Assembly (NCBI GenBank): GCA_964017185.1
Contig: OZ024877.1
Span: forward strand, 62,367,211-62,431,210
DNA length: 64,000 bases
From: Rugalucina vietnamica
Lineage: Eukaryota > Mollusca > Bivalvia > Lucinida > Lucinidae
Reading direction: 5' to 3'
In this document: one piece after another, positions 1 to 64,000 of the stretch
Layout of the letters: each line of letters opens with the position of its first letter
How positions within the stretch are numbered: the stretch's first letter is position 1
Notes under the pieces: model-generated
The model's database searches: none
Seen by the model: the letters and a program-made list of their open reading frames with translations, nothing else
Told to the model about the DNA's origin: nothing
Translations under genes and position numbers: made by a program

Positions 1-651
1 TTCCAATAATTCTCTATTTTATTGCAGCACTATTTATCACAGGCTTTAGGACGTAATATAATGACGGCTTTAACTGGTAGTAATATCACCCTCTGGCATC
101 TGACCCAGGATGTCAAGGAACAATCACGCGATACCACAATGTTTCTTAACGGAATAATCAAAGGTTTTAAGACAAAACAAAAATTACAATCTAAATAATT
201 GATGGCATTTCTTGTAAAGTCAGCAGGCTGTCGTAATATTAGCATAGGTTAAAACAGAACTATATCTGTACTGTAAGAGCGAACATTTCTGGATTCATGA
301 AGACACGAAAGGATTTGTCAGATTATTTTACGATAAAACAATCTCAAATCGAAGTTTATTTTGTTTGTAAAGTTAATCATCTTGGGAGAAAGAATTGTGT
401 GACGTTGATATTTGATGAGACAGTTTGACATTTCTAAACCTCTTTTGAGAATCAAAACGAGAAAGCCTAATCCCAAAAGATTATTTCAAACTTCTCAAGA
501 ACCATTTTGTCATTTTGCTCAATTATTATACACGCTTTAAAGGTGCAAAACTAAACTAGAGGCAATCACCACCGTTTGAAAAGATTCCGTGTATTATGGC
601 ACATGAGACTAAATATTTCAAGACATTTTGTGCAGTAATTTCAATGCAATA

Positions 652-902
652 ATTGAGCCGCATCGTGCGAAAACCAGGTGTTATGCGAAAACAAAAACGC
701 AGATCAGCTAAGCAGTAACTGCGAAGCTGATCAGCGCCTTTGTTTGACATGCTTTGTTTTCAATACACGGATAGTACAATTTCTCTCCTTGCTAAGTCCG
801 AAATTTCAAGCTTCTATCCATCTGCTATAGTTGAACAGGCCGGGTTTTGTCGGACCTGGTCGGAAACCCCGAAGACCGGGTTTCTTGCGTCGCGGCTCAA
901 TT
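652..902. mobile_element. MITE with GATCAG palindrome
   Basis: The ends are imperfect inverted repeats (TTGAGCCGC at the left, GCGGCTCAA at the right). The interior holds a hairpin built on GCAGATCAGC and GCTGATCAGCGCC, with the flank GGATAGTACAATT. The same core recurs near 8150, 9175, 25190, 26935, 44290 and 45665. There is no coding capacity. It is interpreted as a non-autonomous DNA transposon. Confidence 0.6.
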
Positions 903-1319
903 GGGTCTTGAGTATAATTTTAACCCGTATTTTTAGCAAAACCTCGATACAACAGTCTGATTCTGTACATCCAAAGCAATGTAGAAATTCTTTACAAACT
1001 GTGTTATGCAATTGAGGAAGCTATCTGTCATGTTCGACAACTAAATTTATGTAGTTTTAGTTTATGTCTAGGATTAGCAATGCAGACAACGCTGATGATG
1101 ATTAAATGTCAAACGCTTGAGCATTTATATCAGTCTTTGAGTGCGCGAAACTTAAACTGTTTTCAAAATTGGCAGTTTAAGTTAAAAAGAAGATTTGAAT
1201 TTCGTGATGAAATAAAATCGTCATTTACATGTCGAACGAATTCCAGATGAAAGTACTCTTATTTTAGCCTTAAACGTGGTCGTACATTATGAAAACTTGT
1301 TCATGCCATATGCATAGAC

Positions 1320-1505
1320 TTTTTCAGGTGCAACCATTAAAAATTTCACTGGGAAAATGTTGATTTTTTTTATTTCGAACACCCACAATGTATCTTTTTG
1401 ATCAAAACTAAGAAAATTAGGCATACCCCTGCAAACCCCAGTGTTTCTGTATAAAAATGGGGTTTAAGGCGGTATCTATTTCACGGACATGTTTTCCTGA
1501 TGATT
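1320..1505 (+). mobile_element. Foldback MITE family F1, right half
   Basis: This is the right half of the F1 family (complete copies at 16016-16290 and 46312-46590). It shares the TATAAAA-like stretch, the GGGGTTTAAG motif and the terminal CGGACATGTTTTCCTGATG. The left half and central palindrome are missing or decayed. The same half-element is present at 25815-25925 in the duplicated copy. Confidence 0.6.
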
Positions 1506-1611
1506 TGGTATGGTATTTTGAAACATAAAACTAAAGAGAAAAGCGGACGTACAAAAAACTCTTAAAAACAGGAATTCCAAAATCATTGTAGATAAAAAAT
1601 AGACAGGATAC

Positions 1612-2880
1612 TCCCTAAACTAACTAAACGTTATGAACCACTGCAGAAGCTGAGGGTGAGGTTATGGCCATGTAAAACCGGTTTAAGCCCGCCAGTAACT
1701 TTGTGTTACTGATCGTTCCAAGTCGATACTTCTGTGGTGGTTGGGTTAAAGACGCTTTTAAGTGAGGGTCTTTCGGAACCAGAATTTTATGGTGACTTGG
1801 TTTACAAATTTAAGAAACTTATAGGAAGTAATGATTTTTCTTTTCAGTTTAGAAAAATCATAACACGTTACAGACGTATAGGTTATAACTTGAATGTTAT
1901 GCGACAGTCTGCATGCTTAGTTTTTAACCCAATCACGGTTGATAACTATGCTGCCTTCTTTAATTGCACGCCGGTGGGTCGGGCGTCAGACTCTATGATG
2001 GCCCCGACTTAAAGCTATTCATTTTAGTTGGTTGGGGCCTGAGCTTCTTGTCTGTTGCTTGGCCCACCGGGGTCCAACTGATGTTTTTCTTTAGCTCCGG
2101 AGTTAGTAAGTTATTTGGCGCCCAGGGATCTCCATCGTCGGGCAGCTTACTCAATCTGTGAGTCCTGGTTTTTGATTCATCAGGATGTTTATCATGATTT
2201 ATTTGTTTGTTCTTGATGATTCATTTACTAGTTAGAGATTCACCACGAGGACCGAAGAACTAACTAAATGTTATGAACCATTGCAGAAGCTGAGGGTGAG
2301 GTTACGGCCGTGTAAAATCGATTTAAACCCGCCAGTAACTTTGTGTTACTGATCGTTCCAAGTCGATACTTCTGTGGTGGTTCTTTTTGTTTTATGTCTT
2401 GGTGTTTAAAATATTTTTGTGCTGTTGGCGCCTTATGTATGTTTGCATATTTTAGTTAAGTTAAGGTAACTGAGTGGCCACCTATTGGGAAAATAGCTGC
2501 TCATTCGGCTTACGAAATGTTTTCATGGTATAAGTACCTGATTGTTAGTTTGGTTTTTTCCCACCTTGGTTTTTGGAGTGGGAGTCTTTTTCTGATTGCG
2601 CCTTTTCCTGATCTTTGCCTACTTGTACTTTTTGTTTTATGTCTTGGTGTTTAAAAATTCTTTTTGTGCTGTTGGCGCCTTATGTATGTTTTCATATTTT
2701 TAGTTAAGTTAAGGTAACTGAGTGGCCACCTTTTGGGAAAATAGCTGCTCATTCGGCTTACGATATGTTTCATGGTATAAGTACCTGACTGTTAGTTTGG
2801 TTTTTTCCCACCTCGGTTTTTGGAGTGGGAATCTTTTTCTGATTGCGCCTTTTCCTGATCTTTGCCTACTTGTACCTTTT
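1612..2880 (+). mobile_element. Penelope-like retroelement fragment with repeated terminal unit
   Basis: The order is a partial copy of the element's terminal non-coding unit (1612-1739), the C-terminal end of its reverse-transcriptase ORF (1735-2012, same reading as the end of the ORF at 49400-50224), then the terminal non-coding unit again (2013-2640), followed by a further partial tail (2630-2880) ending in CCTACTTGTACC. A terminal unit both before and after the coding part resembles the tandem pseudo-LTR layout of Penelope-like elements. The catalytic RT domain is absent. It lies immediately left of the large foldback element starting at 2890. Confidence 0.6.
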
Positions 2881-4949
2881 TCCCATCGGTTAGCTAAAGC
2901 CCCCGACTGAAAAAAGCCATAAAAAATCACTTTTGGTGGCCTCATGTTTAGCAGAAATTTCCTTGGTAAAGTTGTTTAGTACTGTCTTTGGGAAGTATGA
3001 AAACCAATGTTTTAAGTTTTTCGTTCTTGCAAAAGTACTTTTATTCTGGGTGAAAATGAACTACCCTAGCTTGTTTGAACCGCAACATTAAGGACAGTTA
3101 TCTCTGTGTACCCCAGGGGCCAATTTGACCTCCCTTGCTCATCCCCACCCAGGACAATCTTTCAAGGGTGTCAAATCATTCATAGGGACCCCAGAAATGA
3201 AAAGAACTTTTGTCGTCAAAGATAAACTATTTTGCTCTATGAAAAAATGCATGGTTTCCATGGCAACCATTGCAACATGATTCTTAAGCATGGGGGTGTA
3301 CATGCAAAAATGGCCATATCCCCACTGTTACTTATCCTGGACCACTGAAGCTGGTCTCATTTTAAAGCTTAAGACATAGCCCTTTCAACCTATGGTAAGT
3401 ATTGCAAGTTATCTATTTTGCATATTCATGAATATTAATGAAAACATTAAAATGACAGAAAAATGGTTAAAAAACAGTAATATTCTATTTCAGGACCAAA
3501 CTATCAATATGACACTTTGTCATTTAGCCAGTAATATCATATGACAAATGTATTGATGTCATGGGCCTAAATAAAATTATCTCATTTGCATTTTCATGAA
3601 TATCAATGAAATTGTCGAAAATCGAGGGAAAATTGTCACAACTGCAAGGTTTTGGATGGGTTATAAGATCTATCTTGCATCACTGGGACCAATTCTCATG
3701 GCTGCCAGTGTAGTCAGGGGTATCGCCTTAATGCCATAAAATATTGTAAATGATGTAAAATTTAATAGTTCCCACAAAAAAAGCATGTCAATGTTGATGT
3801 GCATACAAAAAAAAAAGAAAAAAAAATAGTTCCCACACCTACCCATAGTGTGATTCTAATAGATAGGGTACTCACAAAAATATACATATACCGACAATTC
3901 ATGCTGTAGAATACTATAATTGGTCTGATAGTGATGAAACATGGACTAAGCAATTTAACTTTTAATATCTTTTATTCAAATAGTTGAATTTGCTTATTCA
4001 TGAAAATTAATAAAATACATAAGTTATCGGTGACAAATCTTGGAAAATAGCAGTAGACATACACAATCACTTGTACCAGAGCTATTAACAAACTAAGGAT
4101 GCTGAATGAATGCTATGTCAAAGTACTATGTCCCTCAAGTCTGATATAATAATGATCTGATTTTCAATTTCATGAATTATAATGAAAACTCTAGAAACAG
4201 GAATGAAAAAAGGAAAACATGAAACTGGAAAACTTACAAAACAGCTTGTATCTTGGCAATCAAAATCCCTAACATGCTGAAAATGACATCACATGGTTTC
4301 TAGGGCAAAATAAGGGTTGTCCTGTACTACAATATACACGTCATTTGATTTTTTTGCTTTATGAATATTAACACAACCTTTCCAATTTAGAGGAAAATTA
4401 AGGAAAAGTTAGGGCGGTATACATAGAAAATCACGTGTATCTTGCCTACTGATAGATCTAGAGAGCTATTATTGGTATCAAATGATTGCTAGGACATTGT
4501 TCCATAACCATGATATTAATAGGTTTTATATGAATGAGAGAAAAATCAATGAAAAATAAAGGGGTACACCAACAAAATTGCTTATAACTCAGCTTCCAAT
4601 ATCCTCAGAGAACTGAAAATGGTACCAATAGAATGCTAGGACAATGCTCTGTTACCACATGATCTGATAGCTTAAGCATATGCTATTGCATTTTCTGTAT
4701 CGTACATAATATTTTAAAAAATTGTGGAAATGACAGAAAATTGAAGATTGTGCTCCAACATAATGTATTACATCTTGATTGTAAGTAAGCATGCTTTATT
4801 TATCTAAACAAATGGAAATAAAACAGTGTCTAACCAATAAATTAATGCCATTTTAAGTTCTCTGCGGCTCTTGACAGTCAAGATATACACAATTTTGTAT
4901 GTGTACCCCTTCATTTTTCGTTGCGTTTTGTCTTATTTATAAAGAATAG

Positions 4950-6356
4950 TTTAGCTCCGGAGTTAGTAAGTTATTTGGCGCCTAGGGATCTCCATCGTCG
5001 GGCAGCTTACTGAATCTGTGAGTCCTGGTTTTTGATTCATCAGGATGTTTATCATGATTTATTTGTTTGTTCTTGATGATTCATTTACTAGTTAGAGATT
5101 CACCACGAGGACCGAAGAACTAACTAAATGTTATGAACCACTGCAGAAGCTGAGGGTGAGGTTACGGCCGTGTAAAATCGATTTCGGAACCTGCATTTTA
5201 TGGTGACTTGGTTTACAAATTAAAGAAACTTAAAGGAATAAATGATTTTTCTCTTCAGTTCGGAAAAATCATATCACGTTACAGACGTATAGGTTATAAC
5301 TTGAATGTTATGCGACAGTCTGCATGCTTAGTTTTTAACCCAATCATGGTTGATAACTATGCTGCCTTCTTTAATTGCACGCCGGTGGGTCGGGCGTCAG
5401 ACTCTATGATGGCCCCGACTTAAAGCTATTCATTTTAGTTGGTTGGGGCCTGAGCTTCTTGTCTGTTGCTTGGCCCACCGGGGTCCAACTGGTGTTTTTC
5501 CTTTGCTCCGGAGTTAGTAGGTTATTCGGCGCCCAGGGATCTCCATCGTCGGGCAGCTTACTCAATCTGTGAGTCCTGGTTTTTGATTCATCAGGATGTT
5601 TATCATGATTTATTTGTTTGTTCTTGATGATTCATTGACTAGTTAGAGATTCACCCCGAGGACCGAAGAACTAACTAAATGTTGTGAACCACTGCAGAAG
5701 CTGAGGGTGAGGTTAGGTACCTGTAAAACCGGTTTAAGCCCGCCAGTAACTTTGTGTTACTGATCGTTCCAAGTCGATACTTCTGTAGTGGTTCTTTTTG
5801 TTTTATGTCTTGGTGTTTAAAATTTTTTTGTGCTGTTGGCGCCTTATGCATGTTTTCATATTTTTAGTTAAGTTAAGGTAACTGAGTGGCCACCTATTGG
5901 GAAAATAGCTGCTCATTCGGCTTACGATATGTTTCATGGTATAAGTACCTGATTGTTAGTTTGGTTTTTTCCCACCTCGGTTTTTGGAGTGGGAATCTTT
6001 TTCTGATTGCGCCTTTTCCTGATCTTTGCCTACTTGTACCTTTTTAAACCCGCCAGTAACTTTGTGTTACTGATCGTTCCAAGTCGATACTTCTGTGGTG
6101 GTTCTTTTTGTTTTATGTCTTGGTGTTTAAAATATTTTTGTGCTGTTGGCGCCTTATGTATGTTTGCATATTTTTAGTTAAGTTAAGGTAACTGAGTGGC
6201 CACCTATTGGGAAAATAGCTGCTCATTCGGCTTACGAAATCTTTTCATGGTATAAGTACCTGATTGTTAGTTTGTTGTTTTCCCACCTTGGTTTTTGGAG
6301 TGGGAGTCTTTTTCTGATTGCGCCTTTTCCTGATCTTTGCCTACTTGTACTTTTTT
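4950..6356 (+). mobile_element. Penelope-like retroelement fragment inside F2
   Basis: A terminal non-coding unit (4950-5183) is followed by the C-terminal end of the RT-linked ORF (5184-5423, ending in the same stop region as 50224), then the complete terminal unit (5424-6040), then a further tandem partial tail (6044-6356) ending in CTACTTGTAC. It splits the right arm of the surrounding foldback element, so it inserted after that element was in place. Confidence 0.65.
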
Positions 6357-6619
6357 AGCAATCATTTGATACCAATTATGGCTCTCTAGGTCTACCAGTG
6401 TCCAAGATACATGCGTTTATCTATGTAGACCTCCTCAGTTTTTCCCATTTTTTTCTCTAAAGTCTGAAGGTTTTGCTAATATTCTTAAAACTTAAAATCA
6501 AATGACTTATATATTGTTGTACAGAATGGTATAATATTGCTCTAGCAACAATTTGATGTCATTTTCAGCACTTTAGGGCTTTTTATTGGCGAGGTACAAT
6601 TCATTTTGTAGGCTTTCCC

Positions 6620-6620
<1 letters not shown>

Positions 6621-6657
<37 letters not shown>
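6621..6657 (+). repeat. Poly-T tract
   Basis: An uninterrupted run of about 37 T lies in the right arm of the foldback element at 2890-7557. It is simple sequence. Confidence 0.9.
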
Positions 6658-7556
6658 CACTTTTTCTCTCCAATTTGTGAAGTTTTCATTAAACTTCATG
6701 AAACCGAAAATCAGGTTATTCTTATATCCTACTTTAGGATCATAGTACATTGCCATAGCAGTCATTTGATACTGCTTTCAGTGTCCTGGATTTCTTAACA
6801 GCTCTGGAACAAATGATTTTGTACATACACCCCCTATTTTTTTCCATTATTTGTTCAAGATTTCTTATGGGGTATTTTTTGTTAATTTTCATGAATAAGC
6901 AAATTCAAGGATTTGAATATTAGGTATCAAGGTTTTATTGCTAGGTACATGCATCACTATGGGACCAATTATAGTATGGTCCCAGGGATGCAAGATAGGT
7001 CTTATAACGCACACATAGATTTTTTCCCTTGTTTTTTCCTGGATTTTTGGCATTTTCATTAAAATTCATGAATATGCAAATGAGATAATTTCCATTTAGG
7101 CCTTTGACATATGATAGTACTGGCTCAATAACAAAGTGTCACAGTGATAATTTGGGCCTAAAATAAGTTTATTTATGGAATTTTAATGTTTTTTTCTGTA
7201 ATTTTAATGTTTTCATTTAAAATCATGAATATGAAAATTAGATGACTTGCATAACTTAACATAAGATAAAAGGGCTGTGTCTAAGCTTTAAAATGAGACC
7301 AGGTTCAGTGATGTAGGATAAGTAACAGCGGAGATATGACCAATTTTGCATGTACCCCCTAATTTTCGAGAATCGAATAATCGAATGTCATGTGTAGCGG
7401 TATACATCCCATAATTTAAACACTTTTGCAAGCCTTAAAATTGACCAAATATTGGTTTTCAAGCTTCCAGTGGGTTCTTCTATAAGAGGGTATAAATGAA
7501 ATTTCTGCTACTTTCCGACCACCTATTACCATTTTTCTGATGGCTGGGGCTCTAAC

Positions 7557-8535
7557 TAGGTGTTCCGTAAAGCCTCTCCACCGGCACGGAATTGGAGCGA
7601 CGAAGTACATTGGAGTGCGGGTTAGCCAGCTGATCTAATTTAGGAAAAATAATGCAATGCTAAACATACTGTTTGCAGCTCAGCACTTGATTCTAGGAAA
7701 TGCCACACTAGACAATTGGTACAAAATGAAATAAATATAGGCGAATCAAGAATGTATTTCTTACATTGGCTACAAGTGTATAAAATATCGAAAAGTCTTT
7801 CTCCCTTTCCTTGAAAGCGTGTTTGATGCAAAATCTATGAAAATGTCTCTGAATTCTGATGGTTAAACATGTTAAGTTACGGACTTCATGGTTCCGATTG
7901 TGTATTCCCAGTAAATCGTTTGTTTCACTTGCTTTAATGTTGAATAATTACTGGAATATAAATTGCCCCTGTCTAGACAAGGAACAACATAACAACCATT
8001 CTGACCATTAAATAAGCCTTTGCGTTAGAAAACAAACAATCTGGGTTTGCGACCAAGCTCGACACAAACCGGTCTGTACAGCTACAGAGAATAGTTAGAA
8101 ACTTGGAATTTCGAATTTATAGACTATAGCAAGTTGAGGCACAGGAGAGAAAACAAAGGCGCTGATCAGCTGTGAAGTTTCTGCACATCTGATGTGAGTC
8201 GTTGTTTTCGCATCTGCAGATTGCTGGTTTTCTGGTTCGGCTGAAATGGATTGCTATGTGGGTTATTGATATAATTACCGGTCAAATGATAGCAGTAAGT
8301 GTTTCAGACACGCAATAGTTCGGTAATAGAATCAGTGATGCTGTGAATCAAGGACCTGGTACTTGCTTACATTAGCATAATGGTATATAACGATTATACT
8401 GTTTGTCACAAAGCAGTCCGTATGTAAACAACTGAGATCTAGCCAAATGTGAGTCGAAACTCTACTTGTGATAGGAAGCAATATATTTTGTCACATGCGT
8501 TCGTCATTATATCATTTATCATCCTAGTGTCGAGA
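7557..8535 (+). repeat. Segmental duplication, copy 1 right part
   Basis: This continues the match to 26038-27345 (first shared segment TTCCGTAAAGCCTCTCC). It was separated from the left part (1-1616) by insertion of a Penelope-like element and the large foldback. A decayed GATCAG-palindrome MITE is included near 8070-8240. An open frame at 8449-8781 crosses the end of the duplication and resembles no known protein, so it is not called as a gene. Confidence 0.75.
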
Positions 8536-9164
8536 AACAAAGTCCGTGTATGCTATTGTTTGTGTATACGTTATACGACAGAGCGCGCGTTCGCACTGTA
8601 CTTAGTTTCGGAAATCGCGCGTTGCCCTTTCCATATTGAAGAAAATGTTTTACACATATCCTATCATATGCTGCATATTATAAACACTAATAATCAACAT
8701 TTTCTTTCTTTGAAACAAATGTCAACATTTAGAACACTCCGAAACTTTGAAACTTCCGAAATGTTCTCAGTGACCAGATGATCAATTGTGAAAGGTTTTT
8801 ATAGTTATACAACCAAAAATGTTTGCTTCATATGATATGATATTTTAAATATTTCACAAATTACTTACGCGAACGGTACCACAAATTTTCCGAACTTAGG
8901 TTTAGTTAGAATTGTTAAAATTCTCTGTGACGTCACCGTTATATGTGAAAATGATAGCTTACAGGGAGTTTGTTTCCTGACAGTGGTAATGTAACTGCAT
9001 TTCAATCAGTTTGCGGAGGCCTAGGTTTATCAGAAATTTTGTTGTTCAGGAAATTCTTCAAGAGGTTTATACTCGGTGTTTAAATTAAGTCAATGAAATA
9101 TTCTAGCCTGTCCTTTATTTTCATGAACGACGACATATGAGAAAACCAACAACCTGCACAGGCA
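8536..9164. other. No gene seen
   Basis: This is AT-rich unique-looking sequence 5' of the first recognised receptor exon. I looked for the expected upstream receptor exon (about 140-150 bp encoding the start of the ligand-binding domain) and did not find it. Confidence 0.5.
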
Positions 9165-9350
9165 AAAACAAAGGCACAGATCAGCTTCGCAGTCACTGCG
9201 AAGCTGATCAGCGCCTTTGTTTTCTTTACCCGGATAGCCCAGTTTCTCTTCTTTCTAAATTCAATCTTTCCAACCTCTAGCCATCTTCTGTGCTTGTACA
9301 GCTCGGTTTATGTCGGACATGTTCGGCAACCAAATAGTGAGTTTTACCAT
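9165..9350. mobile_element. MITE with GATCAG palindrome
   Basis: A near-perfect hairpin is formed by CAGATCAGCTTCGCAG and CTGCGAAGCTGATCAG, flanked by AAAGGC and GCCTTT, followed by the family's GGATAG..CAGTTTCTC flank. It ends about 60 bp before the receptor exon at 9416. Confidence 0.6.
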
Positions 9351-9415
9351 GATGCGGCTCGTATATAACACCATAATACATATTTATATTTTGCAAAGAT
9401 GTTTTTCATCTGCAG

Positions 9416-9460
9416 GATCTAAAGAATCAAGTTCTGACGACGAACGTCTGGTTACGAGTG
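9416..9460 (+). CDS. Nicotinic-receptor-like subunit, 45-bp exon (gene exon 3 equivalent)
   Basis: The 45-bp exon lies between a TCTGCAG acceptor and a GTGAGT donor and encodes DLKNQVLTTNVWLRV in phase 0. That is the conserved nicotinic-receptor segment just before the loop A/D region (consensus KNQ-LTTN-WL). In vertebrate receptors the same segment is also a 45-bp exon followed by a 110-bp exon, and the next exon here (15822) is exactly 110 bp. The protein would be a subunit of a pentameric ligand-gated ion channel in the plasma membrane. A foldback MITE begins about 20 bp past the donor. Upstream exons are missing from the annotation because none could be recognised. Confidence 0.85.
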
Positions 9461-9481
9461 GTGAGTAGCAAATGTACTTAC

Positions 9482-9765
9482 GAAAACTTGCCTATGGAAT
9501 ATACAGAGATTTGTTTCAACTGTACAAAAATGAAAAATTCATTGCAAAAATATGACATTTCAATATGATTACTCAAAATATTGATAGTGGGTGCACGTTA
9601 GAAAAGCATCGCAAAGGCGTAACGAGTACCAACAATCTATGTCTTGGATAAAGAAAACTCTTCCAAAGGATCTAACGATTATATTTTATCTGTATACCCC
9701 GTTCTCACTAATTAAGAATTGGGTATAAGGGTATTTATCACACGGACAGTTCTGCCTGCTAACCG
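9482..9765 (+). mobile_element. Foldback MITE family F1, decayed copy
   Basis: It starts with AAAACTTGCC and ends near CACGGACAG, with a decayed central palindrome (GTGGGTGCACGTTAGAA facing TAACGAGTACCAACAATC). It lies just inside the intron after the 45-bp receptor exon. Confidence 0.55.
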
Positions 9766-9845
9766 GGAAAATGGAAAATAAGATATCTTCTTCGCAAACA
9801 AGTAAGCGTTTCCCACGCTGACCTTTTAAAAGAAACAAAAAAAAG

Positions 9846-12180
9846 ATGTTGCTAACAAGAGGTAGGGGATATTTAAGAACACGAAACCCAAAAGCGAAGC
9901 ACGTTTATACCACAAATCCTGAGACCATCGTCGAATGCTTTGTACCATCTTATTCAATAAGCGATCACCTTCCGGTCTGTTTCACGAGAAAAGCTAGCTG
10001 TAAAATTCAAAAGCATGAGCACATTACCACCACTTATAGGTCATTTAAAAAATTCAATGAAACTCAGTTTTTGAATGATCTGGCATCTGCTCTGGAGCCT
10101 TATGGTAACTTTACGACTGGTTCTGATATAAATGATGACTGTTCTGCCTGGATCAAAATTATACAGAACCAGTTGGATCGCCATGCCCCGTTAAAATCGA
10201 GAAGAGTCAAATTCAAACGTTTGCCCGAGTGGTCAAATCAAGAAATCCAGACGACTCGTAGGTTAAGAGACATAAGCAAAAGACACGGCAACTGGTCTGA
10301 TAAAAAATATAGAAACAAAACAAAAACACTAATTCGGCAGGCAAAGAAGCATCACTTTTCAGAAGCTGTTACAAATCTTAAAGACACTAAATCCATCTGG
10401 AAGAATTTACGGACTGAAAGTCAAAAGGCCGCTGCGCAACAGAATTCTTTGCCTAATAAGCTCGAAATAAATGGCCAAAATTATACTAATTCACAAGAAA
10501 TTGCCTATAAATTGAACAACTATTTTGCTTCTATCAGTGAATACATCAACGACAATAATGTGACCACTAGTCCCCCCGACCTGACCAAATTACAAGCATA
10601 TATAGAGTCCAAAATTCCAAAAGAAACTTTCTTCAAAATACCAAAAATAACTCCAAATCAAGTTTCTCAATTTATAAATGGACTGAATCCGGATAAAGCT
10701 ACTGGTCTTGACGGCATTGGCCCTAGAATCTTAAAACTATCAAACTCTGTAATTTCCCCATCTATAGCAGCCCTAATAAACAAAAGTATAAACACAGCTA
10801 CATTTCCAGATCAGTTAAAAATGGCTAAGCTGTTTCCTATTCATAAAAGTGGGTCTAAAACTGACCCAGCAAACTACAGGCCAATTTCAATTCTTCCAAC
10901 TGTTTCTAAAATATTTGAAAAGCATATAAATAAACACTTAGTTGCATTTTTGAATAAATATAAAGTAATACACGCTAATCAATCAGGCTTTAGACAAAGG
11001 CATAGTTGCCAAACCGCCTTGGTCAAATTGATCGATCAATGGATGGCATGCATAGATAGAGGTGATTTGGTGGGTTCAGTTTTCCTCGATTTCCGAAAGG
11101 CATTCGATCTCGTTGACCATTCCATTCTTATTGATAAACTTTCACTATATAAATGCAAAGGTTCAGATTTAAATTTGTTCAGTTCGTATCTACAGTCTCG
11201 TCAACAAGTAATCGACAGTGGTCAGAGATTATCAAAACCAGCCGATATAAAAACGGGTGTGCCTCAGGGGTCAATTTTGGGACCTACATTGTTTTTAATT
11301 TTTATTAATGACCTCCCTCTTCATATGGAATACTGTGAAATTGACCTATTTGCTGACGATGCTACGTATCATATAAATGGTAAAACAAAATCCGAGGTCG
11401 AACCCAAATTGCAAACTGATGGCACTAATTCTAGAACTTGGGCTAAGCAGCATAAAATGCAAATACACATCGACTGCATGTATGGCACTCGGAACAAGAA
11501 ACATGACTCAGAATGGTTTTTCAAAATTAAATATAGACATAGATGGCAATAAAATAAAGCAAGTTGACAAACAAAAACTTCTAGGCGTATTTATCGACGA
11601 AAATTTATTGTGGACACCACATATAGATTATCTTTGTGCTACAATATCGACAAAAATATCCCTTTTGAAACATTTATCAACATATGTCCCCGTAAAAGTC
11701 CAAAAGTTATTTTATCAGGGGTACATCTTACCACTTATTGATTATGGCTCTAATACTTGGGGTTCAACGTCCAAACAAAATATTGAAAGATTAGCTAAAT
11801 TGCAAAAACGAGCGGCCCGCATTATCCTAAAGACGGGGTTCGATACATCATCTTCGGAAATGTTCACTGATTTGGGTTGGCTAACCATAAAAAACCGCCA
11901 TAACTATAATAAGGCAGTCCTTACGTATAAAGCTTTGAATAAATTAACGCCTGAATATATCTCCGATTTATTAAAGCCTGTGTCTGAAGTACATAATCGT
12001 AATCTGCGATCTGCATCCAACGGCTCCTTGGCAGTGCCAAGATCTAGTACATCATTCTTTGATAGGTCATACTCTGCAACTGCACCAAGATTATGGAACT
12101 CTATGCCAAATGAAATTATTACTGAGTCATCTTTAAAAAACTTTAAAAGGTCGGCTAAAACTTATTTTAGTAAACAGTGA
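9846..12180 (+). pseudogene. CR1/Jockey-like LINE ORF2 (endonuclease end + reverse transcriptase), truncated and frameshifted
   Basis: Two overlapping frames (9846-11552 and 11377-12180) together cover the end of an apurinic-type endonuclease (the SDHLPV motif near residue 40) and a complete non-LTR reverse transcriptase: GLNPDKATGLDGI, motif A FLDFRKAFDLV, motif B GVPQGSILGP and motif C FADD. The C-terminal part includes LLGVFIDENLLW and the usual LINE tail domain. The reading frame shifts near 11475-11490, between QIHID and CM..GT, by a small indel. The endonuclease is cut at its 5' end, so the copy cannot mobilise itself. It lies in the sense orientation in the 6.4-kb intron of the receptor gene. 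The family is CR1/Jockey-superfamily; the exact clade is uncertain. Confidence 0.85.
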
Positions 12181-12806
12181 ACGTATTTTTTAAAATGGCA
12201 AATGTGCAATCGCAACTGCGCTCGCTTTGTACATTGATGGTCCACATCTGCTCTGGGCACCCTGGTTCCTGGAGAGATGGGAGATGGATCGTGGAGCAGC
12301 TTACACGTAACGCTCCGGTTCCAATTCTGCGGTGAGCTAGTCCAATTTATGGCTCGCGGGATGTTTCTGGATCATTCATTGTGCCTTGCGAGTGCATTGC
12401 AGTTCCAATGAATTTATGATGACAAGATTAGACAAAATATATGTTCTTAAAAACGAAGTACATTGATCTTATTCTTTTATCTTAAAACTTCTAGAATTTT
12501 TAAGGTTGCATGATAACGTTTTTTCCCTTTTAAAAAATTGGCTATAGATGTTTTATACGCTCACATGTACTGTACGTTATTTATCCTGCTGGTCAGAAAT
12601 CATGGTTTTAATGTATGTTTTACTTGTGTGCTTAATGTAAATTTTATATTTGTTTTTTTTTCCATTTTGTATGTTTTTTTTTTCCATTTTGTATGTACAT
12701 ATGTATATATGTTTTTGAGAGGGCCGCGAGGTAGAATAGCTAATGTAGCTAAGAGCGTAACCCTCGTAAAATATTGTATTAATAAATAAAATAAATAAAT
12801 AAATAA
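9880..12806 (+). mobile_element. CR1/Jockey-like LINE, 5'-truncated
   Basis: The coding part is followed by a roughly 600-bp 3' UTR ending GTAACCCTCGTAAAATATTG and a tail of AAAT/AATA repeats (12780-12806). The same 3' end recurs at 45249-45310. Homology to LINE endonuclease begins near 9880. I could not find a convincing target-site duplication. Confidence 0.75.
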
Positions 12807-14195
12807 GCAATAACACGCGTGTAAAGCTGGCTTCCCCATGGCTTCCTTCATAGAAAAGCTCACCAATGACATTTTACTTTAAATAACTCTGGATTCCAAT
12901 TACTGGAGGAGATCTGTCTTGCCTGTCAGTCAAATGGCTTCATAATAAGAGTGACAAGGTTTCAATGACCGCAGGCGGCATGCATATCTCAATAGATTAG
13001 ATTCAAGATCCATTCAATGGTATCTAGTGACAAGTCTCTCTATTCAAGAAGCGTCACTGAATAGTTTCCTGGAGCCTCAAATAGAATTATACGGAAACTC
13101 GTAGTCAGCAATGTCTCATGTTCAACTCTTGTTCGGTAAACAGATGAGTCTTCTTACCGATGAAGTGTCGCCAAACAGTTTTCTGAAGCCTCAAATAGGG
13201 CTTATACGGAAGCACATTTTATATAGATCTACATGCACGCTGTATTTACCGACGCATATAGAACATATGCTGAGCTTTGGACAGTCTTCGCAACAAATGT
13301 GTCATTTCTATTTTTATTTGTCAGTAATGTTTCACTGTGGTAGGGTACATTACTGAAATCATGACAATCATAACATTTGTAGGCAGGTTAAAAGTTGTTA
13401 GCTAGTGTGCATTATTATAAAAAAAAATAAAAAAAAAATAAATAAATAAAAAAATAAAATAAAATATAATAAAAATACAACTGAACAAATGTGATTGAGA
13501 AGTCAAAAGCTTGTAAAATCTTTTAAAGTGCAGAATGGCGTTACAAGTACTGATGTCATCATGATATAGTTTTAGGTAAAATATTTATCTTTATGCATTC
13601 TGAACTGACGTCAACAAAAACACCTTAGTCAACTTCGACACGTCATATTGCCAAGATTACCAACTTTAATTATTTTAACTAGTGGTCATATCTTTTGCTA
13701 ATCTTTTACGCATTCGGAAATGCTGCATTGAAATTATTCAGACATCTGCTTGAAACATGGCATGCTGTTGAAAACATACACCTCTCGCGAAATCCATATT
13801 CTGTTCATGAACCTGTATATCAGGCTTTGCTTCTTTCGATTACTGAAAGTCTCCTTTGCAATACCAACACATAAGCCGTAGAGTGGGATATCCATACGTG
13901 GCCATATGATGTTGAAACACATTTTTTAAACCAAATTTCGTTCTCTGGCGTTATTGACGTCATTGCAGCTAATGATCAATGGTTAAATGGTAATCGCCGT
14001 CAAAATGGTCAAAAAGTTTTCAAATGCTATCCTGGCATGGCTATTTGACAAAGAATGGTTTCTATTGTTCTTTCTTTGCCTTTCAGCCTGAAACGAACGT
14101 CCTTACGGATAACGTGTATTTGACGTCTAGGGAAATAAGCGTCAGAATACCATTGCTCCATTCTTTGCTATTTATTTGAAATAATGGGACTACTG
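12807..14195. other. No gene seen
   Basis: This is intronic sequence of the receptor gene. It holds an A-rich AAAT/AAAATA simple tract at about 13416-13475 and a diverged direct duplication of about 65 bp (around 13040-13100 and 13145-13215, both containing GAAGCCTCAAATAG-like or GGAGCCTCAAATAG-like sequence). Nothing coding was recognised. Confidence 0.5.
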
Positions 14196-14749
14196 ATGTT
14201 TTTCTTTAGCTCCGGAGTTAGTAAGTTATTTGGCGCCCAGGGATCTCCATCGTCGGGCAGCTTACTGAATCTGTGAGTCCTGGTTTTTGATTCATCAGGA
14301 TGTTTATCATGATTTATTTGTTTGTTCTTGATGATTCATTTACTAGTTAGAGATTCACCACGAGGACCGAAGAACAAACTAAATGTTATGAACCACTGCA
14401 GAAGCTGAGGGTGAGGTTACGGCCGTGTAAAATCGATTTTAACCCGCCAGTAACTTTGTGTTACTGATCGTTCCAAGTCGATACTTATGTGGTGGTTCTT
14501 TTTGTTTTATGTCTTGGTGTTTAAAATATTTTTGTGCTGTTGGCGCCTTATGTATGTTTGCATATTTTTAGTTAAGTTAAGGTAACTGAATGGCCACCTA
14601 TTGGGAAAATAGCTGCTCATTCGGCTTACGAAATGTTTTCATGGTATAAGTACCTGATTGTTAGTTTGGTTTTTTCCCACCTTGGTTTTTGGAGTGGGAA
14701 TCTTTTTCTGATTGCGCTTTTTCCTGATCTTTGCCTACTTGTACTTTTT
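14196..14749 (+). mobile_element. Penelope-like element 3' terminal unit
   Basis: This is the non-coding terminal unit only: GCTCCGGAGTTAGTAAG at the left, then the GGACCGAAGAAC hairpin region, CGCCAGTAACTTTGTGTTAC, and the end CTACTTGTACTTTT. It lies in the receptor intron, sense orientation. Confidence 0.7.
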
Positions 14750-15821
14750 ATGAAAATGAACTCAAGGTGTACATCCGAATATAACGGCATCGTTTCTGAA
14801 ATGTTCCATCATTAGAATTCGTAAGCATAAGAGACGTCGACATCAAAATAATTTTGCCACAGAAGCGTCGGCGAAAGAGTTTGGGTAACAAAAATCGATA
14901 GAGGAAATCTTGTGTCAATGCGAATGATGATCCCGGACTATGGCGTCGCTTCGAACGCCAGAAACCGAGCAGTATCATTTTTTCTTTCCGTCTGATTCCT
15001 TTCTTGCGAAAAAGTCCCTTTGATAATTTCAGTATTTTAACTTCACATAGTCCAGTGATGTTGCGTTTCAAAATTTTGATGTTCACACGTTTGTAAAACG
15101 ACTTTGCACGGCTTTCAAGAATTTTCATGTATAATGACGTCAGGATGCATTTTTAAAAATGGTGCACCCACGCAAGTTTTGAGAAAAGTGCGCACCTTAA
15201 TCAAATTCAGTTTATGCTATATCTTGATAGAGAAGGTAAAAATAAGGAAAATGCAAGTTTTGTTCATATTGTGTATCTTTTGGCAAAATTATGCAACATT
15301 TTCGATGAGGCGTTTTTTATTCACGTTAGTATATTATTTCTCCCTTTCTGTTATATTTGTTTGATGCTAGCTAGACGGGCACACTGTCGGAAAATAGCTA
15401 GTCGCATTGCTCTCTATTCGTGCTGTAGATAATTGTTATGATCATGTTGTCCCCTTGTGCCCACCTCGGTGTCTGGGTTGGGATTTTAAATAACATGGTG
15501 AAAATTCCTGTACATATAATTCTTACTTTTGGCCCCGCTATTTAGGCACTGAGCATTAGATGGACTGCTTGTGCCTCCAGACAATGCTCATAGGCAACTC
15601 ACTAACCATCTGAATACTGGTTAGCCTGCCAAGGAAATGAGGCTCAAGTAAAACCATCTATGCATATACATGTATGCGTTTTTGGTTTACTTGGGTGGTA
15701 ATTTTTTGTTTGGTGTCATGACATCCTAATGTACGGAGGCAACGTCTCGACATGGCTTTAGCTATTGACTGGGACGCTAAGCCACAACTGAAAGAAACAA
15801 TTCAAAATTCTTCCTGTACAG
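14750..15821. other. No gene seen
   Basis: This is the remainder of the receptor intron. Around 15440-15480 a short stretch (CCCACCTCGGTGTCTGGGTTGG) resembles the Penelope-like terminus. No exon was recognised. Confidence 0.4.
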
Positions 15822-15931
15822 AGTTGGTACGACGAGTTTCTGAGCTGGGACGAGGAGAAGTACGGAGGTCTACACGAGGTGCTGGTCGAGAAGGACGAGG
15901 TCTGGATACCTGACCTGCTCGTGGAGAATAC
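15822..15931 (+). CDS. Nicotinic-receptor-like subunit, 110-bp exon (gene exon 4 equivalent)
   Basis: The acceptor is CTGTACAG and the donor GTAAGT. The exon reads SWYDEFLSWDEEKYGG and then VWIPDLLVENT, which is the loop D to loop A region of the ligand-binding domain with the W-PD-L-N signature. Its length of 110 bp equals the conserved exon 4 of vertebrate nicotinic receptor genes. It enters in phase 0 from the 45-bp exon and leaves with two bases of an ACG codon completed by the next exon. Confidence 0.9.
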
Positions 15932-16015
15932 GTAAGTCAACCTACACACTGATTATGATAGTAGTGTTTGTAAACAATTCATGCACGTAAATGATCGTAA
16001 ATGTAGAATTTTCAT

Positions 16016-16290
16016 TACAAAAACTTGCCCATGCAATAAACGGATTTTTTTTGAGCTTTAAAAATTGAAAATTTTCAGCTGAAAAATTTGATATTTTTCT
16101 TATTTTTGCTCAAAACATAGATTGTGGGTACACGTTAGAACCGCCTCGCCGAGGCGGTTCTAACGAGTACCCACAATCTACGTTTTAGAGCAAACATAAG
16201 AAAAATAGGTATACCCCTGCATACCCCAGTTTTGCTATATAAAAGTGGGGTTCAAGGGGGTATACATTGCACGGACATGTTTTCCTGATG
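16016..16290 (+). mobile_element. Foldback MITE family F1, well-preserved copy
   Basis: The ends AAAACTTGCCCATGCAAT and (reverse) AAAACATGTCCGTGCAAT are about 18-bp imperfect inverted repeats. The centre (16118-16183) is a near-perfect palindrome around CCTCGCCGAGG with arms GATTGTGGGTAC...GTACCCACAATC. A TATATAAAAG motif lies in the right half. It is in the receptor intron between 15931 and 16672. Confidence 0.75.
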
Positions 16291-16671
16291 TAAACTTAAT
16301 TAACGTGAAGAAGGGATTGCTCTTATATTAAGTAACAAAATTCGTTACAAGCAGCATTGCTCTTGCACCAAAAACGCTGTTAGCAACGTCATACCAAGAA
16401 ACGTTACGTTGTAGGCGTTCTAATACCCTAAAACTGAAGTACTACTTGCATCTCTTGAACATCATCATTATACAATTTTCTAAAATTTGATAATTATAAC
16501 TAAGATTGAGAGGCGTCTTAGTGTTTCATAACACGTTCACATTCAGATATCTAAATGCCTCAAAGTTATGATGTATATAAGAAATGTCATATGCAATGAT
16601 GGTATTCCTTGGCATTTAATTACTACTTGTCTTCAGGCCGTGTCGTTGATTAGATATTTCATTTTTTTCAG

Positions 16672-17216
16672 GGCGTATGGCTATAAAGAGCTGGGTATTA
16701 GCGAGATGAAAATCAACCTGGATTCCAGAGGATTACTGATATGGGAGCCTGGAATTGTCATGTCTACAGTATGTGAAGTCAGCATCGCAAAATATCCCTT
16801 TGACAAACAACACTGTGCAATACGAATAATGTCCTGGATGCACACTAACAAAATGATTCACGTGCACGTAGAGAATCGTAAGGTTGATATCAAAAATTAT
16901 TACCCGAACGGAGAGTGGGATCTTACTGACACTCTGGTCCGGGAGTTCTACCCAGAGGACGGCTCCTATAATGACGGGGAGATTCTACCGGGGGCTGAGG
17001 CAATACTGATGCTGCATAGAAAACCTACGTTCTATATACTGAGTACAGTACTGCCTATATCATTGTTATCACTGCTCAACCTGCTGGTGTTCCTGCTGCC
17101 GGCCTCTACCGGGGAGAAAATGACATTAGCTGTAACCGTGCTACTGTCGTATACCGTGTTCATGAGTGTGGTTAACGAGATCATGCCAAAGACGTCTAGC
17201 AGCGTTTCCATTCTAG
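16672..17216 (+). CDS. Nicotinic-receptor-like subunit, Cys-loop to M2 exon
   Basis: The 545-bp exon follows a TTTTTTTCAG acceptor and ends at a GTAACG donor. It encodes the Cys-loop (C, 13 residues, C; with YPFDKQHC), a loop B Trp (SW), the loop C region without the vicinal CysCys pair of alpha subunits, and M1 (FYILSTVLPISLL). M2 follows, with Glu at -1' and Leu at 9' (GEKMTLAVTVLLSYTVF). Glu at the inner ring suggests a cation channel. Lack of CysCys marks it as non-alpha, so it would need a partner subunit for a normal agonist site. The exon fuses what are several exons in vertebrates. The downstream intron carries the full-length RTE-like LINE. Confidence 0.92.
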
Positions 17217-17284
17217 GTAACGTCCTAATGTACTGATTGTCTCGTATTTCAAATCATACTGTTCTTCATGTGGTGTAGATCTGT

Positions 17285-20200
17285 GGTCAGGTCAGTTTAA
17301 CTGCTACTGTAACATGTAATCAGTACTACCTGTTGTCATGCGGTGCAGATGGGGCTCGTTAGCCTTGGAAGGCAACTCATCTAGGAGTTAAGCTAGTTCT
17401 CTACACAAAAATCTAGCTGGGCAGGGGGAACTCATTAGTCTTGGTTGACAGTCCTCCTAGGAGTTTACAGGTCTCTAAACAAAACCTAAGAAAGGGTAGA
17501 TGGAGCTCTTCAGCTGTGGCCAGCAATTCATCTAGGAGAAGGAACCTCCAAAATCAAACCTGTGTGTCTGGATATGCCTAGTCCAGATATGCAAAGACTG
17601 TTTCGGTAGATGGAGCGGAAGAAATCACCTGATTCAACGGTTCAGAAAGCGATACAGCAACATGTTGTGGAACATGCAGAGCGTGACAAGGCACTAAAGA
17701 TGTTACGGTCATCCACAGCATCCAAACCCAACTCCAGACGTCTTGACCTGTGTCTTGCCTCTGGGCGCAGCTGGGCGAGGACTAGAGAGTGAGGTTGACG
17801 TTGCGCACCTCTTCCTCACTATAATCCAATTTCATAGCGCATGTCATCTTATTTCTCAACACACAAGCACTTGCATACACAACAATTTCATCACACTTGC
17901 ACCCACATACCTACAAAGTCCTGTGGCGATGGGCGAGTGGCGAAGCAGCAGGTGTAGGACACACTGGGAGCTGTAGTTGCAGACCTGCACACAGGCGGCT
18001 CAGTTCTAATGGTCGTTTTCTGTGAGGAGAAGCAGTAAGCAGAATTCGGCAGTCGGCTGAGCGACTGAGCAGACCTATTTAGGACCGCACTGCTCACCCC
18101 CGTAGCATGGGGAAGGGGCTAGAAAAGGTGCCCTAAACAATTGCCTGCTTCAAACCCCCTGGCTGGTTAACCGCGATCAGCGGGGATCCCCTTAAGCGGT
18201 CGAAATACAAAGAAAAAAGCTAGAGTAATCCCCTTACGGATTGGCGCATGGAATGTGCGTACTTTAATGGACAATGCTGGGTCAGATAGACCACAGCGTA
18301 GAACGGCCCTTGTGGGCAGAGAACTTGGGAGGTATGATATACAGATAGCTGCATTGAGTGAGACTCGGTTCGCAGATGTTGGGGAGATCAAAGAAGTTGG
18401 TGCTGGATACACCTTCTTCTGGAGTGGACGCAAAAGTGAAGAGAGGCGTGAAGCAGGAGTTGGCTTTGCCATCAAAACAGAACTTGTTGGTAAGCTGTCA
18501 GGATTGCCAAAAGGCATTAATGACCGTCTAATGACATTGAGACTTCCTCTGTCAGGCAATAAACATGCAACTATTGTCAGTGCTTATGCACCCACAATGA
18601 CCAATCCAGATGAGGTCAAGGACAAGTTCTATGATGACCTAGACAATGTTATTTCTGCAACACCCCGTACAGACAAGCTTATCCTTCTTGGCGACTTTAA
18701 TGCCAGAGTGGGTACAGACCACCAGACCTGGGAAGGAGTTATAGGTCCAGAAGGGGTTGGAAAGTGCAACAGCAATGGTCTCTTGCTTCTCAGGAAGTGT
18801 GCTGAACATGACCTTCTAATCACCAACACAGTCTTCCGTCTACCTAATAGGAACAAAACATCCTGGATGCATCCCCGTTCCAAACACTGGCATCTCATAG
18901 ACTATGTCATAGTGCGGAGAACAGACAGGCAGGATGTTAAAGTGACAAAGACTATGTGTGGTGCAGACTGCTGGACAGATCATAGACTGGTTGTCAGCAA
19001 ACTCAACCTAAGAATACAGCCTGCGAGGCGACCTCAAGGCAAGAAAGCTCCTAAGAGACTGGATGTCTCAAAGCTGAATAAAGACAGCATGAGACAAGAT
19101 TTCTTAACAGACATTTGCAACCAACTGGATGCAATGAATCTCAGTTCAGAGGACCCCGAAGAAAACTGGACAGTTTTCCATAAAACAGTTCTTTCTTCAG
19201 CTGCAAGCACCTTAGGCCATCCATCTCGCAAACATCAAGACTGGTTTGATGAGAATGATGACAAAATTCAGAGGCTTCTTGAAGAAAAGCACCGATTGCA
19301 CAAGGCACATCAAGATGATACTAGCTCAGTATCAAAGAAAGCAGCCTACAGCAACATTTGTAAGACAGTTCAGACCAAGCTTAGGGACATGCAAGATTCC
19401 TGGCTGAGGAAGAAAACAGAAGAAATTCAGTCTTTTGCGGATAGAAAGGACATGAAGAAATTTCATGATGCACTGAAAACCATTTATGGTCCAAAGAGTT
19501 CTGGAGCCACCACATTGCTCAGTGCAGATGGAAACACTCTTCTCACAGATAAAGAAGCTATCTTGGAAAGGTGGGCAGAACACTTCAATAGTGTGCTTAA
19601 TCGACCATCAAGCATCAATGAGGATGCAATCGACAGACTTCCACAGATAGAGTGCAATGTTCTGTTAGATGAATTTCCTACCGTTACGGAAACAAGAAAA
19701 GCAGTTCAACAACTATCATCTGGCAAAGCCCCAGGTGCAGATGCAATTCCTGCCGAAGTTTACAAGGCTGGGGGGCTACCCATGGCAGAGAAACTGACAG
19801 AGTTGTTTCACTGTATGTGGAGAAAGGAGGCTATCCCACAAGAATTTAAGGATGCATCCATAATCCACCTATACAAGCGGAAAGGAAATCCTCAAGTCTG
19901 TGACAATCACAGAGGCATCTCCCTCCTATCAATTACTGGGAAGATACTTGCAAAAATTCTGTTGAATCGTCTGAATGCTCATCTTGATCAGACGGGACTT
20001 ATCCCAGAAAGTCAATGTGGATTCAGAAAAGACAGAGGGACAATAGACATGATCTTCACAGCAAGACAGCTTCAGGAGAAATGCCAAGAACAGAATGTAG
20101 ATCTATACATGACGTTTGTTGACCTCACCAAAGCTTTTGACACTGTTAGTCGTGATGGACTCTGGAAAATCATGGCCAAGTTTGGCTGTCCACCCAGATT

Positions 20201-21481
20201 CATAGCAATGGTGCGGCAGTTTCATGATGGCATGCAGGCACGTGTGCAAAATGATGGAGAGTTCTCTGAACCATTTGAAGTAACAAATGGGGTCAAACAA
20301 GGCTGTGTTCTGGCACCAACACTGTTCAGCATGATGTTTTCTGCCATGCTTATGGATGCTTTTCAGGACAGTGACACTGGTTTTCCAATCAGGTACCGTT
20401 TTGATGGCAACATATTCAACCTCAGAAGGTTGCAAGCCAAAACTAAGGTCCAGACTGATGTGCTAGATGAGCTCCTCTATGCAGATGATATGGATAAGAA
20501 TGCCAGCACAGAGGCAAAAATGCAAAGAGCCATGGATCAAGTCTCACAGTCATGTGATAACTATGATCTCACAATCAGCACAAAAAAGACAGAGGTTGTA
20601 CACCAACCAGCGCCCGGAAAGCCATATAATGAACCAACCATCACTGTGAATGGGCAAAAACTGAAAGTTGTTGACAAGTTCACCTACCTGGGAAGCACTC
20701 TCTCCAGAGCAGTGCATATTGATGATGAGATCACTGCCAGAATTGCAAAGGCTAGTGTGGCATTCGGACGACTCCGTGCAAATGTCTGGGAGCGAAATGG
20801 AATCAAGCTTGACACCAAGCTGAAAGTCTACAAGGCTGTGGTACTGCCAACCCTCTTGTATGCATGTGAGACCTGGACAGTATACCAACGCCATGCAAAG
20901 AGACTTAACCATTTCCACTTAAGCTGTTTGAGAAAGTTGTTAAAAATCAAGTGGCAGGACAAGATTCCAGACACAGAGGTCCTGACGAAAGCAGGGATGC
21001 AAAGCATGCATACAGTCTTAAAGCTAGCACAGCTAAGATGGACTGGCCATGTTATAAGAATGCCTGATGCGCGACTTCCAAAGAAAGTTTTCTATGGAGA
21101 ACTACAGGAGGGAAAGCGCTCTCAAGGTGGCCAGAAGAAACGCTACAAAGACACCCTCAAAGCCTCTCTGAAGGATTTCGAAATACCAATGGGGTCCTGG
21201 GAACAGACTGCACAGGAGCGATCAAAGTGGCGAGGTCTCATCAACAAAGGGGCAGCTCTTTATGAAAAGAAGAGAATCTGTGAAGCTGAAAGAAAGCGAA
21301 GAGAGCGCAAAGCCAAAACAAATGTGCCACCATCAGACTCTATGACATTGACTTGCTCTACTTGCAACCGACAGTTTAGAGCCAGAATTGGCCTAGTCAG
21401 CCATCAAAGAACTCACCAACACACATCAGCACTATTCAAGAAATAATGATGGTCTTTCTCATTAGTGAGAGACGAACTATC
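17285..21481 (+). mobile_element. Full-length RTE-like LINE, copy 1
   Basis: The limits are set by an 8-bp target-site duplication, AGATCTGT, at 17277-17284 and 21482-21489. The other copy (37117-41314) is colinear from end to end. The layout is a roughly 970-bp 5' region, a single long ORF (18255-21446) and a very short 3' end, GTGAGAGACGAACTATC, with no poly-A. The 5' region holds a 60-codon ORF (17610-17792) conserved in the other copy, with no recognisable domain. The element lies in the last intron of the receptor gene in sense orientation. Confidence 0.92.
18255..21446 (+). CDS. RTE-like LINE ORF2: endonuclease-reverse transcriptase with C2H2 finger
   Basis: The intact ORF of about 1063 residues encodes the protein for target-primed reverse transcription. 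Endonuclease motifs are SETRF (35-39), GDFNARVG (146-153) and TDH (241-243). Reverse-transcriptase motifs are DLTKAFDTV (623-631), GVKQGCVLAP and YADD (742-745). A C2H2 zinc finger (CSTC...HQRTH, about 1034-1054) ends the protein. The listed start is GTG; the first ATG is four codons later. The catalytic Asn motif (RIGAWNVRTL) begins seven codons further upstream in the same open frame, which runs back to a TAA near 18167 without an ATG, so the true start is unclear. Clade is judged from RT and tail similarity; RTE is likely, not certain. Confidence 0.88.
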   Translation: MRTLMDNAGSDRPQRRTALVGRELGRYDIQIAALSETRFADVGEIKEVGAGYTFFWSGRKSEERREAGVGFAIKTELVGKLSGLPKGINDRLMTLRLPLSGNKHATIVSAYAPTMTNPDEVKDKFYDDLDNVISATPRTDKLILLGDFNARVGTDHQTWEGVIGPEGVGKCNSNGLLLLRKCAEHDLLITNTVFRLPNRNKTSWMHPRSKHWHLIDYVIVRRTDRQDVKVTKTMCGADCWTDHRLVVSKLNLRIQPARRPQGKKAPKRLDVSKLNKDSMRQDFLTDICNQLDAMNLSSEDPEENWTVFHKTVLSSAASTLGHPSRKHQDWFDENDDKIQRLLEEKHRLHKAHQDDTSSVSKKAAYSNICKTVQTKLRDMQDSWLRKKTEEIQSFADRKDMKKFHDALKTIYGPKSSGATTLLSADGNTLLTDKEAILERWAEHFNSVLNRPSSINEDAIDRLPQIECNVLLDEFPTVTETRKAVQQLSSGKAPGADAIPAEVYKAGGLPMAEKLTELFHCMWRKEAIPQEFKDASIIHLYKRKGNPQVCDNHRGISLLSITGKILAKILLNRLNAHLDQTGLIPESQCGFRKDRGTIDMIFTARQLQEKCQEQNVDLYMTFVDLTKAFDTVSRDGLWKIMAKFGCPPRFIAMVRQFHDGMQARVQNDGEFSEPFEVTNGVKQGCVLAPTLFSMMFSAMLMDAFQDSDTGFPIRYRFDGNIFNLRRLQAKTKVQTDVLDELLYADDMDKNASTEAKMQRAMDQVSQSCDNYDLTISTKKTEVVHQPAPGKPYNEPTITVNGQKLKVVDKFTYLGSTLSRAVHIDDEITARIAKASVAFGRLRANVWERNGIKLDTKLKVYKAVVLPTLLYACETWTVYQRHAKRLNHFHLSCLRKLLKIKWQDKIPDTEVLTKAGMQSMHTVLKLAQLRWTGHVIRMPDARLPKKVFYGELQEGKRSQGGQKKRYKDTLKASLKDFEIPMGSWEQTAQERSKWRGLINKGAALYEKKRICEAERKRRERKAKTNVPPSDSMTLTCSTCNRQFRARIGLVSHQRTHQHTSALFKK

Positions 21482-21844
21482 AGATCTGTACTTCAAAGAG
21501 CTTAAATGTAATTTCTCGTGTACATTATTGCATTAAGCTGATTAAGACATTTTGCAAATCATTTTGCCTTCAATTGCAGGACATAAACGAACGTATTATT
21601 GTCTGCGATGTTCGCCAATTAATTAAACGTTTGTCTTACTGTAATTGAGCTCAGCCATTAAAATGCAGCTTAATACTTACAGCGTCGCCTACTCTTGAAT
21701 CTTAAATTCAATTAAAGACAATCTTTTCATTACACTTAAATAATTTCGTCAAAATATATCATCTAGTTCACATACATTATTTGGTTGTCAATAAGCATAA
21801 CTGACATTTGTATTTTGTATCAGACTGTATTTTATCGTTTTCAC

Positions 21845-21915
21845 CCGTCTATCTGACGTTCCTGTTGTGTATGAGAGGTATATCCGTAGCCTCCATCGTC
21901 TATGTGTTGTATTAT
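21845..21915 (+). pseudogene. Partial duplicate of receptor M3 exon start
   Basis: This 71-bp copy of the first part of the next exon (21936 onward) lies 91 bp upstream in the same orientation. It reads VYLTFLLCMRGISVASIVYVLY in the matching frame. The splice acceptor AG of the real exon (21934-21935) corresponds to AC here (21843-21844), so this copy lacks a matching acceptor and has no clear donor. It could be a decayed tandem exon duplication, or less likely a cryptic alternative exon. Confidence 0.75.
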
Positions 21916-21935
21916 GCTATAATTGTGCATTTCAG

Positions 21936-22423
21936 CTGTCTATCTGACGTTCCTACTGTGTATGAGTGGTATATCTGTAGCCTCCACGGTGTGGGTGCTG
22001 TATGTCCACCATAAGGAGTTTATGCCCAGATGGTCAAGACACTTCCAGGAAGTTCACGAAACGAAATTCCACCGCGTGTTTAGGCCCAAGGATAAGTCGT
22101 GTAACAACAACAGTGACGGCGCTAGTCTAGCACGTCCTAAGACTGTGATCAACGGGACGTGCCCGTCACCTACCCCTAGTGTCAATCAAAGACTATTGGA
22201 AATGAAGGAAACCGAAGCAACTCTCGACATATTAGAGGACGCGGAGGACACACGGGACTGCGCTAAACGGTTGTGTGATATTATCTGTGATCATGGTAAA
22301 CCTGGAACAGACGGGGTCAGGCAGCACCCTTCGGGGAAAATGGATAAAATATTGTTCTGGTTGGTCGGTGTTCTCACGGCTATAGCTACTCTTACAATGC
22401 TTGTGCTTCTAACTACAGAGTGA
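21936..22423 (+). CDS. Nicotinic-receptor-like subunit, last exon (M3, cytoplasmic loop, M4)
   Basis: It follows a GTGCATTTCAG acceptor in phase 1. It encodes M3 (YLTFLLCMSGISVASTVWVL), VHHK, a short M3-M4 cytoplasmic loop of roughly 90 residues with acidic and polar sequence, M4 (KILFWLVGVLTAIATLTMLVLL) and a TGA stop at 22421-22423. The four recognised exons sum to 1188 bp, a multiple of three. The loop is short compared with many nicotinic subunits. No poly-A signal was confirmed downstream. Confidence 0.9.
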
Positions 22424-22965
22424 TAAGGATCAAACCTCCAGATGGTAGTTTTTGCTTTTATTTGATCGCGTCGAGAGATGGTGTCTTGATAAACATATGA
22501 GTGTATAACAATGTTGATGGACGTTACTGTGATGGGTCACACGCTCGTCACAATGCCGTTGTTATGTTGGCGATATGTTAAGCACTCGAGTGCTAATTTC
22601 ATTCATGTATTTGTTTATTTAAACGCGGTTTCAATGGCAATTATTTCGAAGTTTTGTCTAACAGTTACAGCGTTTTAAGTCTTAGGTGACGATGTGTTTA
22701 CAGTTTATTTCTTTGTAACACAACTTTATAACGGAAGTGATACAATCGACTGAATCTGGAGTCACCAGTCACGTCACACTGTCTAGTCACTGGTCTAGTC
22801 ACCCGGTCTACTTAGTTCGATATAAAACACGATGTTCCGATTTTCATTATAATACAACTTTTTTTTAAATGTTGCTTTTCAAATATGTTTTATGACTGCT
22901 AAAGTTATGACTGACTCGAATTTGTTTTAAAAAATGAACGTTTAACAAATAGTTTAGTAGCTTTT
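22424..22965. other. 3' flank of the receptor gene, no further gene seen
   Basis: This probably contains the 3' UTR. No coding sequence or named repeat was recognised before the Penelope-like tail at 22966. Confidence 0.4.
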
Positions 22966-23309
22966 GAGGGTGAGGTTAGGTACCTGTAAAACCGGTTTAA
23001 GCCCGCCAGTAACTTTGTGTTACTGATCGTTCCAAGTCGATACTTCTGTAGTGGTTCTTTTTGTTTTATGTCTTGGTGTTTAAAATTTTTTGTGCTGTTG
23101 GCGCCTTATGTATGTTTTCATATTTTTAGTTAAGTTAAGGTAACTGAGTGGCCACCTATTGGGAAAATAGCTGCTCATTCGGCTTACGATATGTTTCATG
23201 GTATAAGTACCTGATTGTTAGTTTGGTTTTTTCCCCACCTCGGTTTTTGGAGTGGGAATCTTTTTCTGATTGCGCCTTTTCCTGATCTTTGCCTACTTGT
23301 ACCTTTTCA
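22966..23309 (+). mobile_element. Penelope-like element 3' tail
   Basis: This is the 5'-truncated terminal unit, starting GAGGGTGAGGTTAGGTACC and ending CTACTTGTACC. Confidence 0.7.
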
Positions 23310-23424
23310 TAAAACTTACAGATTATTACCGGATCAACATGATCAATGATTTATAAGAATATTACTTTGTGTCTGTAAAGTTTTGAAGTTAAGTTAACGC
23401 AGAGGATCACTGTTGAAGGAGGTA

Positions 23425-23697
23425 AGATTTTACATTAAGAAAAAAATCCCATGCAATATACAGCTACTTTTTTCACCTGTACAAATTGTTAGAAATTTTT
23501 GATATGTTTGCTCAGAACCTTAATTATGAGTACACGTTAGAACCAACTCGGCGAGAATGTTCTAACAAGTACCCACAATCTATGTTTTGTATAAAAAAAA
23601 AAAATAGGTATTCCCTTGTAAATCCCTTTTTTTCTATACAAAACTAGGGTTAAGGGGGTATACATTTCATGGGAACTTTTTCCTGATGAACAGTCCT
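23425..23697 (+). mobile_element. Foldback MITE family F1
   Basis: It has the central palindrome remnant (CACGTTAGAACCAACTCGG facing TTCTAACAAGTACCCAC), the GGGGGTATACATTTC motif and the terminal TTTTTCCTGATG. Confidence 0.65.
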
Positions 23698-24486
23698 GTA
23701 TGCTAGCGACTGATTACAATTTTTATGACTCCGTAAGCAAAATGGCAAATTATCGTATAATCACATTTTAAGCTACGGTTATTACATTTCTGGTACTTTG
23801 GTTGTTAAGTTACACAGATTTTTGTACCGGAGTACAATATTTGTAATTAGTTTCTATCCAACGGCAAAGTAAAAAAAAGAGTTAAGAAGCAAGTAGAGAA
23901 GAAGCAGAATGCATGTAAATTAATTAAATGTGTGCAGCTTTGCATTCCCTAGATTGTTGAATGTTCCGAACCCATTACGTGACAAATGTGTTGTTCTGTC
24001 TAGAACAGTAGCACATGTACATATATTCACATGTCGCCCTATATATCAGTAATGCAACGACAAAGTAGTACGGTGATTTGAAGGCAATAACTAATGGTGA
24101 CGATTTCATTACAATGCCGTAGATTGGTGTCCAATCGATCCAGCTTGCTAACACCTTCTATCACGTGTTGTGTGATGTTGCATACGTCTGCGCTGTTAGC
24201 AATTTGGTCTCATCATAGGTATAATTATAAGGGTTCTTAAGCGGTTGTAGATATTATGAGGGTGCCACACCATACATGAAACAAATATATTTTATACTGC
24301 TTTGCCATATATTTGAATGGTTTGTGCACGCTCCCATACTTAAATGGTAAACTGAAAACTTTTAAAACGAGGCTGTGCGGAAAGACATGTATACGTAGTC
24401 CTTCTTCAAGTTGAATCTAAAACATATTTTAACTACGCGTAAATATAGCGGTCTTACCAGACCCACACTTAGGGCGGTTCTAAAGA
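23698..24486. other. No gene seen
   Basis: AT-rich intergenic sequence. Just before 24487, GGGCGGTTCTAAAGAGTACC looks like a remnant of the F1 central palindrome. Confidence 0.4.
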
Positions 24487-25137
24487 GTACCAATAATTCT
24501 CTATTTTATTGCAGCACTATTTATCACAGGCTTGAGGACGTAATATAATGACGGCTTTAGCTGGTAGTAATTTCACCCTCTGGCATCTGGCCCAGGATGT
24601 CATGGAACAATCACGCGATACCACAATGTTTCTTAACGGAATAATCAAAGATTTTAAGACAAAACAAACATTATCATCTAAATAATTGATGGCATTTCTT
24701 GTAAAGTCAGCGGGCTGCCGTAATATTAGCATGGGTTAAAACAGAACTATATTTGTACTGTAAGAGCGAACATTTCTGGATTCATGAAGACACGAAAGGA
24801 TTTGTCAGATTATTTTACGATAAAACAATCTCAAATCAAAGTGTATTTTGTTTGTTAAGTTAATCATCTTGGGAGAAAGAAATGTGTGACGTTGATATCT
24901 GATGAGACAGTTTGACATTTCTAAACCTCTTTTGAGAATCAAAACGAGAAAGCCTAATCCCAAAAGTTTATTTGAAACTTCTCAAGAACCATTTTGTCAT
25001 TTTGCTCAATGATTATACACGCTTAAAAGGTGCAAAAACAAACTAGAGGCAATCACCACCGCTTGAAAAGATTTCGTGCATCATGACACATGAGACCAAA
25101 TCTTTCAAGACATTTTGTGCAGTAATTCCAATGCAAT

Positions 25138-25423
25138 AATTTAGCCGCGTCGTGAGAAAACTAGATGTTTGCCTATGCGGTAACAAAGGCGCAGATCAGC
25201 TGCGCAGTAACTGCGAAGCCGATCAGCGCCTTTATTTTCGCTACGCGGATAGTACAATTCCTTTTCTTGCTAAATCTTCTCGCCTTTATTTTCGCTACAC
25301 GGATAGTACAATTCCTTTTCTTGCTAAATCTTCTATCCATTTTCTATAGTTGCACTGGCCGATTTGTGCCGGACCTGGTCGGAAACCCCGAAGACCGGAT
25401 TTCTTGCTTCGCGGCTCAGTTGA
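25138..25423. mobile_element. MITE with GATCAG palindrome, internally duplicated
   Basis: It has the same termini (TAGCCGCGTCGTGAG and TTCGCGGCTCAGTTG) and hairpin core as the element at 652-902. It contains a short tandem duplication of GGATAGTACAATTCC with its neighbouring sequence, which copy 1 lacks. Confidence 0.6.
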
Positions 25424-25814
25424 GTCTTGAGTATAACTTTAACCCGTATTTTGGCAAAACCTCGATACCTCAGTTTGATTCTGTACATCCACAGCAATGT
25501 AGAAATTCTTTACAAACTGTGTTATGCAATTGAGGAAGCTATCTGTCATGTTCGACAACTAAATTTATGTAGTTCTAGTTTATGTCTAGGATTAGCAATG
25601 CTGACAACGCTGATGATGATTAAATGTCAAACGCTTGAGCATTTATATCAGTCTTTCAGTGCGCGAAACCTAAACTATTTTCAAAATTGGCAGTTTAAGT
25701 TTAAAAGAAGATTTGAATTTCGTAATGAAATAAAATCATCATTTACATGTCGTAGGAATTCCAGATGGAAATACTTATATTTTAGCTTAAACATTATATA
25801 TACATAGATTTTTT

Positions 25815-25925
25815 TTCAGAAGCAAACATTAAAAACGTCACAGGGAAAATGTTGATTTTTTTTTTATTTTGGCTCAAAACATTAAGACGGTATTTTTTCA
25901 CGGATATGTTTTCCTGATGATTTGG
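25815..25925 (+). mobile_element. Foldback MITE family F1, right half
   Basis: This corresponds to 1320-1505 in the duplicated copy, with a further internal deletion. It ends CACGGATATGTTTTCCTGATG-like. Confidence 0.5.
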
Positions 25926-26282
25926 TATTGTATTTTGAAACATAAACTAATGAGAAAAAACAGACGTACAAAACTATTAAAAGCAGGAATTCCGAAATCA
26001 TTGTAGATAAAAAAAATAGACAGCATACTCCCGCCGTTATTCCGTAAAGCCTCTCCAGCGGCACGGAAGTGGAGCGAGGTACGAAATACAATGGAGTGCG
26101 GGTTAGCCAGCTGATCCAATTTAGGAACAATAATGCAATGCAAAACATACTATTTGCTGCTGAATAATTGATTCTAGGAAATGCCACACGAGACAATTGG
26201 TACAAAATGAATTAAATACAGGCGAAACAAGAATGCATTTCTAAAGCTTAGATTGGCTACAAGTGTATAATATCGAAAAAAC

Positions 26283-26574
26283 GTACAAGTAGGCAAAGAT
26301 CAGGAAAAGGCGCAATCAGAAAAAGACTCCCACTCCAAAAACCAAGGTGGGAAAAAACCAAACTAACAATCAGGTACTTATACCATGAAAACATTTCGTA
26401 AGCCGAATGAGCAGCTATTTTCCCAATAGGTGGCCACTCAGTTACCTTAACTTAACTAAAAATATGCAAACATACATAAGGCGCCAACAGCACAAAAATA
26501 TTTTAAACACCAAGACATAAAACAAAAAGAACCACCACAGAAGTATCGACTTGGAACGATCAGTAACACAAAGA
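26283..26574 (-). mobile_element. Penelope-like element 3' tail
   Basis: This is the reverse-strand terminal tail, from GTACAAGTAGGCAAAGATC on the + strand to CAGTAACACAAAG. It is present only in copy 2 of the duplication, so it inserted after the copies separated. Confidence 0.7.
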
Positions 26575-27345
26575 TCTTTCTCCCTTTCTTTGAAAGCGCG
26601 TTTGATGCAAAATCTATGAAAATGTCTCTGCATTCTGATGGTTAAACATGTTAAGTTACGAACATCATGGTTCCGATTTTGTATTCCCAGTATATCGTTT
26701 GTTTCACTTGCTTTAATGTTGAATAATTACTGGAATATAAATTGCCCCTGTCTAGACAAGGAACAACATAACCATTCTGACCATTAAAAAGCCTTTGCGT
26801 TAGAAAACAAACAATCTGGGTGTGTGGCCAAGCTCGACACAAACCGGTCTGTATAAATTAAGCTATAGATAACAGTTACAAACTTGGAATTTTACATTTA
26901 AAAACTATAGTAAGAAGAGGCACAAGAACGAAAACAAAGGTGCTGATCAGTTGTGAAGTTTCTGCACAGCTGATTTGAGTCGTTGTTTTCGAATCTGCAG
27001 ATTGCTGGTTTTCTGGTTCGGCTCAAATGGATTGCTGTGTGGCTTATTGATATAATTACTGGTCAAATGATAGCAGTAAGTGTTTTAGACACACAATAGT
27101 TCGGTAATAGAATCAATGATGCTGTGAATCAAGGACCTGATATTTGCTAACGTTAGCATAATGATATATAACGATTATACTCAGTCTGTTTGTCACTAAG
27201 CAGTCCGCATGTAAACAACTGGGATCTAGCCAAAGGTGAGTCGAAACTCAACAGCCCTTCTTTAAGTCGAGATATACATGTAATAGGAAGCAACAGATTT
27301 TGTCTCAGACGTTCGTCATCATATCATTCATCATCCTATCCCGCT

Positions 27346-28024
27346 GAACAGCTACAACTGTTGTTATGTAATACAAAGTGTTGAAAGTGTTATTAATAAA
27401 TAAAATAATGTGTTAGCCTGGCAATGGCGATACTCAACCATATCTACCAGCGTTACCACGCATCACCACAAACATTATGAAATGGCGTTATTAAAACCAT
27501 TTCATCAGCGTTACTGAATTGAATTACTGGCCTGCATCATCTCACGCACCATTTTATCATCAACAAAGAAATAGTGTTTTATTCGGAATCTAGCACGAGA
27601 TGCGTATGCATTTAGGAATATCATGATAGTAACTATCGGGTATTAATTTCCGGATTAACAATACAAATTATCATTTTTGTCATTCACTAACACAATCTAA
27701 GAAAGAGATAGAATAGTGAATATGCCCACCCAGGCTAGGAAATGTCATATAGAGATGGGCTCCTGGTTTAAAGTCTCGTCCGAAAAGCGAAAGAAGTCCA
27801 AGATCGAAACCATGACCCACTTTTACGTCAGGAAGGCTTCTATTCACCGTAGCATTATTTTACGACCGGATTTCTACGACCCCTTGTCCGTTCAGTTTAA
27901 AGCATGGTGGAAGGGAGAAAACTATGTTTTCTATACAGCATAGCCGATGATAAGTTAAGGTTGTAACAAAGAATACAGATAACGCCGAATAGACGAAATA
28001 TGTTGACACCAGTAATGTCAGAGA
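27346..28024. other. No gene confirmed
   Basis: A 75-codon open frame at 27716-27943 has no recognisable motif and no clear splice context. I do not call it. Confidence 0.4.
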
Positions 28025-28027
28025 ACT

Positions 28028-28045
28028 CTCGGTATTTTTTTCCTT

Positions 28046-28096
<51 letters not shown>

Positions 28097-28180
28097 TTCA
28101 GTTTCACGTCCTTTTCAAGATTATTTCAGCTCATATGACACGGGCCAATCAGTAGGTGGGGCGAAAACGGGAGAACCCCG
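28028..28180 (-). mobile_element. SINE 3' part with (TTTA)n tail
   Basis: This is the reverse complement of the 3' portion of the SINE at 58316-58589: GGGCGAAAACGGGAGA-like, then GAGCTGAAATAATCTTGAAA, then GACGTGAAACTGAATAAAT. It ends in about 55 bp of TTTA repeats (28045-28099). The tRNA-like head is absent. It abuts an RTE-like fragment at 28181. Confidence 0.7.
28045..28099 (+). repeat. (TTTA)n microsatellite
   Basis: About 14 units at the 3' end of the reverse-strand SINE fragment. Confidence 0.9.
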
Positions 28181-28616
28181 AGAAATGTCTGGGAGCGAAA
28201 TGGAATCAACGTGTGCTATAAGAATGCCCGATAAGCGACTTCCAATGAAAGTCTTCTATGGAAAACTACAGAAGGGAAAGCGCTCTCAAGGTGGCCAGAA
28301 GAAACGCTACAACGACACCCTTAAATCCTCTCTGAAGGATTTCGACATACCAGTTGGGTCTTGGAGGAGCGATCAAAGTGGCGAGCTCTCATCAACAAAG
28401 GACAAGCTCTCTATGAAAAAAGTGAATCTGCAAAGCTGTAAGCGCAGTGAACGCAAAGCCAATACCAATATACCACCACACCAGCTTCCATGACATTGAC
28501 TTTCTCTACATGCAACCGACAATTAATTGATAGAATTGGTCAGCCATCAAAGAACGCACCAACACACACAAAACTATTCAAGAAGTAATGATGGTATTTC
28601 TCATAAATGAGAGACG
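28181..28616 (+). mobile_element. RTE-like LINE 3' fragment with internal deletion
   Basis: It starts at a sequence matching 20783 (TGTCTGGGAGCGAAATGGAA) and jumps to sequence matching about 21050, a deletion of roughly 240 bp. It then runs to the element's 3' end (GAGAGACGAAC). The peptide RMPDKRLPMKVFYGKL followed by GKRSQGGQKKRY is the conserved C-terminal stretch. It is clearly more diverged than the two full-length copies. Confidence 0.85.
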
Positions 28617-29107
28617 AACGACCATATCAGGGAAGTAAGTAAATCGCAAATTTTCACAAAGGCCAATCAGTGATTTTAAGAATACTTGAAATACCAGGAT
28701 CTTTGTTAGTATTTCTAATAACTCAACAATTGACATTTAGTCATTAGATTGTGTTTAAATCAAATCCGGTAGATTTAAAGTGTTTCGATAATTGCCACTT
28801 TATACAAAGCAATTGTTTTGGCACTTACAGCATCACGGTTTTTGAGAACATGAACTTATGTCAACCACGATATTGTCTTTAAAAGGGACCGCGTCATGAG
28901 AAAAAAGGATTTTGCCTATGTGTCTGACATGCAGACGAAGATGACAAGATCTTTCCAAGAAAAAAAAAATATTAAGTAATTGAAGGAAAGGGGAAAAGTA
29001 CGGGTAACCACCTCAGGCAAAACAGAGCAACGTTTGTTCATGCATAATATCGTCGAAAATATAAAAAGGAACAAACATAATCATAGCTTTTGACTGGGAT
29101 ATAAAAA
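28617..29107. other. No gene seen
   Basis: Intergenic AT-rich sequence with no recognised repeat. Confidence 0.4.
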
Positions 29108-29590
29108 AGTACAAGTAGGAAAAGGCGCAATCAGAAAAAGACTCCCACTCCAAAAACCGAGGTGGGAAAAAACCAAACTAACAATCAGGTACATATACCA
29201 TGAAAACATTTCGTAAGCCGAATGAGCAGCTATTTTCCCAATAGGTGGCCACTCATTTACCTTAACTTAACTAAAAATATGCAAACATACATAAGGCGCC
29301 AACAGCACAAAAATATTTTTAACACCAAGACATAAAACAAAATTGACCACCACAGAAGTATCGACTTGGAACGATCAGTAACACAAAGTTACTGGCGGGT
29401 TTAAATCGATTTTACACGGCCGTAACCTCACCCTCAGCTTCTGCAGTGGTTCATAACATTTAGTTAGTTCTTCGGTCCTCGTGGTGAATCTCTAACTAGT
29501 AAATCATCAAGAACAAACAAATAAATCATGATAAACATCCTGATGAATCAAAAACCAGGACTCACAGATTCAGTAAAGCATCAAATCAAA
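29108..29590 (-). mobile_element. Penelope-like element terminal unit
   Basis: This is a reverse-strand copy of the terminal non-coding unit from GTACAAGTAGG to ACTCACAGATTCAG, close in sequence to 14196-14749. Confidence 0.7.
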
Positions 29591-30204
29591 CCAACAGATA
29601 AAAAAACCTTTTCATAGTTACTGTAACACAAAGTAAGAAATATACATACACCAACGCATTGTCATTGTCATAGCAATCTTTCGCGGCTATTTTTATTTCG
29701 GTTAGTAGCAAGCTATCGTAGTTGGTTAAGGAAGTCACCTCGACCTAAACCATTGTCTTAGATCGATAAGTAACAAGCTACCGTGGTGGGAATAAGGAAA
29801 TCATATAGAACTAAACCACAATATTCTTAGTCTTAGATCGGTCAGTAGCAAACTATCCTGGTTGGGTTACGAAAGTCAAATAGACCTAAGCCATTGTCTT
29901 AGATCGTTTAGTAACAAACTAGCGTGGTGGGTTTAAGGAAGTCAAATAGACCATAACCATTATCTTACATCGGCCAGTAGCAAGCTACCGTGGTGGGTTT
30001 AAGGAAGGCATAAGAAAAGATATTAAGATAAAGTTTATTTCAATGCAGTAGGTCAATGGCCGTTGAGCATATACTACAATTACACTCATAACCACATGCA
30101 ATGTGAAGTGTCAAATAAAGTCATGTAGACATAAAACAACCATTGTCTTAGATCGTTTAGTACCAACCTACCGTAGTGGGGTTAGGGTTAGGGGGTCCAA
30201 ATGG

Positions 30205-30701
30205 TATTTTTCTTTTGCTCCGGAGTTAGTAAGTTATTCGGCGCCCAGAGATCTCCATCGTCGGGCAGCTTACTGAATCTGTTGAGTCCTCGTTTTTGAT
30301 TCATCAGGATGTTTATAATGATTTATCTGTTTGTTCTTGATGATTCATTGACTAGTTAGAGATTCACCACGAGGACCGAAGAACTAACGAAATGTTATGA
30401 ACCACTGCAGAAGCTGAGGGTAAGGTTATGGTACTTCTGGGGTGGTTCTTTCGTTTTATGTCTTGGTGTTTAAAATATTTGTGCTGTTGGCGCCTTATGT
30501 ATGTTTTCATATTTTTAGTTAAGTTTATGTAACTGAGTGGCCACCTATTGGGAAAATAGCTGCCCATTCGGCTTACGATATGTTTTCATGGTATACGTAC
30601 TTGATTGTTAATTTAGTTTTTATCCCATCTCGGTTTTTGGAGTGGGGATCTTTTTCTGATTGCGCCTTTTCCTGATCTTTGCCTACTTGTACCTTTTTAT
30701 A
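30205..30701 (+). mobile_element. Penelope-like element terminal unit within minisatellite
   Basis: It runs from GCTCCGGAGTTAGTAAG to CTACTTGTACC with a deletion of part of the middle (after GGGTAAGGTTATGG). It is inserted between minisatellite units. Confidence 0.7.
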
Positions 30702-30901
30702 TGAAGTCATAAATAGCAAGCTAGCGTGGTGGGTTTATGGAAGTCATATAGACATAAACTAGAGTCTAAGATCGGTCTGAAGCAAGCTACAGTGTTGGGA
30801 TTAAGAAAGTCATAAAGACCTAAACCATTGTCTTAGATCGATTAGTAACAAGTCTTACGAATATGAAAATTCGTAACTAAGAAATGATGCAAAGCTTGAA
30901 A

Positions 30902-30982
30902 AAATCCCACGTCCCGGATGGGATTCGAACCCGGACCGCCGGGGTAGAAATCCAATGCTCTAACCACTGAGCCAAAGAGTCG
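30902..30982 (-). other. tRNA-Arg-like sequence in LTR (left copy)
   Basis: On the minus strand, A-box TGGCTCAGTGG and B-box GGTTCGAATCC are spaced as in a tRNA. The middle GCATTGGATTTCTA closely resembles the anticodon arm of tRNA-Arg(UCU). The acceptor stem does not pair, so it is not a working tRNA gene. A T6 run about 15 nt past the tRNA-like 3' end could act as a Pol III terminator. Confidence 0.75.
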
Positions 30983-31030
30983 ACTCCCTGACGCAGTATG
31001 TCAGAGATTGTACATATGTGATACATTGTA

Positions 31031-31046
31031 TCGAATAGCTGTGCTA
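31031..31046 (-). promoter_or_regulatory. TATA-like box in TRIM LTR (left copy)
   Basis: The LTR reads CTATAAATAGC on the minus strand, about 60-70 bp from the start of the LTR and upstream of the tRNA-like segment. The same motif is present in the right LTR. It is a candidate Pol II promoter by sequence only. Confidence 0.45.
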
Positions 31047-31183
31047 TTTATAGAAGCTACGCATCATAGATAATCTCGAATGAATGAGTGGTGCAATGGG
31101 ACATAACACACCCCCATTTCGAGGAAGTAATCATTTATGATTACGAGAATGTCATTATAATGACTAAATGACTCAAATGGTCC

Positions 31184-31201
31184 ATCCCGGACGAGCCCCC
31201 A
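31184..31201 (-). other. Primer-binding site, tRNA-Pro type
   Basis: TGGGGGCTCGTCCGGGAT on the minus strand is an 18-nt perfect match to the complement of the tRNA-Pro 3' end including CCA. It directly abuts the 5' LTR of the TRIM. Confidence 0.9.
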
Positions 31202-31250
31202 TCTTACGAATATGAAAATTCGTAACTAAGAAATGATGCAAAGCTTGAAA

Positions 31251-31331
31251 AAATCCCACGTCCCGGATGGGATTCGAACCCGGACCGCCGGGGTAGAAAT
31301 CCAATGCTCTAACCACTGAGCCAAAGAGTCG
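31251..31331 (-). other. tRNA-Arg-like sequence in LTR (right copy)
   Basis: Identical to the segment at 30902-30982, 349 bp further on. Confidence 0.75.
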
Positions 31332-31910
31332 ACTCCCTGACGCAGTATGTCAGAGATTGTACATATGTGATACATTGTATCGAATAGCTGTGCTATTTAT
31401 AGAAGCTACGCATCATAGATAATCTCGAATGAATGAGTGGTGCAATGGGACATAACACAAGCAACCGTGGTGAGGTTAAGGAAGTCATATAGACCTAAAC
31501 CATTGTCTTAGATCGATTAGTAACAAGCAACCGTTGTGAGGTTAAGGAAGTCATAAAGACCTAAACCATTGTCTTAGATCGATTAGTAACAAGCAACCGT
31601 GGTGAGGTTAAGGAAGTCATATAGACCTAAATCATTGTCTTAGATCGATTAGTCACAAGCAACCGTGGTGAGGTTAAGGAAGTCATAAAGACCATAACCA
31701 TTGTCTTAGATCCATTAGTTACAAGCAACCGTGGTGAGGTTAAGGAAGAGGTTAAGGAAGTCATAAGTCATATAGACCTAAACCATTGTCCTAGATCGAT
31801 AAGTGACAAGCAACCTTGGTGAGGTTAAGGAGGTCATATAGACCTAACCATTGTCTTAGATCGGTAAGTAGCAAGCTACCGTAGTGAAATTACGGAAGTC
31901 ACATAGACTA

Positions 31911-32444
31911 GAGAGTGATTAATTTCACAGATATCAAAAGTCTTATCACATGATATGTTTAAACAATCGCCATGCTTAAACAGAGAAAACAATAAAACCT
32001 GTCAGTTGCTCCAACATATTTTATGAACCATGATAAAAATTGGCACTATAATTGTATAAAAGCAAACGGTAAGGTCTTGAGGTCAGAGTCTTGTTACGTG
32101 ATAGGGTGTCCCATATTCACTCATTTTCTTTTCGGTTCTGACAATCCTTTGTCCCGTGAAAATGAAACTGAAAACCGATTTTGGGACACTGGTTTGCTCA
32201 AAACAGCATTTCATGTACTGTCAGATGTTTTCATTACACAGTGCAAATTTCAATTAAGAAAAGTTTCAGTCCAATAGTAAATGTCTTGAAAAATCTGTAA
32301 AATCTAAACAGATGCCCGCAGCTCATAGGTTTCTAAACTCGCAGTATAAAGGCAACCGTTTTAAGTGACAATTATTTGTTGTAAACAATCATGTGCTAAC
32401 AAAACGTCAACATTTCTGGAATTTTCCAAAATTCAGTTTTAGAC
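31911..32444. other. No gene; dispersed repeat piece
   Basis: About 32215-32360 resembles 51545-51700 (shared CAGTCCAATA, CTGTAAAATCTAAAC and CAAACTCGCAG-like stretches), so it is an old dispersed repeat. No coding exon was recognised. Confidence 0.45.
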
Positions 32445-32450
32445 ATAAAA

Positions 32451-34197
32451 GAGGGTCTGGATGGGGTATAATGATTAATGAATAATGGCCTAAAATGTTT
32501 AATAAGAGTGAATAAAGAGCAAAAAAATTAATTATTAGTGAATAATGAGGTCCTAAAAAATAATGGATAAATGTAAATTTTTAGTAAATAGCAGAATAAT
32601 ATAATGAATAGTGAATAATAACATTTTAAAGAATAATGAATATGCTAAAATTTGGCTATGGAATTATCTTAGATGACCTCCTTGGCATTCCAGAATTTCA
32701 TTTTTTTCCTGTGGTCTGGATGCCCCCAGACCCGATTTAGTTCAAATGTTGTATTCATATTTCAGAAATCCTTGAATGTTTGGAAATACATGTCTGGAAG
32801 CCAAACATGTAGGGGCTCACCTCATGGACCAATTGAAAATGAAATGCGTCATTTGAAGGCAGAGAAAAATAAATCATTCTGGATTTTTACGGAGCCAGAT
32901 ACTATTTCACTGTTTTGTTTGCCTATATATATGTACTTTCTTTTTATTCTATTATCCCACTTAGTCCTGTGTTCCAATCCTATAATGATAATCTTTTCTG
33001 TGGGTGGACACCACCTTGCTTTTTTATATGACAGAACATAACATTTGCAATCAGAAACAAGGCAGCACTAAGAATGTTAATGCAAATCTGGCAATTTATA
33101 TGGCGCTACATATTTTTTACTCGCTCGCTTCGCTCGCTTGGTATTTTAAGACATTAATAAAATGTATTGTACAATCAGGCACAAGCACCAATCCATACAT
33201 CCCATAGTACTCCTATGCTAACTAGTTTACTAAATAGGAACAAAAGATTTTATTATTCTTTTTTACCCCTGAAGTTACAATTTTTCTTAAATAACCCTTG
33301 GTATTTATAATTGAAGAGAGATTCAGGGAAAAACTTTGTTTGTATTCAGTATTTAAGGTGGAGGGGATTATACTCCCAACATATTTAAAAGGGGATTTGC
33401 TAAAAGAAATTGGTATACTATTTCAGAAAGTTTCTATGAGGCTTTGTGGTCTAGCAGCGTATATAATTATCGTTGGCTCGTTGACAAAACCTCGTAACTG
33501 CACCTTTTTCAAAAAATCGTTTTTTCACGTGGCGCGATTCAAAACATTCAAATTCAGCTTGTTACAAAGCCTTGTAGGTTATGTCCAATGGGAAGTTAGT
33601 TTTTCGATGACCTTACAAAACCTCGTAACTACAAATGGTAAACGGACTTGAAAAAAAAGGTGACAAAACCTCGTATATGCAATTTCAAAAAAATTAAATA
33701 CAAGAAAATCTTTATCTTTTAGATATGCAAAAGTTGCATATGTATGATTTCTCATAAATGCATTCTTTAATTCATCATAACAATCTGCTTCTAGCTTTCA
33801 TTCATCAAGTTTTGTATATACCCGTACGACAATTTGTAAACATGCACAATTATATATCATTTATATACAAGTTTTATTTTTTGCTTCTCCTGAAATTTTT
33901 TTTTTGCAGTTACGAGGTTTTGTCAACGAGCCAACGTTATGCTTTTCTCAAGATGTTAATACATGTATCAAGGTTGCACTAAGCAGTCTATATTTAATAT
34001 CACAGAACTAGTCCTTGTGGCTTGAGATAGGTGGGGTAATGGGTATTAGCTGGGTGAAGAAGGTGCGACTAGTTATTATCATATTTTAATGAATAATCGA
34101 GCTGATTTTAATGAATAAGCCAAAATTTTAATGCCAGTGAATAAATGGCTAAATTTTTTGTGATTAGTGAATACCAGGACCCCGCATCCAGACCCTC
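32451..34197. mobile_element. Non-autonomous DNA transposon with 6-bp target duplication
   Basis: The ends are GAGGGTCTGGATG at the left and CATCCAGACCCTC at the right, flanked by ATAAAA on both sides (32445-32450 and 34198-34203). Subterminal regions are rich in GTGAATAATGA-like motifs in inverted orientation. There is no transposase. Another inverted-repeat element (33471-33936) is nested inside. Confidence 0.8.
33471..33936. mobile_element. Nested MITE with 31-bp perfect terminal inverted repeats
   Basis: Bases 33471-33501 and 33906-33936 are perfect reverse complements (outer end CGTTGGCTCGTTGACAAAAC). Flanking TTAT on both sides may be a 4-bp target duplication. The core ACAAAACCTCGTA is repeated internally near 33603 and 33662. 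It is non-coding. Confidence 0.8.
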
Positions 34198-34203
34198 ATA
34201 AAA

Positions 34204-34789
34204 GTATTGACATTTCAGTTATCAAAATAGATTTGCAGATAGATGGACCGGTAAGACAGGGTGAATACATGGAAGAGGTAGGTAGCAGTAAAACCTTCAA
34301 CACGGCGGTGATTCAAATGATACTACCCGTGCTTTCGTCTAAGACATTACTGCATGTATTGCTGTAGTCCGAGTATTCCGGTTTTTGTGCGAGTACTATA
34401 GTACGGCTGTCGTTACATCGTGTATGCAGTAGCGTCTCGGATGACAGCACAGGTAGTATCAAATAAATCGCCCGAGTTTTTCAACAATCCACTCGAAACC
34501 TAGCGATGTTAATGAATGACAAAATCATTTTGATCGTGCATAAATTCTGCACAAAGGAAAGAAATAATGGTGCACTATATTTTACAGCCTCTCACATTTT
34601 CATACGCGTAAAAGCTTTCATTTTATGCTCATTCCGGGCGAACTTCAGTTTCTCATTATTAGCACGTGCTTTGCGTGACGCCCGGTAACGAGCATAAGTT
34701 AAAGCCATGTATTAACAGCAGGTGCGCGCGTGAATTGTAATATTAAAACATAGCTTCCTCTTCATTAATAAACGGTTGTTAATATCGTG
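34204..34789. other. No gene seen
   Basis: Intergenic sequence between the transposon at 32451-34197 and an F1 MITE. No exon or repeat was recognised. Confidence 0.4.
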
Positions 34790-34975
34790 TGACACGGGTT
34801 TTTATGCAATAATGGTTCTTATTTTGATCCAAAGCATCGCTGTGGCGGTTCTGACTTGTACTCACAATCTATGTTTTGTGCCAAAATATTAATAATATCA
34901 AACTTTTTCTGATGCAATTTTCAGTTTTTACTGCTGAAACAATACTCTGTGCATTGTATGGGCAAATATCTTATA
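34790..34975 (-). mobile_element. Foldback MITE family F1, partial
   Basis: It contains GGCGGTTCTGACTTGTACTC and ACAATCTATGTTTTG, from one half of the central palindrome, and ends near CATTGTATGGGCAAAT, the reverse of the family terminus. Confidence 0.55.
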
Positions 34976-35081
34976 ATGGCAAGATAATTTGGTAATTTGT
35001 TTTGCTATTAGTTTCTTTCGCCAATGCCCACTTCAGTTTAACAACATCTTTCAACAGGATAGTCGATACAAAGAAAACTTT

Positions 35082-36230
35082 AGGGTCACTGAAGTAGCCG
35101 AAACCGTGGTATGGCCCACCCCTCTTCTCTTTAATATGTTCACTGCTCTTAAAGGATCTCAGTTTAAATTTTATTTGCTATTATTACAGCTGGTGTTGTG
35201 CCGTGTGGCGGCCCTAAAACGTCTCCCCGTACATCATCCATAGTGCAGATTATATTTTCCTTTTGGTCCTTTGAGACCTCGAGTGTATTCTGAAAAATCA
35301 GAAAAAATATTTTGGTTTAGATTTATTTTCTTACCAACATGTGATATATTTGGCCCCATTTGGAATTTACTAGTCTTAGTATCGACTTCCCTGTTGAAAG
35401 ATACAAATTTACAGTAATTCTCTTTATCTCCATGTTGCCAAATCTTTAGGGTCACAGAAGACGCTTGAGTTGCCGAAACCGCGGAATGACCCACCCCTCT
35501 TCTTTTTAATATGTTCACTACGCTTAAAGGATCTCAGTTTAATTTTCCTTTATTAGCGAGACTTTGGAATTTGCGAGCCTGTTGGTTACTGTCCGAATTT
35601 ACTGTTGAATGAAATATAAAAGCATGATCCTTTTGAAGCAGTGAAAACATTCAAAGGAATGTAGTATGGACCGTATTGCGCAATTTTGGGTACTGAACCC
35701 TCATCAGCGACCCTTTATAAACTGGCGACGATAGCCAGATAACTATACTGCAATTTCAAATATTTTCAAAAGGTAAGTTTAAATCAAATACACATCCAAA
35801 ACGAGGTCAAATAATTAAAACATTGTTCAGAAGATGGTTCTAAACGTACATTTTTAATTATTCTAGCTAATCTCAAAGGACCCAAAGAAATAGTATAATC
35901 TGCACTATGGATGATGTACGGGTAGACTTTTCAGGGCTGCCACACACCAGCTGCAGAAATAGCAAATAAAATATAAAAGCTTGATCCTTTCGAAGCAGTG
36001 CAAACATTCAAAATGGCGTAGTATGGGCCATATTGCGCAATTTTGGGTACTGAAACCTCGTCAGTGACCCTTTATAAACCGGCGACGATAGTCAGATAAA
36101 TATACTGCAATTTCAAACATGTGCACAAGGTTAAGTCTAAATCAAAGACCCTAAACGGCGTCAAATAATTAAATCATTGTTTAGAAGATGGTTCTAAACG
36201 TACATTTTTTATCATTCTGAATATTAAAAA
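35082..36230. repeat. Compound inverted and direct repeat cluster (family G)
   Basis: CGTACATCATCCATAGTGC (about 35227) and its reverse complement (about 35905) bound a foldback of about 700 bp. GATCCTTTTGAAGCAGTG with GGTACTGAACCCTCATCAG (35625-35870) is repeated at 35980-36230. CCGAAACCGTGGTATGGCCC (near 35100) is repeated at about 35470. Related sequence is at 50850-51235, 54900-55225 and 61255-61320. No coding sequence. Confidence 0.65.
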
Positions 36231-37107
36231 TTTGCAAAATAAACATAAACACTGAAATTTCTGAATTAAATGAATTATTTCTTTTCACATTACTTTTTTC
36301 TTGGCTTCTGCAGCAGCGTAGTTTTGTTTCTCATTTCAATGTCAACAATATCATATTCATGTAAAAATGATATAATGAGGGTAGCTGAGTAGCAATCTTG
36401 GTCTCCTTATATCAATCATCAAACATGTCGGGACGGAGCCCACGATTTTTCAAGGTATTAATAAAGTAGCAATCTATCAGTCAACCTTTCTACCATTTTC
36501 GCTCCCTTCTGTGTAGTCCGTCTTATGTTTACTGAAAAAAATGAAAGGGACGTGAAACTGAATAGAATTGGGTTTAAGATTTAAAATTTAACAACAAATC
36601 TTCCTGGTGCCTTCATTTAAACAAGGAAGGATATATATTAAGTAGAATACGATCATATTATGAATATGTTCAAGTCGTTTTACAAAATTGATGTGTGGGA
36701 ATGTATAAGATTGCCAAGCCGAGTAAGTTAAATTTTGTATGTAAAACATTGATATGTTCCCCATGTTTAGAGTTATATGTTAAACGTCCTTGTTAACAAT
36801 TTATCAGACATGTCGGAACGGAGCGACCGCTAACGGGGGTTTAACCAGTCCAATTTGATACGCTAACTGTACAGTCACGTGATATGCAATGAACAAGGAG
36901 ACCAGCTGGGTCTGTGACGTTACAGTTAACTTCTTGTAGACTTTAACTATAAGCAGCTGCGTGAGTGTTGCTCAGAAATACTACAAAACATACGTTGGTA
37001 CCGAACCAAGGAACTCGAGGTTCGGAGCGCTATACCCTACCAACTTATCACTGTTTTCTACTACTAAGCCACAATACTTGAGTATGCTGTGCACGTATAG
37101 CTCCTGC
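36231..37107. other. No gene; short SINE remnant
   Basis: At about 36540-36563, GAAAGGGACGTGAAACTGAA matches the 3' part of the SINE at 58316-58589. The rest shows no recognised feature. Confidence 0.45.
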
Positions 37108-37116
37108 AAGCTAGAT

Positions 37117-40100
37117 GATAGTTCGTCTCTCACTAATGAGAAAGACCATCATTATTTCTTGAATAGTGCTGATGTGTGTTGGTGAGTTCTTTGATGGCTG
37201 ACTAGGCCAATTCTGGCTCTAAACTGTCGGTTGCAAGTAGAGCAAGTCAATGTCATAGAGTCTGATGGTGGCACATTTGTTTTGGCTTTGCGCTCTCTTC
37301 GCTTTCTTTCAGCATCACAGATTCTCTTCTTTTCATAAAGAGCTGCTCCTTTGTTGATGAGACCTCGCCACTTTGATCGCTCCTGTGCAGTCTGTTCCCA
37401 AGACCCCATTGGTATTTCAAAATCCTTCAGAGAGGCTTTGAGGGTGTCTTTGTAGCGTTTCTTCTGGCCACCTTGAGAGCGCTTTCCCTCCTGTAGTTCT
37501 CCATAGAAAACTTTCTTTGGAAGTCGCGCATCAGGCATTCTTATAACATGGCCAGTCCATCTTAGCTGTGCTAGCTTTAAGACTGTATGCATGCTTTGCA
37601 TCCCTGCTTTCGTCAGGACCTCTGTGTCTGGAATCTTGTCCTGCCACTTGATTTTTAACAACTTTCTCAAACAGCTTAAGTGGAAATGGTTAAGTCTTTT
37701 TGCATGGCGTTGGTATACTGTCCAGGTCTCACATGCATACAAGAGGGTTGGCAGTACCACAGCCTTGTAGACTTTCAGCTTGGTGTCAAGCTTGATTCCA
37801 TTTCGCTCCCAGACATTTGCACGGAGTCGTCCGAATGCCACACTAGCCTTTGCAATTCTGGCAGTGATCTCATCATCAATATGCACTGCTCTGGAGAGAG
37901 TGCTTCCCAGGTAGGTGAACTTGTCAACAACTTTCAGTTTTTGCCCATTCACAGTGATGGTTGGTTCATTATATGGCTTTCCGGGCGCTGGTTGGTGTAC
38001 AACCTCTGTCTTTTTTGTGCTGATTGTGAGATCATAGTTATCACATGACTGTGAGACTTGATCCATGGCTCTTTGCATTTTTGCCTCTGTGCTGGCATTC
38101 TTATCCATATCATCTGCATAGAGGAGCTCATCTAGCACATCAGTCTGGACCTTAGTTTTGGCTTGCAACCTTCTGAGGTTGAATATATTGCCATCAAAAC
38201 GGTACCTGATTGGAAAACCAGTGTCACTGTCCTGAAAAGCATCCATAAGCATGGCAGAAAACATCATGCTGAACAGTGTTGGTGCCAGAACACAGCCTTG
38301 TTTGACCCCATTTGTTACTTCAAATGGTTCAGAGAACTCTCCATCATTTTGCACACGTGCCTGCATGCCATCATGAAACTGCCGCACCATTGCTATGAAT
38401 CTGGGTGGACAGCCAAACTTGGCCATGATTTTCCAGAGTCCATCACGACTAACAGTGTCAAAAGCTTTGGTGAGGTCAACAAACGTCATGTATAGATCTA
38501 CATTCTGTTCTTGGCATTTCTCCTGAAGCTGTCTTGCTGTGAATATCATGTCTATTGTCCCTCTGTCTTTTCTGAATCCACATTGACTTTCTGGGATAAG
38601 TCCCGTCTGATCAAGATGAACATTCAGACGATTCAACAGAATTTTTGCAAGTATCTTCCCAGCAATAGATAGGAGGGAGATGCCTCTGTGATTGTCACAG
38701 ACTTGAGGATTTCCTTTCCGCTTGTATAGGTGGATTATGGATGCATCCTTAAATTCTTGTGGGATAGCCTCCTTTTTCCACATACAGTGAAACAACTCTG
38801 TCAGTTTCTCTGCCATGGGTAGCCCCACAGCCTTGTAAACTTCGGCAGGAATTGCATCTGCACCTGGGGCTTTGCCAGATGATAGTTGTTGAACTGCTTT
38901 TCTTGTTTCCGTAACGGCAGGAAATTCATCTAACAGAACATTGCACTCTATCTGTGGAAGTCTGTCGATTGCATCCTCATTGATGCTTGATGGTCGATTA
39001 AGCACACTATTGAAGTGTTCTGCCCACCTTTCCAAGATAGCTTCTTTATCTGTGAGAAGAGTGTTTCCATCTGCACTGAGCAATGTGGTGGCTCCAGAAC
39101 TCTTTGGACCATAAATGGTTTTCAGTGCATCATGAAATTTCTTCATGTCCTTTCTATCCGCAAAAGACTGAATTTCTTCTGTTTTCTTCCTCAGCCAGGA
39201 ATCTTGCATGTCCCTAAGCTTGGTCTGGACTGTCTTACAAATGTTGCTGTAGGCTGCTTTCTTTGATACTGAGCTAGTTTCATCTTGATGTGCCTTGTGC
39301 AATCGGTGCTTTTCTTCAAGAAGCCTCTGAATTTCGTCATCATTCTCATCAAACCAGTCTTGATGTTTGCGAGATGGATGGCCTAAGGTGCTTGCAGCTG
39401 AAGAAAGAACTGTTTTATGGAAAACTGTCCAGTTTTCTTCGGGGTCCTCTGAACTGAGATTCATTGCATCCAGTTGGTTGCAAATGTCTGTTAAGAAATC
39501 TTGCCTCATGCTGTCTTTATTCAGCTTTGAGACATCCAGTCTCTTAGGAGCTTTCTTGCCTTGAGGTCGCCTCACAGGCTGTATTCTTAGGTTGAGTTTG
39601 CTGACAACCAGTCTATGATCTGTCCAGCAGTCTGCACCACACATAGTCTTTGTCATTTTAACATCTTGCCTGTCTGTTCTCCGCACTATGACATAGTCTA
39701 TGAGATGCCAGTGTTTGGAGCGGGGATGCATCCAGGATGTTTTGTTCCTATTAGGTAGACGGAAGACTGTGTTGGTGATTAGAAGGTCATGTTCAGCACA
39801 CTTCCTGAGAAGCAAGAGACCATTGCTGTTGCACTTTCCAACCCCTTCTGGACCTATAACTCCTTCCCAGGTCTGGTGGTCTGTACCCACTCTGGCATTA
39901 AAGTCGCCAAGAAGGATAAGCTTGTCTGTGCGGGGTGTTGCAGAAATAACATTGTCTAGGTCATCATAGAACTTGTCCTTGACCTCATCTGGATTGGTCA
40001 TTGTGGGTGCATAAGCACTGACAATAGTTGCATGTTTATTGCCTGACAGAGGAAGTCTCAATGTCATTAGACGGTCATTAATGCCTTTTGGCAATCCTGA

Positions 40101-41314
40101 CAGCTTACCAACAAGTTCTGTTTTGATGGCAAAGCCAACTCCTGCTTCACGCCTCTCTTCACTTTTGCGTCCACTCCAGAAGAAGGTGTATCCAGCACCA
40201 ACTTCTTTGATCTCCCCAACATCTGCGAACCGAGTCTCACTCAATGCAGCTATCTGTATATCATACCTCCCAAGTTCTCTGCCCACAAGGGCCGTTCTAC
40301 GCTGTGGTCTATCTGACCCAGCATTGTCCATTAAAGTACGCACATTCCATGCGCCAAACCGTAAGGGAATTACTCTAGCTTTTTTCTTTGTATTTCGACC
40401 GCTTAAGGGGATCCCCGCTGATCGCGGTTAACCAGCCAGGGGGTTTGAAGCAGGCAATTGTTTAGGGCACCTTTTCTAGCCCCTTCCCCATGCTACGGGG
40501 GTGAGCAGTGCGGTCCTAAATAGGTCTGCTCAGTCGCTCAGCCGACTGCCGAATTCTGCTTACTGCTTCTCCTCACAGAAAGCGACCATTAGAACTGAGC
40601 CGCCTGTGTGCAGGTCTGCAACCACAGCTCCCAGTGTGTCCTACACCTGCTGCTTCGCCACTCGCCCATCGCCACAGGACTTTGTAGGTATGTGGGTGCA
40701 AGTGTGATGAAATTGTTGTGTATGCAAGTGCTTGTGTGTTGAGAAATAAGATGACATGCGCTATGAAATTGGATTATAGTGAGGAAGAGGTGCGCAACGT
40801 CAACCTCACTCTCTAGTCCTCGCCCAGCTGCGCCCAGAGGCAAGACACAGGTCAAGACGTCTGGAGTTGGGTTTGGATGCAGTGGATGACCGTAACATCT
40901 TTAGTGCCTTGTCACGCTCTGCATGTTCCACAACATGTTGCTGTATCGCTTTCTGAACCGTTGAATCAGGTGATTTCTTCCGCTCCATCTACCGAAACAG
41001 TCTTTGCATATCTGGACTAGGCATATCCAGACACACAGGTTTGATTTTGGAGTTTCCTTCTCCTAGATGAATTGCTGGCCACAGCTGAAGAGCTCCATCT
41101 ACCCTTCCTTAGGTTTTGTTTAGAGACCTGTAAACTCCTAGGAGGACTGTCAACCAAGACTAATGAGTTCCCCCTGCCCAGCTAGATTTTTGTGTAGAGA
41201 ACTAGCTTAACTCCTAGATGAGTTGCCTTCCAAGGCTAACGAGCCCCATCTGCACCGCATGACAACAGGTAGTACTGATTACATGTTACAGTAGCAGTTA
41301 AACTGACCTGACCA
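37117..41314 (-). mobile_element. Full-length RTE-like LINE, copy 2
   Basis: It is flanked by a 9-bp target duplication, AAGCTAGAT on the + strand, at 37108-37116 and 41315-41323. It is colinear with 17285-21481 and nearly identical, including the 5' region and short 3' end. Its 5' end faces the TSP1-C1q gene, whose first ATG is about 780 bp away, in divergent orientation. Confidence 0.92.
37152..40343 (-). CDS. RTE-like LINE ORF2, copy 2
   Basis: This is an intact ORF of the same length as 18255-21446, differing at about ten of 1063 residues (for example the GG to VG change near residue 506 and E to D near the C-terminus). All endonuclease, reverse-transcriptase (YADD) and zinc-finger motifs are preserved. 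Both copies are therefore candidates for active or very recently active elements. The frame also extends upstream of the GTG through a W-N-V-R-T motif without an in-frame ATG, as in copy 1. Confidence 0.88.
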   Translation of the reverse strand: MRTLMDNAGSDRPQRRTALVGRELGRYDIQIAALSETRFADVGEIKEVGAGYTFFWSGRKSEERREAGVGFAIKTELVGKLSGLPKGINDRLMTLRLPLSGNKHATIVSAYAPTMTNPDEVKDKFYDDLDNVISATPRTDKLILLGDFNARVGTDHQTWEGVIGPEGVGKCNSNGLLLLRKCAEHDLLITNTVFRLPNRNKTSWMHPRSKHWHLIDYVIVRRTDRQDVKMTKTMCGADCWTDHRLVVSKLNLRIQPVRRPQGKKAPKRLDVSKLNKDSMRQDFLTDICNQLDAMNLSSEDPEENWTVFHKTVLSSAASTLGHPSRKHQDWFDENDDEIQRLLEEKHRLHKAHQDETSSVSKKAAYSNICKTVQTKLRDMQDSWLRKKTEEIQSFADRKDMKKFHDALKTIYGPKSSGATTLLSADGNTLLTDKEAILERWAEHFNSVLNRPSSINEDAIDRLPQIECNVLLDEFPAVTETRKAVQQLSSGKAPGADAIPAEVYKAVGLPMAEKLTELFHCMWKKEAIPQEFKDASIIHLYKRKGNPQVCDNHRGISLLSIAGKILAKILLNRLNVHLDQTGLIPESQCGFRKDRGTIDMIFTARQLQEKCQEQNVDLYMTFVDLTKAFDTVSRDGLWKIMAKFGCPPRFIAMVRQFHDGMQARVQNDGEFSEPFEVTNGVKQGCVLAPTLFSMMFSAMLMDAFQDSDTGFPIRYRFDGNIFNLRRLQAKTKVQTDVLDELLYADDMDKNASTEAKMQRAMDQVSQSCDNYDLTISTKKTEVVHQPAPGKPYNEPTITVNGQKLKVVDKFTYLGSTLSRAVHIDDEITARIAKASVAFGRLRANVWERNGIKLDTKLKVYKAVVLPTLLYACETWTVYQRHAKRLNHFHLSCLRKLLKIKWQDKIPDTEVLTKAGMQSMHTVLKLAQLRWTGHVIRMPDARLPKKVFYGELQEGKRSQGGQKKRYKDTLKASLKDFEIPMGSWEQTAQERSKWRGLINKGAALYEKKRICDAERKRRERKAKTNVPPSDSMTLTCSTCNRQFRARIGLVSHQRTHQHTSALFKK

Positions 41315-41323
41315 AAGCTAGAT

Positions 41324-42095
41324 AGCGCACTTTGATATAGCCAGTGGAAGTATATGGTGTGTTGTTCGTTTCAATTAATACATTTCTATGCAACTATCCT
41401 GGAAATACGTCATTTCTCTTGAACGGGAATGACCCTTATACCGAGGTAAGGTTGTTTTCTTTGCGTTTTCCAAATATTTCATACAATTTTGCAGGATGTA
41501 ACCAATACATTTCAACGCTTGCGGTTGATCGAGTCGGAAATAAAATTTAGATCGAATAACTCAAAATCATTCTAAAACAGTTTTGTAAAGAAGGGATTTA
41601 CTTTGACATTTAATATATTTAATAATTATGTTTAATTTTCCTGCATATAACGTTTATGTACCATTTGCATCCATGCCCCCAGGCCTGGGTGGGTTTGGGA
41701 ATAGCCATGGGCGTGCATGAGTTGGAGTAAATCTTTACATTACCCCCACAGTACGGGAGAACGCTTGTCCACATTAGTGTTCTGTGGGAATAAATCCTAG
41801 TCTTTGTCCACTGCACTTCCGCTTCCGAAAATAGATGGCTTGAGTTTCAACTTCTTTTGTACATGGTCAGCTTCTTTTTGTATAGTTTTAATTATTTTAC
41901 TCTTGTTGTTTTTGAAAAAAAAAACTGTACAACATTTGTCAACATTACAATTTATGCATTTTTCCCGCAAAATCGTATGAAATATGTACAATGCATTAGC
42001 CTTAAAGCAACAGTTACCCGTATCTATACTATTTAAGCTCATCACGATCAGTTTAAACATACATTTGATTATTCAGTTTTGAAAACGACTCTCTG
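41324..42095. other. Presumed 5' flank of the TSP1-C1q gene
   Basis: No repeat family or coding exon was recognised here. It lies between the LINE and the first ATG of the gene and should contain its promoter, but I see no certain core-promoter motif. Confidence 0.4.
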
Positions 42096-42413
42096 ATGAT
42101 GGGTGACCAGGTTGAGCTACACAATAAATTTGACGAGGATAACTATGAAATTCCGGAGCGATTGGACGAAGAAGAACAATATGAAAACCTTGTAATTAAC
42201 ACAAATGACGAACCTGCGACAAGCTCAAATACAGATACCACTACAGTCAGCGATAACCAAAGAGTCGCCGTTAACAATACAAAGCATACAGGCGTGGCTG
42301 ACAATGGCAGTGCTTCTAACTCAAAGTGTGGCCTGCAAAAACTATGTACAGTGTTTCTTACAATAATTGTTATCATCAGTGCTGTAGTGTTCGGTGTTTT
42401 CATACACAAGCTG
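42096..42413 (+). CDS. TSP1-C1q type II membrane protein, exon 1 (cytoplasmic tail and membrane helix)
   Basis: It starts at ATGATG (42096; the second Met could also be used) and ends CACAAGCTG before a GTAAGT donor. It encodes 106 residues: an acidic, hydrophilic N-terminal tail without signal peptide containing YEIP and YENL, then a hydrophobic segment (VFLTIIVIISAVVFGVFI, about residues 84-103). That arrangement indicates type II topology with the tail in the cytosol. YENL fits the pYxN Grb2-SH2 consensus and YEIP is a possible SH2-type site; both are predictions. It joins in phase 0 to 43711. Confidence 0.8.
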
Positions 42414-42542
42414 GTAAGTTAAGAAATGATGGATTGGAATGTGTTATAAAATACCGAGGATATTGAACTATAAATTTTTAACTTTTACCAGCTGCGAATT
42501 ATGGTATCATTTCTTAAGTATCGCGGAATGGCTGATAAAAAA

Positions 42543-43300
42543 GGAACAAGTAGGCAAAGATCAGGAAAAGGCGCAATCAGAAAAAGATTCCCACTCCAAA
42601 AACCGAGATGGGAAAAAACTAACAATCAGATAATTATACCATGAAAATATATCGTAAGCCGACTGAGCAGCTATTTTCCCAATAGGTGGTCACTCAGTTA
42701 CCTTTATTTAACTTAAAATATGAAAACATACATAAGGCGCCAGCAGCACAAAAATTTTAAACACCAAGACATAAATAAAAAAAACCACCACAGAAGTATC
42801 GCCTTAGATGGATCAGTAACACAAAGTTACTGGCGGGCTTAAACCAGGTTTAAATGGCCATATCCTCAACCTCAGCTTCTGCAGTGGTTCATAACATTTA
42901 GGTAGTTCTTCGGTCCTCGTGGTGAATCTCTAACTAGTCAATGAATCATCAAGAACAAGCAAATAAATCATGATAAACATCCTGATGAATCAAAAACCAG
43001 GACTCACAGATTGAGTAAGCTGCCCGACGATGGAGATCCCTGGGCGCCGAATAACCTACTAATTCCGGAGCAAAAGAAAAACACCAGTTGGACTCCGGTC
43101 GGCAAAGCAACAGAAAAGAAGCTCCGGCCCCAAAATGAATAGCTTTAAGTCGGGGCCATCATAAGGTCTGACGCCCGACCCACCGGTGTGCAATTAAAGA
43201 AGGCAGCATTGTTATCAACCATGATTGGGTTAAAAACTAAGCATGCAGACTGTCGCATAACATTCAAGTTATAACCTATACGTCTGTAACGTAAAGTATC
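42543..43300 (-). mobile_element. Penelope-like element with end of RT ORF
   Basis: This is a reverse-strand copy including the terminal non-coding unit and the last part of the RT-linked ORF (about 43150-43300). It lies antisense in intron 1 of the TSP1-C1q gene. Confidence 0.7.
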
Positions 43301-43424
43301 GTCTGTAAAGTATCGTTTCAAAAGATTTTATACTCTTTGCAAGTTGAAAACAAATTGTACAACTTCAGTTGGTTTTGGTTCGAAAATTAGTTTACATGTA
43401 TAATTTTTGTAAGTTTATAAAAAG

Positions 43425-43665
43425 GGACACGTAGACAATGATCAGGAAAAGGCGCGATCAGAAATAAATTTTCACTCCAAAAACCGAGGTGGGAAAAATC
43501 AAATTCGCAATTAGGTACTTATACTTAGAGAACATATCGTTAGCCGAGTGAGCAACTATTTCCCAATAGGCGGTCACTCAGTTACCCAAAATTAACTAAA
43601 ACTATGAAAACGTACATAAGGTTCAAACAGTATCGCATTGGAACGATATAAACCATGTATGTAGC
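43425..43665 (-). mobile_element. Penelope-like element 3' tail, diverged
   Basis: The order of motifs matches the family tail (GATCAGGAAAAGGCGC, then CACTCCAAAAACCGAGGTGG, then CGGTCACTCAGTTACC), but there are many substitutions, so this is an older insertion. It ends about 45 bp before exon 2. Confidence 0.6.
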
Positions 43666-43710
43666 CCTGTCGATAAAAATACATCGGGAAAATTGTCTTT
43701 CTTCTTACAG

Positions 43711-43762
43711 GAATCCAGGATATCAGCGATAGAGGCTAACGAACAAAGACGTTCGTCTAAAG
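43711..43762 (+). CDS. TSP1-C1q type II membrane protein, exon 2 (stalk)
   Basis: A 52-bp exon between CTTCTTACAG and GTACTA encodes ESRISAIEANEQRRSSK, a short polar stalk after the membrane helix, and leaves in phase 1. Phase 1 matches all the following TSP1 and C1q exons, which supports the call. The weak donor (GTACTA) lowers certainty. Confidence 0.6.
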
Positions 43763-44189
43763 GTACTAACTGATGACCCTATTTCAAGCCATGAAAGATA
43801 CATGTCTTTATCAAGCTTCATTTTGAATCAATGAATTGATCAGTGTTGACTTGAGTCGTAAATTAAGTAAGGACTTATAAAGAGGGAAGGACAACAGACA
43901 CGATCAGACATTATCAGGTAGGGGAAATATATTGATTTATACAATATCAATAGATTTATAGAGTTTCTATCGATTTATAGAACAAACAGTATATAAATTT
44001 ATAGATGAAACAGGTAATATGTATACGAAACGTTACTGAATGAAAACCGCATCCTGAAACCGTGTCCACATTTGTGTCTCGGGTTTATGCCACGAAATTT
44101 TGCTTTTTAATGGTGCACGTGATATGTATCTTAACGATGACGTTTCAAACAAAATAATGCAGATTTAACTACGCTTGGTTTCCGAACAG

Positions 44190-44375
44190 GTCTTACACAA
44201 ACCGGGTTGTACAAGCAAAGAAGTTGGCTAGAGGCTGGAAATTTTGGATTTAGAAAGTCGACGAATTGTACTATCCGTATGACAAAAACAAAGGCGCTGA
44301 TCAGCTTCGTAGATTCTGCGAAGCTGATCTGCGCCTTTGCTTTCGCATATGCAGATTGTTTGTTTTCTCAAATAA
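44190..44375. mobile_element. MITE with GATCAG palindrome
   Basis: The hairpin is GGCGCTGATCAGCTTCG facing CGAAGCTGATCTGCGCC, preceded by the family flank AATTGTACTATCCGTA in inverse orientation. Confidence 0.65.
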
Positions 44376-45225
44376 TTCTTGAGTAATAAGTTCGCACACT
44401 GCATCAAAGTAAGTGGCTGAAACATAATTACTTTTACTACATTTACATTTACACGAATTATGGACAATGTCGGTTATTCTTTTTGTTTTCTTTTACGTAT
44501 ACATCACTACGTTTTTTGCCGTCATTTTTGTTTCTATACGACATCGATATATAAATGTAGATGTACAAAACAAATATACTCATGTATCTGCAGTTCATGG
44601 CGTGTATGATGATGTTTCGATAGTTTTTGTAAGTGACGGATTTGCTAATACTAATGTTGTGCAGCGAGGGGATATTCATATTCTTCACTTTCTAGGGTGG
44701 TTGCTGTTGCACCGGTTCTGTATCAGTATTGCATATAGCCCATTTTGAATGCTAGGCTATCCAAAACTTGGATAGAAGTCTCATAAAGCGATGAAAACGT
44801 ACCGACATAACCGTGGTTGTGGACTAGGACGTACATTGTAGGTAGCAGCAATATTCAACAGTGATTTTTCTATTGATGTATATACATAGTTTGTGCAGAC
44901 GGTCCCGCTATTTTTTTCAAAACTGACACCTTAATATAAGGTCGTGCATTTGTTTACGTGTAAAATGAGTGTACCCGTTCCTGCTTTCTACGCAAATATT
45001 AAGTTTTAGCGCAAATTAGCTTTCGTAATCGCAATATTATCGTTTTATGTTTGTTTCGTTTCGGATATTTAAACATGCAATTTCTATATGGAGTCGGAAT
45101 TCCAAACGCTGATTGTTTCTTTGGTTCGTTGTAATCTAACATAATCGAATGGTTTTCTTATGATATCATAGAAGCCTGCTTGCACTACCAGGATCCCTAC
45201 ATACGATGTCCGGCGATTTAGCATA

Positions 45226-45515
45226 ACGAAAAATTGCCCATGCTTTATACAGAGAGCGTCACCCTCGTTAAATATTGTACAAATAAATAAATAAATAAAT
45301 AAATAAATAAGAAAGAGAATTTTTCAGCTGCAAAAATTGATAAAATTCATAGTAGAAAATAAATGGTAGTTTTAGTATTTATGCTTTGAACACTGATCGT
45401 CGGTACACGTTAGAACCGCCTCGGTGAGGCGGTTCTAACAAATACCCATAAATTATGTTAAGATCAAAAATAAGAAAAATATGTATATGCCGGTTCATCC
45501 CATTTTTATTATAAT
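45226..45515 (+). mobile_element. Foldback MITE family F1 with nested LINE tail
   Basis: The left terminus is AAAATTGCCCATGC. The central palindrome is GAACCGCCTCGGTGAGGCGG with TTC, well preserved. It is interrupted near its left end by a CR1/Jockey-like 3' tail (45249-45310). Confidence 0.65.
45249..45310 (+). mobile_element. CR1/Jockey-like LINE 3' end, dead-on-arrival copy
   Basis: AGCGTCACCCTCGTTAAATA followed by (AAAT)n matches the 3' end of the LINE at 9880-12806 (AGCGTAACCCTCGTAAAATA plus AAAT repeats). Only about 60 bp were inserted. Confidence 0.75.
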
Positions 45516-45523
45516 TACCTGAG

Positions 45524-45690
45524 CCGCGACGTCAGAAAACCGGTCTGCAAGGTTCCCGACCAGTTCTGACACAAACCATCCTGTACAGTCGCTGAAGACG
45601 GATAGAAACCTGAAATTTCAGATTTAAGAAGAAGGGGAACAGCACTTTTCGAGTAGCGGAAACAAAGGCGCTGATCACTTGTTTCTATTA
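45524..45690. mobile_element. MITE with GATCAG palindrome, partial
   Basis: It starts TGAGCCGCGACGTCAGAAAA, continues through the GACCAGTTCTGAC region and stops inside the hairpin at GGCGCTGATCACTTG. Confidence 0.55.
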
Positions 45691-46311
45691 AGAATTTAAA
45701 AGGATTATGAAAAAATAACTTAAAGGATTTTCATAATCGTGCACAATATTTCTCCGAGAAACTCCGCGAATAGGTATATCTGGATTTAAAGGATCTCAGT
45801 TATAATTTTTATTACCTGTTTTCACCGGTAAATATCTGCGGTCGCAGTGAAATTTCGCGGTGTTTAACCGAAAAATCGGAATGCATGCAACGCGAAATAT
45901 TTTAATAAAAAGAAAAATTTACCGTTCTTTCTCCGAGAAAAAAAGCTTAGTGTTCTCCGAGAAACGAGAAATATGTTGATTTTTCTCTACCGGGACTGTA
46001 CTTGTTTAAGGTCGACACAGCCTTAAAGCAACATCTGCAGCAAAACTAAAGTAACTAGTCTGACCTATTTATTCTAGATGGTGTCTAAAACAATAGCTAG
46101 AACAACTCTGACGATACATCCACCTCTGTCAGTCATTATACGAATCATACATTGTGAAATACATGATGCATTTAAAATGCAATGCGGCTTCTGTAGCAAA
46201 CTACGCAGCCTTTGCAGAATCGAAGTGACATTCTGTAGCGCAGGCCCTAAACACAAATATGGACACGGTTTCGGGGTGCGGTTTTCATTTAGTGACGTTT
46301 CGAAGACACAT

Positions 46312-46590
46312 TATGAAAACATGCCCATATGATTAAACAGTATTTTTTTTCAGGTCAAAAATCGATAATTTTCAGAGGAAAGTTATTGGTATTTTTCTTA
46401 TTTTTGCTCAAAACATAGATTGTGGGTACACGTTAGAACCGCCTTGCCGAGGCGGTTCTAACGTGTACTCACAATCTATGTTTTGGAGCAAAAATAAGAA
46501 AAATAGGTATACCCCTGCATGCCCTAGTTTTACTATATAAAAGTGGGGTTTAAGAGGGTATTCATTGCACGGACATGCTTTCCTTATGAG
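46312..46590 (+). mobile_element. Foldback MITE family F1, well-preserved copy
   Basis: It has a central palindrome around CGCCTTGCCGAGGCGG with GATTGTGGGTACACG and CGTGTACTCACAATC arms, a TATATAAAAG motif, and termini GAAAACATGCCCAT and CGGACATGCTTTCC. It is very close to 16016-16290. Confidence 0.75.
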
Positions 46591-46704
46591 ATTATCTATT
46601 TGATATATAAATTTATAGAACATTTGTTCCATGAATTTATATATAGAAACTCTATAAATTTATAGATACTCTATAAATCAATATGTTTCCCCTACCTGGT
46701 AATG

Positions 46705-47109
46705 GGAGCTAAGTACTAATATATGTAAAATTAGCATGTCCATTTATATTCATAACAATTATACTGCATGCAAATTATGGCATTGCATCTTGACACAATC
46801 ATTCACTTTCCTATAGGCATAGTACAGCTGTTCAGAGCCTATGGAGACAAAACTATGATTAAATCAGATAACAAAAATTAACCAGTATTGATTAATTATT
46901 TGTTTACATTGAGTTAACCAACACTTTTAGACCAGTCACTGAGCATGTCATTTAAATATATCTGTTCTCTTGTCTTCAGTACACTAGTATTATTCATGCC
47001 GTGGCACAACAAAGTCTATCTTTAGTGGCTGCACTTTCCATACAATGGTATTATAAAGCTGATCCTAAGCTTTAATTTGTACTAAAAATCATGTAACTGC
47101 TAATTAATT
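46705..47109. other. No gene seen
   Basis: AT-rich intron 2 sequence of the TSP1-C1q gene with no recognised repeat. Confidence 0.4.
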
Positions 47110-47830
47110 TGCAGTGTTAAGAGCTAATCACATTATACACATATTTATAGATTTACAGATTTTTTTTCATGATGCAGCTTGTAAAGAGTGGCTGAAATTT
47201 TGGAAACAGCTGTATCACAACAAAATGTTTCTTAATGAACAGTACAATTTATACAGTCACAGTACGACAAAAACACTGATCAACTGCACATCCTTAACAA
47301 GCTGATCTGGATCTTGCAGCTTTAAGGATAAGACAGAAAATCAACTTATTTTGACTTCAAGTGCAGGGTTGTGCATGCTGATCACATTACAGATTTACAC
47401 CTGTTTCATGATACGGCTTATTACTCTACTCAATAACATAAGACAGTGTCAAAATTTGGAAAACAAAGCTGTGTCACAACAAAACATGTCTTATGAACAG
47501 TACTAGTTTTACAGTTACAGCAAGGCAAAGACACTGATCAACTGCACAGTTGTAACAAGCTGATCTGCACCTTACAGTCTATAGGACAAAAGCATCTCAC
47601 TTGCAAAACCCTTGGTCTAGACAGTGTATGTTGATTTAAGGTCACTGCACTCAGTGTTCTATTATCATGTGATGTAGATTAGGAAATGAGCTGTGACACA
47701 ACAAAACCTGCCTTAATGAATAGTACTATTTGTACTGTAAGAAAAACACACTGATCAACTGCACAATTGTATCAGAAAGCTGACCAGGATCTTATACAGC
47801 CAGCAGGATAAATCAGATAATCAACTGATT
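47110..47830 (+). repeat. Diverged direct repeats, about 250-280 bp, three units
   Basis: Each unit contains a CACTGATCAACTGCACA motif (near 47274, 47532 and 47750) followed by AAGCTGATC or AAGCTGACC, then CAGATAATCAACTGATTTT or a similar stretch. The last unit leads directly into the palindrome at 47815. Confidence 0.6.
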
Positions 47831-47986
47831 TTTGCTTCAAGAGCAGTGTTTTGTAAATAATACCACACTTTGAGCTTTCATCATGACCTTTTCACTCGCC
47901 TTCGGGTCGTGAGGTCATGATGAAAGTTGAAAGTGTGGTATTATTTACAAAGCACTGCTCTTGAAGCAAAAATCAGTTGATTATCT
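47815..47986. repeat. Long near-perfect palindrome (hairpin arms about 70-80 bp)
   Basis: The left arm starts AGATAATCAACTGATTTTTG and the right arm ends CAAAAATCAGTTGATTATCT. The arms pair for about 70 bp with three mismatches, leaving a short loop near 47895-47910 (CGCCTTCGGGTCG). It lies in intron 2 of the TSP1-C1q gene. Confidence 0.9.
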
Positions 47987-49151
47987 ATAACATAGCCAAT
48001 TTCACTCGAACTTTTCGCGAAATATGCCGAGAGCTCTAGAGCAATTTTCGAATTAACCCCAATAGTAGTCGGAAAATGAAAATGAAAATACGTGCTCAAA
48101 TAAAGTGTCCAATGTTGGTGGGAGCCGAGAAATTCAAGATTTCGTCCAAGATGGCTGCCAGAAATAAATGCAAGAATGTGTGGTACATGCCCTCCTTAGC
48201 TGTTTTAAAGCAACTCAGTACACCAAGCAAATGACTTTTTACTATATATGTTCAAACTTTTTATTGATACATTTAAAGATGGTTTGAGCCCCAAGGTCGA
48301 GGTCAAATTTAAGGTCAAACACAAAATACTGTGAAAAATCACCTGATCACACACATTTCTTTTGTTAAAGGTCATATCTTAAGGTTTTTTTTTTCTAAAT
48401 CTGAAGTAGATTGCAGAAATCCTGACCAAATTATCATGACTGGTTTCGGAGATAGCTTGATTTGAAATGTTGCATATTATTTCATAAATATTCATTAGTT
48501 CCACAATGACATCATAGACGAACATAAAAATGTTGAATATCACCAAATCAAACAACCAAAATGAATAATTTATTATTTCAGTTTCGAAACTTCTTATGAC
48601 TATTTAAGCGAATTATTTGTTGTTTTTGTTTTTAGGTTTTTCGCAAAGGGAGGCTACTCTCACATGAAAATGATGTTGTTATTTTGGCTCCATGCATTTT
48701 TAGCCGGTGGGAATGTTTGGGTTAAGTTTTAGATAATCAAGTCCCAAGAAGGAATGGGATCAGCAGACAAACAATAAAAAAGTTCTAGAAGAACTTTTGA
48801 ATATTCCCTCTAAAACACCAACGTATGCATGAAAAGAAATAAAGTATTATATATAAAAAACTACAGTGTATAGGCTTTATAGAAGCAAACTATTCTACAT
48901 TTAAGACAAGCATGTGATGTATTGTTTATTCCTATAATTAACGTTTGCTACTTATATCTTTAACTAGAACTTAATTGTTATTTGGTCAATAAAATGTATA
49001 AACAGTGGGTACATTGTCTTCGCAACACATCCTACTGTTTTATGTTGTGTTTTTAGACAGAGTAATAGACATGAACTGACGTTATGCAAGTTATTATAAT
49101 CGAGGGATGACACATATTCTCTGAATTTGCTTGTTTCCTATGTTTTTGCAG
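47987..49151. other. No gene seen
   Basis: The end of intron 2, AT-rich; no exon with matching phase was recognised. Confidence 0.4.
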
Positions 49152-49322
49152 TGAATGGACGGTGGATGGAATGGTCCTTTTGGTCTGGTTGCAGTGTTAC
49201 GTGTGGTTCTGGACAGATGACACGACAGAGATTATGTGGTAATCCTCAGCCTGCTAACGGTGGGAGTGGTTGTTCAGGCGCAGGAATCGAACATAATTCT
49301 TGTCAGACAATGGTGTGCCCAG
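49152..49322 (+). CDS. TSP1-C1q type II membrane protein, exon 3 (first TSP1 module)
   Basis: A 171-bp symmetric phase 1-1 exon lies between TTTTTGCAG and GTAAAG. It encodes a complete thrombospondin type-1 repeat: NGRWMEWSFWSGCSVTCGSG at the start and six cysteines in the group-1 pattern, ending QTMVCPG. The WxxWxxW stretch is a predicted C-mannosylation site and CSVTC a predicted O-fucosylation site. TSP1 modules typically bind glycosaminoglycans or partner proteins outside the cell. A Penelope-like element starts about 60 bp past the donor. Confidence 0.9.
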
Positions 49323-49384
49323 GTAAAGTATCTTGCAAAATTAAAATTTCTAATAAATCAAATATACTAATCAAATAAAATAGA

Positions 49385-50846
49385 AAGGTACAAATTGCGA
49401 TGGGTACAAATTGCGCACCTCTCGTAGCTGATTTATTTTTATACTGCTACGAAAGAGATTTCATGGGTTCTCTTAACCATGATAATCAAGCTGATGTTAT
49501 CGAGGCTTTTAATTCCACATCTAGGTACCTCGATGACCTTTTGAACATTGACAACCCTTATTTTGAAGGTATGGTCAATCAAATTTATCCACCTGAACTT
49601 CAGTTGAACAAAGCTAATAGCTCAGATACCGAAGCCCCCTTTTTAGATCTACATCTTTCTGTTGCAAATGGATTTGTTTCTTCTAAAATTTATGATAAGC
49701 GCGATGACTTTGATTTTGATATAGTAAATTTTCCTTTTTTGGATGGTGACGTTCCTCGTCGTGCTTCTTATGGTGTAAACATTTCGCAACTTATTAGGTT
49801 TGCTAGAGTCTGCAATCATGTTACAGACTTCAACGCTCGAAATAAATGTTTAACGGCAAAACTTCTCCAACAGGGCTATCGGTATCATAAACTTCGAAAA
49901 ACCTTTTCTAAATTTTATCGTAGACACTATGAATTGATTTCCAAATATAATGTTGGGTTAAAGACACTTTTAAGTGAGGGCCTTTCGGAACCTGAATTTT
50001 ATGGTGACTTGGTTTACAAATTAAAGAAACTTAAAGGAATAAATGATTTTTCTCTTCAGTTCGGAAAAATCATATCACGTTGCAGACGTATAGGTTATAA
50101 CTTGAATGTTATGCGACAGTCTGCATGCTTAGTTTTTAACCCAATCATGGTTGATAGCTATGCTGCCTTCTTTAATTGCACGCCGGTGGGTCGGGCGTCA
50201 GGCTCTATGATGGCCCCGACTTAAAGCTATTCATTTTAGTTGGTTGGGGCCGGAGCTTCTTGTCTGTTGCTTGGCCCACCGGGGTCCAACTGGTGTTTTT
50301 CTTTTGCTCCGGAGTTAGTAGGTTATTCGGCGCCCAGGGATCTCCATCGTCGGGCAGCTTACTCAATCTGTGAGTCCTGGTTTTTGATTCATCAGGATGT
50401 TTATCATGATTTATTTGTTTGTTCTTGATGATTCATTGACTAGTTAGAGATTCACCACGAGGACCGAAGAACTAACTAAATGTTGTGAACCACTGCAGAA
50501 GCTGAGGGTGAGGTTAGGTACCTGTAAAACCGGTTTAAGCCCGCCAGTAACTTTGTGTTACTGATCGTTCCAAGTCGATACTTCTGTAGTGGTTCTTTTT
50601 GTTTTATGTCTTGGTGTTTGAGGTTTTTTGTGCTGTTGGCGCCTTATGTATGTTTTCATGTTTTTGGTTAAGTTAAGGTAACTGAGTGGCCACCTATTGG
50701 GAAAATAGCTGCTCATTCGGCTTACGATATGTTTCATGGTATAAGTGCCTGGTTGTTGGTTCGGTTTTTTCCCACCTCGGTTTTTGGAGTGGGAATCTTT
50801 TTCTGATTGCGCCTTTTCCTGATCTTTGCCTACTTGTACCTTTTTA
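49385..50846 (+). mobile_element. Penelope-like retroelement, longest copy in the window
   Basis: The 5'-truncated RT ORF (49400-50224) is followed by the complete terminal non-coding unit to CTACTTGTACC (50846). The region 50180-50300 can form nested stems (CCGGTGGGTC with GGCCCACCGG, and GGCCCCGAC with GTTGGGGCC). TAGTTAG (about 50442) and CTAACTA (about 50470) form another stem around GGACCGAAGAA. It lies in intron 3, sense orientation. Confidence 0.7.
49400..50224 (+). pseudogene. Reverse-transcriptase fragment, Penelope-like
   Basis: The ORF of 274 residues begins at the RT motif MGTNCAPLVADLFLYCYE, includes the catalytic YLDD box, then APFLDLHLS and a long C-terminal part rich in aromatic and basic residues (YGVNISQLIRFARVC). 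The N-terminal half with the first catalytic aspartate is missing, so it is non-functional. The Q-G-MG-C-P motif style and the repeated terminal units suit Penelope-like elements, but no GIY-YIG endonuclease is present to confirm. Shorter copies of its C-terminal end are at 1735-2012 and 5208-5423. Confidence 0.65.
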
Positions 50847-50849
50847 ATC

Positions 50850-51235
50850 CTTTGGAAGCAATAGAAACATTCAAACGGTCATAATATGGACTATATTGTG
50901 AAATTTCGGGTAATGAACCCTCATCGTTAGCCCTTTTTAAACTGGCAACGAACGCCAGACTATTGTACTGCAATTTCATAAACTTATACGAGAAGTCTAA
51001 ATCAAAGACACATTTTTAAACGGGGTCAAATAATTCAAACATTGCTTAGAAATTTGTTTCTAAACGTGAGTACACTCTGAATATTTTTACTGATCTCAAA
51101 GGACCTGAATAAAATATAATCTGCACTATAGATGATGAACGGGGAGACACTTTAGGGCCACCACACGGCACAACACCAGCTGCAGTAATAGCAAATTAAA
51201 TAGAAAGGTTTGATCCTTTGGAAGCAATAGAATCA
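50850..51235. repeat. Family G repeat
   Basis: AATCCTTTGGAAGCAATAGA, GGGTAATGAACCCTCATCG and AATCTGCACTATAGATGATG match the cluster at 35082-36230 in its right-arm orientation. Confidence 0.6.
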
Positions 51236-52394
51236 TTTTAAGAAGCAAAGTTGACATTTTAGCATTTATGCCAGGGGGCCTATAACCAATCTTATTTTAC
51301 TTTTATTTTTTGGCTTCAAGGAACAAGTTTCTTTTTGTGTAAAGGTCGATGTCCAAGTGATAAAAAAGAGAGAAGTTAAAAATGCATTTTTGTCATAAAA
51401 TGCCTTTTTTATCCCAAACAAATCGAGAAAAAATATTTCTCCCAAACTTTTTCTCCTTTGCACTGTGAGTATTTAACTAAACTTCGATTTTGAATACCCA
51501 CTCCGATTGGCTAAAAACAGCGTGTTTAAAATGCGTTGTCAAATGTTTTAATCACATAATGCAAGTTTCAGTCGAGAAAATGTTCAGTCCAATAACAAAT
51601 GTTTTAAAACACTGTAAAATCTAAACCTGTGTTTATATTACCCGTAGCTCGAATCTGTTTTTTGCTGCAAACTCGCAGCCTAGATGACAACAATTTAAGC
51701 GAATAAAAATGGGTAAAATTGTGTTTTTAACCAAAAATTACATATTTCTGAAAGTGCTTTTTAAACCGTTTTGCAGTTGAATGAACAAGTAAGAGGGGAT
51801 AAATGACAAAATTGGATAGGTTAGGCAACCTTGACAACTTCAATTTCAGGGCGGTTCCATCGTTTCTGCAAAGCTGCGAGAAGCGCTGCAGGCGACGCGA
51901 AGTAAACAATAAACAAAGTTTGCACAGTGATGGTTTTGCTAAATATTTATAGAAAAATGTTTTGGTGTTTCAATACCAGTATACTCTGATATTTTTGTTT
52001 TTAATTTGCGGAGCAGAGCTTACCTAAGCCCAGCCTTAGATGATTTCATTGTTGAGAAAAGGTCCCAGAGCTGACAATGTATAATTGAGGTTAAGGTGAC
52101 TATGCTTGTTGTCTTTGTGCTACACCTGTGTTTGACCTGAACGATTTCAAAATAGGTGAAATAGGCAAATTTGTTACAGCGAAATCGGTCAATTTAGCAG
52201 CTATTTTGCCACAGCGAAAAACAGCCAAGTTAGCAGCAATTTGCAGCGAACGTTTTTGTCGCAGACTGTTTTGGCTTTAGTCTAGGTGATAGCGCATAAA
52301 AATGACGATTAATGCCACAATAACATCTCTCCCACGTCATCTACGACCAGAGTTCAACAATACAGTTCCATGTAAGTGGAAATCTTTGTTGCCA

Positions 52395-52448
<54 letters not shown>

Positions 52449-52899
52449 CTTTTTCGTCTGAATGTGTTCGCTATGTAGAAAACGATGATGAATGCTGCAA
52501 CAGAACTTTTCTACACCACATATTACCAACGTTATGGAAAATGTTGCCGATTTTTTACAGTTTCGTCTGGCTGTGAAAGCTACAGGAAACGATTACTAAT
52601 GCTGCAAACAATATTTCTATATTCCACCCATTACCTAACTTAAGGACAAAAGTTTCCTGCCAGCAGTTAAAGTGTCTATAGACTGTTTAACAGGTGGGAT
52701 ATAAAACGTCTGTTTATGATGACATCATCATCGTTTCTTGCAGCGCTCATAGCCAGCCTTAAACGAAAACAAGAGACCAAATTGTCCCGTAGTGACTTGC
52801 TCATCAGTGTAAGCTTCAAGATCAGATGGTGATACTCTGGAGCCATGTCTGTATGGACCCCATGGGCATAGTTGACAGTATTTATAAAGAGGGGTACTA
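51236..52899. other. No gene; dispersed repeat and (TTA)n
   Basis: About 51545-51700 is the second copy of the dispersed repeat at 32215-32360. A (TTA)n microsatellite of about 17 units is at 52396-52448. No exon was recognised. Confidence 0.5.
52396..52448 (+). repeat. (TTA)n microsatellite
   Basis: About 17 uninterrupted TTA units in intron 3 of the TSP1-C1q gene. Confidence 0.95.
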
Positions 52900-53045
52900 T
52901 ATAGGGAAAATAGCTGCTCATTCGGCTTACGATATGTATCATGGTATAAGTACCTGATTGTTAGTTTGGTTTTTTCCCACCTCGGTTTTTGGAGTGGGAA
53001 TCTTTTTCTGATTGCGCCTTTTCCTGATCTTTGCCTACTTGTACT
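52900..53045 (+). mobile_element. Penelope-like element 3' tail, short
   Basis: It runs from GGGAAAATAGCTGCTCATTC to CTACTTGTAC only. The short length fits 5' truncation. Confidence 0.7.
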
Positions 53046-53960
53046 ATAAACTGATTCACACTAAATATGAAAGCTATGGACCTTGTGGTTTAGAAAACTT
53101 TTTTTGCAATCTGATGCAATCATTCCCCCACCTCAATCAGGCTTCAGATAAAATTTGATTGCAGTTGGCATGGTCTTAGAGATAGTCATATTTGAAAGTG
53201 TAAACGGATGAACGCACAAACGGATGCACGGACACCGGCTCGAGTATCCTGACCTTGTGAGCCTTCGGCATACAAGGCATAGGTGAGCTAAAATATCAGT
53301 CACAAAACATCCACTTTTAATGCTAGTGACAGGCAACTTTTGTCCAGTACTCGGGTCACAGGTGGCATTGAAAAGTTATGTTTGCGACATTCATCATTGT
53401 TTTCTATTGCGCTCACAGTCATACATAAACCAAAAAGTGTTGTCGACAAATATTTTCCTCTTTTATTGCTGACAGGGAACTGCTGCTGCAACAGATTCGC
53501 TGCTAACTTGACTGAACTGTCGGTCAAAATCAACAAATGTGTAGTATGACAGATCAACAGTTTATACATATCCGTACTGAGACTACCAGTAAGACGTTAC
53601 TATACTTTTTTCTGCCACCTTCAACAGTAAATTAGTATGAAAAGCCTGCCTCATTTGATATTTACTCAGAATTAAAGTTTTAAACTTCAATGGAAAAAAA
53701 CAGAGAGTCATAAAACAAGAATGTTTACCAGGCATTTAGTAAGAGAATTTTCAATATGGTCATACATAAATACAGTCATGTAGTACATAATGTTTTTCAG
53801 TATGTGTTTACCCATCATTTTCATTGCATGAGGTTAAATTTTGACACTGATTGGTTCAACAATAGCAAGTGGGTCTTATGCTACAATCCAAGTGAGAACT
53901 ATCTATTTTTAAATGTAACCAATACTCTCGGTAGTAATGTGCCTAGCTCACGGATACAAA
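53046..53960. other. No gene seen
   Basis: Intron 3 sequence. No coding exon or named repeat was recognised. Confidence 0.4.
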
Positions 53961-54031
53961 AACGGTGTAGCCCGTGGGGATCGAATTCGATTCGGACTCT
54001 GATGCTCTACCACTACACCAACGCGATACTC
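53961..54031 (-). other. tRNA-like sequence, degenerate
   Basis: On the minus strand TTGGTGTAGTGGTAGAGC (A-box and D arm) is followed closely by CGAATTCGATCC (B-box like). The anticodon arm is too short for a working tRNA. It is a tRNA pseudogene or the head of a short retroelement. Confidence 0.45.
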
Positions 54032-54661
54032 TGAATGTTAATATTGCGCTAGGCCTTAACGCATAACGCTTGATATAAAAAAAAACAAACGAAAATTGAC
54101 CCCATAGGCACATTCGTAGATTTAATTGAAAATTCAAGCAGATATACACAAATACACTACCTAATCATTGAAAAATATTTTTGGAAAAACATGCACGCTT
54201 TTATTATTTGATAAAATGAAACTAAGGATTATTTTAGTCGTTTATATGAAACGGGGGGAGAAGCATATTTACGTAACGAATACCAATAGACCCACTTCGC
54301 TTATTATAGAATGAGAATAAGCCGGTTCAAAATGAAGAACGATCTATATACCATATATGTGTACCCCCAAAATACGACGTATGTAACAAGTAACCATAAG
54401 CTATTCGTTTAATACATGTGAATGAAGGCCCGTTTAATCGCTGATCTTAGTAAAAAATGAAGTCTTCCAAAGCGGTCGGAAATACGTGCTCGTTTGAAGT
54501 CAAAAAAGACAGCAATAACTTTATTTTTGATAAAAACGCAAGACAATTTAGCCAAATTTCGTATCAAATGTTGGGAAGTCAGCAAGACATGTACATGTAT
54601 ATGTACGAATCTGTTTATAAAGTGGCTGTTGAGGTATTCTGTCAACTCCGATGTCATCAGA
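54032..54661. other. No gene seen
   Basis: Intron 3 sequence with no recognised feature. Confidence 0.4.
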
Positions 54662-54895
54662 AATACATGTCCGTGAAATGACTACACCCTTTAACCCGAC
54701 TTTTATATAGAAACATTAAGGTTTGCAGGGGTCTACCTAATTTTCTTAGTTTTTGTTCCAAAACATAGATTTGGTACTCGTTAGAACCGCCTTGGCGAGT
54801 TGATTCTACTGTGTACCCACAATCAATATTTTGAGCGAACATATTAAATTTACCCAATTTTTCCAATGCCATTTTCAATTTTTATTGCTGAAAAA
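54662..54895 (-). mobile_element. Foldback MITE family F1
   Basis: Reverse orientation: ACATGTCCGTGAAATG at the left, then TTTATATAGAAA, central remnant GTTAGAACCGCCTTGGCGAG, and TGTGTACCCACAATC. Confidence 0.6.
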
Positions 54896-54899
54896 ATTA

Positions 54900-55225
54900 G
54901 TCTCCCCGTACATAATCCATAGTGCAGATTATATTTTTCTTTTGATCCTTTGGGATCAGTGAATATATATGAAATATTTCAATTTTTTATATGTTAAGAA
55001 TCATCTTCTTAACAATATTTTGATTATTTGACCCCTTTGGGAATTTGAGTCTTTGATTTAGTCTATACAGATGTAAATTCTTGAAATTGCAGCAAAATGT
55101 CTGGCTTTCGCTGCCAGTTTTTAAAGGGTCACTGATGAAGGTTCATTACCCGAAATTGTACAATATGGCTCATCTTCTAGCTTTGTATTTTTACTGCTTC
55201 CAAAGGATCTAACAATTATTTTTAT
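54900..55225. repeat. Family G repeat, reverse orientation
   Basis: CTCCCCGTACATAATCCATA and GGTTCATTACCCGAAATTG are the reverse complement of the motifs in the G repeats at 50850-51235. Confidence 0.6.
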
Positions 55226-55581
55226 CTGTATATTACATGGGGAAGTTTTGGTAATGTAAAAGCTCAACAAAAAGTACCCAAAACTTCAAATTGGATGCAG
55301 ACTGAAACCTGGTACATACAAATCAAATTTTGGTTTCAGGCAGGTACATATACTCTTGACGCCTATTCAAAAGATGACACCAAAGCATCAAATATAAAAT
55401 ATGACCCCGATTTTTGCGGTTCTTATTTAAGCGTTTGGAGTATAACATGGATTTAATGTCCTAAACACAACACAGTTTTGGATAAACGCAAAACATTGCT
55501 CTTAGGTCTCTTCCGAAAGCCATATCTAAACAATGACCCCTGATTTAGAAAGCAAGATACGTGATCGTCTTTTGATTGTAG

Positions 55582-55752
55582 TGAATGGTGGCTGGTCTTC
55601 ATGGTCATCATGGAGCCCATGCTCACAAACATGCGATGGTGGAGATCAAAAGAGGCATAGAAACTGCACGAACCCCGCTCCTGTCGGATTTGGCCGCATG
55701 TGTACTGGCAGTGCCGAAGAAACATCCATATGCAACGGGAGGCCGTGTTCGG
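55582..55752 (+). CDS. TSP1-C1q type II membrane protein, exon 4 (second TSP1 module)
   Basis: A 171-bp phase 1-1 exon, the same length as exon 3, lies between TTTGATTGTAG and GTCAGT. It encodes [20 protein letters not shown], six cysteines and the end CNGRPCSG, a complete TSP1 module with WxxWxxW (predicted C-mannosylation) and CSQTC (predicted O-fucosylation). It is clearly a paralogue of exon 3 but well diverged, so the duplication is old. It leaves in phase 1, as required by the C1q exon. Confidence 0.9.
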
Positions 55753-55896
55753 GTCAGTGATACATTAAGTTTTCTCTTAAAAATGTCCATAACTCATACA
55801 GCTTCAAGTCCATCTTGACACTAATTTTAATGGGTAAATGTATCAAAACATGAAAGAAATAGAAATGAAAAGCTGTGTGCTAACCTAGTGTGATTC

Positions 55897-55944
<48 letters not shown>

Positions 55945-56030
55945 GGGTACTGTAAATTAACTGGTGAATAGGCCAATCAAATGAGGAAAGATGTTATCGA
56001 GCAGTTCTGGTCGATTTTACTTACTACAGT
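55753..56030. other. Intron start with (GA)n
   Basis: A (GA)n microsatellite is at 55900-55939. Nothing else was recognised. Confidence 0.6.
55900..55939 (+). repeat. (GA)n microsatellite
   Basis: About 19 uninterrupted GA units in intron 4 of the TSP1-C1q gene. Confidence 0.95.
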
Positions 56031-56589
56031 ATTAAGAGTCCCAGCCATCAGAAAAGAGGTGATATGTGGTCGGAAAGTAGCACAGATTTCATTTATTCCC
56101 TCTTGAAGAGGAATCCACTGGAAGCTTGAAAATCAATGTTTGGTCAATTTTAAGTCTTACAAAAGTGTTGAAATTATTGGGTGTATAATTCTACACATGA
56201 CATTCTATAATGCGATCTCTAAGATTAGGTTGTAAATACTGAATTGACCATATCTTCGATGTTACTTATCTTAGGCCATTGAACATGGTCTCATTTTAAA
56301 GCCTATGCATAATACTTTCATCCTACAATAAGCAATGCAATTCATCTAATTTGCATATTCATGAATTCTAGTTAAATCATTAAACGACAGAAAAACCGTT
56401 AAAATCCATAAATTAACTTATTATCGCTATGACACTTTGATATTGAGCCAGTTATCTTATATGACAAATGTATTGATGTCATGGACCTAAATAAAAGTTA
56501 TCTCATTTGCATATTCATGAATATTAATGAAAAAGTCAAAATCGAGGAAAAACAAGGGAAAATTGAAGCCATTGCAAGGTTTTGAGCGT

Positions 56590-56835
56590 CATTTACAAAA
56601 CAAAAGCGTTGGAACTGAGCCAAAAAAGCAGTAATTTACAAATACTTTTTATAAATACATGTACTTTAATGTTATAGTGCGACGAATCACGTCCCGCATC
56701 GCGCAAAGAACCAAAAGAACTTTGCGCGTCACTCGCAAACTTTATTACGTAAAAACTCGCGAGTCACATGCGAGTCACGCGCGAGTCACTCGCAAAACGT
56801 TTTTAGAAGGAATTATTTATTTTTGCGTTGAAGTA
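56590..56835 (+). repeat. Insertion in F2 with GCGAGTCAC repeats
   Basis: It interrupts the left arm relative to the other F2 copy. The part 56680-56800 is rich in CpG and repeats GCGAGTCAC-like units, against a very AT-rich background. Confidence 0.5.
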
Positions 56836-58315
56836 TAATCTGATTTTCAGTTTAATGAATTTTAATGAAAACTTAAAAATTGGAGAAAAAATAAATCAAC
56901 GGGTAAACCTACTAAATGACTTGTGTCTCAGCAGTCAAAAGCCCTAAAGTGCTAAAAAAGGAATCAAATGGTTGCTATAGCAATATTTTACCATCCTATA
57001 CTACAATATTTTAGTCATATGAATTTTAGTATTAAGAATAATTAAGAGAAACAATATGGAAAAAATAAGGAGATATATAGAAAAAAATGCACGTATCTTG
57101 GCTACTGATAGAGCTAGAGAGCTATAATTGGTATCAAATGATTGCTAGGACTATGTTCTATAACATGTTATCCGATATGTAAATCATCAGCTATTTTTGT
57201 TGTATGGATGTAAATGAGATTTTTATAAATACGAAAAAAGTCAACGAAAAATGAAGGGGTTTATGAACAAAATGGCTTATATCTCGACTGCCAATAGCCG
57301 TGGAGAACTTAAAATGGCATCAATTAATTGGTAGGACACTGTTTTATTGACACGCGTTTATATGTATAAAGCATGTTGGCTTGCAATCTAGATTTGATAA
57401 ATTTTGTCGGAGCACAATCTTCAATTTTCTGTCATTTTCACAATTTGTCGATTTTTTATATAACATTTATTACATTCAGAGAATGTAATAACATGTAGTT
57501 AAACTATTAGATAACGTGGCAATAAGGCATTGTCCTAGCATTATATTGATATCATTTTCAGTTCTCTAAAATATTTGGCAGCTGAGATATAAGCAACTTT
57601 GTTGGTGTACCCCTTCATTTTTCATTGGTTTTTCTCATATTCATTAAGATCTTATTAACATACAACAAAAGTAGCTGATTATTTATTATCAGATTACATG
57701 GTTATGGACCATTGTCCTAGCAATTTTTTTATATCAATTATAGCTCTCTAAGTCTATCAGTAACCAAGACAAATGTGATTTTTCTCTGTAGACCACCCTA
57801 ATTTTTTCCGTTATTTTCCTATTAATTCGAGAAGTTTATTTAATATTCCTAAAGCAAAAAAGCAGATTACTTACATATTGTAGTACATGACAGCATAGTT
57901 TAACCCAAGAAACCATTTGATGCCATTTTAACATGCTAGGGCTTTTGATTATCAAGATACAAGTCATTTTGTAAGTTTACCAGTTTCATTTTCCCGCTTT
58001 TTCATTCCTATTTCTAGAGTTTTAATTACAATTCATGAAATTGAAAATCAGATCATTCTTATATCAGACTTTTCTCAGCTTCCTGGGTTTGTCATCAGCA
58101 GTGATGTTGTATACATACGCCCTATTTTTTCAAGATTTTTCACCGATTTTTATGCTCGTATTTTTATTAATTGTCATGAATAAGCAAATTCAACCATTTG
58201 AATAATAGGTATTAAGGTTAAATTGCTAGGTCCAAGCATCACTATCAGATCAATTAATGTATTCTAGTCCATGCTATTGTTTGTATATGTATATTTTTGT
58301 GAGTACACCCTATTC

Positions 58316-58589
58316 AGGCGGCCCCCGTGGCCGAGTGGTTAAGAGCGCTGATATTTCATTACCGCACTTAACCATTCGATCATCTCACCGCTGTGTCTGG
58401 TGTGTGTTCGAGCCCCGCTCTGGCCACATGTGAGACAAGCCAAGTTCTGCTTGCGGGTGTGCCAGGTGGTTTTTCTCGGGTATCTCCCGTTTTCGCCCCA
58501 CCTATTGATTGGCCCGTCTCATATGAGCTGAAATAATCTTGAAAGGGACGTTAAACTGAATAAAAAGAAGAAAAAAAAAACAAAAAAAA
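58316..58589 (+). mobile_element. tRNA-derived SINE, full length
   Basis: The tRNA-like head contains A-box TGGCCGAGTGG and B-box GTGTTCGAGCCCC with a long variable region (Ser/Leu type). The body holds GAGCTGAAATAATCTTGAAA and GGGACGTTAAACTGAATAAA, and an A-rich tail ends the element. CCTATTC at 58309-58315 and 58590-58596 is a target duplication. The matching position in the other F2 arms lacks the insert. Confidence 0.88.
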
Positions 58590-59437
58590 CCTATTCGTTA
58601 GAATCCCACTAGGGGTAGGTGTGGCAACTATACAAGTAAACATCATGTAAATGCGTTAATTGGTCAGAAAAGTATTGTATGGCATTAAGGTTGTCGCTCT
58701 GATTACACTGTCAGCAATGAGAATTGGTCCCAGGGATGTGCATACCTTATGACCAATCCAAAATCTTGCAATGGCTACAGATTTTTTCATGTTTTTCTAC
58801 GATGTTTGACATTTTCATTTATATTGATGAATATGCAAATGAGATAAGGTTGCCTTAGGCCCATGACAATAATACATTTGTCATATGATATTACTGGCGT
58901 AATAACAAAGTGCTTCAGTGATAGTTTGGTCCTGTAGTTAGTTTATTAATGGATATTTATTAATTTTTGTCATTTTAATGTTTTCATTAAAATTCATGAA
59001 TATTCAAATAAGATGTTTCGCATTACTTACCTTAGATTGAAAGGGCTATAGCTATGCTTTTAACTGAGTCAGTGGTCTAGAATAAGCAACGGTGGAGATA
59101 TGATCAATTTTGTATGTACACCCCATGCTTAAGAAACACGTTAATGGCTGCCATGGTAAACATGCAATTTTTCATAGAGTGAAATAGTTTATCTTTGCCA
59201 ACAAAAATTCTTTGCATTTCTGAGATCCTAATTAATGATTTGACATCCATTAAAAATGTCCTGGGGAGGTGCGAGGTAGGTACCTGGAGATAAATATCCT
59301 TAATGTATTGTCACGGATCAAACAAGGTACTTCAATTTAACCCCAGAATAAAAGTCCTTCTGCAAGACCGAAGAAAATTAAAACATCTGTTTTTATACTT
59401 CCCATTGACAGAACTAAACAAATATACCAAGGAAAAA

Positions 59438-59632
59438 AGGTAAAAGTAGGCAATGGTAATAAAATGGCGCAATCAGAAAGAAATACTTACTCCGAAAACC
59501 AAGGGGTTGGAAAAAAATGACACTTAACTACATGTACTTTTACCAAGAAAAACATATCGTAAGCCGAGTGAGCAGACCTTCCCCAATAGGCGGCCACTCA
59601 GTCACACGAACTTAACTTAAATTTGTGCCACA
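59438..59632 (-). mobile_element. Penelope-like element 3' tail, diverged
   Basis: It reads AAAAGTAGGCAATG, then GGCGCAATCAGAAAG, then CGGCCACTCAGTCAC on the + strand. It is nested in the right end of F2 copy 2. Confidence 0.55.
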
Positions 59633-59714
59633 CAGGTGGCCACCAAAAGTGATTTTTGATATTTTTTCTAAGTCTGGGGCTTTAGCTACAGTGTATATAA
59701 ACTGCCAAATATAT

Positions 59715-60190
59715 GAGAATAAAAGTAAAAGCAGGCAATGGTCGGAAACTGTGCAGCCAGAAAAGAAATCTCACTCAAGGTACTTATATTGACAAAACAT
59801 ATCGTAAGCCGAAAGAGCACCTTTTTCCCAAAAGGCGGTCACTCATTTACCCAAACTGAAACTAAAAAGATGAAAACGCACATAAGGTGCAAATAGCAAA
59901 CAACATTGACTCCAAAACATAAAACAATTGGAACCACTGCAAAAGTATCGCCTTGAAACTATCGGTAATAAAAAATGCTGGGTGGCTTAAACTAGTTTTA
60001 CAGGCGCCGAACCTCACCCTCAGTTTATCTTAAGTAAAAGAAGGCCATGATCAGGAAATAATGCAATCAGAAAGAAATTCCCACTCTAAAAACCGAGATG
60101 GGATAAAACTAAATCAACAATGAGGTACTTTACTAAGAAAACATATTGTTGAGTTAGCCGAATGGGCAGCCATTTCCCCATAAAACAATA
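59715..60190 (-). mobile_element. Two overlapping diverged Penelope-like tails
   Basis: 59715-60025 and 60040-60190 both read in reverse (AAGCAGGCAATG..., GGCCATGATCAGG...). Both have decayed copies of the CCGAGATGGG and GCCGAATGGGCAGC motifs. These are older than the copies at 42543 or 49385. Confidence 0.55.
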
Positions 60191-60199
60191 AGTTCAACC

Positions 60200-60499
60200 C
60201 CCAGTAATTTTATATTTCTGTTCGTTCCAAGGCGATACTTCTGTTGTGGTTCTATTTGTTTTGTGCTTTGGAGTCGAATTTTTGTGCTGTTTGAACCTTA
60301 TGTACGTTTTCATAGTTTTAGTTAAGTTCAGGTAACTGAGTGGCCGCCTATTGAAAAATAGCTGATCACTCGGCTTACGATATGTTCTATAAGTGTAAGT
60401 ACCTAATTGTCAATTTGATTTTTCTCACCTCGGTGTTTGTTGTGGGAATTTAATTCTGATTGCGCCTTTTCCTAATCATTGCCTACTTGTACCTTTTTA
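60200..60499 (+). mobile_element. Penelope-like 3' tail abutting the C1q exon acceptor
   Basis: This is a diverged sense-strand tail: TTCGTTCCAAGGCGATACTT, GTAACTGAGTGGCCGCC, CTCGGCTTACGATATG, then the terminal GCGCCTTTTCCTAATCATTG and CCTACTTGTACCTTTTT. The element terminus ends about 6 bases before the splice acceptor AG (60504-60505), so the polypyrimidine stretch of that acceptor is transposon sequence. Confidence 0.7.
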
Positions 60500-60505
60500 T
60501 TGCAG

Positions 60506-60909
60506 ATATGATGATTGGCTTTTTAGCGTACACTCGAAAGGGATATACAAATGGCAAAGTTACCTTTTACAACGTGGCGTACAACTATGGTGATGGTTTT
60601 GATAAGACTACCGGGATTTTCACAGTCCCGGTGTCCGGCCTGTACATTGTCAGTATGACGATACAAGTTGAAAGTGATGAACGCATCAATTGCTGGATAT
60701 TCAATAACGGCTCGGATACAGGACTCCAGGTCGACATAAATGGAAGAAACGAGGAGCCTGCTACTCAGATGGGTATTTTGAGACTCTCTATGGGTGACAC
60801 GCTTTATATAACTGGTGCGCCTTATGATCGTTGCTCATCGTCAGCTGTTGGCTATGAATCAGTGTTTTCAGCTGGACTTATTCAGTACGGCAATGGGTTA
60901 AACAATTAA
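60506..60909 (+). CDS. TSP1-C1q type II membrane protein, exon 5 (C1q domain)
   Basis: It follows TTTTTATTGCAG in phase 1 and ends at TAA 60907-60909. It encodes about 134 residues that form a whole C1q domain: GFLAYTRKGY, VTFYNVAYNYGDGFDKTTG, FTVPVSGLYIVSMTI, and the closing FSAGLIQYGN. C1q domains make TNF-like jelly-roll trimers, and in bivalves they often act as secreted or surface lectin-like recognition proteins. Here the domain is at the C-terminal end of a predicted membrane-anchored chain without collagen repeats. AATAAA occurs at 60914-60919 and 60977-60982; the second is the more usual distance for a poly-A signal. Confidence 0.92.
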
Positions 60910-60994
60910 ATCAAATAAAAGGCAATTCATTTGTTTATCGTGTCAAATAATTGTATTTAGAGGAACTACATGTATAAATAAAAAAAACAAATTG

Positions 60995-61130
60995 CTCACT
61001 CGGCTTACGATATGGTTTCTAACTATTAGTACATGATTCTCAAAAGTATTTCCCACCTCGGCTTTTGGAGTTGGAATTTTTGGCTGATTGCGTCTGTCCC
61101 TGATCATTACCTACTTGTATCTTTGTATTA
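60995..61130 (+). mobile_element. Penelope-like 3' tail, diverged
   Basis: GCTCACTCGGCTTACGATAT to CCTACTTGTATC, lying just downstream of the C1q gene's probable poly-A signal. Confidence 0.55.
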
Positions 61131-61907
61131 AGATAAGTGACATTAGTTTCCAGATTATGTTCATTGTCATTCCTGTATAGCTTTATATTACAACATTTGT
61201 TAATTTGATGCGTTTCACCAAAGCGCTACAACGGTGTAAATTTATATTTTTATTAAAATAAAATATAACAGTTTGATCCTTTGGAAGCTGTAAAACATTC
61301 AAAGGGAGATAGTAACCTTATTTACACTTACAGATAATTCCAACCCGGCTAACAAAGGAACTAAATGCACATTATCGCTTCTGTTCTGAACGTATTTGAT
61401 TGTGTACATTCATATTGGGGAGTGTGAACTTATTATTTTATAATATAGGCAACAATGGTAAATCACTGTATTATGCATGGCAGGGAACATTACGCCTGAA
61501 TTGCAAGCCAAACGATAGGTCAGAAGATTCAAATATGAAAAAGCATACCATCAGCAGCTCTTTTCTCAGATTGCATGATAAAAAAATGGCTGTCAAATTT
61601 GACCCCATATTAAAAATCTTTTTTTTTTTTACTTTTAGGACCAGGAAAATACAATTTTTATACATCAGGTGGTCAACTATATATCATTTTGAAAACAAAA
61701 ATCAGTGCTAGAAAGACAAAAACAGTATTTTTAATAAATTATCAACCAATTATGTTCTTCCGTTACCAGATAACAATCTCGGAGCATCCTGCAGAATTTG
61801 ATTCCTGGGATATGTTGACATAGTAAGTAACCGCTGTCCTTCATGTTTCTATTGTATGTTATCAGATGAAATAGATATCTTTAAATTACCACTGCCAGGA
61901 AACAAAC
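61131..61907. other. No gene seen
   Basis: A short family G remnant (TTTGATCCTTTGGAAGCTG) is at about 61270-61315. The 103-codon frame at 61400-61711 has no recognisable motif and is not called. Confidence 0.45.
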
Positions 61908-62182
61908 TCCACTGCAGAAGCTGAGGGTGAGGTTAAAACCTGTAAAACCTGTTTAAGCCCGCCAGCAACTTTGTGTTACTGATGTTCCAAGTCGATACTT
62001 CTGTGGTGGTTCTTTTTGTTTTATGTCTTGGTGTTTAAATTTTTTTGTGCTGTTGGCGCCTTATGTATGTTTTCATAATTTTAGTTAAGTTAAGGTAACT
62101 GAGTGGCCACCTATTGGGAAAATAGCTGCTCATTCGGCTTACGATATGTTTTCATGGTATAAGTATCTGATTGTTAGTTACC
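61908..62182 (+). mobile_element. Penelope-like terminal unit, 3'-truncated
   Basis: It runs from ACTCCACTGCAGAAGCTGAG to GTATCTGATTGTTAGTT, so it stops before the usual CTACTTGTACC end. Confidence 0.65.
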
Positions 62183-63330
62183 TTGAAACTGCTTCGTCAA
62201 TCAAAGACGAATCCTTAGACAGGGAACCGAGAAAGACGTCATGTCAAGATAAACCTTTAAAATTTTCTTCAGAACCATATTATAAATTATATCGACTGCA
62301 GTCACGCCACTTGAGGTTGATATGAATTATATATGTATATCGAGAAAAAAAGCAGGGTGTGTTGTATGTTTATTTGAACTGATGCTTTACGTCCCAGTCA
62401 ACAGCTAAGGTCATGTTGGGACGTTGTCTCCATTTTTGTGACTTATTCTCAAAGTGAGAATGGCATTACATCCAACAAGTGTTTAAAATATAACCATCCA
62501 ACTAAGCCACAAAAGGCTTATACGTAAGGATGGTTTGACTTGAACCGCGTTTCCTGGGCAGGCTCAGACCAGAGTGGTTAACCAGTAATCAGATGATCAG
62601 TCATTAGTATATATACATGTAAGCTTTGCCTGGAGGCACAAGCAGCCCATTATTTTTCTTTAGGCCTCAATGGGCGGGGTACCATTGACTTAACTTTTTC
62701 CTCTGAGTATATATAGAGATAAAATAAACAAATAGGATGTTTTAGAGATTGATACAACTTACTGAATTGTTTTTATTTCCTTTCTGACTGTTCATGTTAA
62801 GTAAGGGCAAAAAATGAAAAGTGCAATACACACACAATATTTTTCCACAACTTGACTCTCAATTCATGCCACAGGTTTGTTAAAAAGGAACGTGATTATT
62901 TTATATAATACTCACAAACACCATTCTGACGATGCACGGTGTTCAAACTCATCAAATTTGGAGGACACAAAAATTATGTTAAAAAGTGTCGTTTTGAACA
63001 CTTTTGTGGGAAAACATCAAAGACGTATCAATCTGAATTCTTTTTGCTATTACTTAAACATATTTAGAAATAAACATTAAATGCACTTTCGAGCAATAAA
63101 TGCATTCTAGATGGACTCAGAGGCAAATAATTGCAAAGGTAAAATTGCAAAATCGGGGCTCGCTCAATCAAATGTCTATAAAACGACAACCACTGCATGT
63201 AAAAAAACCGTCCTTTATACGAATGTTGACACAGATGTTAGTCATTATATCTGCTGAACTTTAGCCGATTTACTTAATTCTGATAGAAGTTATTTGATAG
63301 TTTATCAATCTTATTTTTCACAAGTACTGA
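62183..63330. other. No gene seen
   Basis: This contains repeat-like stretches (for example TGGAGGCACAAGCAG, which recurs reversed near 15565) but no exon I can support. Expected GPCR TM1-TM4 sequence was not found here. Confidence 0.4.
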
Positions 63331-63753
63331 ATGGGCTACCGTAGAAAAACGCCTGCTGTGTTGTTATGCAAGTCGATCGTGATTTCTATACAGTGGTTTC
63401 AGATACCCCATATAATTACCTTTTCAACCATATACAATTTAGCCGTATTATTTTCGGGTGCAAGGGTTAGCCAAAATCTCTCCTTGGTTCCCCAACTAGT
63501 ACATAGGGTTACATTAATTTTCATGATAATAGCAGGCTTTTTTGTAATTTGCTTCATTCCAAAGCTGACAATGTTAGTATGGGAATCTGTGAAAACGGAT
63601 TTCTGGCAGACACTGACGCCTTCAAAATTGGGCTGCTATAGATTTCTGTACAGGTTCTACATTGTGAATAATATCATCAACCCCTATTTGTACGGGTTTC
63701 TGGACAAGAAATTTAGAACAGAATGTAGGAAGATGCTGTGTAGAAAAACGTGA
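63331..63753 (+). CDS. Rhodopsin-family GPCR fragment, TM5 to C-terminal tail
   Basis: An open frame of 140 residues ends in TGA at 63751-63753. It holds a possible TM5 (FQIPHIITFSTIY, with the F-x-x-P motif), TM6 (RVTLIFMIIAGFFVICFIPKL) and TM7 with the NPxxY-type box NPYLY, then helix 8 (GFLDKKFRTECRKMLC) with a cysteine that could be palmitoylated. A stop directly precedes the first ATG, and TM1-TM4 are not found in the preceding kilobases. It is therefore either the last exon of a split gene or a truncated pseudogene. The ligand class cannot be told; a peptide-type receptor is plausible. Confidence 0.65.
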   Translation: MGYRRKTPAVLLCKSIVISIQWFQIPHIITFSTIYNLAVLFSGARVSQNLSLVPQLVHRVTLIFMIIAGFFVICFIPKLTMLVWESVKTDFWQTLTPSKLGCYRFLYRFYIVNNIINPYLYGFLDKKFRTECRKMLCRKT

Positions 63754-64000
63754 CTGCATCAAAGACGAGCACAGCAAGTGCACCAACCTCCTACACTGAC
63801 AAAGGCAGAAAGAAGCGTTGACCATTTCTATTCAAAAATGCCTATGGCTTTTGGAAAAACAAAAAGCCGGCCATCTGTCTTCTTAAGCACAGGTTAACTT
63901 CCCTGAATAATGCACTATTGGATAACAGAATTTGTTTTTCATGTTTCTTGCCACATGATCTTAATTTTGGGCTAAAACAATCAATTTTTGTATGAAATAT

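Follow-up and report, generated by a model that had tools for sequence, protein, structure and literature searches.

A young Helenus-type TRIM with a tRNA-like unit in its LTRs and a candidate Gmr1-like helper in the same bivalve genome

Miniature LTR retrotransposons (TRIMs) with tRNA-like LTRs were named Helenus by Kojima in 2024; the families were proposed from consensus sequences, measure 311-1263 bp and include 51 from bivalves, spread over five pteriomorph orders (PMC10886601). Transcription of these elements by Pol III (TRIMp3) is presented in that paper as unproven, and a Gypsy element is suspected as the animal helper from likeness in the primer-site region (PMC10886601). A search of the literature from 2022 on for Helenus together with TRIM, retrotransposon or tRNA returned Kojima 2024 alone. 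A further group, the Cassandra-like TRIMs that have TATA boxes and lack the 5S part, has been proposed as possible precursors of Cassandra (PMC10853983).

Here we analysed a 64-kb stretch of bivalve genomic DNA (the window), in which a sequence-only reading had reported a miniature LTR retrotransposon whose LTRs carry a tRNA-like Pol III unit. Every structural part of that description is present: identical 255-bp repeats with zero differences between the two, an 18-nt tRNA-Pro primer site, a purine tract, and A and B boxes followed by T6 in each LTR (Table 1). The directly repeated sequence is identical over 30853-31110 and 31202-31459, and the internal part comprises 93 bp including the primer site, its purine-rich end GAAATGGGGGTG adjoining the 3' LTR in the sense of the element. 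The longest stop-free stretch in the 605 bp is 58 codons. No further copy was detected in the window by blastn.

Table 1. Features of the element and of its insertion site
Feature	Position	Strand	Basis
TRIM (Helenus-type), 605 bp	30853..31457	-	repeat comparison and copy comparison
5' LTR, 256 bp, TGTTATG...CGTAAGA	31202..31457	-	
3' LTR, 256 bp, identical to 5' LTR	30853..31108	-	
Primer-binding site, 18/18 to tRNA-Pro 3' end	31184..31201	-	
Purine-rich tract CTCGAAATGGGGGTG ahead of 3' LTR	31109..31123	-	
A box, 5' LTR	31313..31323	-	
B box, 5' LTR	31270..31280	-	
T6 (Pol III terminator-like), 5' LTR	31248..31253	-	
CTATAAATAG, 5' LTR	31393..31402	-	
A box, 3' LTR	30964..30974	-	
B box, 3' LTR	30921..30931	-	
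T6, 3' LTR	30899..30904	-	
CTATAAATAG, 3' LTR	31044..31053	-	
Target duplication CAAG, left copy	30849..30852	.	
Target duplication CAAG, right copy	31458..31461	.	
66-bp tandem array, split by the TRIM insertion	30715..31908	.	

The array units that flank the element differ from the 66-bp unit at 6/66 positions on the left and 1/66 on the right. The 66-bp repeat occurs in several blocks (29698-30010 and 30715-31908), and the array is also broken, at 30192-30698, by a repeat family that elsewhere carries a SECIS-like RNA element. This RNA element is located at 1987-2054, 5398-5465 and 50199-50266 on the plus strand, with a broken copy at 43163-43111 on the minus strand; it scores above the gathering score of Rfam SECIS_1, has the AUGA/AAA/GA core and lies within an interspersed repeat. 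The copy at 50199 overlaps the stop of a 274-aa ORF (49400-50224) for which no Pfam match was found. Among the literature matches listed, judged by title and the start of the abstract, nothing on point was found for SECIS elements in repeats. The window also contains two LINE copies, 17281-21482 (+) and 37116-41317 (-), that are 99.3% identical over 4202 bases and each encode an endonuclease-RT frame of 1063 aa; the protein cluster nearest to this frame has 2422 members. The first of these copies is situated between nicotinic-receptor-like frames at 16568-17236 and 21923-22423, the latter just under the Pfam cut-off; three of the ten matches to the nAChR exon are named, Mytilus edulis (73%), Potamilus (68%) and the gastropod Lottia (50%), and on this exon the host is identified as a bivalve.

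Copies of the element were searched for in the genome (1.09 Gb in 47 contigs). At least 46 matches with 87-100% identity were found, a lower bound because 40 of 1550 first-look candidates were scored, and the exact 23-nt junction between the LTR and the form-1 primer site (described below) occurs 130 times (64 + 66), with none in the control. Two sets of copies were compared. Set 1 comprises 36 of the 46 matches, all of them single copies; the window copy itself and nine places that lie within three arrays are left out, and the set leans towards close relatives of the window copy. Set 2 was drawn from 40 of the 130 junction sites, hand-picked from 100 listed and none of them in set 1; all are form 1 by construction, and 26 that aligned end to end were counted, whereas 14 were dropped as truncated, rearranged, older or in arrays. 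Target duplications differ between dispersed copies in both sets. Tandem LTR-internal-LTR arrays also occur, with three LTRs in L051, five in L052 and four in L053. A pattern scan gave no matches in viral contigs and six prokaryotic matches in genome contigs, with 17-21 nt alike around the pattern.

The comparison of copies moved the ends of the element. The base preceding GTTATG is T in all 36 single copies of set 1 and, when that T is assigned to the LTR, a duplication of at least 4 bp flanks 33 of the 36. The exceptions are L015, L021 and L032; L021 is probably an array member, since another primer site comes next. In set 2, such a duplication flanks 23/26 copies (exactly 4 bp in 20, 5 bp in 3), and the other three are preceded by a purine tract (two copies, in arrays) or by a run of G (one). 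The invariant T and the 4-bp duplications define an LTR of 256 bp, an element spanning 30853-31457 and the duplication CAAG. The 5-bp duplication of the sequence-only reading is thus present as a match, ACAAG, the fifth matching base of which is due to chance.

No difference separates the two LTRs of the window copy, and the same holds for 14/36 other copies of set 1 (15/37 rows with the window copy; median 0.39%, maximum 2.7%). LTR-LTR mismatches are likewise zero in 13/26 copies of set 2 (median 0.2%, maximum 4.3%, gaps uncounted). The very recent insertion proposed from the identical LTRs agrees with these values, and a search for multiple genomic copies with differing duplications, suggested in the same reading, produced them, albeit with duplications of 4 rather than 5 bp. 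The window element belongs to a non-autonomous LTR retrotransposon with many copies in this genome and is one of the young ones.

Both LTRs contain an A box (TGGCTCAGTGG), a B box (GGTTCGAATCC) and T6. These are the only pairs of A and B boxes 25-75 nt apart on either strand of the 64 kb, and 60 windows simulated with a first-order model contained no such pair. Of the 37 5' LTRs compared (set 1 and the window copy), all have an identical B box, 34 an identical A box and 35 an identical T6. In set 2, the 5' and 3' LTRs, respectively, retain the A box in 25/26 and 26/26, the B box in 25/26 and 24/26, and at least T4 in 26/26 and 25/26. Because the copies are closely related, this likeness partly reflects common descent. 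Per-site variation, computed on set 2 plus the window copy, is 0.6% in T6, compared with 2.8-4.9% just before it and 3.1-3.4% after, so that T6 stands out from its surroundings. The low variation of the A box (0.3-0.7%) is not specific to the box, given that the entire stretch of LTR positions 98-161 is equally quiet (0-0.7%); the B box varies at 1.0-3.7%, the upper value being due to a single copy without a B box.

The tRNA-like unit reaches 26.2 bits with the Rfam tRNA model, under the gathering score of 29, and, of five eukaryotic tRNAs typed from recall for comparison, is closest to Arg-TCT (52/74 columns), followed by Lys-TTT (50/75). The tRNA-Arg(UCU) origin proposed earlier is a plausible but weak label. 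The folding energy of the unit is ordinary relative to shuffles (z -0.27) and its minimum-energy fold contains no cloverleaf, which points to a Pol III promoter rather than to a functional tRNA. A functional tRNA was rejected also because ARAGORN finds none in the window and because the relaxed score of 35 falls inside the relaxed background scores among those listed. Judged from its sequence, the LTR is likely to be used by Pol III.

The primer site TGGGGGCTCGTCCGGGAT starts at 31201 on the minus strand, adjoins the LTR and is unique in the window at up to 5 mismatches. It corresponds at 18/18 positions, CCA included, to the 3' ends of tRNA-Pro genes of the same genome; the tRNA-Pro genes found end in ATCCCGGACGAGCC(C), which together with CCA yields the site in the window. 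Among the 37 copies of set 1 plus the window, 24 carry form 1 of the site, 11 carry TGGGGGCTCGTCGGAGAT (form 2) and two carry variants. A pattern for the 3' part of tRNA-Pro, which covers both endings and fixes the T-loop letters, matches 22 places in the genome. By a simple motif, 16 of these have an intact-looking 5' part and three a changed one; one is masked upstream and two are LTR-element sites (L054 and L075). ARAGORN, run on six of the 22 loci, identified tRNA-Pro in four and none in L054 or L075. The form-1 ending is present at 21 of the 22 places and, with a single change, at the remaining one (L075, an old LTR remnant), and the form-2 ending at none. Two tRNA-Pro isodecoders behind the two forms were accordingly set aside as unsupported, within the limits of a pattern with fixed T-loop letters.

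A tree of the copies was built without the primer site, comprising 24 copies of form 1 and 12 of form 2 (one variant included), with one row omitted. Resolution of the tree is poor, with good support for 3 of 33 inner branches, and the forms are scattered over it: 11 changes are needed, compared with about 10 on average after shuffling, and 434 of 500 shuffles gave as low a count. Well-supported branches require at least three changes of form, and L015, the sister of the window copy (support 98/92), differs from it in form. Rewriting of the site by the primer would give such a scatter, as would recombination between copies. Form 2 may be inherited and become form 1 whenever the tRNA copy wins. 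In the old LTR remnant at about 9562-9693 of L076 (the same place as L075), which resembles the final 90 bp of the LTR of the TRIM (about 83%), the primer site TTGAACCCGGG extends the complementarity to tRNA-Pro beyond the usual 18 nt, as if the tRNA copy had overrun its usual stop.

The genome contains 241 tRNA-Pro sites with no G immediately after them, partly in TRIM copies. We read 20 of these, chosen outside the junction list. Eighteen belong to two related families with CGTAACA and a 4- or 5-nt spacer before the site (10 and 8, respectively), and two, L134 and L140, belong to neither; the LTR end is established for the first CGTAACA family only. One copy of this family, G000:C5, was read in separate stretches; its LTRs measure about 820 bp and start with TGTTATGT. 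This copy makes up the second unit of an array with three LTRs and outer flanks CTAT/CTAT, in which the first unit contains short frames only. In Gmr1 elements, the integrase precedes the RT. The same order, with Gypsy-type domains, is found in the 925-residue frame of G000:C5, namely, integrase domains at 58-230, RT at 552-710 and RNase H at 799-903. Its Gag, a 760-residue frame, contains a SCAN domain (PF02023, 2.7e-11), and SCAN in Gag ties the copy to Gmr1-like Gypsy elements, with which this domain is linked (PMC3424704, PMC4131045). The TRIM and G000:C5 agree in the first eight LTR bases (8/8) and in six of the last seven (CGTAAGA vs CGTAACA), and have in common the primer site and the 4-bp length of the duplication; no longer shared stretch was found beyond these short ends and the primer site. 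The proteins that move the TRIM are likely to be supplied by a Gmr1-like Ty3/Gypsy element within this genome, and G000:C5 is a candidate for the larger LTR element with matching ends and a tRNA-Pro site that had been proposed as a check. Among 120 listed of 5251 matches to the candidate RT, those named include records from lucinid clam symbionts (77-83%) and a coral (72-73%); the symbiont records may hold host DNA.

Taken as a whole, the explanation that we consider probable is that the TRIM is transcribed by Pol III, primed by tRNA-Pro and moved in trans by a Gmr1-like Gypsy element. Pol III would start just upstream of the A and B boxes of the 5' LTR, at times pass the first T6 and end at the T6 of the 3' LTR; because T6 is present in both LTRs, genomic RNA would require one such read-through. 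The predicted RNA would be about 440 nt long and carry the same stretch of about 90 nt at either end. Its packaging and reverse transcription would take place in trans, with tRNA-Pro as the primer, for which the site is observed and the use predicted. The purine tract would then start second-strand synthesis, and integrase would insert the TRIM with the observed 4-bp duplication. The exact form-2 site in 11/37 copies, with 0/22 tRNA-pattern places to match it, counts against this explanation. Alternatively, as in ordinary TRIMs, the TATA box could direct Pol II to make the genomic RNA, and the tRNA-like unit would be a SINE relic or the source of a short side product that ends at the first T6; we regard this as possible but somewhat unlikely. 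The T6 of the 5' LTR should indeed halt Pol III early, TATAAATA is present in both LTRs in 37/37 rows of set 1 plus the window, TATAWAWR occurs in 23/26 (5') and 21/26 (3') LTRs of set 2, and Cassandra-like TRIMs without the 5S part have a TATA box 48 nt from the LTR end (PMC10853983). However, the background of TATAWAWR in the window is 0.17 per 255 nt and strand, or one LTR-sized stretch in six, and in set 2 plus the window the box varies at 3.0-3.7% per site, between the 4.1-4.5% of the sequence upstream and the 2.2-2.4% of that downstream, which at this depth gives no hint of constraint. A loose initiator-like TCACAT about 31 nt downstream of the TATA box belongs to a class of matches that occur 5.6 times per LTR length and departs from the full initiator consensus, and neither AATAAA nor ATTAAA is found in the LTR. 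Of the earlier proposal that both polymerases transcribe the element, the Pol III part is backed by the A and B boxes and T6, whereas the backing for Pol II stops at the TATA motif.

The mobilising element could also be another tRNA-Pro-primed element outside the Gmr1-like families. Such a source is conceivable, given that L134 and L140 belong to neither family and 20 of 241 sites were read, but we regard it as somewhat unlikely, as LTR ends, duplication length and primer site all match the one Gmr1-like copy examined. Tandem arrays such as L051, L052 and L053 are what might be expected if the TRIM were a chance tandem duplication of a SINE, the case that, along with a single genomic copy, the sequence-only reading had named against itself; two-LTR copies at dispersed sites, which have a primer site and a purine tract and are flanked by differing 4-bp duplications, exclude the single-copy case and refute the SINE duplication. 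A broader reading retains Gmr1-like mobilisation and combines both promoters: the TRIM would have a TATA box for Pol II, close to where such a box usually lies, and in addition a tRNA unit for Pol III, would be moved by a Gmr1-like SCAN-Gypsy, and would have its site overwritten by the primer so that the two forms reappear across the tree. This combination is doubtful in our estimate; a TRIM with both a TATA box and a Pol III unit would be of interest if transcription data agreed.

Compared with the described systems, the TRIM is of the Helenus kind, an assignment made by the published description rather than by consensus sequence. All testable features of that description were found: a non-coding element of 605 bp, boxes A (TRGCY, YGG) and B (GGTTC) in each LTR, a primer site after the 5' LTR and a purine tract before the 3' LTR, and a 4-bp duplication (33/36 and 23/26 copies). 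Helenus elements, as described, share with it the tRNA-derived A and B boxes in the LTR, the primer site and the purine tract, as well as 4-bp duplications in the animal families and tRNA-Pro among the bivalve primers, and the Helenus element LTR-11_DR also forms tandem arrays, as does the TRIM in L051-L053 (PMC10886601). The main text of the Helenus paper (PMC10886601) contains no occurrence of 'TATA', whereas the TRIM described here has a TATA box. The Gypsy partner of Helenus was proposed from primer-site likeness, whereas here a Gmr1-like copy has matching LTR ends. Cassandra of plants is similarly a TRIM with a piece of a Pol III gene in its LTR and forms tandem arrays, but the piece is 5S rRNA rather than tRNA and the primer site is TGGTATCAGAGC (PMC7215508). 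The earlier designation as an animal counterpart of Cassandra is thus apt, although its novelty is forestalled by the publication of Helenus (PMC10886601). The biv-TRIM is likewise a bivalve TRIM, but, in its published description, a canonical primer site was not identified and the tRNA likeness noted concerns the inner domain (PMC6934838). tRNA-derived SINEs have A and B boxes and a T run as well; they move by target-primed reverse transcription without LTRs or a primer site, whereas the TRIM has LTRs, a primer site and the 4-bp duplications of the integrase route. With many near-identical copies, a candidate helper and a primer site matching the host tRNA, the family makes both Pol III use and the helper of Helenus testable. 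The kind is already known; what this locus adds to Helenus is a young, well-documented family with corrected ends, a candidate helper and scattered forms of the primer site.
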